Below, piece by piece: positions 1 through 42,471 of a stretch of DNA of 42,471 nucleotides. This stretch comes from a virus. Position numbers and translations under genes: made by a program. Positions within the stretch are counted from its first letter, which is position 1. The number at the start of each line of letters is the position of its first letter. The stretch lies in IMG/VR virus record IMGVR_UViG_3300042471_001244, positions 1 to 42,471 of that record; one strand, 5' to 3'. A model generated the notes under the pieces. It made no database searches, was not told where the DNA came from, and worked only from the letters and a program-made list of their open reading frames with translations.

Positions 1-176
1 CCAGAGGCGTCCGAGACGCAGTACAGGCCGACCGAGCTGCCAGCGGTGACGCGCACCGACTGCACGAACAACGGCTCCTGGTCGAGCGTGATAGTGGTGC
101 CGGACGACTGAACGACGGCGGCGGAAACCTTGATCATTTCCGTGCCGATGTGCTGCTTGCTGATGGTGATAGCCAT
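1..176 (-). CDS. Partial virion-region protein (3' end missing)
   Basis: The first 58 codons of a gene that runs off the left edge of the window. The ATG at 176 follows a strong GGAGG six bases upstream. The readable part (begins MAITISKQHIGTEM) is rich in Val, Ser and Thr and looks like beta-strand structure. It follows 11 bases after the stop of another beta-rich protein and lies in the head/structural gene run, so a virion component is likely. No family was recognised. Confidence 0.7.
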   Translation of the reverse strand, partial: MAITISKQHIGTEMIKVSAAVVQSSGTTITLDQEPLFVQSVRVTAGSSVGLYCVSDAS

Positions 177-186
177 TGGAGGCCTC

Positions 187-582
187 CTACGAGAGCGCGG
201 CGAGGACGACGCGCACGGTGACGGGTGCAGTGCTGGAGTTGTTGGTGACGAGCAGGCCGCTGGAGTACGAGTTGTTCGTGCGCGATACCACGATGAACGT
301 GCCCGTGGTGCGCAAAACAGAACCCGAGGGCTGGTCCGAGACGCTGACCGACCCGGTGGCCTGGACGAACAGGAACGCGGCGTCCGAGTTGAGCAGGGTC
401 GTGGTGGTGAGCAGCTGCGCGCCGCTCGCCGCCAACGTGAACACCTGCTCCGACACGGACTTCGCGGACAGCGCCTCGTCCACCTGCACGGCAGACTCGG
501 TGCCGCCTGCTACTGGCAGCGTCGGCGCGACCGTGAGCGCCCCGGACAGGCGCACCGTGCTCGGTGTCGAGACGAGGCTCAT
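187..582 (-). CDS. Probable virion protein, beta-rich (131 aa)
   Basis: Unrecognised protein of 131 residues, dominated by Ser, Thr, Val and Ala with alternating hydrophobic residues and no charged helical segment, as in beta-sandwich capsid decoration or neck proteins. The ATG at 582 has AAGGG eight bases upstream and lies 3 bases after the previous stop. Position downstream of the head genes and upstream of a similar beta-rich gene supports a structural role; that role is inferred from context only. Confidence 0.7.
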   Translation of the reverse strand: MSLVSTPSTVRLSGALTVAPTLPVAGGTESAVQVDEALSAKSVSEQVFTLAASGAQLLTTTTLLNSDAAFLFVQATGSVSVSDQPSGSVLRTTGTFIVVSRTNNSYSSGLLVTNNSSTAPVTVRVVLAALS

Positions 583-585
583 GGA

Positions 586-762
586 CTAGCCCTTCACCTT
601 GAACGGCGAGGGTGCGGGGGCCATCGGCATCGAGGCGGCAGCGGTCAGCTCCCCGAGCGACGGGGTGGCTGGCACGTTGGCAACGAACGACCCCTCGGCC
701 TTGGCGACCTCGGCCATGACGTTGCCCTGGGGGGCGGCTTGCGCGATGTGGGTGAGCGACAT
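586..762 (-). CDS. Small protein ending in Pro-Phe motif (58 aa)
   Basis: A 58-residue protein starting MSLTHIAQAAPQGNVMAEVA, with an ATG at 762 preceded by TAGGAG at good spacing. The C-terminal half is Ala/Pro/Met-rich and ends PSPFKVKG. It is the last of four consecutive small proteins that end in a Pro-Phe plus basic/glycine tail (see the three genes upstream), so it probably belongs to the same set of small virion-associated proteins. No homologue was recognised. Confidence 0.65.
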   Translation of the reverse strand: MSLTHIAQAAPQGNVMAEVAKAEGSFVANVPATPSLGELTAAASMPMAPAPSPFKVKG

Positions 763-772
763 GGCGGGACTC

Positions 773-955
773 CTACTTCCCGCCCGCGAGGGCGGCGAAG
801 GGCTTGGGCTGGCCCATCAGCTTCGCGGGCTGCGAGGCAGGGGCAGGGGTGGGCGAGTACGTGCCGTAGTGCGCGTCGTAGTAGCACGCGACCGTGGGGC
901 ACGCCTTGTTTTTCTCGGCTTCCATCACGTACTCGTAGCTGGGGCGGTGGGCCAT
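773..955 (-). CDS. Small protein ending in Pro-Phe motif (60 aa)
   Basis: A 60-residue protein with a TAGGAG Shine-Dalgarno seven bases before the ATG at 955. It has two cysteines (ACPTVACYY) and a Pro-rich tail that ends KPFAALAGGK, very close to the tail KPFAGLKGGR of the gene two places upstream. Longer upstream in-frame starts would overlap the preceding genes and lack a ribosome binding site. Function unknown; location suggests a virion or scaffold-associated protein. Confidence 0.65.
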   Translation of the reverse strand: MAHRPSYEYVMEAEKNKACPTVACYYDAHYGTYSPTPAPASQPAKLMGQPKPFAALAGGK

Positions 956-965
956 TGTGAATCTC

Positions 966-1199
966 CTACCCGCCGCCGAGGCGGAACGGGACAGACTGCG
1001 CCACGGGGGCCTTGGGCGTCGTGCCCAGACCAGCGGCGGGGTCAGCGTAGTGCTGGCCGGGGGAACCCACGGGAGACGACATCGGCACGCCAGCCTTGGC
1101 GTCGTAGTCGGGCGTGGCGAGCATCCCGGAGGCGGTGCCGATGCTCTCGGCCTGCGTGCGCGAGGTACGCAGCGGCGCACCCTTGATTCCTTGGAACAT
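966..1199 (-). CDS. Small glycine/proline-rich protein (77 aa)
   Basis: A 77-residue protein starting at an ATG that overlaps the stop of the upstream gene (TGATG). It is low in complexity, rich in Gly, Ala, Pro and Ser, and ends SVPFRLGGG, a variant of the Pro-Phe C-terminal motif shared with its neighbours. No domain was recognised. Coupled translation with the genes on both sides suggests these products are made together, most likely as minor head components. Confidence 0.65.
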   Translation of the reverse strand: MFQGIKGAPLRTSRTQAESIGTASGMLATPDYDAKAGVPMSSPVGSPGQHYADPAAGLGTTPKAPVAQSVPFRLGGG

Positions 1200-1429
1200 C
1201 AGCGGCCTCCTTTCAGACCAGCGAACGGCTTGCCGCCAGCCGGGATCGGGCGCGGGCGGGGGAAAACATCGGGGGTGAGATTCCCCTTGGCGGCGTCCTG
1301 CGCGGCGGTCGGTTTCGCGCTCGACAGCTCTGGCAGCGCGGCGTCACGTCCGACGACACCCTGGGGCATACGCCCCAGCTTCATGTCGCGGAATGCGGCG
1401 ACTTCCTGTTCCAGCGTGTAGTCGGCCAT
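1199..1429 (-). CDS. Small protein ending GKPFAGLKGGR (76 aa)
   Basis: A 76-residue protein. The N-terminal part (MADYTLEQEVAAFRDMKLGR) is likely helical and the rest is an extended Pro/Ala-rich segment with the tail KPFAGLKGGR. The ATG at 1429 overlaps the preceding stop as TAATG. The helical head plus flexible tail with a conserved tip suggests a linker or docking function within the particle. That is inference; no family was recognised. Confidence 0.65.
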   Translation of the reverse strand: MADYTLEQEVAAFRDMKLGRMPQGVVGRDAALPELSSAKPTAAQDAAKGNLTPDVFPRPRPIPAGGKPFAGLKGGR

Positions 1430-1806
1430 TATTCCTCCTCGCCCTCATCCTCGTCGGACTCCTCGGCCTCGTAGGATTCATAATCGCAGCGACCACCCAT
1501 CAGCTTGTAGAGCGCGAGGGCGACCGCATACGGCTCGTCGAATCCCTTGCCCTTGCCCTCGGGGTCCACGGCGGCGACCGCGCGCTCAAACAGCGGCACG
1601 TCGAGAACGGCCTCGGGGGCCTCGTCCTCGTCGGGGTCGAATCCGCGCAACATCGAGGCGATTTCGTCGGATTCCTCGGCCATTTCCACGGCCTTCCGCA
1701 TCATCTCTTGCATCGCGGAGGCGGCGGCGGGCTTGGCCTCGGCCTTCGCGGTCGGCGGGGGCGGGGAAGCCATACCAGCAAATGCCCTGAGCTTCGACAC
1801 GTCCAT
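1429..1806 (-). CDS. Acidic-tailed protein in head region (125 aa)
   Basis: A 125-residue protein with a Pro/Ala-rich N-terminus (LRAFAGMASPPPP), a helical middle (AMQEMMRKAVEMAEE) and a strongly acidic C-terminus ending DEDEGEEE. It starts 5 bases downstream of the MuF-like head protein stop. A small, helical, highly acidic product next to head morphogenesis genes would fit a scaffold or scaffold-like assembly protein, but there is no family match and this is only a positional suggestion. Confidence 0.7.
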   Translation of the reverse strand: MDVSKLRAFAGMASPPPPTAKAEAKPAAASAMQEMMRKAVEMAEESDEIASMLRGFDPDEDEAPEAVLDVPLFERAVAAVDPEGKGKGFDEPYAVALALYKLMGGRCDYESYEAEESDEDEGEEE

Positions 1807-1810
1807 CGGG

Positions 1811-2866
1811 TCACTCCGTCAGCAGGCGACTCGCTGCGCCCGCACTGGTAATCGGTACACGTTCGCCGCCCCTTACAACGTACCCGGGACGGCCCCATGA
1901 CGCGCGCCACGCCACAACACGGCTGCGGTCGTTGGGGCGGTTCGGGGGCTGCGAATACCTGCGGCCCCAGAGTTTGGACGACACGCGGTTGTCGCGGGGC
2001 ATCTCCCACCCGCCCATCGGGGCCTCGCCCCCGAGCGTGGTGTCAATCTGCCGGGCGTCGGGGAGCAGGCGTCCAGCGTCGAGGCCCACGGGGCGGGCGA
2101 CCTGCCCGTGCAGCACCAGGGAGTCGGGAGCCACCCGGTTGTCGAGAGGGCGACCCGTTGCGTCGTCTACGCGCTCGGTCCAGCGGCCCCCCATGTCGGG
2201 CAGCAGGTCGCGGGATGCCTCGATTCCCCGCATATGCGCTGCGTTGTACGCGAACGACATCTCCGTCCGCACGATGCGCTCGGCCCTCCAGAACTGAGCC
2301 TCCGTCTCCTCGCGCACCGCACGGATCGCGTCGTTCGGCGTCCCCCCCGTGGCGAGGGTCGCAGCGAGACGCTGCTCGACAGCCTCGACCACCGCGCCCC
2401 CGTACCGCTGGAACGACGCCCGGTGGACGCGCAGCAGGGACGACCTATCCGCGTCGATGATGCCCGCGAACTGCGCCGTCTCCTCGATAGGCAGCACCAC
2501 CGTCGCCCCGTTGAACTCGCGTTCCTGCGTGGCGACCTCGCGGATCAGATTCCGCAGGGACGCGATTTGCGCCTCCCGCGACTGCTCCCCGAGCAGGTTC
2601 GACGCACGCGGGACAAACGCGAGCTGTGCCGCGCGCACCTGGGCAATCAGCCCCCGGGCCTGCACCGCAGAGAATCGGTCGCCTTTTCCCTCGCGCACCA
2701 AGGCGTCGAGTTTGCGCTCCAGCTCGACAGCCACCTGATCGTACAGGCGGCGCACGGCGTCCACGCTGCGCCCCTCGATCAGACGCTGCGCGGCGCGCTC
2801 GTGAATCTCCAGCACCTCGCGGACCCGGCGCTCTGCCGCGGCGTCCGCCGCCCGCACGATTGCCAT
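1811..2866 (-). CDS. MuF-like phage head morphogenesis protein (351 aa)
   Basis: Minor head protein of the Mu gpF / SPP1 gp7 type, which sits at the portal vertex and assists procapsid assembly. The N-terminal two thirds are alpha-helical with many Arg and Glu residues. The MuF core is visible around residues 190-225 as RAERIVRTEMSFAYNAAHM, which matches the family's R-x-E-T/M...N-A-A pattern. Start at 2866 overlaps the HNH gene stop (TGATG). It lies downstream of portal in the usual order portal, small genes, MuF. The C-terminal region (after about 250) is Arg/Pro-rich and unassigned. Confidence 0.85.
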   Translation of the reverse strand: MAIVRAADAAAERRVREVLEIHERAAQRLIEGRSVDAVRRLYDQVAVELERKLDALVREGKGDRFSAVQARGLIAQVRAAQLAFVPRASNLLGEQSREAQIASLRNLIREVATQEREFNGATVVLPIEETAQFAGIIDADRSSLLRVHRASFQRYGGAVVEAVEQRLAATLATGGTPNDAIRAVREETEAQFWRAERIVRTEMSFAYNAAHMRGIEASRDLLPDMGGRWTERVDDATGRPLDNRVAPDSLVLHGQVARPVGLDAGRLLPDARQIDTTLGGEAPMGGWEMPRDNRVSSKLWGRRYSQPPNRPNDRSRVVAWRASWGRPGYVVRGGERVPITSAGAASRLLTE

Positions 2867-3264
2867 CAGTACCCCGCAGCGGCGGCAGGCCCGCCCGTGG
2901 CGCGGTCCTCCGCGTGAATCTCATCGTGGCACTGGGCGCAGACGGTCACGAGGTTGGTTAGCGTGTTGGCCCTGCCCTGCGAGGCCAGCCACCGCGAGGC
3001 GGGGTGCCGCAGGTCGCCCTTGTGGTGCACGTCGAGCGGGTGGTCGGTGCGCCCGCAGCGGTGGCAGCGATACTCGTCGCGCCGCAGCACCCCGAGCACC
3101 AGCGAGGGCGGCAGACCCCCGACGCCGTTCGTCTTGAGCGTTGCCCCACGCGCCGCAGCCTCCGCACGCAGCACGTCGAGCGCGCGGGCCTCCTGCGGGG
3201 ACAGGCTCGGTCCCGCAGGGCGTTCGCGCGTGGTGGCGTACCGCAGCAGCGTCGGGGTTGGCAT
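2866..3264 (-). CDS. HNH endonuclease (132 aa)
   Basis: HNH-family nuclease. The second half shows two CxxC zinc knuckles (CHRCG near residue 88 and CAQCH near 112), the catalytic LDVHHKGD segment, and NLVTVCAQCHDEIH, which together form a complete HNH/beta-beta-alpha-metal fold. The N-terminal 70 residues (LRAEAAARGATLKTNG) resemble a DNA-recognition segment. HNH proteins encoded beside terminase/portal genes often stimulate DNA packaging; here it sits between MuF and a run of small virion genes, so either a packaging role or a free-standing homing nuclease is possible. Confidence 0.9.
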   Translation of the reverse strand: MPTPTLLRYATTRERPAGPSLSPQEARALDVLRAEAAARGATLKTNGVGGLPPSLVLGVLRRDEYRCHRCGRTDHPLDVHHKGDLRHPASRWLASQGRANTLTNLVTVCAQCHDEIHAEDRATGGPAAAAGY

Positions 3265-3268
3265 CGAC

Positions 3269-3451
3269 CTAGCCCTTCGCCTTGGCGCGGCGCAGCTTGA
3301 CCACGCCGGGGACTTTGACGCGCTCGGGGAGGGACTTCATCGCCCGCTTGCTCGTCTCCGCGACGAACTTCTCAGCGGTTCCCGCAGGGATTTCCCCACG
3401 CTTCTGGGCTGCGAACAGATAACGCAGCTGGGCCAGACTCTTTACAGGCAT
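3269..3451 (-). CDS. Small basic protein, VKLRRAK tail (60 aa)
   Basis: A 60-residue basic protein starting MPVKSLAQLRYLFAAQKRG and ending VVKLRRAKAKG. The SLAQxRxxxAAxxRGEI pattern is frequent in tiny phage proteins encoded between portal and capsid genes. Its C-terminal decapeptide is nearly the same as the tail of the 88-residue protein two genes upstream (LVKLRRAKGGK). Likely virion-associated and possibly DNA-binding; function not established. Confidence 0.7.
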   Translation of the reverse strand: MPVKSLAQLRYLFAAQKRGEIPAGTAEKFVAETSKRAMKSLPERVKVPGVVKLRRAKAKG

Positions 3452-3454
3452 CGG

Positions 3455-3763
3455 TCAGTCCCCCCCGGGGGTGGCGTCGGTGTCGTCCTCGTGGGAGCAC
3501 CCGCCGAGATTCAGCTGCTCGATCACCTCAGCTTTGAGCAGTTCCAGCGCGCCGATTCGCTGCGTGGCGGGGAGGGTGTCTGTCCAGTAGCTAGACAGCC
3601 GCCCCCTGCGGTCCCACGCCACCACCATGCAGTCACGGTACTCTCCGCGGCGGGCCTGCCCGAGCGCGTTCCGCAGCAAGCTGGTGCAGGCGAACTTCTG
3701 CGAACCACCGTCCAAGTCCTCGGTAGACCAGAACTGCGTGTCGATTTCGGCCTCGGCGCTCAC
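3455..3763 (-). CDS. Hypothetical protein (102 aa)
   Basis: A 102-residue protein translated from a GTG at 3763 that overlaps the upstream stop (GTGA), with GGGGAA upstream. The predicted fold is mixed: a beta-hairpin region (CMVVAWDRRGRLSSYWTD) followed by a helix (RIGALELLKAEVIEQLNL) and a short acidic tail. The sequence VVAWDxxGxxxxYWTD resembles small phage proteins with a single folded domain of unknown function. No confident assignment. Confidence 0.65.
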   Translation of the reverse strand: MSAEAEIDTQFWSTEDLDGGSQKFACTSLLRNALGQARRGEYRDCMVVAWDRRGRLSSYWTDTLPATQRIGALELLKAEVIEQLNLGGCSHEDDTDATPGGD

Positions 3764-4077
3764 GCTTTCCCCGCTTTCCGCAGGCGATTCATAATCCCCT
3801 GCGCCCAGTTGATCCCCGCGCGCCCGCCCCACAGTTTGATTGCGATTGCGCGCGCGCTCGGCCCACCGTCCGTCGGGGAGGACTCGGGCTGGTCGAGGTG
3901 ACGGGCGAACGCAGACATTCTGGCGACCGTCGAGCGGGAGACGTTGCGACCACCCGATAGGTCACGCGCGCGGGCTACGCCGACAGGCGTCCCGCCGCGA
4001 CCGAACTTGCGGCGCAACTCCAGACCGTGCGCGGCGGCGCGGGCTGCGGATTCGGGCGGCTTGAACGAGTCTGCCAT
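3760..4077 (-). CDS. Small phage protein with GGRNVSRSTVARM motif (105 aa)
   Basis: A 105-residue protein whose ATG at 4077 overlaps the preceding stop (TGATG). The N-terminus is helical (AARAAAHGLELRRKFGRGG), followed by DLSGGRNVSRSTVARMSAF and a C-terminal WGGRAGINWAQGIM segment. Similar sequences occur in tailed phages near portal or prohead protease genes. I infer a virion morphogenesis role from this and the location, without a defined activity. Confidence 0.7.
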   Translation of the reverse strand: MADSFKPPESAARAAAHGLELRRKFGRGGTPVGVARARDLSGGRNVSRSTVARMSAFARHLDQPESSPTDGGPSARAIAIKLWGGRAGINWAQGIMNRLRKAGKA

Positions 4078-4343
4078 CACTTCCCTCCCTTGGCGCGGCG
4101 CAGTTTGACCAGCGTGGAGACGGGGGTCGGCTTGGACAGCGGCTCCCCCGACAGGGCCGTGCGCTTGCGGCGGATCGCGCTCTGTATCTGCTTGGCGGTC
4201 ATCCGGGCAGCACGCGAGGCAGGGACACATTTCGGATAGGCGCGGCGCTCGGCCTCCGAACGTCCGCACGGCTCAAACCCGCCGCCCTCCTTGGGCCGGG
4301 ACAGGTCCACCCACCGCTCGCCAAACCATTTGCCGAGGCCCAT
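4077..4343 (-). CDS. Small virion-region protein, WFGERWVDLSRP motif (88 aa)
   Basis: An 88-residue protein starting MGLGKWFGERWVDLSRP with two conserved cysteines (EPCGRS and PKCVP) and an MTAKQIQSAIRRKR helix; the tail is LVKLRRAKGGK. The pattern KWFGExWVDxSRPKxGGGxxPCGR...YPKCxP is one I associate with small proteins found next to portal genes in diverse phages. The two cysteines could bind a metal or form a disulphide. Function unknown. Confidence 0.75.
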   Translation of the reverse strand: MGLGKWFGERWVDLSRPKEGGGFEPCGRSEAERRAYPKCVPASRAARMTAKQIQSAIRRKRTALSGEPLSKPTPVSTLVKLRRAKGGK

Positions 4344-4511
4344 CTAGGATTCCCCCGCTTTGGGCGAGCGGAACTTCCCGCCCCGCAGCTTGTAGAGGCG
4401 CACGAGCTGTCCCGACGCATACGCCGAAGGCCAAGTCGTGTACGACGACTTGACCTGGGCCTTGATCCGCTTCCACAACTTGGGATTCGTCGGGATGCCC
4501 TCGCGCGACAC
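4344..4511 (-). CDS. DUF5872-like small basic protein (55 aa)
   Basis: A 55-residue protein read from a GTG at 4511 with GGGGAGG six bases upstream. The sequence (PKLWKRIKAQVKSSYTTWPS, then YASGQLVRLYKLRGGKF) fits the small phage domain often called DUF5872, in which a helix is followed by a tyrosine-rich YKxxGG ending. Starts upstream of 4511 would run into the preceding gene. It lies directly between two other small probable virion proteins. Confidence 0.65.
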   Translation of the reverse strand: MSREGIPTNPKLWKRIKAQVKSSYTTWPSAYASGQLVRLYKLRGGKFRSPKAGES

Positions 4512-4513
4512 GA

Positions 4514-4885
4514 CTACCTCCCCGACGAGCCAGATTGCAGGGTTTCCTTGGGGCCGCGGTCGAACTCCACCAGCACCCAATCGGGCAGCTTGGCGGCAGC
4601 GCGCTCGGCCTCCCGCGAGCAGGATTTGCACGCGAGGCTGTCACCGAGGCGCACGATTGGACCGTAGGTGGTGGGCTGCGTGGGTAGCGTCCCCTCGTTA
4701 TCGAGCAGGATTGCCGCGAGCACGCGCGGGTCAGCCCGTTTGCGAAACTCCTCCTCGGTGCAGAGGCTGATAATCCGCAGGGACGGGGCACGCCCGCACT
4801 GGCAGCGCCGACCACCCCAAGCGTATTTGCGGTGGGCTTCCAGCGGGGTCATCTTGCCGCCCATAAACTGCTTGAACTGACTCAT
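4514..4885 (-). CDS. Zinc-ribbon protein of unknown function (123 aa)
   Basis: A 123-residue protein with two cysteine pairs, CQCG near residue 28 and CKSC near residue 86, plus a single Cys at about 42, which suggests a split zinc-binding domain. The middle segment (EEEFRKRADPRVLAAILLD) is helical. The ATG at 4885 is 3 bases after the HAD-like gene stop. Zinc-ribbon proteins of this size between portal and head genes are usually uncharacterised; no catalytic motif is visible. Confidence 0.75.
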   Translation of the reverse strand: MSQFKQFMGGKMTPLEAHRKYAWGGRRCQCGRAPSLRIISLCTEEEFRKRADPRVLAAILLDNEGTLPTQPTTYGPIVRLGDSLACKSCSREAERAAAKLPDWVLVEFDRGPKETLQSGSSGR

Positions 4886-4888
4886 TTG

Positions 4889-5326
4889 TCACACTCCGTA
4901 TTGGCGCGCCATGTCGCCCCACAGGTTTCCGTCGTGCCCGTGTCCGTATCGCAGGGCGCGGTCGTCCAGGTACACGTCCGCGATGGGCTTGCCCTGCTCG
5001 CCGTCGTCCACCACGTCCACGAGGCCGCGCAGCTCGCGGTCGCAGAACGTAAGCATCTGATCGAACCGCGCTTGGTGGAGCGGGCGCGCAGTCAGCCACG
5101 CAGCGTCGTTGACCTGCCGCAGCCCGAGGCGCACCAGCGGGTCGAGCTGCGGGGACACCCGTAGGGCGCGATTCGCGCGCGCCGAGTAGACGATGACGAC
5201 GTGCCCTGCCCGCTTGATCGACTGCAACGCCTCGCGCGCCCCGGGGACGAGGCGCAGCGGGGTCGTCACGTCAGAGAACGCGACAGGCTCGACCAGCGTG
5301 CCGTCAAAATCGATGGCGAGAATCAC
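4889..5326 (-). CDS. HAD-superfamily hydrolase (145 aa)
   Basis: Small HAD-type phosphatase. The N-terminus MILAIDFDGTLVEP is HAD motif I (DxDGT with nucleophile Asp6 and acid/base Asp8). Motif II is likely VIVYSAR (Ser48) and motif IV is the late VYLDDRAL. There is no large cap domain, so the substrate may be a nucleotide or a macromolecule such as a nucleic acid end. Translation begins at a GTG that overlaps the portal stop (GTGA), linking its expression to portal. Its placement among structural genes is unexplained. Confidence 0.85.
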   Translation of the reverse strand: MILAIDFDGTLVEPVAFSDVTTPLRLVPGAREALQSIKRAGHVVIVYSARANRALRVSPQLDPLVRLGLRQVNDAAWLTARPLHQARFDQMLTFCDRELRGLVDVVDDGEQGKPIADVYLDDRALRYGHGHDGNLWGDMARQYGV

Positions 5327-7182
5327 TCGTCAGTCCCCGGCTTCGCCACCAGCGCGCGGGCCTCGTCCTCCCCGATACCGGGGAACGACAGCGTGATTGT
5401 CCGCACCGCGACCTCGGGGTCGAGCTCCCCGCGCGCCGTCTGTTGCACAATATCCAGCAACGCCGTGATCTGCGCCCCGTTCAGCGGTGCGCTCGGGGCG
5501 ACCACAGGGGGCAGCGGTTCCGTGCCGCCCAACGACTCCCCGGGGGCGAGGCCCGACGCCGCAGAGTCCAGCGCGAGCGTGCGCGCCGTCTCGGCACCGC
5601 GCACCCGGTCGAGCAGTCCCTTGGAGTCCTCCTCGGCAAAATACGGGGCGACCAGCGCGACCGCAGCGGTGTCGTCCACGATTTTGCCCGACAGGGCCAT
5701 GACCGCAGTCTCGACCGCGAGTTTGGCCTCCTCCAGCGTCGGTTCGGTGTACCGGGGCCACGCCACGCGCAGGATTTCCCCGGTTCCCGGCTCGCGGCGG
5801 CGCTTCTCGATCACCCGACCCGCAGCGTCTCGGATCAGCTTGGGGGCGAGCAGCACCTCGCCGCGCACCACGCCGCCGTCCTCGGTGGGGCGGGCCTCGG
5901 AAACCAAGCGCGCCGCGCGCAACATTTTGTGCAGCAGCGGCTTGATTCCGCGCTCGGTGTACTGCTCGCGCAACATATCGGCCCTAGCGAACATCGCAGC
6001 GTGGGCGCGCTCGATCTCGGTGGCGGTGCGGGCAGCGGTCCCCGTCCCGTCCTCCAGCACGCAGCTCGTCACCTCCAGCACGCGGCGACGGTACAGGTCG
6101 GCCAGCTCGCTCGCAGACTTGGCTCCCACGCCCTCCAACTCCAGGTATTCCGCACGTCCATCGCTCGGGAGTTTGATTGGCGCGCGAGAGCCCTTCGCCA
6201 AATCGGGCGGGAGGTCGGCGTTCGTAGAAATCACCAGCGTCGGGTCGGCGTTCGCAATCGTGCCCGTCTGCGCCTGCGCCAAGAGCATGTCGATAGCGTG
6301 AATCATCTCAAACGCGCCGTGGCAATCCGGGTCACCGTCGATATCGTCCAACACTGGGGTGTTTTGCACCCAGACCGCGGGGCACTCCCCGAGGCCGTGC
6401 TGCACCTCGGACTCGACCTCCCACACCGGGAGGCCCTGCTCGACGGGGATCGAGCGGAACACCACGTCACGCTGCGCGTCGATCAGACGGCGGTACCAGA
6501 ACGGCACCTCGCGCACGAGGCCCGATTCGTGGTCCAACACCTCGCGCGGGTACTGATACAGGATTTCCAGCCGGGACAGCTCCCAGGTGTGGCGGTCGCG
6601 GAACGTCGGAATACACCAGCGGGGGTCGTGGACCTCCAGCACGGGTTTCCCGTTCACGAACTGGAATCCAACACAGGCAGTCCCCTGCGCGCCGCCCATC
6701 ATCCGGGCCTGCATCCACGCAGCCCAGAACCGCGACCCCTCAATCAACGCGCCGACGAAATCGTCGGTCTGTTCGTCGTCCTCGACATGCACGCGGGGGT
6801 GCCGCTGGTCGCTGAACAACAGCGAGGTGAATCGGTCCACAATCACGCGCCCGAGCGCGTAGGGGGCCGAGGGGCGGCGATACCGCAGGGGCAGCAGCGC
6901 CCCCGCGTCGTAGAAGCCCGGGGGGATAAACGCCCCCGAGCGAACCGCCTCAGATTCAATCTGGCTGATTGCCTGCCCTCCGTCCCAATCCACGCGGCAG
7001 GAGGAATACCCCTCGCAGCGGTAGACCGCCCACGCTGCGTTGAGCCGCTGCTGCCGAGGGGACAACCCTTTGAGTCGGATTTCGGACAGGACCGCAGGCT
7101 GGTCGTGGACTGCCCCACCACCAGCGATTTTGCCGAATATCTTTTGGAACACGCTGAAATCCACCACGGTCCCGCTTGACAT
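5323..7182 (-). CDS. Portal protein (619 aa)
   Basis: Portal of the dodecameric ring through which DNA enters the capsid. Recognition rests on size, position and family-like segments: an N-terminal RVIVDRFTSLLF region, the mid-protein ADPTLVISTNADLPPDL stretch, SDGRAEYLELEG, and a helical region with TATEIERAHAAMF and MLREQYTERGIKPLLHKML, typical of SPP1/phi29-like portal stems. The C-terminus has a Pro-rich linker followed by a small helical domain. Start at 7182 overlaps the previous stop (TGATG). The terminase lies further upstream, as expected. Confidence 0.8.
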   Translation of the reverse strand: MSSGTVVDFSVFQKIFGKIAGGGAVHDQPAVLSEIRLKGLSPRQQRLNAAWAVYRCEGYSSCRVDWDGGQAISQIESEAVRSGAFIPPGFYDAGALLPLRYRRPSAPYALGRVIVDRFTSLLFSDQRHPRVHVEDDEQTDDFVGALIEGSRFWAAWMQARMMGGAQGTACVGFQFVNGKPVLEVHDPRWCIPTFRDRHTWELSRLEILYQYPREVLDHESGLVREVPFWYRRLIDAQRDVVFRSIPVEQGLPVWEVESEVQHGLGECPAVWVQNTPVLDDIDGDPDCHGAFEMIHAIDMLLAQAQTGTIANADPTLVISTNADLPPDLAKGSRAPIKLPSDGRAEYLELEGVGAKSASELADLYRRRVLEVTSCVLEDGTGTAARTATEIERAHAAMFARADMLREQYTERGIKPLLHKMLRAARLVSEARPTEDGGVVRGEVLLAPKLIRDAAGRVIEKRRREPGTGEILRVAWPRYTEPTLEEAKLAVETAVMALSGKIVDDTAAVALVAPYFAEEDSKGLLDRVRGAETARTLALDSAASGLAPGESLGGTEPLPPVVAPSAPLNGAQITALLDIVQQTARGELDPEVAVRTITLSFPGIGEDEARALVAKPGTDE

Positions 7183-7379
7183 CACATATCCCCCAGGCGG
7201 CGCAGCAGTTTCCAGTGTCGGCGCACCGCACGCACAGCCGCTGTCTCTAGTCGCCAATCACCGGGGAGAGTGTCGTACCACCGAGGGCCGCGCTGCTCTG
7301 CCGCGCAGGCCCGCACCCCGATTTTGATGGCTTCGTTGTAGTGGTGTTTCGCCCTGCGGCGGCGCATCGCCCGAGTCAT
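7182..7379 (-). CDS. Small very basic protein (65 aa)
   Basis: A 65-residue, Arg-rich protein (MTRAMRRRRAKHHYNEAIKI) with a short WYDTLPGDW segment. The tryptophan-bearing motif YDTLPGDW is close to the CDTLPGD sequence in the Dam-like methylase at 10748-11521, but the similarity is too short to interpret. The ATG at 7379 overlaps the stop of a 29-codon membrane peptide by ATGA. Possibly DNA-binding; function unknown. Confidence 0.65.
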   Translation of the reverse strand: MTRAMRRRRAKHHYNEAIKIGVRACAAEQRGPRWYDTLPGDWRLETAAVRAVRRHWKLLRRLGDM

Positions 7380-7465
7380 TCGTCGTAGTCCTTTGGCTGG
7401 AGAATACCCACCACCGATACGGCGGCGAGCAGAAGCATGACGATTAGCACCCAGGCGATGCCCAT
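7376..7465 (-). CDS. Tiny single-pass membrane peptide (29 aa)
   Basis: An ORF of 29 codons from an ATG at 7465, with GAGGTG six bases upstream and a stop that overlaps the next start (ATGA). The peptide (MGIAWVLIVMLLLAAVSVVG plus a short charged tail ILQPKDYDE) is one hydrophobic helix. It lies immediately after the endolysin gene. Size, topology and place fit a lysis accessory or small holin-like peptide, but no family match is claimed. Confidence 0.55.
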   Translation of the reverse strand: MGIAWVLIVMLLLAAVSVVGILQPKDYDE

Positions 7466-7480
7466 GCCACACCTCGATTG

Positions 7481-8032
7481 TTAGGCGATTCGCGCGTCGT
7501 TCGGGTTGTACTGCTCGTAGGTCGTTTTGCCGCCGACCTTGAACATCGCCAGCTTGTCACCGCGCTTGTTCTTCTTGGTCGGGTGCAGCAATCCAACGTG
7601 GACCCAGGTGTGCTCGAAAATAATCTGGTCCAAGGGAATCTTGGCGGCGATCACCTTGTCCATCAGTTCCTTCCACGTCCCTTTCACCGGGTTGAGGTCG
7701 GCAGCGAGGCCGTAGGAGTGCGCGCTCGTCGTGGACCCGCCGACAGCCTGGTTCACGAGGTCGGAGCGGTACCCGCTGTTGATTCGCAGGGGGCCGACGA
7801 GGGCGCGGATCGGCTCCAACGCCTCGACACAGAGCAGGCGCAGGTTTGCCAGCACCTCGGCATCAGGTTCGTTCGGGATGCCCTTGGTGCGAGCGGTCCC
7901 GCTGTGCAGCATCTCGGACAGGCGGAAATGCGGGGACAACTGCTCGTCGGGCACCCTGCCGGTCCCCTTGCACAGCCCGCACCCCTTGCTTTTCCCCCAG
8001 CAGCGCGGGCAGTCCATCATCAGATCGGCCAT
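7481..8032 (-). CDS. Endolysin, M15-type peptidase with N-terminal zinc motif (183 aa)
   Basis: Likely peptidoglycan peptidase (L-alanyl-D-glutamate or D-Ala-D-Ala type) acting in the periplasm at lysis. The peptidase M15A core is visible: INSGYRSDLVNQAVGGSTTSAH, with the zinc ligands His105 and Asp112 in SAHSYGLAADLNP and His145 in HTWVHVGL. The first 30 residues hold two CxxC-type pairs (CPRCWGK...CGLCKGTG) similar to a half DnaJ zinc finger, unusual for an endolysin. There is no signal peptide, so release depends on a holin. The gene lies directly after a membrane/coiled-coil gene. Confidence 0.85.
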   Translation of the reverse strand: MADLMMDCPRCWGKSKGCGLCKGTGRVPDEQLSPHFRLSEMLHSGTARTKGIPNEPDAEVLANLRLLCVEALEPIRALVGPLRINSGYRSDLVNQAVGGSTTSAHSYGLAADLNPVKGTWKELMDKVIAAKIPLDQIIFEHTWVHVGLLHPTKKNKRGDKLAMFKVGGKTTYEQYNPNDARIA

Positions 8033-8033
8033 G

Positions 8034-8813
8034 TCATTTCCCCTTCGCGCTTGTGGCGCGTTTTGCGGCGGTTTCCAGCTTGGTGACGCGCTTGCTCACG
8101 GTGTCGATGCGTTCCCCCAGGCGCGCCTCGACTTTGGCGGCGTCCTGCGACGACTCCTCGACGCTGGCGAGTGCGGCCTGTGCCCGTTTGCCGAGGTCCG
8201 CGAGGGACTGCTCGGTCGAGGCGAGGCGGGCGTCAATCGCCCCCGCACGCTGCTCGGCGGCAGCGACTCGGGCCTCCAGCGCAGCGCGGGCGACCCCGCA
8301 CGCCTGGTGTTGGTCCTCCCCCTGTTTCGACTTCTGCTCCAACTCCAGCTTCTTCAGCTCGTAATCCTGTTCCGCCTTCTTTTCCGCAGTCTCCTTGCGG
8401 GATTGGAACAGGTCCTTGACGAACTTCAGCATGACGCCAGACCCGGCGAGGGCGGCGACACCCGCCACGACGGCCATCGGGGAAACGTCTTTCTGGCCCG
8501 CCAACGCCATGAGCTGCGCGGTGGGGTCGGCAGGGGCAGGGGCGGGCTGCGCCACCACGGCCTGCGTCTGTGCAGGGGCGGCAACTGGGACGCCCCCCGG
8601 GGTGAGGGCTGGTGTTGGGACGGGTGCTGGAGGGGTTGGGATCGGCTCGGGCATCGGCGGGTGCTCCTGTGCGCGCCGAGGGGCCTGCGGCTCCTCGACG
8701 GTCAGACAGAGGCCCTGCGGGATTTCGCACCCCGACAGGGCCAGCGATTGCAGATCGCTTGTCTTTACGCACCCAGCGGCGTCGAGCAGGTCACTTGGTA
8801 TCTGGCACAGCAC
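8034..8813 (-). CDS. Membrane protein with long coiled coil, lysis region (259 aa)
   Basis: A 259-residue protein from a GTG at 8813 preceded by GGAGG. It has a Cys-containing N-terminal segment, a long Pro/Ala-rich linker (about residues 45-100), one transmembrane helix (VVAGVAALAGSGVMLKFV) and a C-terminal coiled coil of roughly 130 residues rich in Ala, Glu and Arg. It overlaps the upstream secreted-protein gene and is followed 1 base later by the endolysin, so a holin or spanin-like lysis function is possible. A tail-associated membrane protein is an alternative. Confidence 0.65.
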   Translation of the reverse strand: MLCQIPSDLLDAAGCVKTSDLQSLALSGCEIPQGLCLTVEEPQAPRRAQEHPPMPEPIPTPPAPVPTPALTPGGVPVAAPAQTQAVVAQPAPAPADPTAQLMALAGQKDVSPMAVVAGVAALAGSGVMLKFVKDLFQSRKETAEKKAEQDYELKKLELEQKSKQGEDQHQACGVARAALEARVAAAEQRAGAIDARLASTEQSLADLGKRAQAALASVEESSQDAAKVEARLGERIDTVSKRVTKLETAAKRATSAKGK

Positions 8814-9318
8814 CGGGCACCTCCGTCGTCACACGCACCACGTCCACGCGCACGCGGGGGCGTCCCCGCTGCGTCTCGGCCACGACCTCGATCCGATCCC
8901 TCGGCATCCCCTGCGCCACGAGCTGCGCCACCACACGGTCGAGGGCCTCGCGGGCCTGCCGTTTCGACCACCCCCACCCGGTCAGACGGACCAACGTCAC
9001 CTCGGCGTGCTGACCGAGCGCAGGGGTCTGGGCAACGGGGGCCGCTGGCGGGGTTGCGGGCGGCGTTTGCGGCTCGGGTGGGGGTTGCTCGGGTTGCGGT
9101 GCCTCCAGCGCGACTGGGGCCGTTTGTGGCGGTGTCGCCTCGACGGGTGCGGGGGGCGTCTCGGGAGGCGCAGCGGGTGCCCAGTAGAACTCCAGGTACG
9201 CCCCGACCTCCCCAGGGCTGTCGTCGTCGGCCAGCGCAGGTGGGGAGGCCACCAGCGCGGCTAAGACGGCGACACGGCGCACCTGCGCCTGTGGAGGCAA
9301 TATGCTGCGAAGATTCAT
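8791..9318 (-). CDS. Secreted proline-rich protein (about 163-175 aa)
   Basis: A secreted or periplasmic protein. The ATG at 9318 gives 175 residues; a GTG at 9282 gives a more typical signal peptide ([17 protein letters not shown], cleavage before DDD) and avoids overlap with the divergent plus-strand gene that starts at 9302. After the signal comes a Pro/Ala/Gln linker and a C-terminal domain ([20 protein letters not shown]...[11 protein letters not shown]) with an alternating pattern like a small periplasmic beta-alpha domain. Position upstream of the coiled-coil membrane gene and endolysin suggests a role in lysis or envelope interaction. Confidence 0.6.
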
Positions 9319-10657
9319 CCCCCTGTCCCTAGCCCTCGTCGCTGCGTGCGACGGCGACCCGATCACCGCGAAGGTGATGTCCGGGGCCAGCACGCTGCAC
9401 CGCACGAGGCCCGCCGAATGCCCCGGTGGGACCGTGGTCGAGATCGGGCTGGACGACGACAAGGACAAGGCTCTATCGGACGCCGAGGTGGACGTTGTGA
9501 TCCCGCTCTGCCCGGGGGCGACAGGCCCGCAGGGGGAGACAGGGGCCGCAGGTCCGCAGGGCGCAACCGGGGTGGCAGGTGCAGACGGCAAAGACGGGAT
9601 CGACGGGGCGGTGGGGCCGCAGGGGCCTGCCGGGGTGGACGGTGCACCGGGTACTGCGGGGCCTGCTGGCCCTCCCGGCGCTGCTGGTGTGGACGGTGCT
9701 GTGGGTGCTCCAGGTGACGTTGGTCCTCCCGGTGCTGCTGGTGTGGACGGCGCGCGAGGCCCTGCGGGAGTTGATGGTGCTGCGGGACGAGACGGGGCCG
9801 CAGCCGCCTTCCGACAGGAGGCGTTGACCCCAGGCGATGTGTGCTCCCGGGGTGGTGTGCGCCTTGTGTACGGGTCCGACGACGACCACGACGGAGTGCT
9901 CGGCGCGTCCGAGGATGACGGCGCGGTGCTGGTGTGCTCGCCCGACTGCGGCGTGTACCAGTGCGGCGGGGCGTGCGGCGTCTGCGGGGCTGGATACGCC
10001 TGCGCCTCGGGCCTGTGCGGGGACGTGGACGAGTGCGCGGCCCCCGAGGCGTGCGGGGCCAACGCGGCCTGCACCAACACCACTGGGACGTTCACCTGTG
10101 CCTGCCTCGACGGATACGAGGGCGACGGACAGACCTGCACCGCGGTCGCTGTCTGCACGGGCCTCGTCTGCGATACCGGGTGCGTGCAGCCCGCCGAGGA
10201 CGTGGACAACTGCGGGGCGTGCGGGATTCAGTGCGGAGCGCACCAAGCGTGCGTGGCTGGCGTGTGCGTCGGGAGCGGGCAGCTGCGATTCAGCTCGACG
10301 TGGGACCGCCCCGGGGACATCGACGTGTGGGTGACCACCCCGAGCGGGGCCTCGATTGGTTGGCAGCGGCAGACCGCAGACGGTGGGCGGCAGGACAAGG
10401 ACGACACGCAGGGGCAGGGGCCAGAGAACATCTACTGGGAATCCGCCCCGCCGCTCGGCGCGTATCACGTCTGCGTGGCAACGAACTACCTGCGCCCCGA
10501 CGCTGCGCGCCCCGTCACCGTGACCGTGGTGGTCGCACGGCCCTCAGCCGAGGACGAGACGTTCACCGCCACGTACACGGATTCGCGCTCGTTCAGCAGC
10601 ACCATGCGGTGCGCCCCCGGGCACCCCACCTACCTCGGCAGCGTCGAGGTGTTCTGA
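9302..10657 (+). CDS. Lipoprotein with collagen-like and EGF-like repeats (451 aa)
   Basis: Plus-strand gene with GGAGG five bases before the ATG. A lipoprotein signal ends in LALVAAC (Cys16). Residues about 45-70 hold an acidic [12 protein letters not shown] loop like a calcium-binding site. Residues about 72-165 are Gly-X-Y collagen-like repeats. A Cys-rich region follows, with a calcium-type EGF module ([20 protein letters not shown]...[14 protein letters not shown]), further Cys-rich motifs, and a C-terminal beta domain containing [12 protein letters not shown]. This layout is typical of surface lipoproteins of Myxococcota-like bacteria. On a phage it may be a receptor-binding, superinfection-exclusion or host-surface gene. 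It points away from all its neighbours. Confidence 0.85.
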
Positions 10658-10658
10658 C
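10634..10658. repeat. 25-bp direct repeat, left copy
   Basis: The last 24 bases of the lipoprotein gene including its stop, plus one base, are repeated exactly at 11544-11568 on the other side of the Dam-like methylase gene. The shared sequence begins CTCGGCAGCGTCGAGG. The pair brackets a segment of about 910 bases. Confidence 0.9.
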
Positions 10659-10663
10659 GCGAG

Positions 10664-10700
10664 AAGGGCAACCCTCCGGGATTTCTGGAGGGTTGCCCTT
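10664..10700. terminator. Perfect 14-bp hairpin between converging genes
   Basis: Left arm AAGGGCAACCCTCC at 10664-10677 and right arm GGAGGGTTGCCCTT at 10687-10700 are perfect inverted repeats with a 9-base loop. The hairpin sits seven bases after the stop of the plus-strand lipoprotein gene and downstream of the minus-strand methylase, so it can serve both converging transcripts. There is no long T run, only a short one in the flanks. Confidence 0.75.
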
Positions 10701-10747
10701 AGTAACGCGCGGGGTTCATAAATACCGCGGTCGCATATGCAGCAAGA

Positions 10748-11521
10748 CTACCCGAGCAAGCAAAAGTCCAGCGATATTTGTTGTGCTCCGACCAAATCCG
10801 ATGGGTTGGTCCATATCTGTTCGTCAGCACGCTTCCGCGCACCAGGTTTTAGCGACCCAGTAACGGCAGACATCCAGGGGCGGAACGGACGCCAATCTGC
10901 ACTAGGCCCCTCATGGCAAACCACGTCACCAGGGAGTGTGTCGCACCACGCGCCGAGTGCGGCGTAATCAAGGCAAAACGTGCCGTATGCGCCGGTTTGC
11001 GCGGCTTTATTGTGCTGGTATGGTGGGTCAATAATCCATGTTGCCGGGGTGGAAACGTCTGCGTGCGAGTAGTCCCCCAGGGATACCCGCCAGTGTTGTA
11101 TTCCAGGCAGCTGCGCTGCGATCCGCGCACGGATTTCTGGCCCCCACAGAGATGCGGGGGCAGAAGGGCGTATGCGTAGACCGCTGGGGGTCATGCGCCA
11201 GTTCCCGCGTGAACCTTGCGATGTCACCCATCGTTGTAACAGCAGCATTTCGGGACGAGGCAAACCGAGCGTGCGTATATCGGGGTTTTCTGCAAGGTCT
11301 GGCAGCGCAAGAATCTGCTCCTGTGATGCCCCGAGCAGGTATTCCCAGATCGCAACGGTATCTGGGTCGCTGTCGATCAAGTCTACACGCAGTCCTTCCC
11401 CATACCGAGTTGCGTACCCAGCGCCACCAGCAAAAGCCTCCACAATACGCGGGTGCCTCGGAGGCGGAAGTTTGCCCGCCAGCAGCCAGCGTGACCCATA
11501 GTGCTTGAAAAATGGCCGCAT
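10748..11521 (-). CDS. Dam-like DNA N6-adenine methyltransferase (257 aa)
   Basis: Adenine-N6 DNA methylase of the D12/Dam class. SAM-binding motif I is seen as IVEAFAGGAGYATRYG near residues 25-40, followed by VDLIDSDPD, and the catalytic motif IV is the exact DPPY in TWIIDPPYQHNK. The N-terminus MRPFFKHYGSRW is typical of Dam proteins (F..Y.G.K). The ATG at 11521 follows AGGAG. The gene and its flanks are more AT-rich than the surroundings and are bracketed by a 25-bp duplication of the neighbouring gene end, so it looks like a recently acquired cargo gene. Target sequence unknown. Confidence 0.9.
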   Translation of the reverse strand: MRPFFKHYGSRWLLAGKLPPPRHPRIVEAFAGGAGYATRYGEGLRVDLIDSDPDTVAIWEYLLGASQEQILALPDLAENPDIRTLGLPRPEMLLLQRWVTSQGSRGNWRMTPSGLRIRPSAPASLWGPEIRARIAAQLPGIQHWRVSLGDYSHADVSTPATWIIDPPYQHNKAAQTGAYGTFCLDYAALGAWCDTLPGDVVCHEGPSADWRPFRPWMSAVTGSLKPGARKRADEQIWTNPSDLVGAQQISLDFCLLG

Positions 11522-11543
11522 GTTGTGTGTCTCCTTGACGTGT

Positions 11544-11568
11544 CTCGGCAGCGTCGAGGTGTTCTGAC
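11544..11568. repeat. 25-bp direct repeat, right copy
   Basis: Exact copy of 10634-10658, lying upstream of the methylase start codon and outside any gene. It is a remnant copy of the 3' end of the lipoprotein gene. Both copies are followed, after unrelated bases, by a similar GTAACGCGCG sequence (around 10702 and 11577). Confidence 0.9.
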
Positions 11569-11578
11569 CCCGGCTGGT

Positions 11579-11621
11579 AACGCGCGCGTTCCTAGCGGTT
11601 CTCGTTAGGAACGCGCGCGTT
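11579..11621. terminator. 16-bp perfect hairpin after the terminase gene
   Basis: Arms at 11579-11594 and 11606-11621 (AACGCGCGCGTTCCTA and its exact complement) with an 11-base loop. It lies 15 bases downstream of the terminase stop in the minus direction, so it probably ends the terminase transcript; on the plus strand it is followed by CTTTTC. Each arm is itself partly self-complementary (CGCGCGCG). Confidence 0.65.
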
Positions 11622-11635
11622 CTTTTCACGGGTGC

Positions 11636-13834
11636 CTACCTGCGGCGCAGGTCCACGGTGAGTCGTTGCACCGTTCCGCCCGTGGTCTGCGGATACAGCA
11701 CGTCGTATGCGGCGGCGAGCGCGTCCACCTGGTCGTCGTGCGCGTCGGCCACACCCGTGAACGACAGCACCTCGTCCACGAACGGCGTGGCCCAGGGGGA
11801 GTTGGTCGGGACCAAAATCCGCCCGCTGTTCCACGCGCTCGCGACAGGCTGCGCCCGCAGGAACTTGTCGCCCTTGGGCGGCAGGGCCTCGATGCCCACC
11901 CCCATCGACTGCATGAGTTGCACGACGCCCTGTTCGGTGCCTGCCGCGTACCAGCGGGGGAGCGCCCCGGCGTATCGGTTCCGCAAGGCACGCAGGGTCT
12001 GCGCGAACTGAGGGGCCTCGACCTGCTGCCTCACCACGTCGAGCACGTAGCAGCGCCCGTCCTCGCCCGTGCCGAGCACCACGGCGGTCGAGTAGTCCGC
12101 ACGGGTGCGCGCCGTGTAGGCGAGGTCGATGCCGATTGCCAAACGCCACTGGTTCGCACGGACGACGTGCGTTTGCGGGTCGTAACTCTGCACGTTGCGG
12201 AATACCGCGCCGCCTCGGGGCCGAGGGTGCCCCATATACAGCGACGACCAGGAATACTCCCCGATTGCCGCGCGCCGCTGAATGAGGTCGTTTGCCGAAT
12301 ACCGCTCGGGCCACAGAGGCGTGCCGTCCTCGTTCACCGCAGGGAGGTTGATCACCTCCCAACCCTGTTTGGACAACCGTCCTGCGAGGTCGTCCTCGTG
12401 CCAGCGGGTGTGCACGACGATTGCCGAGGCGCGCGGGTGCAGACGGGTCAGCGCGGCGTCTGCGAACAACCCCCAGACCTGCTCGCGCTGCACCACGGAC
12501 TCGGCCTCGACGCGGGACTTGTAGGGGTCGTCCACGATCAGCAGACCGTCAACGCTCTTGCCCGTCAGCTGGCCGCGCACACCCTCCGCAATCAACCCAC
12601 CACCGCGAGCGGTGCGCCAGCGGCGCATCCCACCCGGCTTCTCGGGCATATCCACGCCCGCGTCGCCCACGATCAGGCGAATCTTGCGGGATCGGTCGGA
12701 AGCCAGCGTCCCCGCGTAGGTGACGTAGGCGTGCGTGCGCTCGGGGTCTTGCGCGAGGTGCCATGCGAGCGCGTGCAGCAGCGCCTCGGTCTTGCCGTGC
12801 TGCGGAGGGGCCGACACGACCGCACGCACAGGCTCGGTACGCGCCCGCTCCAGCAGGTCGAGCAGCGGGGCGAGGTGCCTTGGTGACGCGAGGACACCAC
12901 CCGACACCCGCTCCATAAACGCGCCCAACGGCTCGGAGGCTCCCATCAGCTCGGAGGCGCTGCCGGGGGGCAGGCACAGCATCCGACGATTCCAGACACT
13001 GACCGGGGTGTCTCTGCGCCGCTGCTCGATGCGGTGAGCGGGCCAACGCATCGGCCACGTCGAGACGCCCTGCACGTCCACGACGGGCGTGCGGTGCACG
13101 ACGTACTCGGGAGAGGCAGCGAGTCGGGAGATTGCGTCCTCGGGGTGCCCGGGCGTCCCCAAGGCAATCACCCGCCCGCGCTCGGACAGGGACGACAGCA
13201 CCGAGCCGCGCAGCCACTCCCACACGGCTGCGCGCGCGGTCGGGGTGCGGACGTGCTCGTCCGCGAGGCAGTCGTCGAGAATCACGAGGTCGAACGGACA
13301 GCGCACGGGAATCGCGCCTCCGATTCCGACTGCCTGGATATTCGGCTCGGCCCCGCGCCGCCCCTTGATCGACACCGCGCGGGCTTGCGGTGTCGATTCC
13401 AACGCCATGCCGGGGAACACCGACCGCAGTTCCAGCGACACGTCGAGGTAGCGGGCAGCGAGGCGGGCAGCAATCTGGGCAAGGGGCAGCGTGCGTCCCA
13501 CCACCAGCACACGGAAATCGGGGTTGTGCCCGAGCTCCCACAGGGCGCGGGAGCTGGCGAACGTCGTGCGCCCCGACTCGTCGTGCGCCCAAATCACCAG
13601 ACGGTCGTGCTGCGCGGCGAGCTGGTGCCACCGCTGCTGCTCGGCGGTGGGTCGGATACTGCTCCCGGTCGCGGTGCGCTCGTCCCGATACACCAGCGCC
13701 GAGAACTCTGCGGAGTCGTGGCGGGCAATCACGACTCGGGCTGCGCGGGCCTGCTGCGCGAGGTGACGCAGCTCCAGCGTCTCGGTGCGGATAATCCGCG
13801 CCCCGGGGCGGTCGCGGGGTTGGTCGGTCAGCAT
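11636..13834 (-). CDS. Terminase large subunit with tandem ATPase domains (732 aa)
   Basis: Packaging motor and headful/cos nuclease. The C-terminal 410 residues are a complete large terminase: Walker A SAPPQHGKTE (341-350), Walker B LLIVDDP (431-437), coupling motif VVHTRWHEDD (473-482), and an RNase H-like nuclease with Asp570 in GIDLAYTARTRADYS and the acidic cluster DAHDDQVDA (697-705). Residues about 62-290 form a second, terminase-like ATPase with an intact Walker B (LVILDDCLADEHVRT, 183-196) and GTPGHPED (226-233), but a degenerate Walker A (AHDESGRTT). No nuclease follows this first copy. Most large terminases are about 400-600 residues. The ATG at 13834 follows GGAGGG and overlaps the upstream stop. 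Confidence 0.9.
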   Translation of the reverse strand: MLTDQPRDRPGARIIRTETLELRHLAQQARAARVVIARHDSAEFSALVYRDERTATGSSIRPTAEQQRWHQLAAQHDRLVIWAHDESGRTTFASSRALWELGHNPDFRVLVVGRTLPLAQIAARLAARYLDVSLELRSVFPGMALESTPQARAVSIKGRRGAEPNIQAVGIGGAIPVRCPFDLVILDDCLADEHVRTPTARAAVWEWLRGSVLSSLSERGRVIALGTPGHPEDAISRLAASPEYVVHRTPVVDVQGVSTWPMRWPAHRIEQRRRDTPVSVWNRRMLCLPPGSASELMGASEPLGAFMERVSGGVLASPRHLAPLLDLLERARTEPVRAVVSAPPQHGKTEALLHALAWHLAQDPERTHAYVTYAGTLASDRSRKIRLIVGDAGVDMPEKPGGMRRWRTARGGGLIAEGVRGQLTGKSVDGLLIVDDPYKSRVEAESVVQREQVWGLFADAALTRLHPRASAIVVHTRWHEDDLAGRLSKQGWEVINLPAVNEDGTPLWPERYSANDLIQRRAAIGEYSWSSLYMGHPRPRGGAVFRNVQSYDPQTHVVRANQWRLAIGIDLAYTARTRADYSTAVVLGTGEDGRCYVLDVVRQQVEAPQFAQTLRALRNRYAGALPRWYAAGTEQGVVQLMQSMGVGIEALPPKGDKFLRAQPVASAWNSGRILVPTNSPWATPFVDEVLSFTGVADAHDDQVDALAAAYDVLYPQTTGGTVQRLTVDLRRR

Positions 13835-14022
13835 CCACCCTCCGGGGCGTGGTCCACTGTCCGACCCATCTGCCGCAGCCCCTCGCGCAGCCTCCGCACC
13901 TCGGCCACCAGTGCGGGCACGTCGGACGTGGACCGCATCACGGCGTCGTCGTGCCAGGGGGACGTGCCTCGCAGGGCGACGTGCGCCCGGGCCTCGATTG
14001 CGTCCAGCTGTTCGTCGGTCAT
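13828..14022 (-). CDS. Small helical protein between terminase genes (64 aa)
   Basis: A 64-residue protein with GGAG five bases before the ATG at 14022. The sequence (MTDEQLDAIEARAHVAL... VPALVAEVRRLREGL) is two helices with a leucine/arginine heptad pattern in the second, and it ends in a Cys. It sits between the small-terminase candidate and the large terminase and overlaps the latter's start by 7 bases. It may be a packaging accessory; similar short ead-like helix proteins exist in many phages. Confidence 0.65.
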   Translation of the reverse strand: MTDEQLDAIEARAHVALRGTSPWHDDAVMRSTSDVPALVAEVRRLREGLRQMGRTVDHAPEGGC

Positions 14023-14058
14023 TGGTACTCCGTGCGGGCACCACGCCCGCGTGAATCA

Positions 14059-14775
14059 CTAGGCGGCAGCGCCGCCCTCCAGCACCGACAGACCCATCGC
14101 GCGCGCCCTGTCGAGCGCGGCCTTGGCGTCCTCGATTTCCCTCGCCGCCTCGGCGGGGGTCATTTCCAACGTCTGCACCCCGATAATCGCGGTGGGCGAC
14201 CCTAGATGCAGGCGCTCCAGCTCCACCACGATCTGCGAGGCGTACACCGCATCTTTGACGGTGCTGGCGATTTGTCGCATCAGCGGGGCGGCATCCAACG
14301 GGTCGATCTGCCCAGACAGGATTGCGGCGCGCAGCTGGTCCGCGAGGTGGGACACGGCGGGCTGGAGTTTCGCCAGCGACCCGAGCAAACCCAACGTGTT
14401 TGCGCGAGACAGGCGCACCATCTGCCCCTCTTGCGTGCGGGCCTCGACAGCCTGCCTGCGGGCAGCGTCCCGCTCCTCCTCGGCTTTGCGTGCGGCCTCC
14501 CGGCGTGCAGCGATCTCCTGCTGTTGGGCCGCGATGCGTTCGTCGTGCTCCCGCTGGATCAGCGCGGCGCGGGCCTCGATAGATTCCTCCTCCAACACCT
14601 CACGGATTGGGCGTGCCCAGGCGTGTGTGTCCGTCCAGCCAGTGTTCCACGCTCTGGTCGCCATTTTGTGCGACGTGTTGGCGAGTTTTGCCGCGCGATT
14701 GTGGCGTGCTGGCTCCTGTCGGTAGGCGTCCAGCAGCAGCGTGTAGACCTCGGGTGAGATTCGTGTGATCGCCAT
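14059..14775 (-). CDS. Probable terminase small subunit / HTH protein (238 aa)
   Basis: An N-terminal helix-turn-helix (ISPEVYTLLLDAYRQEP then NRAAKLANTSHKMATRAW, residues 5-45) is followed by a long coiled coil rich in Glu, Arg and Ala (about 60-125) and a helical C-terminal region. HTH plus oligomerising helix, directly upstream of the large terminase and directly next to a repeat block, matches small terminase subunits that bind the packaging site. The ATG at 14775 (GGGGGAA upstream) is preferred; a start 51 codons earlier would translate through the repeat block. A transcriptional regulator is the main alternative. Confidence 0.6.
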   Translation of the reverse strand: MAITRISPEVYTLLLDAYRQEPARHNRAAKLANTSHKMATRAWNTGWTDTHAWARPIREVLEEESIEARAALIQREHDERIAAQQQEIAARREAARKAEEERDAARRQAVEARTQEGQMVRLSRANTLGLLGSLAKLQPAVSHLADQLRAAILSGQIDPLDAAPLMRQIASTVKDAVYASQIVVELERLHLGSPTAIIGVQTLEMTPAEAAREIEDAKAALDRARAMGLSVLEGGAAA

Positions 14776-14811
14776 GCGTTCCCCCTGTGCGTTGGGCGCG
14801 GTCGGGATGCG

Positions 14812-14941
14812 ATTGGGTGTCGTCGGGGTGTCGGAGTGCCCGATGTTGCCCCGATTGGGTATCGCAGGATGCCCGATGCGGTTCCCCAGACTCCCTAATC
14901 GGGAGCCCATCGGGGTGTCAACGGGCATCGTTGGGGTGTCG
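14812..14941. repeat. Iteron-like block upstream of the terminase genes
   Basis: Five close copies of an 11-bp unit of the form nTYGGGGTRTCG lie at 14812-14822, 14823-14833, 14854-14864, 14910-14920 and 14931-14941. Two exact GCCCGATG octamers sit at 14838-14845 and 14871-14878, with a small inverted repeat (CTCCC...GGGAG) at 14891-14905. The block fills most of the 281-base non-coding gap 14776-15056; the remainder (14945-15056) shows only G-rich sequence. It is a candidate packaging site or operator. Confidence 0.6.
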
Positions 14942-15056
14942 TTGGGAGTCTATTGGGGAGCGGCGTACCCAACCGCTGGATGGAACGCACACGAAAACGC
15001 CGCGTGCGCGACCGTGAGGGGCGCAGGGGGCGCAGGGGGCGTGCGTGGTGTGGGTG

Positions 15057-15953
15057 CTACCAGGTGCCGGGGGTGTACCCGAGAGCGTCCATGATCAGCG
15101 CGACCTGAGGCCGCTCGGCCAGCGCCCGGTCGAACAGCGCATATGCCTTGCTGGCGCGTTTGGCCATTTCGACCCGGCCGGTGGCGATGGCGAACTGCGC
15201 AGCACGCAGGGCTTCCGCTCGGAGGTGACGCGGGCCGAGGTGTTGGGCCAACCGGGAGCCGTTCTGTATGCTGGTGTCACAGTCACCAACGGTCGCACCG
15301 GGAGCTACGCAGATCGTGATCCGCATCGAGGTCGCCAGCGGGTACGTCCAGCCGTACAGCAGCCCATCCTCGTATGGGGCGTACTCGCCCACGTCCAGCG
15401 CGGGCAGGACGAACCAATCGCCCCCCGCTTCCCCCCACTTCTCAACACGGACTGTCTCGCCGCCAGCCGCTTGGATGGCCGCGTCCCACGCGGCACCGTC
15501 TGAGGCTTGCTTGCGCCCCTTGCCGCACAGCCAGCGGGCGAAGGGGGTGCGGGCAGTACCCTCGCCGCCTGCGTCCAGGATGCCGCCGACGCCCCGCCCC
15601 TCCAGGAGCGCGAGGGAGACGAGAAGGTCGTACACGTCCTCCGCGCAGACGGCTCTGGAGGCGCACTCCTGGAGCCAGAGGACGCGAGCAGCGGCACGCT
15701 CGCTGCCGCCACTGCGAGACAGGAGGTCGGCCAGCGGCCCCGTCACTCCTTGGACCCCCAGAGCCGCAACAGCGGCGCTTCGCGTCGGCGGGGGCGTCAG
15801 CCCCTCGCGGATTGCGGCGTAGTCCACCCCGACGTCGCGGACGTACTCGCGGATCGCGTTGTGGACCTCCGAGGTGGAGGTCGCGTCGTCGAGGGTGTCC
15901 CGTCGATAGCGGGGGAGCAGGGAGAGAACGTCGGCGTTGGTGATGGTGGTCAT
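15057..15953 (-). CDS. Hypothetical protein (298 aa)
   Basis: An unrecognised protein of 298 residues that starts MTTITNADVLSLLPRYRRDT, with AAGGA eight bases before the ATG. The N-terminal 120 residues are helical, with RAAARVLWLQECASRAVCAEDVYDLLVSLALL. The middle contains a mixed alpha/beta region (GETVRVEKWGEAGGDWFVLP, YAPYEDGLLYGWTYPLATSMRITICV). The C-terminus is helical (ALRAAQFAIATGRVEMAKRA). No catalytic motif is evident. It lies upstream of the packaging block and starts a group of genes of unknown role. Confidence 0.75.
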   Translation of the reverse strand: MTTITNADVLSLLPRYRRDTLDDATSTSEVHNAIREYVRDVGVDYAAIREGLTPPPTRSAAVAALGVQGVTGPLADLLSRSGGSERAAARVLWLQECASRAVCAEDVYDLLVSLALLEGRGVGGILDAGGEGTARTPFARWLCGKGRKQASDGAAWDAAIQAAGGETVRVEKWGEAGGDWFVLPALDVGEYAPYEDGLLYGWTYPLATSMRITICVAPGATVGDCDTSIQNGSRLAQHLGPRHLRAEALRAAQFAIATGRVEMAKRASKAYALFDRALAERPQVALIMDALGYTPGTW

Positions 15954-15973
15954 TCGTCGGTCCTTTGTGGAGA

Positions 15974-15994
15974 GGGGCCGCGCCATGCGGCCCC
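15974..15994. terminator. GC hairpin between small genes
   Basis: GGGGCCGC (15974-15981) pairs with GCGGCCCC (15987-15994) around a 5-base loop, in the gap between the stop at 16030 and the start at 15953. No T run is present. It may act as a weak terminator or as a translation-regulating stem upstream of the next gene. Confidence 0.4.
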
Positions 15995-16029
15995 GGGGGT
16001 TGTGGTGGGCTTGTAGGGGGAGGTGTGGC

Positions 16030-16281
16030 CTAGCGGAACCGCCACTGACCGCGGGCGTTGTACGTGGCGATCAGAGCGTCGTGCCCCGCGAGCGCGGCTT
16101 CAGCGGTGGGGAACTCACTCTCGGTCACAGCCACCATTCCGCAGAGTCGGCCCTTCGCGTCCACCTGAGACACGTCGGTGAAATACTGGGGGCCGCGACC
16201 GAGGTCCATCGAACCCGAGCGGACCAGATAGTGGAAACCCGCGCGCCCCGTCACCTGCGTCGTCTTGATGATCACGTCCAT
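16030..16281 (-). CDS. Small protein (83 aa)
   Basis: An 83-residue protein starting MDVIIKTTQVTGRAGFHYLV, with AAGGGG before the ATG at 16281. The beta-rich first half and helical second half (AEAALAGHDALIATYNARG) resemble small single-domain phage proteins. An in-frame ATG at 16341 with AAGGGGG upstream would add the leader MERPSQTKSE..., and this ATG lies in a promoter/leader segment shared with the gene at 23501-23737, so the longer form is possible. Function unknown. Confidence 0.65.
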   Translation of the reverse strand: MDVIIKTTQVTGRAGFHYLVRSGSMDLGRGPQYFTDVSQVDAKGRLCGMVAVTESEFPTAEAALAGHDALIATYNARGQWRFR

Positions 16282-16363
16282 TTGAGTACCCCTTGCCCCC
16301 TCGGGGGCGGTCTCGCTTTTGGTTTGTGAGGGCCGCTCCATGCGCGCCCCCTTGGTGAGAGTG

Positions 16364-16392
16364 ACTATGCCAGAGTGTGCCACACGATGCAA
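16364..16392 (-). promoter_or_regulatory. Promoter-like sequence, copy 1
   Basis: On the minus strand, TTGCAT (16387-16392) and CATAGT (16364-16369) are separated by exactly 17 bases, a sigma-70-like arrangement, in the gap before the gene at 16281. The surrounding segment 16331-16397, including GGGGGCGCGCATGGAGCGGCC, is nearly the same as 23760-23826. Conservation of both elements and of the spacing at two unlinked places is the main support. Confidence 0.6.
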
Positions 16393-16399
16393 CAACTAT

Positions 16400-16753
16400 T
16401 TAGGGGGGTGCGTGCGAGGCCCGCCACTGCCGCGACAGTAGCGCGTAGATTGCGTCGGCAGTCGCGGCACGCTGCGCCTCCTCCAGCGAGAACTGGTAGC
16501 AGACACTCGTCTCGGACCACACGGGGCCAGCAGGGTCGCCCGGGGTGTCGAGCGTGACCGAGGTACGCGGGGGTGCCTCGCGCTCCCACAGCACGACGAC
16601 GCGGGCGTCCCCGTAGGTGGCGGTGTAGATTTCGGTGTCCTCCACGACGGACAGGTGCCAATCCAGCGGGGCGATCTGCTCGACCAGTGAGTGCGCGTCG
16701 GCGCGCAGGAGGTCGTCTGCGTCGAGGGTCGGGTAGGTAGGCTCGCGGGTCAC
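16400..16753 (-). CDS. Hypothetical protein (117 aa)
   Basis: A 117-residue protein from a GTG at 16753 that overlaps the preceding stop (GTGA). The sequence alternates beta strands and acidic turns (YTATYGDARVVVLWERE, SVTLDTPGDPAGPVW) and ends with a helix (LEEAQRAATADAIYALLSRQ). The pattern resembles small immunity-like or nucleic-acid-mimic phage proteins only in a general way. No family recognised. It is the last gene of a coupled series that begins at 17569. Confidence 0.7.
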   Translation of the reverse strand: MTREPTYPTLDADDLLRADAHSLVEQIAPLDWHLSVVEDTEIYTATYGDARVVVLWEREAPPRTSVTLDTPGDPAGPVWSETSVCYQFSLEEAQRAATADAIYALLSRQWRASHAPP

Positions 16754-17058
16754 GGGGCGTCTCCGAGGGGAGGCAGGCCCTCGACGTCGCGGAGGGTGTG
16801 CTGGTGCTGCTCCAGCAAGATGCGGCAGATGGAGCGATCCTCTGCGAATCGTGCGGTCTTGACCTCGTACTCGTCGCGCTCGATTCGCTTGCGTAGGTCC
16901 GCGAGGATCACGCGGCGCATCTCCTCCCCGCCAGCCCGAAACGCTGCGGAGAGGCAGCGGGCCAGCGCGTTCGCCACGTCGAGGGGGAGTCCGGCGACCC
17001 ATTCCTCCAGCAGCAGCTGTGCGGTGTCGAGCTGGTCGGGTGTTTGCGTATCGGTCAC
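16750..17058 (-). CDS. Helical protein, paralogue of next gene upstream (102 aa)
   Basis: A 102-residue, largely helical protein. Its second half (MRRVILADLRKRIERDEYEV, then TARFAEDR, and the tail LPPLGDAP) is almost repeated in the gene at 17055-17348, so the two arose by tandem duplication. Start and stop overlap the neighbours by ATGA and GTGA. No catalytic motif is visible; an oligomeric or regulatory helical-bundle protein is likely. Confidence 0.7.
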   Translation of the reverse strand: MTDTQTPDQLDTAQLLLEEWVAGLPLDVANALARCLSAAFRAGGEEMRRVILADLRKRIERDEYEVKTARFAEDRSICRILLEQHQHTLRDVEGLPPLGDAP

Positions 17059-17348
17059 GGAGCGTCTCCAACAGGGGGCAGCGCGGAGACAACCTCCGCG
17101 AGCGTCTGGTGCTGATCGAGGACGAAGCGACTGAACGCGCGATCCTCTGCGAAGCGGGCAGTCTCGACCGCGTGCTCGTCGCGCTCGATGCGCGTGCGTA
17201 GGTCTGCGAGGACTGCGCGGCGCATCGCTTCCCCGCCCTCGCGGTAGGCGGTCGTCATCTGGGCGAACAGGGCTTCCGCCACGTCACGCCGCAGGCCCGC
17301 GAGCTGCGCCGCAAGCAGCATGTGCGCGGCTTCACCTAGGGGGGTCAT
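17055..17348 (-). CDS. Helical protein, tandem paralogue (97 aa)
   Basis: A 97-residue helical protein that starts MTPLGEAAHMLLAAQLAGLR at an ATG overlapping the upstream stop (ATGA). It shares with its downstream neighbour the block MRRAVLADLRTRIERDEHAV, TARFAEDR and the tail LPPVGDAP, while the first 40 residues have diverged. The conserved second half suggests that this part carries the common function. No known family was recognised. Confidence 0.7.
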   Translation of the reverse strand: MTPLGEAAHMLLAAQLAGLRRDVAEALFAQMTTAYREGGEAMRRAVLADLRTRIERDEHAVETARFAEDRAFSRFVLDQHQTLAEVVSALPPVGDAP

Positions 17349-17569
17349 CGGTTCCCCTGGGTGGTGAGCAGGAGGGCGCAGGCGATCCCAGCGACGGGGA
17401 TTGCCAGGATCACGCCGAGGATTGACCCCGCGATGGCGCATGCGACGAGCGCGCCGATCCCGTAGGGGTCACGCCCGGTCTTGATTGCGAGCACAAGCGG
17501 GGCGATCCCGCAGACGATGCCAGCGAGCATGCCGAACAGAACGGCGTCGATCAGTTGGGGGGTTTCCAT
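17345..17569 (-). CDS. Small two-helix membrane protein (74 aa)
   Basis: A 74-residue protein with two transmembrane helices, LIDAVLFGMLAGIVCGIAPL and ALVACAIAGSILGVILAIPV, separated by a short basic loop (IKTGRDPYGIG). Both helices are rich in Gly and Ala with GxxxG-like spacing that favours helix packing. It could be a holin-like or superinfection-exclusion protein; it is far from the lysis genes at 7.4-9.3 kb. The start at 17569 is an ATG. Confidence 0.7.
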   Translation of the reverse strand: METPQLIDAVLFGMLAGIVCGIAPLVLAIKTGRDPYGIGALVACAIAGSILGVILAIPVAGIACALLLTTQGNR

Positions 17570-17605
17570 GCGGGGATTCCTTGGGGCGTGCGGTTGAAAG
17601 CCCCC

Positions 17606-17657
17606 CGTGGTGAGCCAATCCCACCACGAGGGCCGCAGGGGGGTGATGCCCCTGCGG
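17606..17657. terminator. Two adjacent hairpins in an intergenic gap
   Basis: CGTGGTG/CACCACG (17606-17628) and CCGCAGGGG/CCCCTGCGG (17633-17641 and 17649-17657) form two neighbouring stems between the stop at 17665 and the start at 17569. In the minus direction there is no clear T run after them. They probably mark the end of one transcription unit. Confidence 0.5.
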
Positions 17658-17664
17658 AAAGCGG

Positions 17665-17826
17665 TTACTCCAGCCGGGTCGCAATCTCGGGCACGAGGCC
17701 CGCGAGGGAGCGGCAGAGGTTGGCGAGCAGCAGGCGCTCGTCGTTGTTCAGCTCGCGGGTGACGAGCGCGACCGCGAGAGAGAACGCAGGGCGCTCCGGG
17801 GGCGTGCTGGCCTCGGGGGCGGTCAC
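17665..17826 (-). CDS. Small protein (53 aa)
   Basis: A 53-residue protein translated from a GTG at 17826 that overlaps the previous stop (GTGA). The second half is helical (SLAVALVTRELNNDERLLLA, then NLCRSLAGLVPEIATRLE). Longer upstream in-frame starts would be fully inside the preceding gene. Function unknown. Confidence 0.6.
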   Translation of the reverse strand: MTAPEASTPPERPAFSLAVALVTRELNNDERLLLANLCRSLAGLVPEIATRLE

Positions 17827-18290
17827 GAGAGCAAATCCTCGGCAGTCACGGGGCCGTATCCGGGGTCGTACTGGAGCGCCTCCAGGCATTTCTCGACGCG
17901 GGCCAGCGTGTCGATGTCCGCGTCGGACAGCGAGGCCCCCTCGGAGCGTAGGCGGCGCAACATCCCCAACAATCTCGCCACCTCCCACATGAACGACTCG
18001 CCCCCGGGCAGTGAGGCGCGCACCTCGCGGCGCACCGCGTTGAGGCGCAGTTTCACGTCGCGCAGCTGCCGCTCCCGCAGGTGGATCGCGTTCGTCGCTG
18101 ATTTGGCCCACACGTGGTAGTCGGCGGCAGACAACGTGCGGGACTGCGCGCGTACAGCAAGCTGCCGCTGGATTACCGCAATCTGCGAGAGCAGCGTCTC
18201 CCGAATCACGGGGAGTTCGTCCAGCGTGGCGACGGTGATTTCCTCGTCGGTGTAGTTGTGCTCGCGCGGTAGTGGATTCTGTGTGGTCAT
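17823..18290 (-). CDS. Helical coiled-coil protein (155 aa)
   Basis: A 155-residue, mostly helical protein (ELPVIRETLLSQIAVIQRQL, NAIHLRERQLRDVKLRLNAV, EVARLLGMLRRLRSEG) with a hydrophilic N-terminus. The long heptad stretches suggest a dimeric coiled coil. It begins just after a strong hairpin at 18309-18334, so it probably heads its own small operon with the 53-residue gene. No homologue recognised. Confidence 0.7.
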   Translation of the reverse strand: MTTQNPLPREHNYTDEEITVATLDELPVIRETLLSQIAVIQRQLAVRAQSRTLSAADYHVWAKSATNAIHLRERQLRDVKLRLNAVRREVRASLPGGESFMWEVARLLGMLRRLRSEGASLSDADIDTLARVEKCLEALQYDPGYGPVTAEDLLS

Positions 18291-18308
18291 TCTGTCCCCG
18301 TATGCGAA

Positions 18309-18334
18309 GGGCGCGGGGGTTATTCCCCGCGCCC
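18309..18334. terminator. 10-bp GC hairpin
   Basis: GGGCGCGGGG (18309-18318) and CCCCGCGCCC (18325-18334) form a perfect stem with a 6-base loop containing TTATT, between the stop of the 119-residue gene at 18354 and the start at 18290. There is no T run on the minus strand, so termination efficiency is uncertain. Confidence 0.55.
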
Positions 18335-18353
18335 TGTTGACGCGCCGCGGACT

Positions 18354-18713
18354 CTACTCCGCAGCGGGCGTGGGGTCAGTCACGCCAGAGGGCTCTCGCT
18401 CCTCGAAACGGCACAGGTCAAGCAACGCCGCAAGCAGCGGCCTGTGCGGATCGTAGGTGGGCAGCAGATAGCGCAGGTCACGGGCCTCGGCGGGCAGGAC
18501 GTAGTTGGGGTTCTGATACGCGAGGATCAACCCTTTGATCAGCTCCACGTCGGCGTCGGGAAACTGGTCGGCCTGCGGGGACTCCCCGACCGCCACGACG
18601 TTCGTGGACAGCAGATCGGAAAGCACGCCAAACATGTCGGGGGTGACGTGCTTGGCGGCGGTGCGGTACACCACGTCGTTTCCATCATTGTCTTGGCAAA
18701 TCAGAATGGTCAT
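18354..18713 (-). CDS. Hypothetical protein (119 aa)
   Basis: A 119-residue acidic protein starting MTILICQDNDGNDVVYRTAA, with AAGGA before the ATG. The N-terminal third looks like a beta sheet and the remainder is helical (VELIKGLILAYQNPNYVLPA). It is the first gene after the sigma factor and is preceded by one of the four GTATTGCCCCC intergenic elements, so it may begin a separately controlled unit. Function unknown. Confidence 0.7.
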   Translation of the reverse strand: MTILICQDNDGNDVVYRTAAKHVTPDMFGVLSDLLSTNVVAVGESPQADQFPDADVELIKGLILAYQNPNYVLPAEARDLRYLLPTYDPHRPLLAALLDLCRFEEREPSGVTDPTPAAE

Positions 18714-18780
18714 TTGGGGTTTCCTTGTGCCCGCGCGCTGGCGGGCGATGTGCGGCGGGCGTCATACCCTCCGCACACCT

Positions 18781-18812
18781 GTATTGCCCCCGACCCCTGC
18801 GGGGTTTCTCAC
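18781..18812. promoter_or_regulatory. GTATTGCCCCC intergenic element, copy 1
   Basis: GTATTGCCCCC followed by a CCCC-TGC-GGGG stem and TTTCT, between the sigma factor stop (18809) and the next start (18713). Read on the minus strand this is an A-containing stretch, a small stem and GGGGGCAATAC. The same arrangement recurs at 33892, 36343 and 39531, each time in a gap between genes. Confidence 0.6.
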
Positions 18813-19633
18813 CGACGCCGTTTCGGGCGGGCTGCGGGCGCGGGGAGCAGCACCCAGGCGGGCGCGGTGGGCGCGGGCGGCGCGTCGTCCGGGGCCTCCC
18901 GGTGCGCGTCGGCCAGCAGCTCAGCCACCTCGCGCGGGTGGCGCGTCCCGCCCAGTGTGTCGATCAGTCGAGCGAGCATCTGCGCGGGGATTTCTCGCGC
19001 CTGCTGGCGGGACCAGTGCGGCCACGTCGAGGCGAACGCCTCGGCAATCTGGTCGGGCGTCTGCCCGTAGGCGTAGCGGCGCAGGAACAGGTCGATCCGT
19101 GTGGGCGTCTCCCCCTCCAGCGCAGCGCGTACCCGCAGCACAGCCGCGCGGGAGTCCTCGCGCTCCGCGAGCAGGTCGTCCAGCTGCGGCGTAGACTCGT
19201 CGGCCAACCGGGGCAGCAGGGCCACCCCGTCGTCACCCCCGGTGCGGGCAACCTCCAGCGACTCCCCCGCCTCCAGTGTGCGGCTCGGTTGCCGCCACCA
19301 CGCCATGTAGTTTCTGAATGAAACCGCAGGAATCAAGCGGATCATCGCCTCGCGGATATGCAGGTCCACGTAATGGCAGGCGAACGAGAACGGGGCGATA
19401 TCGGTGCGGGCGAGGTCGTATCTCCCGAGTCCGAGCAGCAGGCCGACGACGCCCTCCGACACCAAGTCCTCGCGCAGCTCGTCGTCAATCGGCTTCTGCT
19501 TGACCAGCGAGCGCACACGGAACCGCACCAGTGGGAGCAGGCCGACCACGAGACGGTCACGCGCACGCAGGTCGCCACCCCGCCAGGCGGCGATTAGCGC
19601 CTGCTGCTCGGCTCGGGGGAGGTGTTTGCTCAC
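18809..19633 (-). CDS. RNA polymerase sigma factor (274 aa)
   Basis: Sigma-70-family factor that would redirect host RNA polymerase to phage promoters. Region 2 spans about residues 25-105: ARDRLVVGLLPLVRFRVRSL, then DELREDLVSEGVVGLLLGLG and the -10 recognition helix-like ACHYVDLHIREAMIRLI. A spacer follows and a region-4-like HTH appears near 200-235 (RRYAYGQTPDQIAEAFAS). Translation starts at a GTG overlapping the previous stop. There is no region 1.1, as in alternative sigma factors. It is a good candidate reader for the repeated intergenic elements, although that link is inferred. Confidence 0.8.
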   Translation of the reverse strand: MSKHLPRAEQQALIAAWRGGDLRARDRLVVGLLPLVRFRVRSLVKQKPIDDELREDLVSEGVVGLLLGLGRYDLARTDIAPFSFACHYVDLHIREAMIRLIPAVSFRNYMAWWRQPSRTLEAGESLEVARTGGDDGVALLPRLADESTPQLDDLLAEREDSRAAVLRVRAALEGETPTRIDLFLRRYAYGQTPDQIAEAFASTWPHWSRQQAREIPAQMLARLIDTLGGTRHPREVAELLADAHREAPDDAPPAPTAPAWVLLPAPAARPKRRR

Positions 19634-19863
19634 GCGACCCCCGCAGGTGGGTCCAGATCAACCGCCCAATCCGCCACCGCCTCAGCGGCGCGCTCCAGCG
19701 CCCCAGGCAGGCCCGGTTCGACGTTCCACGCGCCGTCTGCCAGCACCTCGCGGGCGAGGCGGGCACGACGCCGCAGCTCCGCGACGATGCGCATCTGCAT
19801 CGACTCCTGTCCCGCCAAATACGCAGCGCGCACGGCGTCAGTACGCGACGGTGCGCGCGGCAT
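19630..19863 (-). CDS. Small helical protein (77 aa)
   Basis: A 77-residue, Ala/Arg-rich helical protein with GGAGG seven bases before the ATG at 19863, overlapping the thymidine kinase 3' end by 26 bases. The segment RTDAVRAAYLAGQESMQMRI then VAELRRRARLAREVLADG suggests one long helix. Because it ends where the sigma factor begins (GTGA overlap), it might be a sigma-factor partner, but no anti-sigma signature is visible. Confidence 0.65.
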   Translation of the reverse strand: MPRAPSRTDAVRAAYLAGQESMQMRIVAELRRRARLAREVLADGAWNVEPGLPGALERAAEAVADWAVDLDPPAGVA

Positions 19864-20479
19864 GGCCGTCCTCCCAGCAGCGGGTGCAGCGGGCCTCGTA
19901 GGCGTCTGCCCCGCCCACGACCACCTGCGCGGTTGAGGCGCTGCGGCGGTAGGATTTGGCAGCGTCGGCCCCGCACACCACGCAGACTGCCGAGAGCTTC
20001 TTCACCTTTTCTGCGACGGCCAGCAGGTTCATCGTCACGGGGAACGGCTCACCCGCCCAATCTAGGTCGAGGCCCGCGCAGACCACACGCAGGCCGCACC
20101 AGGCAATCTCCCGCAGGACGGGCAGCACGTCGAGGGGCAGAAACTGCACCTCGTCCACGCACACGGCGTCGAGCTCCCCGAGGCGGGTCACCACGGTGTC
20201 GCGCAAATCCTCGGCCCCAGAGACGCGCACACAGGGCAGGGTGTCCCCGTCGTGCGTCTGCACCACGTCCGCGCCCGCGCGGGTGTCCAGCGCAGGGGAG
20301 ACGACGAGCACACGCTGCCCGCCACGGCGCAAACGCTCCGCGCGGCGCAGCAGCTCGGTGCTTTTTCCAGCGAACATCGGCCCACAAATCACCTCGATCA
20401 TCCCGCCACCCTGTCCGCGCGTTGGCCGCGATGCGCGCGGCGGGGTCACATACACGATCACGTCCTCGTCGAGTGTCAT
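19838..20479 (-). CDS. tdk: Thymidine kinase (213 aa)
   Basis: Type II thymidine kinase that phosphorylates deoxythymidine to dTMP. The P-loop is GPMFAGKS and the Walker B/lasso region is VCVDEVQFL. The C-terminal zinc site is formed by CVVC near residue 175 and CTRC near 203. The core starts at MIEVICGP (ATG at 20401, GGTGGCGGG upstream); the 26-residue extension from the ATG at 20479, which overlaps the preceding stop by ATGA, is unusual, and the shorter start is possible. It pairs functionally with the class II ribonucleotide reductase nearby, both supplying deoxynucleotides. Confidence 0.9.
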   Translation of the reverse strand: MTLDEDVIVYVTPPRASRPTRGQGGGMIEVICGPMFAGKSTELLRRAERLRRGGQRVLVVSPALDTRAGADVVQTHDGDTLPCVRVSGAEDLRDTVVTRLGELDAVCVDEVQFLPLDVLPVLREIAWCGLRVVCAGLDLDWAGEPFPVTMNLLAVAEKVKKLSAVCVVCGADAAKSYRRSASTAQVVVGGADAYEARCTRCWEDGHAARTVAY

Positions 20480-20715
20480 CGGTCCAGTGCCTCGCCACCG
20501 ATACAGGCGCACTCCTGCCCACCGTCTGCGTACCAGATAATCCGCGCCGTCTCCTGCTGGCAGAACCGCAGGCAACGGGCCACGTCTGCGTCTCGGCGCG
20601 CAGCGTACTCAGCACCGTCCCCGTCGAACGCGGTGGGGCGGATACACGACCCGGCAGCGAACAGGGAAACGCCAAGAAGCATGAGGGCAACGTGCCAGAA
20701 GCGGATTTCGCGCAT
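20476..20715 (-). CDS. Small putative lipoprotein (79 aa)
   Basis: A 79-residue protein with a lipoprotein signal peptide (MREIRFWHVALMLLGVSLFA, then AGSC, Cys at residue 24) and a Cys-rich mature part (CLRFCQQE, ECACIGG). It diverges from the RNR gene. No strong ribosome binding site is seen before the ATG at 20715. Small phage lipoproteins are often superinfection-exclusion factors, but there is no sequence match to one. Confidence 0.6.
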   Translation of the reverse strand: MREIRFWHVALMLLGVSLFAAGSCIRPTAFDGDGAEYAARRDADVARCLRFCQQETARIIWYADGGQECACIGGEALDR

Positions 20716-20841
20716 GGTGCGCGGGCGTGTACCACACCGCCGCTTGCTCCCGCAACGGCGTGACACGCGCCCGTGGCAGGGGTGCGTCCGCGTGCGATAG
20801 GGTGCGCCCCCCTCCCACGGCGGGAGGTCGGAGGCAACACA

Positions 20842-22500
20842 ATGCGGGTCCAAGACACCATGTCCGCGTTCGCGCGGTCCATCTATCTGCACAAGTACGC
20901 CCTGCGCGATAACGCAGGAAACCTGCTCGAAACCGAATGGGGTCAGACAGCAATCCGTGTGGCGACCCACGTCCTCGGCGCGCTCGGGTACGCGCCCGAC
21001 AGCGATGCCGTCCGAGAGACTGCCGAGGTGATCGCACAGCGGGAGTTCCTGCCCGGTGGTCGCTATCTGTACGCGTCGGGCAAAGAGTTTCACCAGACAA
21101 ATAACTGCGCTTTGATTAGGGCCGAGGACTCCCGCGAGGGGTGGGCTGACCTGTTGGCAAAGTGCGCCCTCGCCCTCCAGACCGGGGCGGGCATCGGTGT
21201 CGAGTATTCGGACGTTCGCGCACGCGGGTCGCGGATTCGGCGCACTGGGGGCGTGGCGAGCGGCCCCGTCGAGCTGATGCGAATGGTGAACGAAATCGGC
21301 AGGGGAATCAGACAAGGTGGCGACCGCCGATCCGCAATCTGGGCGGGCCTCGTCTGGTCACACCCCGACGTGCCCGAGTTTCTGGCTGCGAAGGATTGGC
21401 CCGAGCATACCAAGGAGCAGAAAGCTAAGGATTTCAACGCATACGCCCCGCTCGACATGACGAACGTCAGCGTGGGGCTGGACGATGATTTCTTCGCGGC
21501 GATGGCCGACCCGACGCACCCGCAGCACGCGCAGGCACGCCGGGTGTACGCCGACACGGTGGCTGCGATGTTCCGCCACGGGGAGCCGGGATTCTCCGTG
21601 AACCTTGGCGCAAAACGCAGGGAATCACTACGAAACGCCTGCTGCGAGGTCACGTCAGAGGACGACAGCGACGTGTGCAATCTGGGGTCGGTCAATCTGG
21701 CTCGGATCGAGTCGGTCGAGAGGCTGCACGAGGTGGTGCGGATCGCCACGCGGTTCCTGCTGGCAGGGACGGTGTATTCCGACGTGCCGTATCTGAAAGT
21801 CGCAGAGGTACGCGCCAAGAACCGCCGCCTCGGCCTCGGAGTGATGGGCTTGCACGAATGGTTGCTCGCGCGCGGCAAACGCTATCAGCCCGATGCCGCG
21901 CTCGGGGAATGGCTCGCTGTGTACCGGGACGACTCGCGGACGTGGGCCGACAGCTGGGCCGATCTGCACTCACTGTCCCGCCCGGTCGCCGTGCGGGCGA
22001 TTGCACCCACGGGCACAATCGGGATTCTCGCGGAGACGACCACGGGAATCGAACCCATTTTCTGCGCCGCGTACAAGCGGCGGTATCTGGGGCCGAACAA
22101 CGTGTGGCAGTACCAGTACGTCGTAGACCCGACCGCGAAGCGTCTGGTCGATGCGGGGGTGGACCCTGACGCTATCGAGGATGCCACCACGCTCGCCCTC
22201 GATATGGAGCGGCGTCTCGCGTTTCAGGCGTGGGTGCAGGAGTACGTCGATATGGCGATCAGCAGCACGATCAACCTGCCCCCCTGGGAGTCGGCGGGGA
22301 ACAGCGCGGACACGCTGCCGCTGTACGCCGAGATTCTGCTGCGGTACCTGCCCAAGCTGCGCGGGATCACCGTGTACCCGGACGGTGCGCGCGGTGGTCA
22401 GCCGCTCACCCCGGTTGCGTACCGCGAGGCTGCGGGACGCGAGGGCGTGGTCTACGAGGAAACCGAGGAACGCTGTGTCGGGGGCGTCTGCGGCGTGTAG
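20842..22500 (+). CDS. nrdJ: Class II (adenosylcobalamin) ribonucleotide reductase (552 aa)
   Basis: Converts ribonucleotides to deoxyribonucleotides using vitamin B12. Key residues are seen: Cys89 in NNCALI, the thiyl-radical Cys267 and Glu269 in NACCEV (canonical NPCxE), Cys279 in DVCNLGSVNL, the phosphate-binding APTGTIGILAETT (388-400), and a redox pair Cys545/Cys550 at the C-terminus. There is no ATP-cone and no partner radical subunit, fitting a B12-dependent enzyme; at 552 residues it is compact. GGAGG precedes the ATG at 20842. It is one of two plus-strand genes and has its own strong terminator. Confidence 0.92.
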   Translation: MRVQDTMSAFARSIYLHKYALRDNAGNLLETEWGQTAIRVATHVLGALGYAPDSDAVRETAEVIAQREFLPGGRYLYASGKEFHQTNNCALIRAEDSREGWADLLAKCALALQTGAGIGVEYSDVRARGSRIRRTGGVASGPVELMRMVNEIGRGIRQGGDRRSAIWAGLVWSHPDVPEFLAAKDWPEHTKEQKAKDFNAYAPLDMTNVSVGLDDDFFAAMADPTHPQHAQARRVYADTVAAMFRHGEPGFSVNLGAKRRESLRNACCEVTSEDDSDVCNLGSVNLARIESVERLHEVVRIATRFLLAGTVYSDVPYLKVAEVRAKNRRLGLGVMGLHEWLLARGKRYQPDAALGEWLAVYRDDSRTWADSWADLHSLSRPVAVRAIAPTGTIGILAETTTGIEPIFCAAYKRRYLGPNNVWQYQYVVDPTAKRLVDAGVDPDAIEDATTLALDMERRLAFQAWVQEYVDMAISSTINLPPWESAGNSADTLPLYAEILLRYLPKLRGITVYPDGARGGQPLTPVAYREAAGREGVVYEETEERCVGGVCGV

Positions 22501-22525
22501 CACGCAGGACTGACACGCGCACAGA

Positions 22526-22567
22526 AAGGGGGGAGCGGCCCGGGGGCGCTCCCCCCTTCGTTTTTTT
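22526..22567 (+). terminator. Strong intrinsic terminator after the RNR gene
   Basis: AAGGGGGGAGCG (22526-22537) pairs perfectly with CGCTCCCCCCTT (22547-22558) around a 9-base loop and is followed within two bases by seven Ts (22561-22567) on the plus strand. It is the clearest intrinsic terminator in the window. Confidence 0.92.
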
Positions 22568-22608
22568 GCCGCGTGTTGCGCTTACCTGCGGTGGGCGTCC
22601 GGCTCTTT

Positions 22609-22905
22609 TTAGGATTCTGATTCGTCTCGCGGAAACGCGAGTCTGCACAAAACGCCCACAGCAAATGCGTATGCGGTTTCCTCGTGGGCAAGCCGTACAC
22701 GAAGGGCCTCTCTCCCAGCCCGTTCGGCGGCGAGACATCTTCGCGCGCGGCGTAGGTCACGCTCCAGCGTGGCGATTTGCGCGTGCAGCCGGGCAACATC
22801 AGTCTCGCGGGCGTACTGATCCGCCCGCATAGAAACCCCCGCCAGGCGCTCGTCTACCTCTCTGATTACAAGCCTGCTTCCGCGGTTGTACGCTGCCGCG
22901 CCCAT
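22609..22905 (-). CDS. Helical protein (98 aa)
   Basis: A 98-residue protein starting MGAAAYNRGSRLVIREVDER at an ATG that overlaps the previous stop (TGATG). A coiled-coil heptad stretch (RLHAQIATLERDLRRARRCL) fills the middle. It ends just before the RNR terminator on the opposite strand, so it is the last gene of a leftward unit. Function unknown. Confidence 0.65.
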   Translation of the reverse strand: MGAAAYNRGSRLVIREVDERLAGVSMRADQYARETDVARLHAQIATLERDLRRARRCLAAERAGREALRVRLAHEETAYAFAVGVLCRLAFPRDESES

Positions 22906-23204
22906 CACTCCTCCGGTTTCGAGCGGCGCACGCACGCCGTTTTGCGGGCGTCCATCTCCGCGTCGATGTGCGAGATCACCTGGTGCAGTTCTTCCGCGAG
23001 CGCCGCGAGGTGTCGGATGCGCTCCGAGTGTTCGCGGTAGGCGTCGAACGCGGCGCGGTCCCCTTGTGGGTAGTAGTCCCTGGCGTTGACCGGGATCGCG
23101 TCGAGCGCGGTGGTGGCAGCGCGCACCGCCTCGTGCGCGGCGGTGTAGGCGTCGAGAAGCGTCTGCGGGTCGGTGCCGTTGAGATGGATCGTCGGAAGCC
23201 GCAC
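22905..23204 (-). CDS. Helical protein (99 aa)
   Basis: A 99-residue protein from a GTG at 23204 with GAGGAGGG seven bases upstream. The sequence is helical throughout (LLDAYTAAHEAVRAATTALD, SERIRHLAALAEELHQVISH) with a basic C-terminal tail that includes one Cys. Such small helical-bundle products are common in phage early regions. No functional assignment. Confidence 0.7.
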   Translation of the reverse strand: MRLPTIHLNGTDPQTLLDAYTAAHEAVRAATTALDAIPVNARDYYPQGDRAAFDAYREHSERIRHLAALAEELHQVISHIDAEMDARKTACVRRSKPEE

Positions 23205-23207
23205 GGT

Positions 23208-23450
23208 CTAGCCCTCCTCGTCGTCGTGCTGCTCGTAGGTGCCCGAGTCAGGCGCGGAGCACTCGTCGAATGCGGGCGGGCAGGGTTCCCCGGTGACGCG
23301 CGCGGCGATTGCACGGGCCTCCCAGGCCAGCGCACCGAGCGTGTCCGGGTGGCGGCAAGGGGCGAGCAGGGCGATCAGCGCACCGTAGGTGACGACGAGG
23401 GCGAAAGCGGCGAGCAGGGCGCGTCCGAGGATCGTGATTAGCGTGGTCAT
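23208..23450 (-). CDS. Membrane-anchored small protein (80 aa)
   Basis: An 80-residue protein with one N-terminal transmembrane helix (LITILGRALLAAFALVVTYG then ALIALLAPC) and a soluble tail of about 45 residues ending DSGTYEQHDDEEG. AGGAG precedes the ATG at 23450. The tail probably faces either the cytoplasm or periplasm; charge balance (Arg only in the first residues) does not settle this. Function unknown. Confidence 0.7.
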   Translation of the reverse strand: MTTLITILGRALLAAFALVVTYGALIALLAPCRHPDTLGALAWEARAIAARVTGEPCPPAFDECSAPDSGTYEQHDDEEG

Positions 23451-23500
23451 GACGTGTGTCTCCTGTGTGGGCTTAGGGGGCTTGTGGTGGTTGGTGGCGG

Positions 23501-23737
23501 TTACTTGCAAGGGGCGTTGAGGGCGTCTCCGCAGACCGAGCCGGTGGGCGACACCCACAAATCCTTGCCGCAGTCGGCGCAGAACACACAGACCGCGTGG
23601 GACGCCGACCGCTTCTCGGTGCCGACCCGGTGGCCGTGCGAGACGATCAGCGACCGGGCCAAGTCACGGCGGGCGAGGAAGTTGTCGAAGCGGCTCATCA
23701 TCTTGCGGGGCATGTAGCGCAGGTCGGCGGCGGTCAT
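23501..23737 (-). CDS. Small zinc-finger-like protein (78 aa)
   Basis: A 78-residue basic protein with AAAAGGAGAG before the ATG at 23737. The C-terminal half carries CVFCADCGKDLWVSP then a single CGD and a final CK, a likely treble-clef or zinc-ribbon metal site. The N-terminal half (LRYMPRKMMSRFDNFLARRD) is basic and could bind nucleic acid. An in-frame ATG at 23770 gives the leader MERPPIKRRAS, shared in its first residues with the 16 kb gene. Function unknown. Confidence 0.7.
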   Translation of the reverse strand: MTAADLRYMPRKMMSRFDNFLARRDLARSLIVSHGHRVGTEKRSASHAVCVFCADCGKDLWVSPTGSVCGDALNAPCK

Positions 23738-23792
23738 TGAGGCTCTCCTTTTGATCGGGGGCCGCTCCATGCGCGCCCCCTTGACGAAAGTG

Positions 23793-23821
23793 AGTATGCC
23801 CCAGCGTGCCACACAACGCAA
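23793..23821 (-). promoter_or_regulatory. Promoter-like sequence, copy 2
   Basis: Minus-strand TTGCGT (23816-23821) and CATACT (23793-23798) with a 17-base spacer, in the gap between the ParB-like gene stop (23838) and the gene at 23737. The region 23760-23826 is a near copy of 16331-16397, including GTTGTTGC upstream and GGGGGCGCGCATGGAGCGGCC downstream. Confidence 0.6.
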
Positions 23822-23837
23822 CAACAATCGACAGGAG

Positions 23838-24515
23838 TCAGCGCACGCGGTCGGCCTCCCAGAACTCCAGCAGGTGTCCGAGCGCCCCGGTGAAGTCCGT
23901 TGCACCCGTCTCGCGCATCACGGTTTGCAGGCGGGAGACGAGGGAAACGTACTCCTCCTGCGTGTCCACATGCAGCACGATCTCCTTGGTGCCCGCACCG
24001 CTGGCATCCAGCAGGTCCGAGTCCCCGGAGCCAGCAGGGGCCTCCTCGCCTGCGTCCGTGGCAGCACGGTCGGCAGCTCGGATCAGTGCGTCCACCTCGC
24101 GGGTAGACCAGCCGATCCCGGCGAGGCCGTCCACGTCGCGCAGGTCGCGCAGGGCGTCCACCAACAGGGCCTCCTCCCACCCGCCAATCTCGGTCAGTCG
24201 GTTGTCCGCGAGCAGATACGCTTCCGCCTCGCGCTCGTTGGCGAAACTCACCCCACAGAGGACCGGGACCAGCCACTCCCCGTCCGTCTCGACCTCGATG
24301 CGGGCTGGGGGCTGCTGCCCGGTGCGACGCAGCCCGAGCAGCGCCTCCAAACGTCCGTGTCCTGCCACCAGCCTCCCGGTCGATTCGTCCCGCACGATGG
24401 GCGCGACGAAACCAAAGCGGCGCAGGCTCGCTTGGATCGCGGACAAGTCGTGCGCCTTGGGGTTGCGCGGCCAGCGTTCCACCGCGCTCAGTCGGACGTA
24501 TTCGATGCGTTGCAT
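23838..24515 (-). CDS. ParB-like nuclease-domain protein 3 (225 aa)
   Basis: A ParB/Srx-fold protein. The conserved NTP-binding and catalytic region LVAGHGRLEALL (GHGR at residues 52-55) and YLLADNRLTEIGGW (about 95-110) are clear. This fold is found in phages as nucleases or as CTP/ATP-binding modification enzymes, often next to DNA methylases. AAGGG precedes the ATG at 24515. The C-terminal part is acidic and ends with a possible protein-interaction domain (TKEIVLHVDTQEEYVSLVSR). Its neighbour upstream is the methyltransferase-PLP fusion, separated by 2 bases. Confidence 0.85.
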   Translation of the reverse strand: MQRIEYVRLSAVERWPRNPKAHDLSAIQASLRRFGFVAPIVRDESTGRLVAGHGRLEALLGLRRTGQQPPARIEVETDGEWLVPVLCGVSFANEREAEAYLLADNRLTEIGGWEEALLVDALRDLRDVDGLAGIGWSTREVDALIRAADRAATDAGEEAPAGSGDSDLLDASGAGTKEIVLHVDTQEEYVSLVSRLQTVMRETGATDFTGALGHLLEFWEADRVR

Positions 24516-24517
24516 GG

Positions 24518-26200
24518 CTACCCTTCGCAGTTGGTCAGTTCGGGCACGTCGCCCATTTCGCACTCGCCGCAGGCTTGCACCGCTTTACGCCAATCGCCCT
24601 TGACGAACACCAGCACGTTTTGGTGTGTTTTCCCGAGCTTGCGTCCTGCTGAGAACTGCCGCCCCACCCGAATCGGCAGGCTCCCCACAGCCGTCACCAG
24701 CACAGCCTCGTTGTAGTAGTGGAGGCCCGCTGCGCGGAACGCCTCTACGGTGTCACCAACGAAGTTGTAGTAGTGGCCCTTGGAATCGCGCACGTCACCG
24801 ACGACGAAGCAAGCGAATCGGTCGGGTTTCAGCTGCGCGCAGGTCTTGGCGATGATTTCGCGGTACGCCTCGCGGAACTCTGCGTAGGGCATCGTGGACA
24901 GGTCTGCGGGGTCGTCCGAGTAGACCTCCAAGTCGGCGTAAGGCGGGCAGGAGAACACAAAGTCCGCAGCCACGTCGGGGCATACCTGCGGCATGTTCCG
25001 ACTGTCGCCAATCCGCCACTCGGGGGGAACCAGCGTGCCTTGCGGCTGCGCGGGGGCGATAGGCCCCCCGACAATCCAGAACAAGTCACCGGGCTGGAGG
25101 AAAGGCAGGGCCTTGGCCTCGTAGATAGGGTCAAGGTGCAGGCCCTCCAGCACAGCGTCCTGTGCTGGTTCCTCAAAAGGCAGCGCGCTGTGGACAAGCG
25201 TTACCCGGTCGCGCCAGCCTGCGGGGGCGAGCTGGTCGAGCGTATCGCTTGGATCGCCCCCGACGCATACACCCAGCACAGGGGTGTTCATTTGACGAGC
25301 GTCCAGCCCATGCAGGATGCCCGCAAGCGTGGTGCCCGAACCAACAGTCAACACGATGCGCGGCACGTCAGCCGGGATGTTTGCGGTCTGCGCCTGCACC
25401 ATCGTCACAGTTTTTGGGTGTACCGCACCGAACGGAATGTAGGCCCATTCCGGGGTTGCCTCCGCGTCGGCGTTTGCGCGCGCCTTGAGCACGGTCAACC
25501 GAGCGGGGGCGTGCTCTAGCAGCTCCGCGCCCGCCTCCTTGATGCGCTGCGTGTAGGGCGTCGGTGCGCCTGTGCCCGTGTGGCACCGAGCGGGAATCCC
25601 CAGGTGTTGCGCGACCAGCGCAGCGCGGGTGTTTTGCGGCGACGTGCGCGCACTGATGCTGATGAGTCCCGGTGCGCCTTGCGCCAGCAGCAGCGTTGCG
25701 CGGGCCTTGCCCCCGTTGGCTCCATTCACGCAGAACAAGTCCTCGCGTTTGAGCAGGTACGCACCCCGGCGCTCAACCGGGGTGAGCACGGCGGGGTCGG
25801 AAATAACATCCGCAGGCGGGCGTGTTGGCGTGCGCTGCGGAAAGAACGCGGCCCCCTGCTTGCGGTTTTCCAATACCTGCTCGGCGCGAAGTTCGACGCC
25901 CACATACCGCCGCCCGAGCGCGCCCGCCACGATGCCGCGCACGCTGCCGCCCGCGAACGGGTCCAGCACCGTCCCGCCAGGGGGGCAGAACCAGCGGTAC
26001 GCCAGCTCGCACAGCACCGGGTCGAAAATGCTGGTCCCGGAATGCAACGTGTGCGGCCCTTGGTAGTAGTCTCGCTGAAACTCCTCAGTGGTAAGCGTGC
26101 GCCCGAGTTGTGCTTCAACTTGTTGCTTTTTTGCATAGTAATAAGGGTCGTTCCCGGAATCGCTGGTCATCAACACGCCGTTGACCTTAGATGCAGTCAT
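24518..26200 (-). CDS. DNA methyltransferase with inserted PLP-dependent enzyme domain (560 aa)
   Basis: A class I SAM-dependent DNA methylase in two halves. Residues 60-115 hold motif I (VLDPFAGGSVRG, 78-89) and motif II (YVGVELR). Residues 415-535 hold catalytic motif IV (SCPPY, 417-421) and the C-terminal KTHQNVLVFVKG. Between them (about 140-380) is a complete fold-type-II PLP enzyme like ACC deaminase or D-cysteine desulfhydrase: KREDLF, a candidate PLP lysine at 165 in NGGKAR, and the phosphate loop TVGSGTTLAG (285-294). Both catalytic sets look intact. The chosen ATG follows 11 Gs; an in-frame start 47 codons earlier (26341) overlaps the ParB stop by ATGA. It likely modifies phage DNA; substrate unknown. 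Confidence 0.85.
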   Translation of the reverse strand: MTASKVNGVLMTSDSGNDPYYYAKKQQVEAQLGRTLTTEEFQRDYYQGPHTLHSGTSIFDPVLCELAYRWFCPPGGTVLDPFAGGSVRGIVAGALGRRYVGVELRAEQVLENRKQGAAFFPQRTPTRPPADVISDPAVLTPVERRGAYLLKREDLFCVNGANGGKARATLLLAQGAPGLISISARTSPQNTRAALVAQHLGIPARCHTGTGAPTPYTQRIKEAGAELLEHAPARLTVLKARANADAEATPEWAYIPFGAVHPKTVTMVQAQTANIPADVPRIVLTVGSGTTLAGILHGLDARQMNTPVLGVCVGGDPSDTLDQLAPAGWRDRVTLVHSALPFEEPAQDAVLEGLHLDPIYEAKALPFLQPGDLFWIVGGPIAPAQPQGTLVPPEWRIGDSRNMPQVCPDVAADFVFSCPPYADLEVYSDDPADLSTMPYAEFREAYREIIAKTCAQLKPDRFACFVVGDVRDSKGHYYNFVGDTVEAFRAAGLHYYNEAVLVTAVGSLPIRVGRQFSAGRKLGKTHQNVLVFVKGDWRKAVQACGECEMGDVPELTNCEG

Positions 26201-26283
26201 ACCCCCCCCCCCGTTTTGTTTGCGGGGGGGTTGCCCTCGCCGCGCATCAAGTCCTGCCCGAAACACCGAGCGTAGTTTTTCAT
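26197..26283 (-). CDS. Micro-ORF upstream of the fused methyltransferase (28 aa)
   Basis: An ORF of 28 codons (MKNYARCFGQDLMRGEGNPP then ANKTGGGV) with AAAGGG six bases before its ATG. Its TGA overlaps the methyltransferase ATG (ATGA), so it could couple translation of the next gene. It runs through the 11-G tract. Its own start overlaps the stop of another 15-codon ORF (MRRAGKYAQRPKGTK, 26327-26280). Conservation is unknown, so it may be a regulatory leader or a chance ORF. Confidence 0.35.
   Translation of the reverse strand: MKNYARCFGQDLMRGEGNPPANKTGGGV
26202..26230. repeat. 11-base poly-G tract and flanking poly-C stem
   Basis: On the minus strand, CCCCCCC (26224-26230 region) is followed by a loop of about 11 bases and then 11 consecutive Gs (26202-26212), ending one base before the methyltransferase ATG. 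The two tracts can pair as a GC stem next to the start codon. A G tract of this length is prone to slippage. Confidence 0.7.
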
Positions 26284-26337
26284 TTGGTGCCCTTTGGGCG
26301 CTGCGCGTATTTGCCCGCGCGCCGCATGATTTCGCGC

Positions 26338-27105
26338 TCATTTGACGCTATCGCCCCGAGGGTGCTTTCCGCTGGGGGGGTGAGCCTTCATTGGGCTGGG
26401 CATCCCCGCCCGTGCGCGTGCCAGCGGCTCCGGCGACCCCCCCGTTGGAGCACCGCGCCCAAGCTCTGATTGGATGCCGAGCGCCAGCCAAGCGCGCTTG
26501 CGATCTTGCCACCAGCCCTCCCGCGCGTTCAGCACTGTGAAGGGCACGATTCCAAAACGGTCAGCCAGCCCGTTGCGCTGAAAATCCAGCGGGGGCGCAG
26601 CAGGGGTCGGGTCGGGTTGGTCTGCGGTGTCGGTGCTCCCCGTGGGAAGCGCAGCGAGCATCGCGGACAGCTCTGAATCCGCCAGCGCGAGGTCGAGCGC
26701 GAGGTTCGCAGCGTCGATGTCGGCCTCGATGCTTTTCACCAGGTCCGCCAGCAGTGCGTCGTCGAACTCACCGCGACGGTTGTTCATGGCGATGGTCAGC
26801 GCCTTGGCGCGGGCCTCGGGGATTCCGTCGAGGAACACCATCGGCCCCTCGGTGAATCCGATCTCGCGCGCCACGGTCCATCGGTGCTCCCCGTCGATAA
26901 TCGCGTCCCGGCGTGCGCCCTTGTCGTCGGTGCCCCACACCAGCAGGGCTTGTGACGCCAGCCAGCCGTCCTGCTTGAGCGCGTGCCGCAGGGACTCATA
27001 CACATGCGGAGCCATGCGGTTCGGATTCCAGCCGTTCGGGCGCACCGACGACAGCGGGCGCATCTCGACTGTCCCGACAACGGAACCGCCAGACAATGTG
27101 CTCAC
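26338..27105 (-). CDS. ParB-like nuclease-domain protein 2 (255 aa)
   Basis: A ParB-fold protein with the core DAIIDGEHRWTVAREIG (GEHR at residues 72-75) and a later AKALTIAMNNRRGEFDDALL segment typical of the family. Residues 150-180 form a Pro-rich linker and the C-terminus holds FGIVPFTVLNAREGWWQDRK. That C-terminal segment is a motif I have seen joined to ParB domains in phage modification operons. It begins at a GTG overlapping the glycosyltransferase stop (GTGA). Confidence 0.85.
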   Translation of the reverse strand: MSTLSGGSVVGTVEMRPLSSVRPNGWNPNRMAPHVYESLRHALKQDGWLASQALLVWGTDDKGARRDAIIDGEHRWTVAREIGFTEGPMVFLDGIPEARAKALTIAMNNRRGEFDDALLADLVKSIEADIDAANLALDLALADSELSAMLAALPTGSTDTADQPDPTPAAPPLDFQRNGLADRFGIVPFTVLNAREGWWQDRKRAWLALGIQSELGRGAPTGGSPEPLARARAGMPSPMKAHPPSGKHPRGDSVK

Positions 27106-28004
27106 GAGTCCCCCATTCGCACCCGCAGGGCGGGGCGCAGATTAGATGCCTTGCGGTGCTGTTCTCGGAGGATGAGCGGGACCGTATGGTGCCAGTTGAT
27201 TGCATGGTGGATGCGGTACTTGCCCGAGCGCGGGTCGCCCATCTCACCCGCGCGAACACACGATGGCGCATACATCACAGAATAGAACGATTTGACGTAT
27301 GTCCCGCTGTCCAGATACAGGTCGGTCATACCGCCAGCGTTTGACTGCGTTTGGATTTGCACCAGTTTGGCTTGAAGCACTGTGAAGAACAGCAGGCCCC
27401 GACGACCTCCTGCGGTGTAGGTGTTCACGTCCTCGTTGACACGCCCGAAAAACTGGAACGGGCGCTCTGTCGAGCAGATAAACGAGTTCATCGCCTTGCG
27501 CCGCAAACTCGGGTGCATCGGATGCAGGGAATCCCCACCGATATGATCCCCGCCCTGGCTCAACGCGATGCTGTGCGCGGGAGTGCCCTTGTAGAAGTCG
27601 AGCAAGGCCACGAGCATCTGGTCCAGGTGCGACACGCGCGCGTACCCGTAGTCATGCTGCGCGCCAAAACGCAGCTCAAAATTGGTGTAGTCGTCGTCCA
27701 GCTGGATGAAGTATGTGCACCCAACCTGCCGCGCGAGGTCGAAGCAGGCGTTGCGCGCGTAGATGATCGCGCGGCGGTCGTTGAAGTTATCCCCCTCGTC
27801 GAAGGTCTTGGCGATCTCACGTTTCGAGAACATCAGCACGATGTCACCGAATCGGCGGCGGTACTCGTCAGCAGTCTTGTCCTCGTCGTCAATGACGATG
27901 TACACCTTGCCCGTGTACCCCGAGCGTTTCAGCGTTTCGTAGGTGTAGACACGATCCGGGCGTCCGTGCGTCAGAATGAACGCGCAGAAGTCAGTCGGCA
28001 CCAT
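27102..28004 (-). CDS. Putative DNA-modifying glycosyltransferase, TAGT-like (300 aa)
   Basis: A GT-A-fold glycosyltransferase candidate of the kind called TET-associated glycosyltransferase in phage hypermodification clusters. Evidence: N-terminal FILTHGRPDRVYTYETLKRS, a nucleotide-sugar-like VYIVIDDEDKT (34-44), and a metal-binding QLDDDYTNF (101-109), followed by conserved-looking MNSFICSTERPF, GRVNEDVNTYTAGGR, DLYLDSGTYVKSFYSVMY and INWHHTVP. AAGGAGGG precedes the ATG. Its last residues (LRPALRVRMG) and DNA are shared with the SbcC 3' end. No TET dioxygenase is in this window, so the acceptor base is unknown. Confidence 0.7.
   Translation of the reverse strand: MVPTDFCAFILTHGRPDRVYTYETLKRSGYTGKVYIVIDDEDKTADEYRRRFGDIVLMFSKREIAKTFDEGDNFNDRRAIIYARNACFDLARQVGCTYFIQLDDDYTNFELRFGAQHDYGYARVSHLDQMLVALLDFYKGTPAHSIALSQGGDHIGGDSLHPMHPSLRRKAMNSFICSTERPFQFFGRVNEDVNTYTAGGRRGLLFFTVLQAKLVQIQTQSNAGGMTDLYLDSGTYVKSFYSVMYAPSCVRAGEMGDPRSGKYRIHHAINWHHTVPLILREQHRKASNLRPALRVRMGDS
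27112..27143. repeat. 32-bp direct repeat, left copy
   Basis: Exact copy of 28831-28862 (plus-strand sequence begins CCCATTCGCACCCGCAGG). It lies at the 3' end of the glycosyltransferase gene and encodes its final LRPALRVRMG residues. Together with the other copy it brackets the ParB-1 and glycosyltransferase genes. Confidence 0.9.
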
Positions 28005-28824
28005 TCCAGCCCTCCTTGTCAGCGAGCTGCCCGAGGCGTTCGGTCAGACGGACGAACCCGTTTTCGATGGCAGCGTTGAAGTCAATGATGACCAGCGCGG
28101 AGCGTTCCATCAGCGATTGGGTCTGGGCGTCTGCGTGCGCGTAATACTCCGCGATGTTGCGGAAGTTGAACACGGTGTGGCGCTCCGCAGCGAGGCGCAG
28201 AAACGACGCTACCTCGTCGGGGAGGCCCGCTGCGTCGATCTCAGCCACGAGCGCCTTGGTCTTGGTGTCGTCGAACAGGTCGCGCACAGGAGGGCGGTCA
28301 CCCTTGGGTTCATAGATTGGAATCTTGATCTTGGTGGTGTACGTGTTGCCGTCCAGTGCTGGGACCGCTGCGGTAGGCGACTCGGGGGCTGCAACCGCGC
28401 CTGCGATCAACGATTCCAGCTCGGCAGGCGAGAACCCGACCACCGACAGGTCGAAGCGCAGTCCTTTGAGCGCGTCGATTTCCTGCGCCAGCAGGGCCTC
28501 ATCCCAACCAGAGTTGAGCGCGAGCTGGTTGTCTGCGAGCACGTATGCGCGTTTCTGCGCCTCGGTCAGCCCGCGCAACTCGATGCATGGCACATCCACC
28601 ATCCCGAGGTGCTGAGCCGCAAGCACGCGCCCGTGGCCTGCGATGATCCCCCCGTGCTCGTCTACCAGCACGGGGTTCGTCCACCCGAACTCCTGGATGC
28701 TGGCAGCGATCTGCGCCACCTGCTCCGGGCTGTGCGTGCGGGCGTTGCGTGCGTAGGGCACCAGGCCCGCGATGGAGCGCATGACAACCGGGCGGATTTC
28801 GATGGTCGGAGGTGTTGCGGGCAT
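27991..28824 (-). CDS. ParB-like nuclease-domain protein 1 (277 aa)
   Basis: A ParB-fold protein with IIAGHGRVLAAQHLG (GHGR at residues 63-66) and RAYVLADNQLALNSGWD, both diagnostic. The C-terminal 120 residues (DDTKTKALVAEIDAAGLPDE, LRLAAERHTVFNFRNIAEYY, SALVIIDFNAAIENGF) form a second conserved domain found fused to ParB in phages with modification genes. The start overlaps the SbcC stop by one base (TAATG). It shares little sequence with the other two ParB proteins outside the core, which implies separate origins or roles. Confidence 0.85.
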   Translation of the reverse strand: MPATPPTIEIRPVVMRSIAGLVPYARNARTHSPEQVAQIAASIQEFGWTNPVLVDEHGGIIAGHGRVLAAQHLGMVDVPCIELRGLTEAQKRAYVLADNQLALNSGWDEALLAQEIDALKGLRFDLSVVGFSPAELESLIAGAVAAPESPTAAVPALDGNTYTTKIKIPIYEPKGDRPPVRDLFDDTKTKALVAEIDAAGLPDEVASFLRLAAERHTVFNFRNIAEYYAHADAQTQSLMERSALVIIDFNAAIENGFVRLTERLGQLADKEGWNGAD

Positions 28825-30440
28825 TATTCACCCATTCGCACCCGCAGGGCGGGGCGCAGATTCTCGATCACGTCGGGCGAGTGCGTGACCACCACGACAC
28901 ACCGCGACTCGGCCAGCTCGGCCAGCGCGCCGCATACAGCAGCGGCACCCTCAGAGTCCAGTGCGTCGAACGCCTCGTCCAACCACAGCGTCCCACCAGT
29001 GCGCCCGTGCGCGGCCTGGGCCACCTCGGCCAGCCCGAGCAGCAAGGCCACGTCGATGCGGCGGCGCTCCCCTCCCGAGGCGGCGCGGTAGCCGAACCCG
29101 CCACCAGCCCCGACGACCTCCAGTGCGATTGCGTCTGCGACAGCCCCGGATTTGCGCTCGGTGCTGGCCGACAGGGAGAGGCGCAGGCGCTCCCCGCAGA
29201 TACGGTGCAGCCACTCGTTCGCCGCAGCCTCTACCCCCGCGAGTGCCGACCCGAGGACGTGGGCGCGCACCCCGCGCGTGCCGAGTACCTGCACGGCTGC
29301 GGTGATCTCCGCGACCTCCCGGCGCAGGGCCTCGACAGGGGCCTGTGCGGCCTCGTAGGCGGCGCGCGCGGTGTCGAGTGCCCCCTGTGCCTCTCGCACT
29401 GCTGCGGACACGCGCTGTGCGTGCCCACGGGCGTCGTTGGCGCGCGTCACCGCTTGGCGCAGGTCAGTCACCCGCCGTTGGAGCTGTGCGGACTCGTCGG
29501 CCAGCTCGTCGGCCTGGGTCTGCGCGGCGGTAGCAGCGGCTCGGGCTGCACGCTCGGCCTCGACAGCGCGAGCGGTGAGGGCGTTCGCCTCCCCGGCCAA
29601 CCGCTCGACCAGCGCAGGCGGGATCACCTGGGCGCAGGTCGGGCAGGTGCCCACCGACAGTCGGTGTGCTCGGGTGGTGGCCTGCTCGGCAGCAGCTCGG
29701 GCAGCGCCCACCCGCTCACCGTCCCCGCGAGCACCTGCGAGGATTGACCGGGCCTCCGCTGCGGCCTCGTCAGCCTGTCGGCGCAGGCGGCGCATCTGCT
29801 CCTCGGCGTCGGCAGGTGGTTCGGGGACTGCCTCGGGCGGGGCGATGCCCTGCGCGCGGGCGAGCGCCGCCTCTGCGGCCTGCACCCGCCCATGCTCGCG
29901 CGCGACTGCCGTCTCTGCAGCGGCGAGCGCGGCCTCGGCCTTGCGTAGCGCCCCACGCGCAGCCTCGTGCGCGCCGTCGAACCGCTCCAACCCGAGCAGC
30001 GTTTCGAGCAGGCGTTTCCTGTCGGCATCTGCCGCCAGCGTGAACGTCGCGGCGTCGGCGCTCGACAGCACAGAGGTTCGCCGCCAGACCTCCAGCGGGC
30101 CGACGACGTGCTCCAGCCCCTCTTGGGCCTTGGTCGCAGTCTCCCACTCGACGGGGGCTTCCCCGGTGCGGTTCCACTCCAGCCCGCCGCGCGCGCCCTT
30201 GCGGGTACGGGTGGCGCACACCACGTCGGACGTGACCTCGACCCGCCCTGCGTCGTCGGGACGCCAAGGGGTCGTGCCGCGCAAGGTCTTGCCCCAGTAG
30301 GCAGTCGCCACCGCCTCGATCAGCGAGGACTTGCCCGACCCGTTGGGACCTGTGACCAGCACGACCCCGGTGCGGGGCAGCGTGACCGTCAGACGGTCGT
30401 GCGTGGTGAAGTTTTGCAGCGTGATGCGCTCGATGTTCAT
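28824..30440 (-). CDS. SbcC/gp46-like recombination nuclease ATPase (538 aa)
   Basis: ATPase subunit of the Mre11-Rad50 type complex that processes DNA ends. Walker A is GPNGSGKSS (31-39), the zinc hook is CPTC (266-269) at the tip of an Ala/Glu/Arg coiled coil, the signature motif is ASGGERRRIDVAL and Walker B is LWLDEAFDALDSE. The coiled coil is short compared with bacterial SbcC, like T4 gp46. It starts by ATGA overlap with the preceding gene. Its partner nuclease lies six genes upstream at 32240-33331. Confidence 0.92.
   Translation of the reverse strand: MNIERITLQNFTTHDRLTVTLPRTGVVLVTGPNGSGKSSLIEAVATAYWGKTLRGTTPWRPDDAGRVEVTSDVVCATRTRKGARGGLEWNRTGEAPVEWETATKAQEGLEHVVGPLEVWRRTSVLSSADAATFTLAADADRKRLLETLLGLERFDGAHEAARGALRKAEAALAAAETAVAREHGRVQAAEAALARAQGIAPPEAVPEPPADAEEQMRRLRRQADEAAAEARSILAGARGDGERVGAARAAAEQATTRAHRLSVGTCPTCAQVIPPALVERLAGEANALTARAVEAERAARAAATAAQTQADELADESAQLQRRVTDLRQAVTRANDARGHAQRVSAAVREAQGALDTARAAYEAAQAPVEALRREVAEITAAVQVLGTRGVRAHVLGSALAGVEAAANEWLHRICGERLRLSLSASTERKSGAVADAIALEVVGAGGGFGYRAASGGERRRIDVALLLGLAEVAQAAHGRTGGTLWLDEAFDALDSEGAAAVCGALAELAESRCVVVVTHSPDVIENLRPALRVRMGE
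28831..28862. repeat. 32-bp direct repeat, right copy
   Basis: Exact copy of 27112-27143, at the 3' end of the SbcC-like gene, encoding its last NLRPALRVRMG residues. Outside the 32 bases the two sites differ at once on both sides. Confidence 0.9.
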
Positions 30441-30655
30441 TGGTCGGCCCCATCGTCAGTTTGGTCGTGTGGTGTGCATTTGTTATGCGCCGCCGTAAAT
30501 GCCCGCACGAGGAAGGACAGCGTTGACACATCCAGAGGCAAGCCGAGCCAGACAGCATCCCCGCAGTGCTCGCAGCGAATCGGCATGACCCCGGTCACGT
30601 CGGGGCACCCGGTCACAGGCACAGATTTACCCGCGCGAACGTGGTCAGCGGTCAC
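30437..30655 (-). CDS. Small zinc-finger-like protein (72 aa)
   Basis: A 72-residue protein from a GTG at 30655 that overlaps the upstream stop (GTGA). It has CPD...CEHCG (Cys near residues 17, 28 and 31) and a later single Cys near 60, consistent with a zinc knuckle. The middle (LDVSTLSFLVRAFTAAHNK) is helical. It is translationally coupled to both the preceding small gene and SbcC. Function unknown. Confidence 0.65.
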   Translation of the reverse strand: MTADHVRAGKSVPVTGCPDVTGVMPIRCEHCGDAVWLGLPLDVSTLSFLVRAFTAAHNKCTPHDQTDDGADQ

Positions 30656-30852
30656 GATTGTCCCCGCTGTGCCAGCACGCAATCGACCGCGGCGCGCTGC
30701 GCGGATTCCAGATCGGGGGCGGTGCCCTGCTGGCCGCAGGTACGCCATGCGAAGGCGCTGGCTGTCTGCTCGACAAGCATCTGGTGCCCGTCGAGGCGTC
30801 CCGTTGTCGTCATCTTGCCCCGATTGAACTTGAGTACCCACCCGATGTTCAT
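30652..30852 (-). CDS. Small protein (66 aa)
   Basis: A 66-residue protein starting MNIGWVLKFNRGKMTTTGRL, ATG overlapping the upstream stop by ATGA. A short beta-like N-terminus with WVLKFNRG is followed by a helix (LESAQRAAVDCVLAQRG). The layout resembles small single-domain proteins of the DUF1508/YegP kind, but the match is too weak to name. Function unknown. Confidence 0.65.
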   Translation of the reverse strand: MNIGWVLKFNRGKMTTTGRLDGHQMLVEQTASAFAWRTCGQQGTAPDLESAQRAAVDCVLAQRGQS

Positions 30853-31124
30853 TTGCGCTCCTGTTCCGCGAGGACTTTTGCGGCTGTGCGGACCAACTCC
30901 ACCAGCCGCCCGAACGAGATGTCACCGTCGAGGTATTCGCCCACGGCGAGGCGGACATTTTCGTGCGTCAGCCCCGCAGCACGCGCCGATGCTTGGTCGG
31001 CCAGCTGCCCGTCGAACCATGCACGGTGCGCGTCCAACAGCTTGCGGCAGGCGGCGACCACCTCCTGCACGTCAGCGTCGTCGGGCCTGCGGGCTGCGAG
31101 GATGTCGAGGTATTCGTGGGTCAT
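30849..31124 (-). CDS. Small helical protein (91 aa)
   Basis: A 91-residue protein starting MTHEYLDILAARRPDDADVQ, ATG overlapping the preceding stop by ATGA. It is helical throughout (VVAACRKLLDAHRAWFDGQL, FGRLVELVRTAAKVLAEQER). Earlier in-frame starts would read through the preceding gene without a ribosome site. It belongs to the six-gene coupled series between SbcD and SbcC. Function unknown. Confidence 0.65.
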   Translation of the reverse strand: MTHEYLDILAARRPDDADVQEVVAACRKLLDAHRAWFDGQLADQASARAAGLTHENVRLAVGEYLDGDISFGRLVELVRTAAKVLAEQERK

Positions 31125-31318
31125 GGTGACACCACCAGACGGAGCGCGGGCCGCAGTCGTGTCGGGTCCACGAACCGCCGCCACCCATCGTCGCAATCCA
31201 CCGTCACCGCGACTCCCTCGCGCCACTCGCAGGGTGCTCGGAGTACCCGACCGGGAACAATCGTGCCGTCCGAGAACCGCACCAGCACACGGTCGCCACC
31301 TCGGTATTTGCGGGTCAT
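31121..31318 (-). CDS. Small SH3/KOW-like protein (65 aa)
   Basis: A 65-residue protein starting MTRKYRGGDRVLVRFSDGTI, then VPGRVLRAPCEWREGVAVTV. The pattern GDRVLVRFxDGTxxPGRV is typical of a small SH3-like or KOW-type beta barrel that often binds nucleic acids or ribosomes. Start and stop both overlap neighbours by ATGA. It ends RLRPALRLVVSP, echoing the LRPALR tail of SbcC. Exact role unknown. Confidence 0.65.
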   Translation of the reverse strand: MTRKYRGGDRVLVRFSDGTIVPGRVLRAPCEWREGVAVTVDCDDGWRRFVDPTRLRPALRLVVSP

Positions 31319-31752
31319 TCGTCCTCCCCAATCACGGACCGTATCTCCCGAGCCCACCATCGCATCCGACTGACCACGCTCGGTATTTGCGCGGCGCTCG
31401 CGAAGTCACCCGTGAACGGAACGTGCATCCCCTTGGACCCATCGGCATATGCGACAACACCCTCGAACAGTGAGCAAATCCCCGCCAACAGTCCGCGCAT
31501 GGCCACCGGATTGCACCGTGCGAAGTGCTGCAAGATTTCCGCGTGTTCCTCCAACCGCCGCAGGTAGATGCCTTGCCCCCTCTCGGCCAGCATCGCATCG
31601 GTTGGCCGACTCGGCGCGTCGGTGCTGTCGATCTGGTGCGCCACGCACGTCACGCGGTCGGAACAGGCACAGTCGCCCCACGGAACGTCGTCGATTCTCG
31701 GCGGTTTCGGCGTCAGCCGATGGACACCGCAGCATGGGCAGACGGCAGTCAC
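31315..31752 (-). CDS. Cys-rich hypothetical protein (145 aa)
   Basis: A 145-residue protein from a GTG at 31752 that overlaps the stop of the previous gene (GTGA), with GGAGG about eight bases upstream. The N-terminal CPCCGVHR and CACSDRVTC segments suggest one or two zinc sites. The C-terminal part is helical (LEEHAEILQHFARCNPVAMR, SVVSRMRWWAREIRSVIG). It is part of the coupled set of small genes between the two nuclease subunits. Function unknown. Confidence 0.65.
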   Translation of the reverse strand: MTAVCPCCGVHRLTPKPPRIDDVPWGDCACSDRVTCVAHQIDSTDAPSRPTDAMLAERGQGIYLRRLEEHAEILQHFARCNPVAMRGLLAGICSLFEGVVAYADGSKGMHVPFTGDFASAAQIPSVVSRMRWWAREIRSVIGEDE

Positions 31753-32243
31753 GGCTTGTCCTCCGGGATCGGCAGGGCACGAATCTTCTCTGCTGACGAT
31801 GGGCAGTATCCGCAAACCATGTGGGAGCAACCAGCATTTGATCCTACGGTTGCCGCCGCCGCCTCCCGCATCGCCTCGGCACCGCGACGGTAGGCGTCGG
31901 CCAGCGCGGCGCGGGCTTCGTCGCGTTCACGGCGAGCGCACTTGAGGCAGGCACCACACGGACCACGAACGTCGGTGCCGTCCAGCTCGTTGCAACCAAC
32001 ACCGCGCAGGAACTGGACCTCGGCGCGGGCTTCGTCGCGCTCGTTTTCCAGCAGCGTTACCACGTCGGACAGACTGCTCGGATGCACCTCGACAGGCTCC
32101 GCGAGCGCGGCGTCGATGCGGGACCAGATGCATTCCAGTACGCATACTCCGTGGCATCCGTGCAGCACCCGCGCCTCCTTGAGCAGCGCCCGCAGCCGTT
32201 CATTCTGGCCGCGATTCGGGCCAACATTCTGTCCACGGGTCAC
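31749..32243 (-). CDS. Cys-rich hypothetical protein (164 aa)
   Basis: A 164-residue protein starting MTRGQNVGPNRGQNERLRAL, ATG overlapping the SbcD-like stop by ATGA. It contains HGCHGVC, CGACLKC and CSHMVCGYC, a total of ten cysteines, plus helical stretches (SDVVTLLENERDEARAEVQF). At least one zinc-binding site is likely. The zinc motifs and neighbours suggest nucleic-acid contact, but no family is recognised. Confidence 0.7.
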   Translation of the reverse strand: MTRGQNVGPNRGQNERLRALLKEARVLHGCHGVCVLECIWSRIDAALAEPVEVHPSSLSDVVTLLENERDEARAEVQFLRGVGCNELDGTDVRGPCGACLKCARRERDEARAALADAYRRGAEAMREAAAATVGSNAGCSHMVCGYCPSSAEKIRALPIPEDKP

Positions 32244-33331
32244 AGCGCGCCCCCCGCGGCCAGAAAGCGCCGCGTCAGCGCCAGCACCGCGGCGCGGTCC
32301 ACATCCACAGGCAACGTCATCGCGGCCACGTATCCAGCCAGCGCGGAGTCGAGCGTGTCTGCGCTGCGGGCAGCAGCGGCAGAGTCCCGCGCAGCGATGC
32401 GGGCCTCGGTGCCGTCCACCTGCACAGCCACCGCAGCGGCACGTCCCGCCGACACCAGCTGGTCGCCGCGTGAGCGGGCGTCGTCCACCTCACCAGCAGG
32501 CACACGAACGCGCGCGTACAGGTGCGTCCCCGGGGGGACTTTGGGCAGGGACAGCGCGCTCGGCACGTCCACGAACCGAGGCCCGGGGGTTTCGCGGCGT
32601 GTGGTGCGTAGGGTGATGCTGGTCGACTCCACCACGATCACGGAGCCGTACCCGTCGAGGCCCGGGTTGTCCCACCCGGTCGGGACCAGCGCGCCAATCT
32701 GCACGATTGCCCCGTCGTCCCACTCTTTGTGCGAGTGCCAGTTGCCCGCCACCACCACGTCAATCTGGTGGCGGCGCATCAGCTCGCGGAGCAGCTGCAC
32801 AGGCACCGCGTCGTGGGCGTTTCGCAGGAATGGTGGGGTGTCCTCGTCAATAATCCCGAGGTGAATCGCCAGCACGCGCGGGCCTGTCGTGCAGGCAGCG
32901 ACCTCGGCCACCGCAGCGGGGAGCCATTCGCGCGCGTCCCCGGGGCGGAACGGCACCAGCAGCAGAGTCCCCCCGTCCATCGGCACCGCGCGGGGGGACT
33001 CCTGCACACAGACGTTCGTCTCGGCCAGCACCCGCAGGGAGTTGTCTCCCGGGGTGGCGGATTGCATCTCGTGGTTGCCGAGTAGCAGATACCCGGCCTC
33101 GCCCACGTCGGCCAGCACCTCGCGGGTCGCCGCGAGCACCTGCGGCTCGGTCTTGCTGGAATCAAGCAGGTCACCCGCGATCACGACCGCGTCGCAGTCG
33201 CGTGCGGCGTGGAACGCTGCCCGCAGCGTGTCGAGAATCTGCGTGCAGCGGCGGTTGACCCCGGCAACGACAGGGCCTCCCTCGCGCTTATGGTTTCCGA
33301 CGTGAACGTCCGCGATAAATGCAATCCGCAT
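32240..33331 (-). CDS. SbcD/gp47-like metallophosphoesterase nuclease (363 aa)
   Basis: Nuclease subunit partner of SbcC, acting on DNA ends during phage recombination. All metallophosphoesterase motifs are visible: ADVHVGN (residues 7-13), AGDLLDSS (52-59), LGNHEMQ (84-90), AIHLG, and GNWHSH in place of the common GHxH. After about residue 240 a capping region of unknown fold ends with several Ala/Arg-rich helices. GAGG precedes the ATG at 33331. Together with RecA and the gp32-like protein it forms a T4-style repair set. Confidence 0.92.
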   Translation of the reverse strand: MRIAFIADVHVGNHKREGGPVVAGVNRRCTQILDTLRAAFHAARDCDAVVIAGDLLDSSKTEPQVLAATREVLADVGEAGYLLLGNHEMQSATPGDNSLRVLAETNVCVQESPRAVPMDGGTLLLVPFRPGDAREWLPAAVAEVAACTTGPRVLAIHLGIIDEDTPPFLRNAHDAVPVQLLRELMRRHQIDVVVAGNWHSHKEWDDGAIVQIGALVPTGWDNPGLDGYGSVIVVESTSITLRTTRRETPGPRFVDVPSALSLPKVPPGTHLYARVRVPAGEVDDARSRGDQLVSAGRAAAVAVQVDGTEARIAARDSAAAARSADTLDSALAGYVAAMTLPVDVDRAAVLALTRRFLAAGGAL

Positions 33332-33343
33332 TGGGAGCCTCAG

Positions 33344-33841
33344 TTAGAACGGGATTTCGTTGTCCACAGCGGGGGCGGGCCTCTTGGCGGTGTGCAGCTC
33401 GTAGGTGCTCCCACTGCGCGACCCACGCAGGGTCAGGATTTCAGCCGCACGCAGCTCGACCACCAGGCGCGCAACCCATTTCTCGCGGTAATCGCTCGGG
33501 ACCGGGCACGTGGAATCAGGGGAGGCACGGCAGATTGCGTCGAGCGCCCAATCCTGAATCTGCCCCATCGTGGCCTGCTTGGTGTCGGCCAGGTTGTTGA
33601 TGATTTCCGACACTACGGCGTCCCGGTGCGGGTCGATCAGGTGCCGTTTGTTTTCGCCACGCCCGCGGCGCGTTTCCTGTGCAACCCTGACGTGCTCGGC
33701 CACCGCGCGGGAGAGCAGCAGCACGGCGGTCGCACGCACCCACTCGTCCTGCGGGACGACGAGTTGCACCTCGGGGGACAGCGTTTTCGGTGCCAGCTCC
33801 CACAGCTGGTCAGTCAGGGATTCTGGAATCTCAAGCAGCAT
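33344..33841 (-). CDS. Protein with SSB-like C-terminal tail (165 aa)
   Basis: A 165-residue, mainly helical protein (VRATAVLLLSRAVAEHVRVA, HRDAVVSEIINNLADTKQAT) whose last residues, AVDNEIPF, closely match the acidic -DDDIPF tip of bacterial SSB. No OB fold is visible, so it is not an SSB itself. The tip might recruit host SSB-interacting proteins such as RecO, RecQ or primase. GGAG precedes the ATG. A strong hairpin separates it from RecA, yet its position within the recombination block is suggestive. Confidence 0.7.
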   Translation of the reverse strand: MLLEIPESLTDQLWELAPKTLSPEVQLVVPQDEWVRATAVLLLSRAVAEHVRVAQETRRGRGENKRHLIDPHRDAVVSEIINNLADTKQATMGQIQDWALDAICRASPDSTCPVPSDYREKWVARLVVELRAAEILTLRGSRSGSTYELHTAKRPAPAVDNEIPF

Positions 33842-33877
33842 TTGCGCTCCGTGCCTGGTGGGTAGAGGGAAAAGAAC

Positions 33878-33920
33878 AACCGGGCAGGGGTGTATTGCCC
33901 CCTGCCCGGTTGGGTTTTTT
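33878..33920. terminator. 13-bp hairpin after recA with GTATTGCCCCC element, copy 2
   Basis: AACCGGGCAGGGG (33878-33890) and CCCCTGCCCGGTT (33899-33911) form a perfect stem, with the loop holding TGTATTGC. On the plus strand it is followed by GGGTTTTTT; on the minus strand it follows the recA stop (33935) and is followed by TTCTTTT. It can therefore work in both directions. It also contains one of the four GTATTGCCCCC elements (from 33892). Confidence 0.8.
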
Positions 33921-33934
33921 CGTCCTCTGTGGTG

Positions 33935-34945
33935 CTACTCGTCCGAGGCCGTGGTTTCGCCTTCGTCCACAGGTGCCCCCGGAAGCGGGGCGTCGGGGGA
34001 GTCTACCCACCCGAGGCCGTGCCGCGCCTTGGCCCAGGCTTTCGCCCCACGCTCACGATCTCCGATTACCTGCGCGTCTTTCGCGTACTCCAGCGTCGTC
34101 CAGCAGTCGTTCCAGCCCGTCTCGTAGTCCAGACGCACACGAGCGGTGCGGTTGGGGGGCACGAGCTTGTTCTTGGTGGTGCGGATGGTGACGATCTTCC
34201 CGAGGTGCTTGTCGCCTTCCTTGACCGCTTTCCCGCCCATCAGTTGCAGGCGAATCGTCGCGCCAAACTTGATCGCGGCCCCACCCGGGGTGGTCCACTT
34301 GTCCCCGAATACCAGCCCGATCTTCTCGCGCACCTGGTTGACGAACAGTAAACAGGCGCGCTTCTCCACGGCGAGCTGGAGCAGCACGCGCACCCCGAGG
34401 CCCAACACGCGCGCGCGCACCCCCATCGCGGTGCCCTTGTCCAGCCCGTCCTCGACCTCCTGCCGGGTTGGGGTCGCAGCCACCGAGTCCCAAATCAGCA
34501 GAACGGGGCCGACGCCTGCGGGGACTGCCTGGAGGGTGGTTTCCATCTGTTTGAGCGCGTCCTCGATATTCGACGGCTGGAGCAGGATAACCCTCGACAG
34601 GTCCACGCCGAACACCTCGGCGCGCTCGGTCGAGAGGGCCTGCTCGGTGTCCGCCATTACCGCGAGGCCCCCGAGGGCCTGCACACCAGCGATTGCCGAG
34701 AACACCAGCGAGGATTTGCCGGTCCCCTCCTCCCCGTACAGCTCCACGAGGCGTCCGACAGGGAATCCACCCACGCCGAGCAGGTGACGGTCGATCAGCT
34801 CGACCCCGGTGGGAATCACCTCGGACACGTCGGTCGGTGCCCCGTCCTGCAATCGGAGCGCGGAATCCTTGCCGTGTGCGGTGCGGATTGCGTCGAGCAG
34901 GGATTGCACCACGTCAGCGGGTTGGTCTGCTTTTTTGCGGCCCAT
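33935..34945 (-). CDS. recA: RecA/UvsX-like recombinase (336 aa)
   Basis: Strand-exchange ATPase. Walker A is GEEGTGKSS (71-79), Walker B is VGPVLLIWDSVAATP, and the DNA-binding loop region is FVNQVREKIGLVFGDKWTTPGG. The N-terminal helix DVVQSLLDAIRTAHGKDSAL and PTGVELIDRHLLGVGGFPVGR match the RecA core. A short acidic C-terminal tail (GETTASDE) is present. AGGAGG lies nine bases before the ATG at 34945. It works with the SSB, the UvsY-like protein and the SbcCD pair encoded beside it. The ending hairpin marks the end of this unit. Confidence 0.93.
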   Translation of the reverse strand: MGRKKADQPADVVQSLLDAIRTAHGKDSALRLQDGAPTDVSEVIPTGVELIDRHLLGVGGFPVGRLVELYGEEGTGKSSLVFSAIAGVQALGGLAVMADTEQALSTERAEVFGVDLSRVILLQPSNIEDALKQMETTLQAVPAGVGPVLLIWDSVAATPTRQEVEDGLDKGTAMGVRARVLGLGVRVLLQLAVEKRACLLFVNQVREKIGLVFGDKWTTPGGAAIKFGATIRLQLMGGKAVKEGDKHLGKIVTIRTTKNKLVPPNRTARVRLDYETGWNDCWTTLEYAKDAQVIGDRERGAKAWAKARHGLGWVDSPDAPLPGAPVDEGETTASDE

Positions 34946-34967
34946 TGTGTTTGCCTCCTAAACGAAT

Positions 34968-34996
34968 GGGGCGGGGGCCGTGGTGGCTCCCGCCCC
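34968..34996. terminator. GC hairpin between SSB and recA
   Basis: GGGGCGGG (34968-34975) pairs with CCCGCCCC (34989-34996) in the gap between the SSB gene stop (35021) and the recA start (34945). On the minus strand the stem is followed by ATTCGTTT. It may act as an attenuator that adjusts the ratio of SSB to RecA. Confidence 0.5.
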
Positions 34997-35020
34997 TGTG
35001 TGGGTCAGTCGTGCGGGCGG

Positions 35021-35785
35021 CTACCAGCCCGCGTTGTTGTCGCCGTACACGTCATCCTCGACGCTGCGACCGCGGGGCTTGGCGGGCAGGGCCTCGGCGT
35101 CGTAGGTGCGCCCGCCCTGGTCGCGGCGCTGCGGTTCCTCACCACGCAGCATCGCTTCAATATCGGCCAGCGGCTTGACCTCGGCAAACCGCAGGAGGTC
35201 GGGCAGGGCGTCGAGAATCGACAGGTCGCCCATCGAGGACTGTTTACGAGCGGGCATCACACGGTATTCCGTGTCGCGCGCCCCGGTTCCCGTGCGCTCG
35301 ATGATGATATCGAAACCGTTTTCCGGGTCGGTGTAGTCGCCCCCGGCGTCCTGGTCCCGGCGCAGCGCAATCAGCTGCTCGTAAATCGTCTTTCCGAATC
35401 CAAGGATTTTCACTGCACCGTCGGTGCGGTCAATCACGTTGGCGAACAACCGCATTTTGGGCAGCAGCTCAAACATCGCGCTGCGGTCCTCGGAACGACC
35501 CGACTTACGGAACTTGTCGGCTTGGTTGCACGCAGGGCAGACTTGATTGTTGTGCATCCGGGGGCAGGCGAAAACGACGGGTTTTGCAGCGGTCGGCAGC
35601 TTGATGAAATGCTGGTGAACCGTGACGAACGGGGTGCGCTGACCAAGAGCGGGCGGCAAAATGCGAACGACGTTGCGCCCCACCTTCATCTTCATGAAAT
35701 CGCTGGAACCGCCAGCCTTGACCTGCTCTGCGGCCTTGTCGGCCTCTCCAATGTCGAATGATCCGTAGCGTGCGAGGTTGCCCAT
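35021..35785 (-). CDS. gp32-like single-stranded DNA-binding protein (254 aa)
   Basis: A T4 gp32-type SSB. Residues about 55-95 show the zinc-binding arrangement His...Cys-x8-Cys-x2-Cys in FACPRMHNNQVCPAC, as in gp32 (H-x12-C-x9-C-x2-C). VGRNVVRILPP and LPKMRLFANVIDR are OB-fold-like strands. The C-terminus is acidic (SVEDDVYGDNNAGW), the part that in T4 contacts UvsX, UvsY and polymerase. AGGAG precedes the ATG. Located between the UvsY-like gene and recA. Confidence 0.85.
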   Translation of the reverse strand: MGNLARYGSFDIGEADKAAEQVKAGGSSDFMKMKVGRNVVRILPPALGQRTPFVTVHQHFIKLPTAAKPVVFACPRMHNNQVCPACNQADKFRKSGRSEDRSAMFELLPKMRLFANVIDRTDGAVKILGFGKTIYEQLIALRRDQDAGGDYTDPENGFDIIIERTGTGARDTEYRVMPARKQSSMGDLSILDALPDLLRFAEVKPLADIEAMLRGEEPQRRDQGGRTYDAEALPAKPRGRSVEDDVYGDNNAGW

Positions 35786-35821
35786 GTGGTTGTGCTCCTG
35801 TGTGGCGTGCGTGAATGGTGA

Positions 35822-36292
35822 CTAGCGAGAAAGCAAACCGACTTTGCGGTCTGCGACCTGCTGACGAACGACCGGGTCAGACATTTCCGCGCGGGCTTGC
35901 TGGCCGAGGGCGACGAGCGCGTCACGCTTGACGCGCACAGCCTCGCACACGCCGCGCAGCCGCTGGTACTCGACCTCGGCCTCGATTGTGCGGGCGCGCG
36001 CCTCGGAGTATTCGGGGCGCAGCATCACGCCCGACTCCACCTGCGACTCGGTCGGCTTGCCCCCGGTTGCGATGATGTGCTCGCGCACCACAATCCGCAG
36101 GTTCGCTTCGGTTTTGTCCTGCTCCAGCTTGGCGAGCTGGTAGTCGCGCAGGGCGTCCGCGGCGCGGGCGTGCCAGTAGGCGAGGTCGGCAGGGAGGCGA
36201 ACGAACTCCTCCTCCAGCTGCAACGGCTCGACGGTGACGGATTGGGACAGGTACTGATCGACGGACAGGTCGTGCAGCAATGCGGTGCTCAC
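35822..36292 (-). CDS. UvsY-like recombination mediator candidate (156 aa)
   Basis: A 156-residue protein from a GTG at 36292 with AAGGAGG five bases upstream. It is almost all helix: LPADLAYWHARAADALRDYQ, then ANLRIVVREHIIATGGKPTE, ESGVMLRPEYSEARARTIEA and a last coiled coil. The order (Leu-Gln-Glu start, YWHARAA, KLEQDKTEANL, KPTESQVE) and size recall T4 UvsY, which loads UvsX on gp32-coated ssDNA; both genes are adjacent here. Sequence identity to UvsY is not claimed. Confidence in the role is moderate. Confidence 0.5.
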   Translation of the reverse strand: MSTALLHDLSVDQYLSQSVTVEPLQLEEEFVRLPADLAYWHARAADALRDYQLAKLEQDKTEANLRIVVREHIIATGGKPTESQVESGVMLRPEYSEARARTIEAEVEYQRLRGVCEAVRVKRDALVALGQQARAEMSDPVVRQQVADRKVGLLSR

Positions 36293-36342
36293 GGTGGCCT
36301 CCTTGGCTTGGCCCAACCACCGCCCCTGCGGTGGTCGTTTGT

Positions 36343-36382
36343 GTATTGCCCCCGCCCCCTGCGGGTTTCTGCGGGGGCGGGG
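36343..36382. promoter_or_regulatory. GTATTGCCCCC intergenic element, copy 3
   Basis: GTATTGCCCCC from 36343 with a 10-bp stem CCCCGCCCCC (36350-36359) and GGGGGCGGGG (36373-36382). It lies between the polymerase stop (36391) and the UvsY-like start (36292). On the minus strand it reads as a GC stem followed by GCAATACAC. Confidence 0.6.
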
Positions 36383-36390
36383 TCGGGCGG

Positions 36391-38874
36391 TCACTTTTTC
36401 AGCTTCTCCAGACTGCCCCACGATTTGCCGACCTCCACATCAACGGCCAGCGGGCAGTCCCCGCACCACCGACTCTCCATGATGCGGCGCATTTGGTAAA
36501 TCACCTCGTCGAGCGCGTCGTCTTGGCAGTGAATCATCAGCGAGTCATGGATGGGGAGCACCAGCTCGGCGGGCACCCCGTCTGCCTCGATCCAATCCAC
36601 GATCTCGACAAGGGCGTCGAGGCAAATATCGCTGCCAGTGCCTTGAATCGGGGTGTTCCAACTCGCGCGCTCGTAGTGTCCGCGCAGGTACTCGTCCGGG
36701 TCCGCGATTCCCCACAGCGGGCGGCGGCGGGCTTTGCGACCCCGCCAAACCGTCCATGCCCCGCCTGTCGTGCGGGCGTCCCGCAAGCACCCCTGGATGA
36801 ACTGCGCCAGCCCCTTGAAACGCCCGAGCACGGCGGCGCGCACCTTGGCAGCGTCGGCTACCGTGCCGCCCAGTGTCTCCGCAAGGGATCGGTCGTCTGA
36901 CCCGTACAGCAGGCCGAAGTTCACGGCTTTCGTCGCGGTGCGGTGGACTTTGGTGACCTCCTCGGGTTCGATTCCCCACGCCTGTTTGCTGATCATCTGC
37001 GCCGTCCGCAGGTGGTAGTCCACCCCGGAGCGGAAAACAGCAATCATCTCCTCGTCCCGCGCCAGACCCGCCGCAACCCGCAGCTCCAGCTGCGAGTAGT
37101 CGGCCTGTACCAGCGACCACCCGGGACGGGCCGCAAACACGTCGCGGAGCATTTTTCCGCTTGTTGTGTCCCCGCGCGGGACTTGCTGGAGGTTTGGCGA
37201 GTTACAGCTCATGCGACCTGTTCGCGCCCCATCCAGCAGGAAAGAAGCGCGGATTCTGCCGTCTGGTCGAATCTCCTCCGCAATCCCCTGTGAATACGTG
37301 CCGCGCAGCTTGCTGATTTTGCGCCACGCAATCAAATCGTCCACGACCGGGTGCTGGCCTTTCAGTTTGTCCAGGGCATCGGCGTCAGTCGATGGGGCAC
37401 CGCTGTCCGTTTTGCCGGGACAGCGCAGCCCCAACTCCGAGTACAGCACGCGCGCCACGTCGCGGGGACTCCCGGGTTTCCACGGGTTCGGGCTGGCAGT
37501 CACGAGTCGAGCCTCGATTTGCTGCTGCTCGACCGCCCACAGCGCGTCCACTGCCCCAAGACCTGTCGGGTCGCAGGGGACGCCTGCCTGCTCGATACGG
37601 CAGATCGCCAGCGTGGCGGGGACGACCAGCCCCTCCAGCACGTATCGCAGGGCCGGGTCGTCGGCGTCGAGCGCGGCTAGCTCGGACACGTACAGTCGCG
37701 CGGTCGCCACGGTGTCTCGGGCGTTGTACCTGAGCAACACGTCTCGGGGCAGGGACTCGTACAGGCGCGGCATCGACCCGTAATCGCTGCGCTCCGCGAA
37801 CAGGTCCGCAGCCGCGGATTTGCGCGCGCCCTTGCGAATCTTGGCTTTCGCTGCATCCAGCGCAGCGCGGGCCTCCGCTTTGTGGCCCCCCATCCCCACC
37901 GTCTCCGCGAGGTCGTCCAGCGCGCCCGACGATTCGGCGTCCTGCACCTTGCGGAGCATCCGGGTGTCCGTCCATTTGCCCCGGGGCCAGCCGCCCAACC
38001 ACGCGCGCAGGGCGCGAAAATCCGCCTTCGCGTTGTGCCCGACGACCGTGACCGCTCGGTCGCGGAGCAGGGCGCGCAGCGGCTCTGCCACGGCAGGGTC
38101 TGCGAGGCCCGCTCGGTCCCACACGAACGAGCGGTCGCCCTGCGTCCCAATCGCAATCGACAGCAGCGTGTGGTCGGGGTCGTCGATCACCCCCGCCCAC
38201 TCCGCGTCGAGGGCCACCCAAGGCCACGACCGGGCCTCGTCGCACGCCGCCTGTGAGTCCGCAGCGGTATCGACCACCTGCGTCACCAGCCCCCACGGAG
38301 CTGCGGGGGCCTCGACCGCGAGCGCCCAGCGCAGGTCGTCCTCGTACCGGGCGCGCAAGAGCCTGTTCTTCATCGCGGTCACGGGGTCGCCCAGCATCAC
38401 GACCGGGGTGCCGTCCGACAGCAGGGCGATCCCACGGCGCACGGTCAGCGGGAGGGCGCGACCGAGCAGTAGACGGTGTGCAGCCTGCCCCACCGCGATG
38501 ATTCGCTTGCGCCCGGGCAGACTGCCTGCGGTGTACGGGCGGCAGGCGTGCAGCATCGTGTCCGAGGGTACCGACCCGCCGACTCGACACCGCATCGCGG
38601 CCTCGTATCGGATCGCAGCCCCACCCGCCCCGAGCGTGCGCGCGACCCACTCGGGCACCGTGCCAGCGACGACGTGACCTGCGCGGTCGGCAGCGTCGGA
38701 CACCCCAGGTAGCACCACGAGCACAGGGGCGTCCTCGGGGCCGTCCCCAGGGGTGCAGATCGTGCGCGCAGTCGTGGCGAGCTCGCAGGCCGAGCAGTCC
38801 TTGGAGACAGAACGGGCGGGGGTCTGCTCGACCACCGCCCGCACGTCCCCCGTATAAAGGGGCAGAGGCGTCAT
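36391..38874 (-). CDS. polA: Family A DNA polymerase with UDG-like N-terminal domain (827 aa)
   Basis: Replicative phage polymerase. Residues about 25-185 resemble family 4 uracil-DNA glycosylase, with four Cys spaced as in its Fe-S site (Cys27, Cys30, Cys96, Cys111) but lacking the usual catalytic GEAPG and HPS motifs, so glycosylase activity may be lost. A 3'-5' exonuclease follows: ALDAEW (Asp223, Glu225), GHNAKADF (Asp285), YNARD (Asp387). The polymerase has motif A QADYSQLELR (Asp592), motif B RTATKAVNFGLLYG (645-658) and motif C PIHDSL (His776, Asp777), where the usual Glu after Asp is Ser. Start at 38874 overlaps the previous stop (ATGA). Confidence 0.9.
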   Translation of the reverse strand: MTPLPLYTGDVRAVVEQTPARSVSKDCSACELATTARTICTPGDGPEDAPVLVVLPGVSDAADRAGHVVAGTVPEWVARTLGAGGAAIRYEAAMRCRVGGSVPSDTMLHACRPYTAGSLPGRKRIIAVGQAAHRLLLGRALPLTVRRGIALLSDGTPVVMLGDPVTAMKNRLLRARYEDDLRWALAVEAPAAPWGLVTQVVDTAADSQAACDEARSWPWVALDAEWAGVIDDPDHTLLSIAIGTQGDRSFVWDRAGLADPAVAEPLRALLRDRAVTVVGHNAKADFRALRAWLGGWPRGKWTDTRMLRKVQDAESSGALDDLAETVGMGGHKAEARAALDAAKAKIRKGARKSAAADLFAERSDYGSMPRLYESLPRDVLLRYNARDTVATARLYVSELAALDADDPALRYVLEGLVVPATLAICRIEQAGVPCDPTGLGAVDALWAVEQQQIEARLVTASPNPWKPGSPRDVARVLYSELGLRCPGKTDSGAPSTDADALDKLKGQHPVVDDLIAWRKISKLRGTYSQGIAEEIRPDGRIRASFLLDGARTGRMSCNSPNLQQVPRGDTTSGKMLRDVFAARPGWSLVQADYSQLELRVAAGLARDEEMIAVFRSGVDYHLRTAQMISKQAWGIEPEEVTKVHRTATKAVNFGLLYGSDDRSLAETLGGTVADAAKVRAAVLGRFKGLAQFIQGCLRDARTTGGAWTVWRGRKARRRPLWGIADPDEYLRGHYERASWNTPIQGTGSDICLDALVEIVDWIEADGVPAELVLPIHDSLMIHCQDDALDEVIYQMRRIMESRWCGDCPLAVDVEVGKSWGSLEKLKK

Positions 38875-39494
38875 GCCAGCCCCAGCACCGACAGGGTGCG
38901 CTCGATTCGGGTCGGCAGGTTGGCGATTTTGCCCAACAGGGGCACCTCGGGGGCGAGCCGCTGGCACTCTGCGACGAGGGCGTCCAGCTCGCGGATACCC
39001 TGCTGCTCGACCAGGTAGGCCACCACCTCCGCGAGTTTGGTCGCGCCGCGCAGGGCGTCGGCCACCCCGCCCGTCGCCGCCCCGACGGCAGCGTGGGGCG
39101 CGGGGGCCGAGGCAATCTCGGCGGGGGTCAGCACAGGCGACGCAGCGACGGGCATTTCCATCGACGCACCACGCGGGGGGAACTCCAGCGCGGGGTCGTC
39201 AGCAGGCGGTGAGTAGGCTGCGGCGACAATGGCGGCGACCTCGGGGGACGCTGCGGGGATGACGGGGGCAGGCGCAGACACCACAGGGCCACGCGGGCCA
39301 ATGTCGGTGGGCACGGGGATTTCACGGCAGGGGTTCCGCTCAACGGGGGCGACTCCCGCCAGCAGAGCCAGCACAGGTTCGATTTGGTCGGAGGGGACGT
39401 GCAGGGCGAGCGCACCGTCTGCGTAGGTCACGCGGCGCGTCTGCCCGAGGATCGGGGCGTCGATGTCGAGGGATCGAATCAGTAGGGGGGTCAT
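38871..39494 (-). CDS. Proline/alanine-rich hypothetical protein (207 aa)
   Basis: A 207-residue protein starting MTPLLIRSLDIDAPILGQTR with GGAG nine bases before the ATG. An N-terminal domain of about 60 residues is followed by a Pro/Ala-rich linker (about 60-135) and a helical C-terminal domain (LRGATKLAEVVAYLVEQQGI, LDALVAECQRLAPEVPLLGK). Located between primase and polymerase with an ATGA overlap to the latter, it may be a replication accessory such as a tethering or clamp-like factor. No family recognised. Confidence 0.65.
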   Translation of the reverse strand: MTPLLIRSLDIDAPILGQTRRVTYADGALALHVPSDQIEPVLALLAGVAPVERNPCREIPVPTDIGPRGPVVSAPAPVIPAASPEVAAIVAAAYSPPADDPALEFPPRGASMEMPVAASPVLTPAEIASAPAPHAAVGAATGGVADALRGATKLAEVVAYLVEQQGIRELDALVAECQRLAPEVPLLGKIANLPTRIERTLSVLGLA

Positions 39495-39530
39495 GGCTTG
39501 TGTCTCCGTGCCCATTGGTCGGGCGGTGGT

Positions 39531-39558
39531 GTATTGCCCCCGGTCACGCCGGGATTTT
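39531..39558. promoter_or_regulatory. GTATTGCCCCC intergenic element, copy 4
   Basis: GTATTGCCCCC from 39531 followed by CCCGG/CCGGG (39539-39543 and 39549-39553) and ATTTT. The stem overlaps the primase stop codon (39544-39546) and lies about 37-59 bases before the next start at 39494. Confidence 0.55.
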
Positions 39559-40416
39559 ACCGAGGGAGGCGCGGGCCTCCTCCCACAGCCAGTAGGGGTC
39601 CACCTCGTCGGGGTCGATCTTGGGGGGCAGACGAACCGCACCCGCCTCGGCCCCGTCCACGCGCAGGCGCATCGCCAGCGCCCACCCCTCCTCCCAGGCG
39701 TCACCGTCCAGCACCACAACCACGGGGCGACAGGCCGCAGCCAGCGCGGAAAACTGCTCGTTGGTCGGTTTGCCGAGCACCGCGACCGCGTGCGGGTAGT
39801 GGGCAATCGCGTCGAACACCCCCTCGACCACGTAGACGGGTTCGGTCGTCTTTTGCAGCAAAGCGCGGTGGTTCCACAAGTTTCTCACCATACCGCTTGG
39901 GTACAAGTACTTGCGCTCGGCCTGTCCCGTGTAGTCGCGCGCGACGAACCCGAGCCACGTCTCGCGCTCCACGTCCAGCACCGGGACGATCACCCGCCCT
40001 GCGTACCGCCCCGACAGGCAGGCCCCAATCTGGCACTCGGCGGCGGTAGCGCGAGTCAGCCCCCGGTCGATCAGATACCGCCGCGCGGGGGCATAGTCCC
40101 GGTCGATTGAGTACGGCTCCCGCCACAGCGGGGCGTAGCTGTCCGGCGGGGCTATCGCCTGGTGCGGGGCGATTGCGGGCGTCTCAGCGTCCCGCAAGTC
40201 CTCGACCTCCAGATATTGCGGCCCACGCATCTTGCCTTTGATTCCGCAGCGAAAACACCCGTAGAACCCGGTCTGAACGTGAATCGACAGGCAGCGGGTA
40301 CGGTCCCGCTTGCCCACGCGCTCGTCACAGAACGGGCAGTTTGCGCGCGCGTATCCCTGCCCGTTCGCTGCGGGGGCCTGCTCCAGCGCAGCCTCGACTC
40401 GCTGTTGGCGGGTCAT
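39544..40416 (-). CDS. DNA primase, zinc ribbon plus Toprim (290 aa)
   Basis: Synthesises RNA primers. The N-terminal zinc ribbon is formed by CPFC (27-30) and CFRCG (54-58), separated by RTRCLSIHVQTGFYG. The Toprim metal site is VYVVEGVFDAI and VVVVLDGDAWEEG (E and DxD). The protein is short for a bacterial DnaG and lacks a helicase-binding domain, as in phage primases that function beside a separate helicase. It overlaps the helicase stop by ATGA, so the two are made in coupled fashion. Confidence 0.88.
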   Translation of the reverse strand: MTRQQRVEAALEQAPAANGQGYARANCPFCDERVGKRDRTRCLSIHVQTGFYGCFRCGIKGKMRGPQYLEVEDLRDAETPAIAPHQAIAPPDSYAPLWREPYSIDRDYAPARRYLIDRGLTRATAAECQIGACLSGRYAGRVIVPVLDVERETWLGFVARDYTGQAERKYLYPSGMVRNLWNHRALLQKTTEPVYVVEGVFDAIAHYPHAVAVLGKPTNEQFSALAAACRPVVVVLDGDAWEEGWALAMRLRVDGAEAGAVRLPPKIDPDEVDPYWLWEEARASLGKIPA

Positions 40417-41771
40417 CGGTTCACCGGGGAGATACGCCCCGTCCCGAAATCGCAGGGGAGGGGGCCGACTGTCACACGCGAGCGCCCGATACGGTTCTTG
40501 GCGACGTAGAACTCCATCTGCTGCCCCTCGTCGCGGGCGTTCAATGACACAACCAAGTCAGCCACGCGCCCCTTGTGCATCGAGTCGGCCATGTGGTTGA
40601 GGTCGAGTTTGCGCGAGCCTTCTGCGCGGTCTTTGGCGGCGGCGCGGGTAGCCTGCGAGGCGGTCCAAGCCCACAGCCCACGCTCGACTGCGAAATGGCG
40701 CAGGCCCTCGTAGACGATCTTCATGGCGTTGTACTCGTTCTGCTCCTTGGGTGCGCCGAGCTTGTCCGCGTAGTCCACCACCAGCAGGTCAACCGGGCGC
40801 TGTGCGGCCTCCTCGCACCGCTCGACCCAGATGCGGAGGTCTGTCACGGTCGTCGCACCAGGGGTCATGTACTTGGTCGTGAACGCCCCCAGGTAAGGGA
40901 GCATCCCCTCCAGCCGTTGCGCGGCGCGGTCGTGTCGCCCGTCCATAATCTCCGAGATGGAACAACCCGTGAGGTTGGCCTTGAGCCGTCCCAGCACGAC
41001 GGCCTCGGGCAGCTCCAGCGTGGCGTAGACGACGTGCAGGCCGTGGCACAACGCCTCGGCTGCGACGTGCGACAGGAACATGCTCTTACCGTCGCCCGGG
41101 CCACCGACCGCCACCCCGAGGCTACCGCGCCCGAGGCCACCGTCGAGCGGGATATCGAGGTCAATCACTCCCGTCGTCAGCCGCTCCATCTGGCGGATTT
41201 TGGCAATCTCCGCAAATGAACCCATACCCAAGCGGGTGCCCGTGTCGAGGTCAACCTTTCCAAGTCGCTGCGATTTAGCGACCAGCTCCATGACCTCGGT
41301 CAGGTCCGCGCGCTTTCCGTAGGCTTCAATCATCTGCTGGAGGGCGTCGGCTTCCATTTTGCGGCGCAGTACCGGGGCGAGCATGGCAATCACGCCGTCC
41401 TCAGCGGGGACGCCCACGTCCTCCACACGGTCCAGCAGCTCGGACGCAGCCACGAGGTCGTTATGCGCGATTTTGCCTGTCGAAACGCCCGCGCGAATCT
41501 GCTGGAGCACAAGCACCGGGGAGTCGGGGCCGCGCCCCAGGTCGCGCGCCAGACGCCCACAGGTGGCGATCACCAGCCGCGCGGTGTCGTCGGGCACCAG
41601 CTCGGCGTCGATCTCGCGCCCGATCTGCGCCCAGAACCGGGGGGAGGCACAGCACAAGTAGGCAACCGCGTCGAGGAACGAGGGGTCCAGCTCGTAGGCG
41701 TCACGGCGTTTGGTGGTCGAGGCACCAGAGGGGGTCACGATTGCGAGGTTCGGTCGATTCACCACAGCCAT
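40413..41771 (-). CDS. DnaB-like replicative helicase (452 aa)
   Basis: Hexameric 5'-3' helicase that drives the phage fork. Walker A is GGPGDGKS (223-230), Walker B is LLVVDYADKLG, and the C-terminal RecA-like core runs to the end. The N-terminal 130 residues (SFLDAVAYLCCASPRFWAQI) match the DnaB N-terminal collar region only in length and helix content. The ATG at 41771 lies one base after GAGGAG; a GTG two or three codons later gives a better spacing, so the exact start is uncertain. It overlaps the upstream gene end by 13 bases. Confidence 0.9.
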   Translation of the reverse strand: MAVVNRPNLAIVTPSGASTTKRRDAYELDPSFLDAVAYLCCASPRFWAQIGREIDAELVPDDTARLVIATCGRLARDLGRGPDSPVLVLQQIRAGVSTGKIAHNDLVAASELLDRVEDVGVPAEDGVIAMLAPVLRRKMEADALQQMIEAYGKRADLTEVMELVAKSQRLGKVDLDTGTRLGMGSFAEIAKIRQMERLTTGVIDLDIPLDGGLGRGSLGVAVGGPGDGKSMFLSHVAAEALCHGLHVVYATLELPEAVVLGRLKANLTGCSISEIMDGRHDRAAQRLEGMLPYLGAFTTKYMTPGATTVTDLRIWVERCEEAAQRPVDLLVVDYADKLGAPKEQNEYNAMKIVYEGLRHFAVERGLWAWTASQATRAAAKDRAEGSRKLDLNHMADSMHKGRVADLVVSLNARDEGQQMEFYVAKNRIGRSRVTVGPLPCDFGTGRISPVNR

Positions 41772-42454
41772 TCTCCTCGCGCTGCCGCCTCGCGGAGCGC
41801 GTTCTGCTTGCGCTTGTTCTCGTAGCTGGCAAGTGCGGCCAGCGTCTCGTAGTCGTCCCCCGGCGGGGGGAACGTCTCTGCCACGGCCTCGGCGGTCGGC
41901 ACTCCCCGGCGCACCAGCACCGTCAGCCGGGTGTATCTCCGCAGCAGCTCCGCGTGCGCTCCTGCCAGCTGAATCCGACCGCCGCGGTATTGGCACCACT
42001 CCGAGCGGAACCACCCCGCCTGCTCGGTCAGCCGTTTGCCTGCGAATACCCAGCGGGCCGCAGGAGGCTCGTCTCGGTCGCACCCTTTCGGGGTGTATTT
42101 GCGCCAGTAGTCGATTGAGAACGCCACCCAGGCTGCGGGCGGCATCTGCTCTTTCCGCATCAGGTCAGCGGCTTTGACCAGCGTCGAATAATCGCGGCGA
42201 GCGGTAACGTCCCCGCCCGTCCAGATGCGTTTTCCATATCGGGCGAATGAAGCGCCCACCCAGGCCCGCACCAGGAGCTGCGCGCACTCCCGGTCGCCAG
42301 CGTCCGCAGGCAGCGTCGGTGGGTCGGGAATCGTCACCGGGGGCACCACGCTCGGCCCCGGGTACGGCGGCAGCGAGTCCCACGCCGCAGCGAGGGCCAC
42401 CGCTGCCCCGCTGCCGCCCACCAGCCCAACCCCAAGCCCCTCGGTCGCGTCCAT
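41759..42454 (-). CDS. Hypothetical protein upstream of helicase (231 aa)
   Basis: A 231-residue protein with GAGGAGG six bases before the ATG at 42454. The first 50 residues are Pro/Val-rich and the rest is helical and aromatic (WVGASFARYGKRIWTGGDVT, AAWVAFSIDYWRKYTPKGCD, WFRSEWCQYRGGRIQLAGAH). The position directly before the DnaB-like helicase, with overlapping genes, is where phages often encode helicase loaders or origin-binding proteins. No P-loop or HTH is visible, so the function stays unknown. Confidence 0.75.
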   Translation of the reverse strand: MDATEGLGVGLVGGSGAAVALAAAWDSLPPYPGPSVVPPVTIPDPPTLPADAGDRECAQLLVRAWVGASFARYGKRIWTGGDVTARRDYSTLVKAADLMRKEQMPPAAWVAFSIDYWRKYTPKGCDRDEPPAARWVFAGKRLTEQAGWFRSEWCQYRGGRIQLAGAHAELLRRYTRLTVLVRRGVPTAEAVAETFPPPGDDYETLAALASYENKRKQNALREAAARGEWLW

Positions 42455-42471
42455 GCGCTGCCTCCTCGCAG

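Follow-up and report, generated by a model that had tools for sequence, protein, structure and literature searches.

PLP enzymes are already known to take part in phage DNA hypermodification. In Glutamicibacter phage Montesquieu, an ACC-deaminase-like PLP gene (L248:4974-5876) lies beside a gene for alpha-glutamyl/putrescinyl thymine pyrophosphorylase. Such clusters resemble the locus described here in that a phage fold-type-II PLP protein is found among DNA-modification genes, but they belong to a separate pathway for thymine, and no match to its partner genes was seen in the window, the 42,471-base viral record IMGVR_UViG_3300042471_001244. The ParB-methyltransferases of PHROG 498 (Listeria phage B054 gp77 and Enterococcus phage phiFL3A gp36), which often adjoin terminase genes, share with our locus a permuted CPPY SAM-transferase domain and a ParB-like domain. 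They differ from it in that no PLP enzyme is inserted in them or was found in the genomes of B054 and phiFL3A at the sensitivity used. In the R6L paper, the copy of that phage is presented as CcrM-like, a methylase of one domain. No description of a PLP/methylase chimera was found in open-access full texts on PLP in DNA hypermodification, on aminopropyl DNA modification or on the R6L and Pam4 proteins. The component superfamilies are already known, and what is new in this analysis is a sister clade with an altered motif I and an AdoMet decarboxylase as partner. Transfer of the SAM side chain, if confirmed, would be a chemistry new for DNA as far as known.

A PLP enzyme inside a circularly permuted transferase

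The window contains genes with profile matches to terminase, portal, DNA polymerase, helicase, primase, SbcCD, UvsX-like protein and SSB. The features of the reading frame under study and of its surroundings are listed in Table 1. A sequence-only reading had described a single frame holding SAM motif I, a fold-type-II PLP enzyme and then SCPPY with the methylase C terminus. This description was borne out. The ORF is open, neither a stop nor a change of frame interrupts the methylase/PLP/methylase part, and all motifs were found, including the KREDLF segment, the candidate Schiff-base lysine and the phosphate loop that had been named. An assembly or frameshift artefact was rejected for the domains, because the ORF is open and the same layout recurs in three sequenced phage genomes and in more than 50 distinct sequences.

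Table 1. Features of the PLP-inserted transferase locus in the window
Feature	Position	Strand	Remarks
PLP-inserted transferase, complete ORF	24518..26341	(-)	607 aa; 560 aa if the start is Met48 (26200)
Transferase domain, N-terminal half, residues ~100-165	25847..26044	(-)	PF01555 residues 117-156; alignment with insert-free Mae-JY30
SAM motif I DPFAGGSVRG, residues 127-136	25934..25963	(-)	includes Arg135
Fold-type-II PLP domain (insert), residues ~178-432	25046..25810	(-)	PALP PF00291, AlphaFold2, Foldseek
Schiff-base Lys212 (Lys165 from Met48), GGKAR	25706..25708	(-)	invariant, 158/158; aligned to the lysine of D-cysteine desulfhydrase GGNK
PLP phosphate-binding glycine loop VGSGTTLAG, residue 333	25319..25345	(-)	GSG kept in 156/158
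YEAK motif (YxAK), Tyr407	25112..25123	(-)	Tyr 157/158, Lys 158/158
Transferase domain, C-terminal half, residues ~440-596	24554..25024	(-)	PHROG 498 and 12517 matches; alignments
Motif IV SCPPY, residues 464-468, Cys465 (Cys418 from Met48)	24938..24952	(-)	conservation given in the text
ParB-like protein	26338..27105	(-)	ends in linker; stop overlaps ATG of next ORF (ATGA)
11-G homopolymer directly upstream of Met48	26202..26212	(-)	linker frame changes here relative to relatives

The PALP profile matched with 42.7 bits (cut-off 35; 5.7e-11) and was nested inside the N6_N4_Mtase match (PF01555; 38.1 bits, cut-off 26.7, 2.1e-9), which scored on the motif I segment only. PHROG 498 (ParB-methyltransferase) covered residues 66-596 and matched on either side of the insert. 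The insert follows the segment of motifs I-II/III and precedes motif IV, the position claimed in the sequence-only reading; among IMG/VR sequences motifs I and IV are 318-355 residues apart in PLP-inserted proteins versus 68-71 in insert-free relatives. Motif I comes before motif IV, the reverse of the order in PF01555, which amounts to a circular permutation. TTHA0409 (TSPPY), the closest solved relative by sequence, aligned as two swapped pieces. In the aligned members, motif IV begins with Cys (CPPY) and thus departs from the pattern [DNS]PP[YFW]. SCPPY was invariant in the PLP-inserted set and was also kept in insert-free and AdoMetDC-linked members.

AlphaFold2 modeled the window protein with a mean pLDDT of 85, and blocks of the PLP region mostly reached 88-98. 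Structure prediction had been put forward as a check for two folded domains with joined methylase halves. The insert was indeed confidently folded. Both domains fold, and at a pTM of 0.58 their mutual placement is not fixed by the model. An insert-free relative was predicted to adopt the class-I SAM methyltransferase fold. The best Foldseek match of the PLP domain was D-cysteine desulfhydrase (4d8t, E 8.6e-13, TM (target) 0.63), with ACC deaminase and threonine deaminase next in rank, in agreement with the fold type originally proposed, and a profile search of PDB sequences also arrived at D-cysteine desulfhydrase. Tyr407 sits in an LDPxYxxK segment, for which LDPVYTGK is the aligned counterpart in D-cysteine desulfhydrase. 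The family model TIGR01275 (D-cysteine desulfhydrase/ACC deaminase) reached 20.1 bits against a cut-off of 289.4, and CuyA and PRK03910-type models likewise remained far under their cut-offs. Both active sites had been considered intact, and comparison across the family showed that the catalytic residues are kept; the lysine on which the assignment hinged did not vary among 158 non-redundant PLP domains (Table 1). The PLP active site is, as judged from this comparison, under purifying selection, and the domain is predicted to be catalytically intact.

In relatives, the linker of the ParB-like domain runs into the transferase within one ORF. In the window, the conserved linker sequence FGQDLMRGEG lies in a different frame upstream of the 11-G tract, which is possibly a site of phase-variable slippage or an assembly error. 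The tract and the shift of the linker frame make the translation start uncertain, and the anomaly affects neither the transferase nor the PLP domain. By analogy with SerK/SbnI and SbnA, the ParB domain may be a kinase making O-phosphoserine to feed the PLP enzyme, but ParB also occurs in loci that lack PLP.

A TET-associated glycosyltransferase gene (PF20691, 1.6e-31) was seen at positions 27102-28004 of the window, flanked by two ParB-like genes. As a regular partner of PLP loci this glycosyltransferase (TAGT) was rejected, because it is absent from the recurrent neighbor clusters of 158 distinct PLP loci. The suggested link to thymine hypermodification found no corroboration: among the window ORFs scanned there was no match to thymidylate synthase/hydroxymethylase, dUMP hydroxymethylase, kinase, pyrophosphorylase or TET/JBP, in a record that may be incomplete.

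Partnership of PLP enzyme and transferase across phages

Phage methylases of this family were found both with and without the insertion, as the sequence-only reading had anticipated in calling for such a search. The PLP-inserted layout recurs in dozens of viral contigs and in the sequenced phages Pam4 (gene Pam4_70), R6L and ZS04, whose proteins also include a ParB-like domain. The PLP domains fall into two subtypes, A in the window and Pam4 and B in R6L and ZS04. As a rule, type B is encoded on its own, by a gene of ~236 residues that adjoins the transferase gene; when type B was used alone as query, 80 loci were obtained and a transferase was present in 74 of them. Among 183 distinct CPPY transferases, PLP was inserted in 60 cases (54 of type A, 6 of type B), C-terminally fused in 6, adjacent (<200 nt) in 66 and nearby in 16; 35 were without PLP, 24 of these near contig ends. 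Inserted, C-terminally fused or adjacent PLP thus accounted for 132/183, counts that depend on the seeds of the searches and should not be taken as prevalences.

Separate PLP genes occur in the cultured phage Mae-JY30, where the gene carries the annotation 'DNA modification methylase', and in the mycobacteriophages Vincenzo (PLP gene 2, transferase gene 1) and AlanGrant. Transferases without a detected PLP gene occur in the sequenced phages phiFL3A, B054 and HCTV-2. A PLP gene elsewhere in the genome was not found for transferases seemingly without PLP when the whole records of 20 loci were searched, a search that had no positive control.

On a FastTree phylogeny of the transferases, 27 changes between fused and separate forms and 20 changes between types A and B were counted. 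Support is weak at many forks, so that only "many times" is a safe statement. As far as this tree can tell, the fusion of PLP enzyme and transferase is one that was gained or lost many times. Repeated fusion or splitting is a classical sign of functional coupling. Together these comparisons argue strongly for PLP chemistry as part of the activity of this candidate DNA-modifying enzyme.

Several variants of the architecture were recorded. In L051 (5728-8628), an intein with LAGLIDADG and splicing-domain matches lies immediately before CPPY of a PLP-inserted transferase, a position at which splicing would gate the active site. L031, L114, L145 and L154 carry an added Cys-rich domain (CGGxCC...PVxCxLYPL) between the PLP domain and motif IV, and the three of these that were tested gave no Pfam match for it. 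In L050, L070 and HCTV-2 (gene 12, L250:4826-5467), a PLP-less CPPY transferase is directly followed by a methylase-like gene in which SLPD replaces SPPY and which may encode a second transferase, inactive or altered. Related PP-loop ATPase genes were seen in L065 (1504-2802), directly behind the transferase, and in Staphylococcus phage Alsa_1 (L247), overlapping a PLP gene and close to a methylase with SPPY. The PP-loop ATPase is a possible third kind of partner.

A sister clade paired with AdoMet decarboxylase

Phages P2559S (Croceibacter) and ZRG1 (Pseudomonas) encode a CPPY transferase without PLP, and the 3' end of the gene is overlapped by a gene for AdoMet decarboxylase (Pfam matches 2.1e-19 and 1.6e-23, respectively). 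The motif I of these transferases reads FAGDTVFG versus FAGGSVRG. Their use as queries yielded 80 further loci, and 302 CPPY transferase ORFs were then sorted by motif I and partner gene. The 222 ORFs of the FAGG...R type comprised 181 with PLP, 41 with neither partner and none with a decarboxylase. In the 79 ORFs of the FAGD type (FAGD[ST]VFG), a decarboxylase gene overlapped or abutted in 71 (L253, L255 and 69 among L256-L335), was lacking in 8, and PLP was never present. The one remaining ORF, of type FAGA...R, had PLP. Seven of the 8 FAGD members lacking a decarboxylase have room for one on their contigs. These 8 and the 41 FAGGSVRG members lacking PLP imply that neither partner is strictly required. 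The decarboxylases keep their processing and catalytic residues (SHxxxHTxPE).

The 63 distinct sequences of the FAGD type grouped in a single clade with support 100. Given this single origin, the covariation of motif I and partner represents one evolutionary switch that was widely retained, not many events. Nine alignment columns divide the two types, and three of them lie within the motif I loop, where the FAGD type has Cys for Pro, Asp for Gly and Phe for Arg. The arginine concerned, Arg135 in the window, was present in 185/185 sequences of the FAGG type and is Phe in the AdoMetDC-linked clade.

The P2559S decarboxylase is a bona fide AdoMetDC that restores spermidine in an Escherichia coli speD mutant (PMC9992855); the words "methylase" and "methyltransferase" are absent from the main text of that paper. 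That phage AdoMetDC homologues are ornithine/arginine decarboxylases was considered (PMC10407285) and rejected in view of the published AdoMetDC activity of the P2559S enzyme. The decarboxylase of this clade could also have its role in making polyamines, which would tell against the proposal of side-chain transfer set out below.

Side-chain transfer and competing explanations

The transferase need not be a methylase, a possibility absent from the sequence-only reading. The AdoMet-decarboxylase sister clade, as a pattern of motifs and partner genes, points to transfer of the SAM side chain. Decarboxylated SAM is known to be the universal aminopropyl donor. Spermidine synthase, a Rossmann-like enzyme, holds the amine of decarboxylated SAM through Asp residues by its glycine-rich region (PMC6514230). 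With a dedicated decarboxylase, an invariant Arg lost and an Asp gained in the SAM loop, the most plausible reading of the FAGD transferase is that of an aminopropyl transferase. Its homologues in the FAGGSVRG branch would then transfer the side chain with its carboxylate, the 3-amino-3-carboxypropyl (acp) group. Tyw2, with its Rossmann-fold methyltransferase-like structure, transfers acp to RNA (PMC7026641). Because acp, in contrast to methyl, is an alpha-amino acid, its transfer would supply the PLP enzyme with a substrate. PLP enzymes and AdoMet decarboxylase both act on alpha-amino acids through a Schiff base. Motif I does not differ between transferases that have PLP and those that lack it, and the two sorts are interleaved on the tree, so the PLP step probably comes after transfer.

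Our leading proposal, which we advance tentatively and rate a little short of an even chance, is that the transferase moves the acp group of SAM onto a DNA base and that the PLP domain acts on the amino acid so attached. It agrees with the sequence-only reading in that the base would carry a group derived from an amino acid. The CPPY class-I transferase, usually joined to a ParB-like domain, would bind SAM and transfer acp rather than methyl to the presumed substrate, a base of DNA. The PLP domain would make an aldimine with the base-borne amino acid and would then convert it by deamination or by elimination/replacement at C-alpha/C-beta, as ACC deaminase and D-cysteine desulfhydrase do, so that the final base would presumably bear the product of this conversion. 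In the AdoMetDC branch, decarboxylated SAM would be the donor and aminopropyl the group transferred. We know of no fold-type-II PLP enzyme acting on a DNA-linked substrate. The wider proposition, that this phage "methylase" family attaches acp (PLP branch) or aminopropyl (AdoMetDC branch) to DNA and that the PLP-branch polypeptide both attaches and remodels the amino acid, is held with greater reserve, as possible rather than expected.

Unlikely, yet to be taken seriously, is an ordinary N4-cytosine/N6-adenine methylase with Cys for the Ser of SPPY, next to which the PLP enzyme separately builds an amino-acid-derived group or attaches it to a base; the protein would then carry out two modifications, of which the first is simple methylation. 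This fits the TSPPY of TTHA0409, the PF01555 match and the existence of insert-free members without PLP in phiFL3A, B054 and HCTV-2. A methylated base, however, gives the PLP enzyme no amino acid, and the exchange for AdoMet decarboxylase together with the altered SAM loop in the sister clade would be left unexplained.

Tailoring of free SAM by the PLP domain before the transferase moves the altered side chain is improbable in our view. It would be a functional parallel to AdoMet decarboxylase occupying the same slot, and an insert beside the SAM-binding half would permit channeling. The shared motif I and the interleaving of PLP-containing and PLP-less transferases on the tree argue against it, since both apparently use the same cofactor.

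We give somewhat less credit still to the notion of the PLP domain as a cysteine/D-cysteine desulfhydrase-like source of sulfide for DNA thiolation, or as an enzyme of amino-acid metabolism that merely travels along. The best fold and profile matches are to D-cysteine desulfhydrase, a PAPS-reductase-like gene lies a few kb off in R6L and ZS04, and a PP-loop gene adjoins the transferase in L065 and the PLP gene in Alsa_1. On the other hand, the scores of TIGR01275, CuyA and PRK03910-type models are far below cut-off, no sulfur-handling gene was recognized by eye in the recurrent neighbor clusters of the 158 distinct loci, and repeated building into a catalytic domain is not expected of a metabolic passenger.

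We regard it as very improbable that the insert has ceased to use PLP and survives as a structural or regulatory relic: type-B domains are short with a marginal PALP match (L084, 34.4 bits against the cut-off of 35), but the catalytic Lys, the Tyr and the phosphate loop are essentially invariant in types A and B and in all architectures.

It is possible that this large family, though annotated as DNA methyltransferase, does no methylation at all. Side-chain transfer, if true, would parallel in DNA the acp modification of RNA and would give phages a new means of hiding their DNA from restriction and CRISPR. Phage AdoMet decarboxylase genes hitherto read as polyamine enzymes could also be explained in a new way. 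The idea is directly testable, because cultured phages exist on both branches: Vincenzo (host Mycobacterium smegmatis mc2 155), Pam4 and R6L on the one, P2559S and ZRG1 on the other.

Compared with D-cysteine desulfhydrase and ACC deaminase, the window insert has in common the fold, the Schiff-base Lys segment, LDPxYxxK and the glycine loop, but it is only ~20% identical, shorter and embedded in a DNA transferase, and it lacks the Asn of their SNQ motif, which reads SPQ in most type-A domains. The acp transferases Tyw2/Trm12 and Tsr3/TuaA resemble the CPPY family in the proposed chemistry, acp transfer to a nucleobase; they differ in having RNA substrates and no PLP partner. Spermidine synthase, Rossmann-like and using decarboxylated SAM, parallels the AdoMetDC-linked clade but has a small-molecule acceptor. 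For all of these transferases, the demonstrated kinship with the CPPY family goes no further than the fold class.
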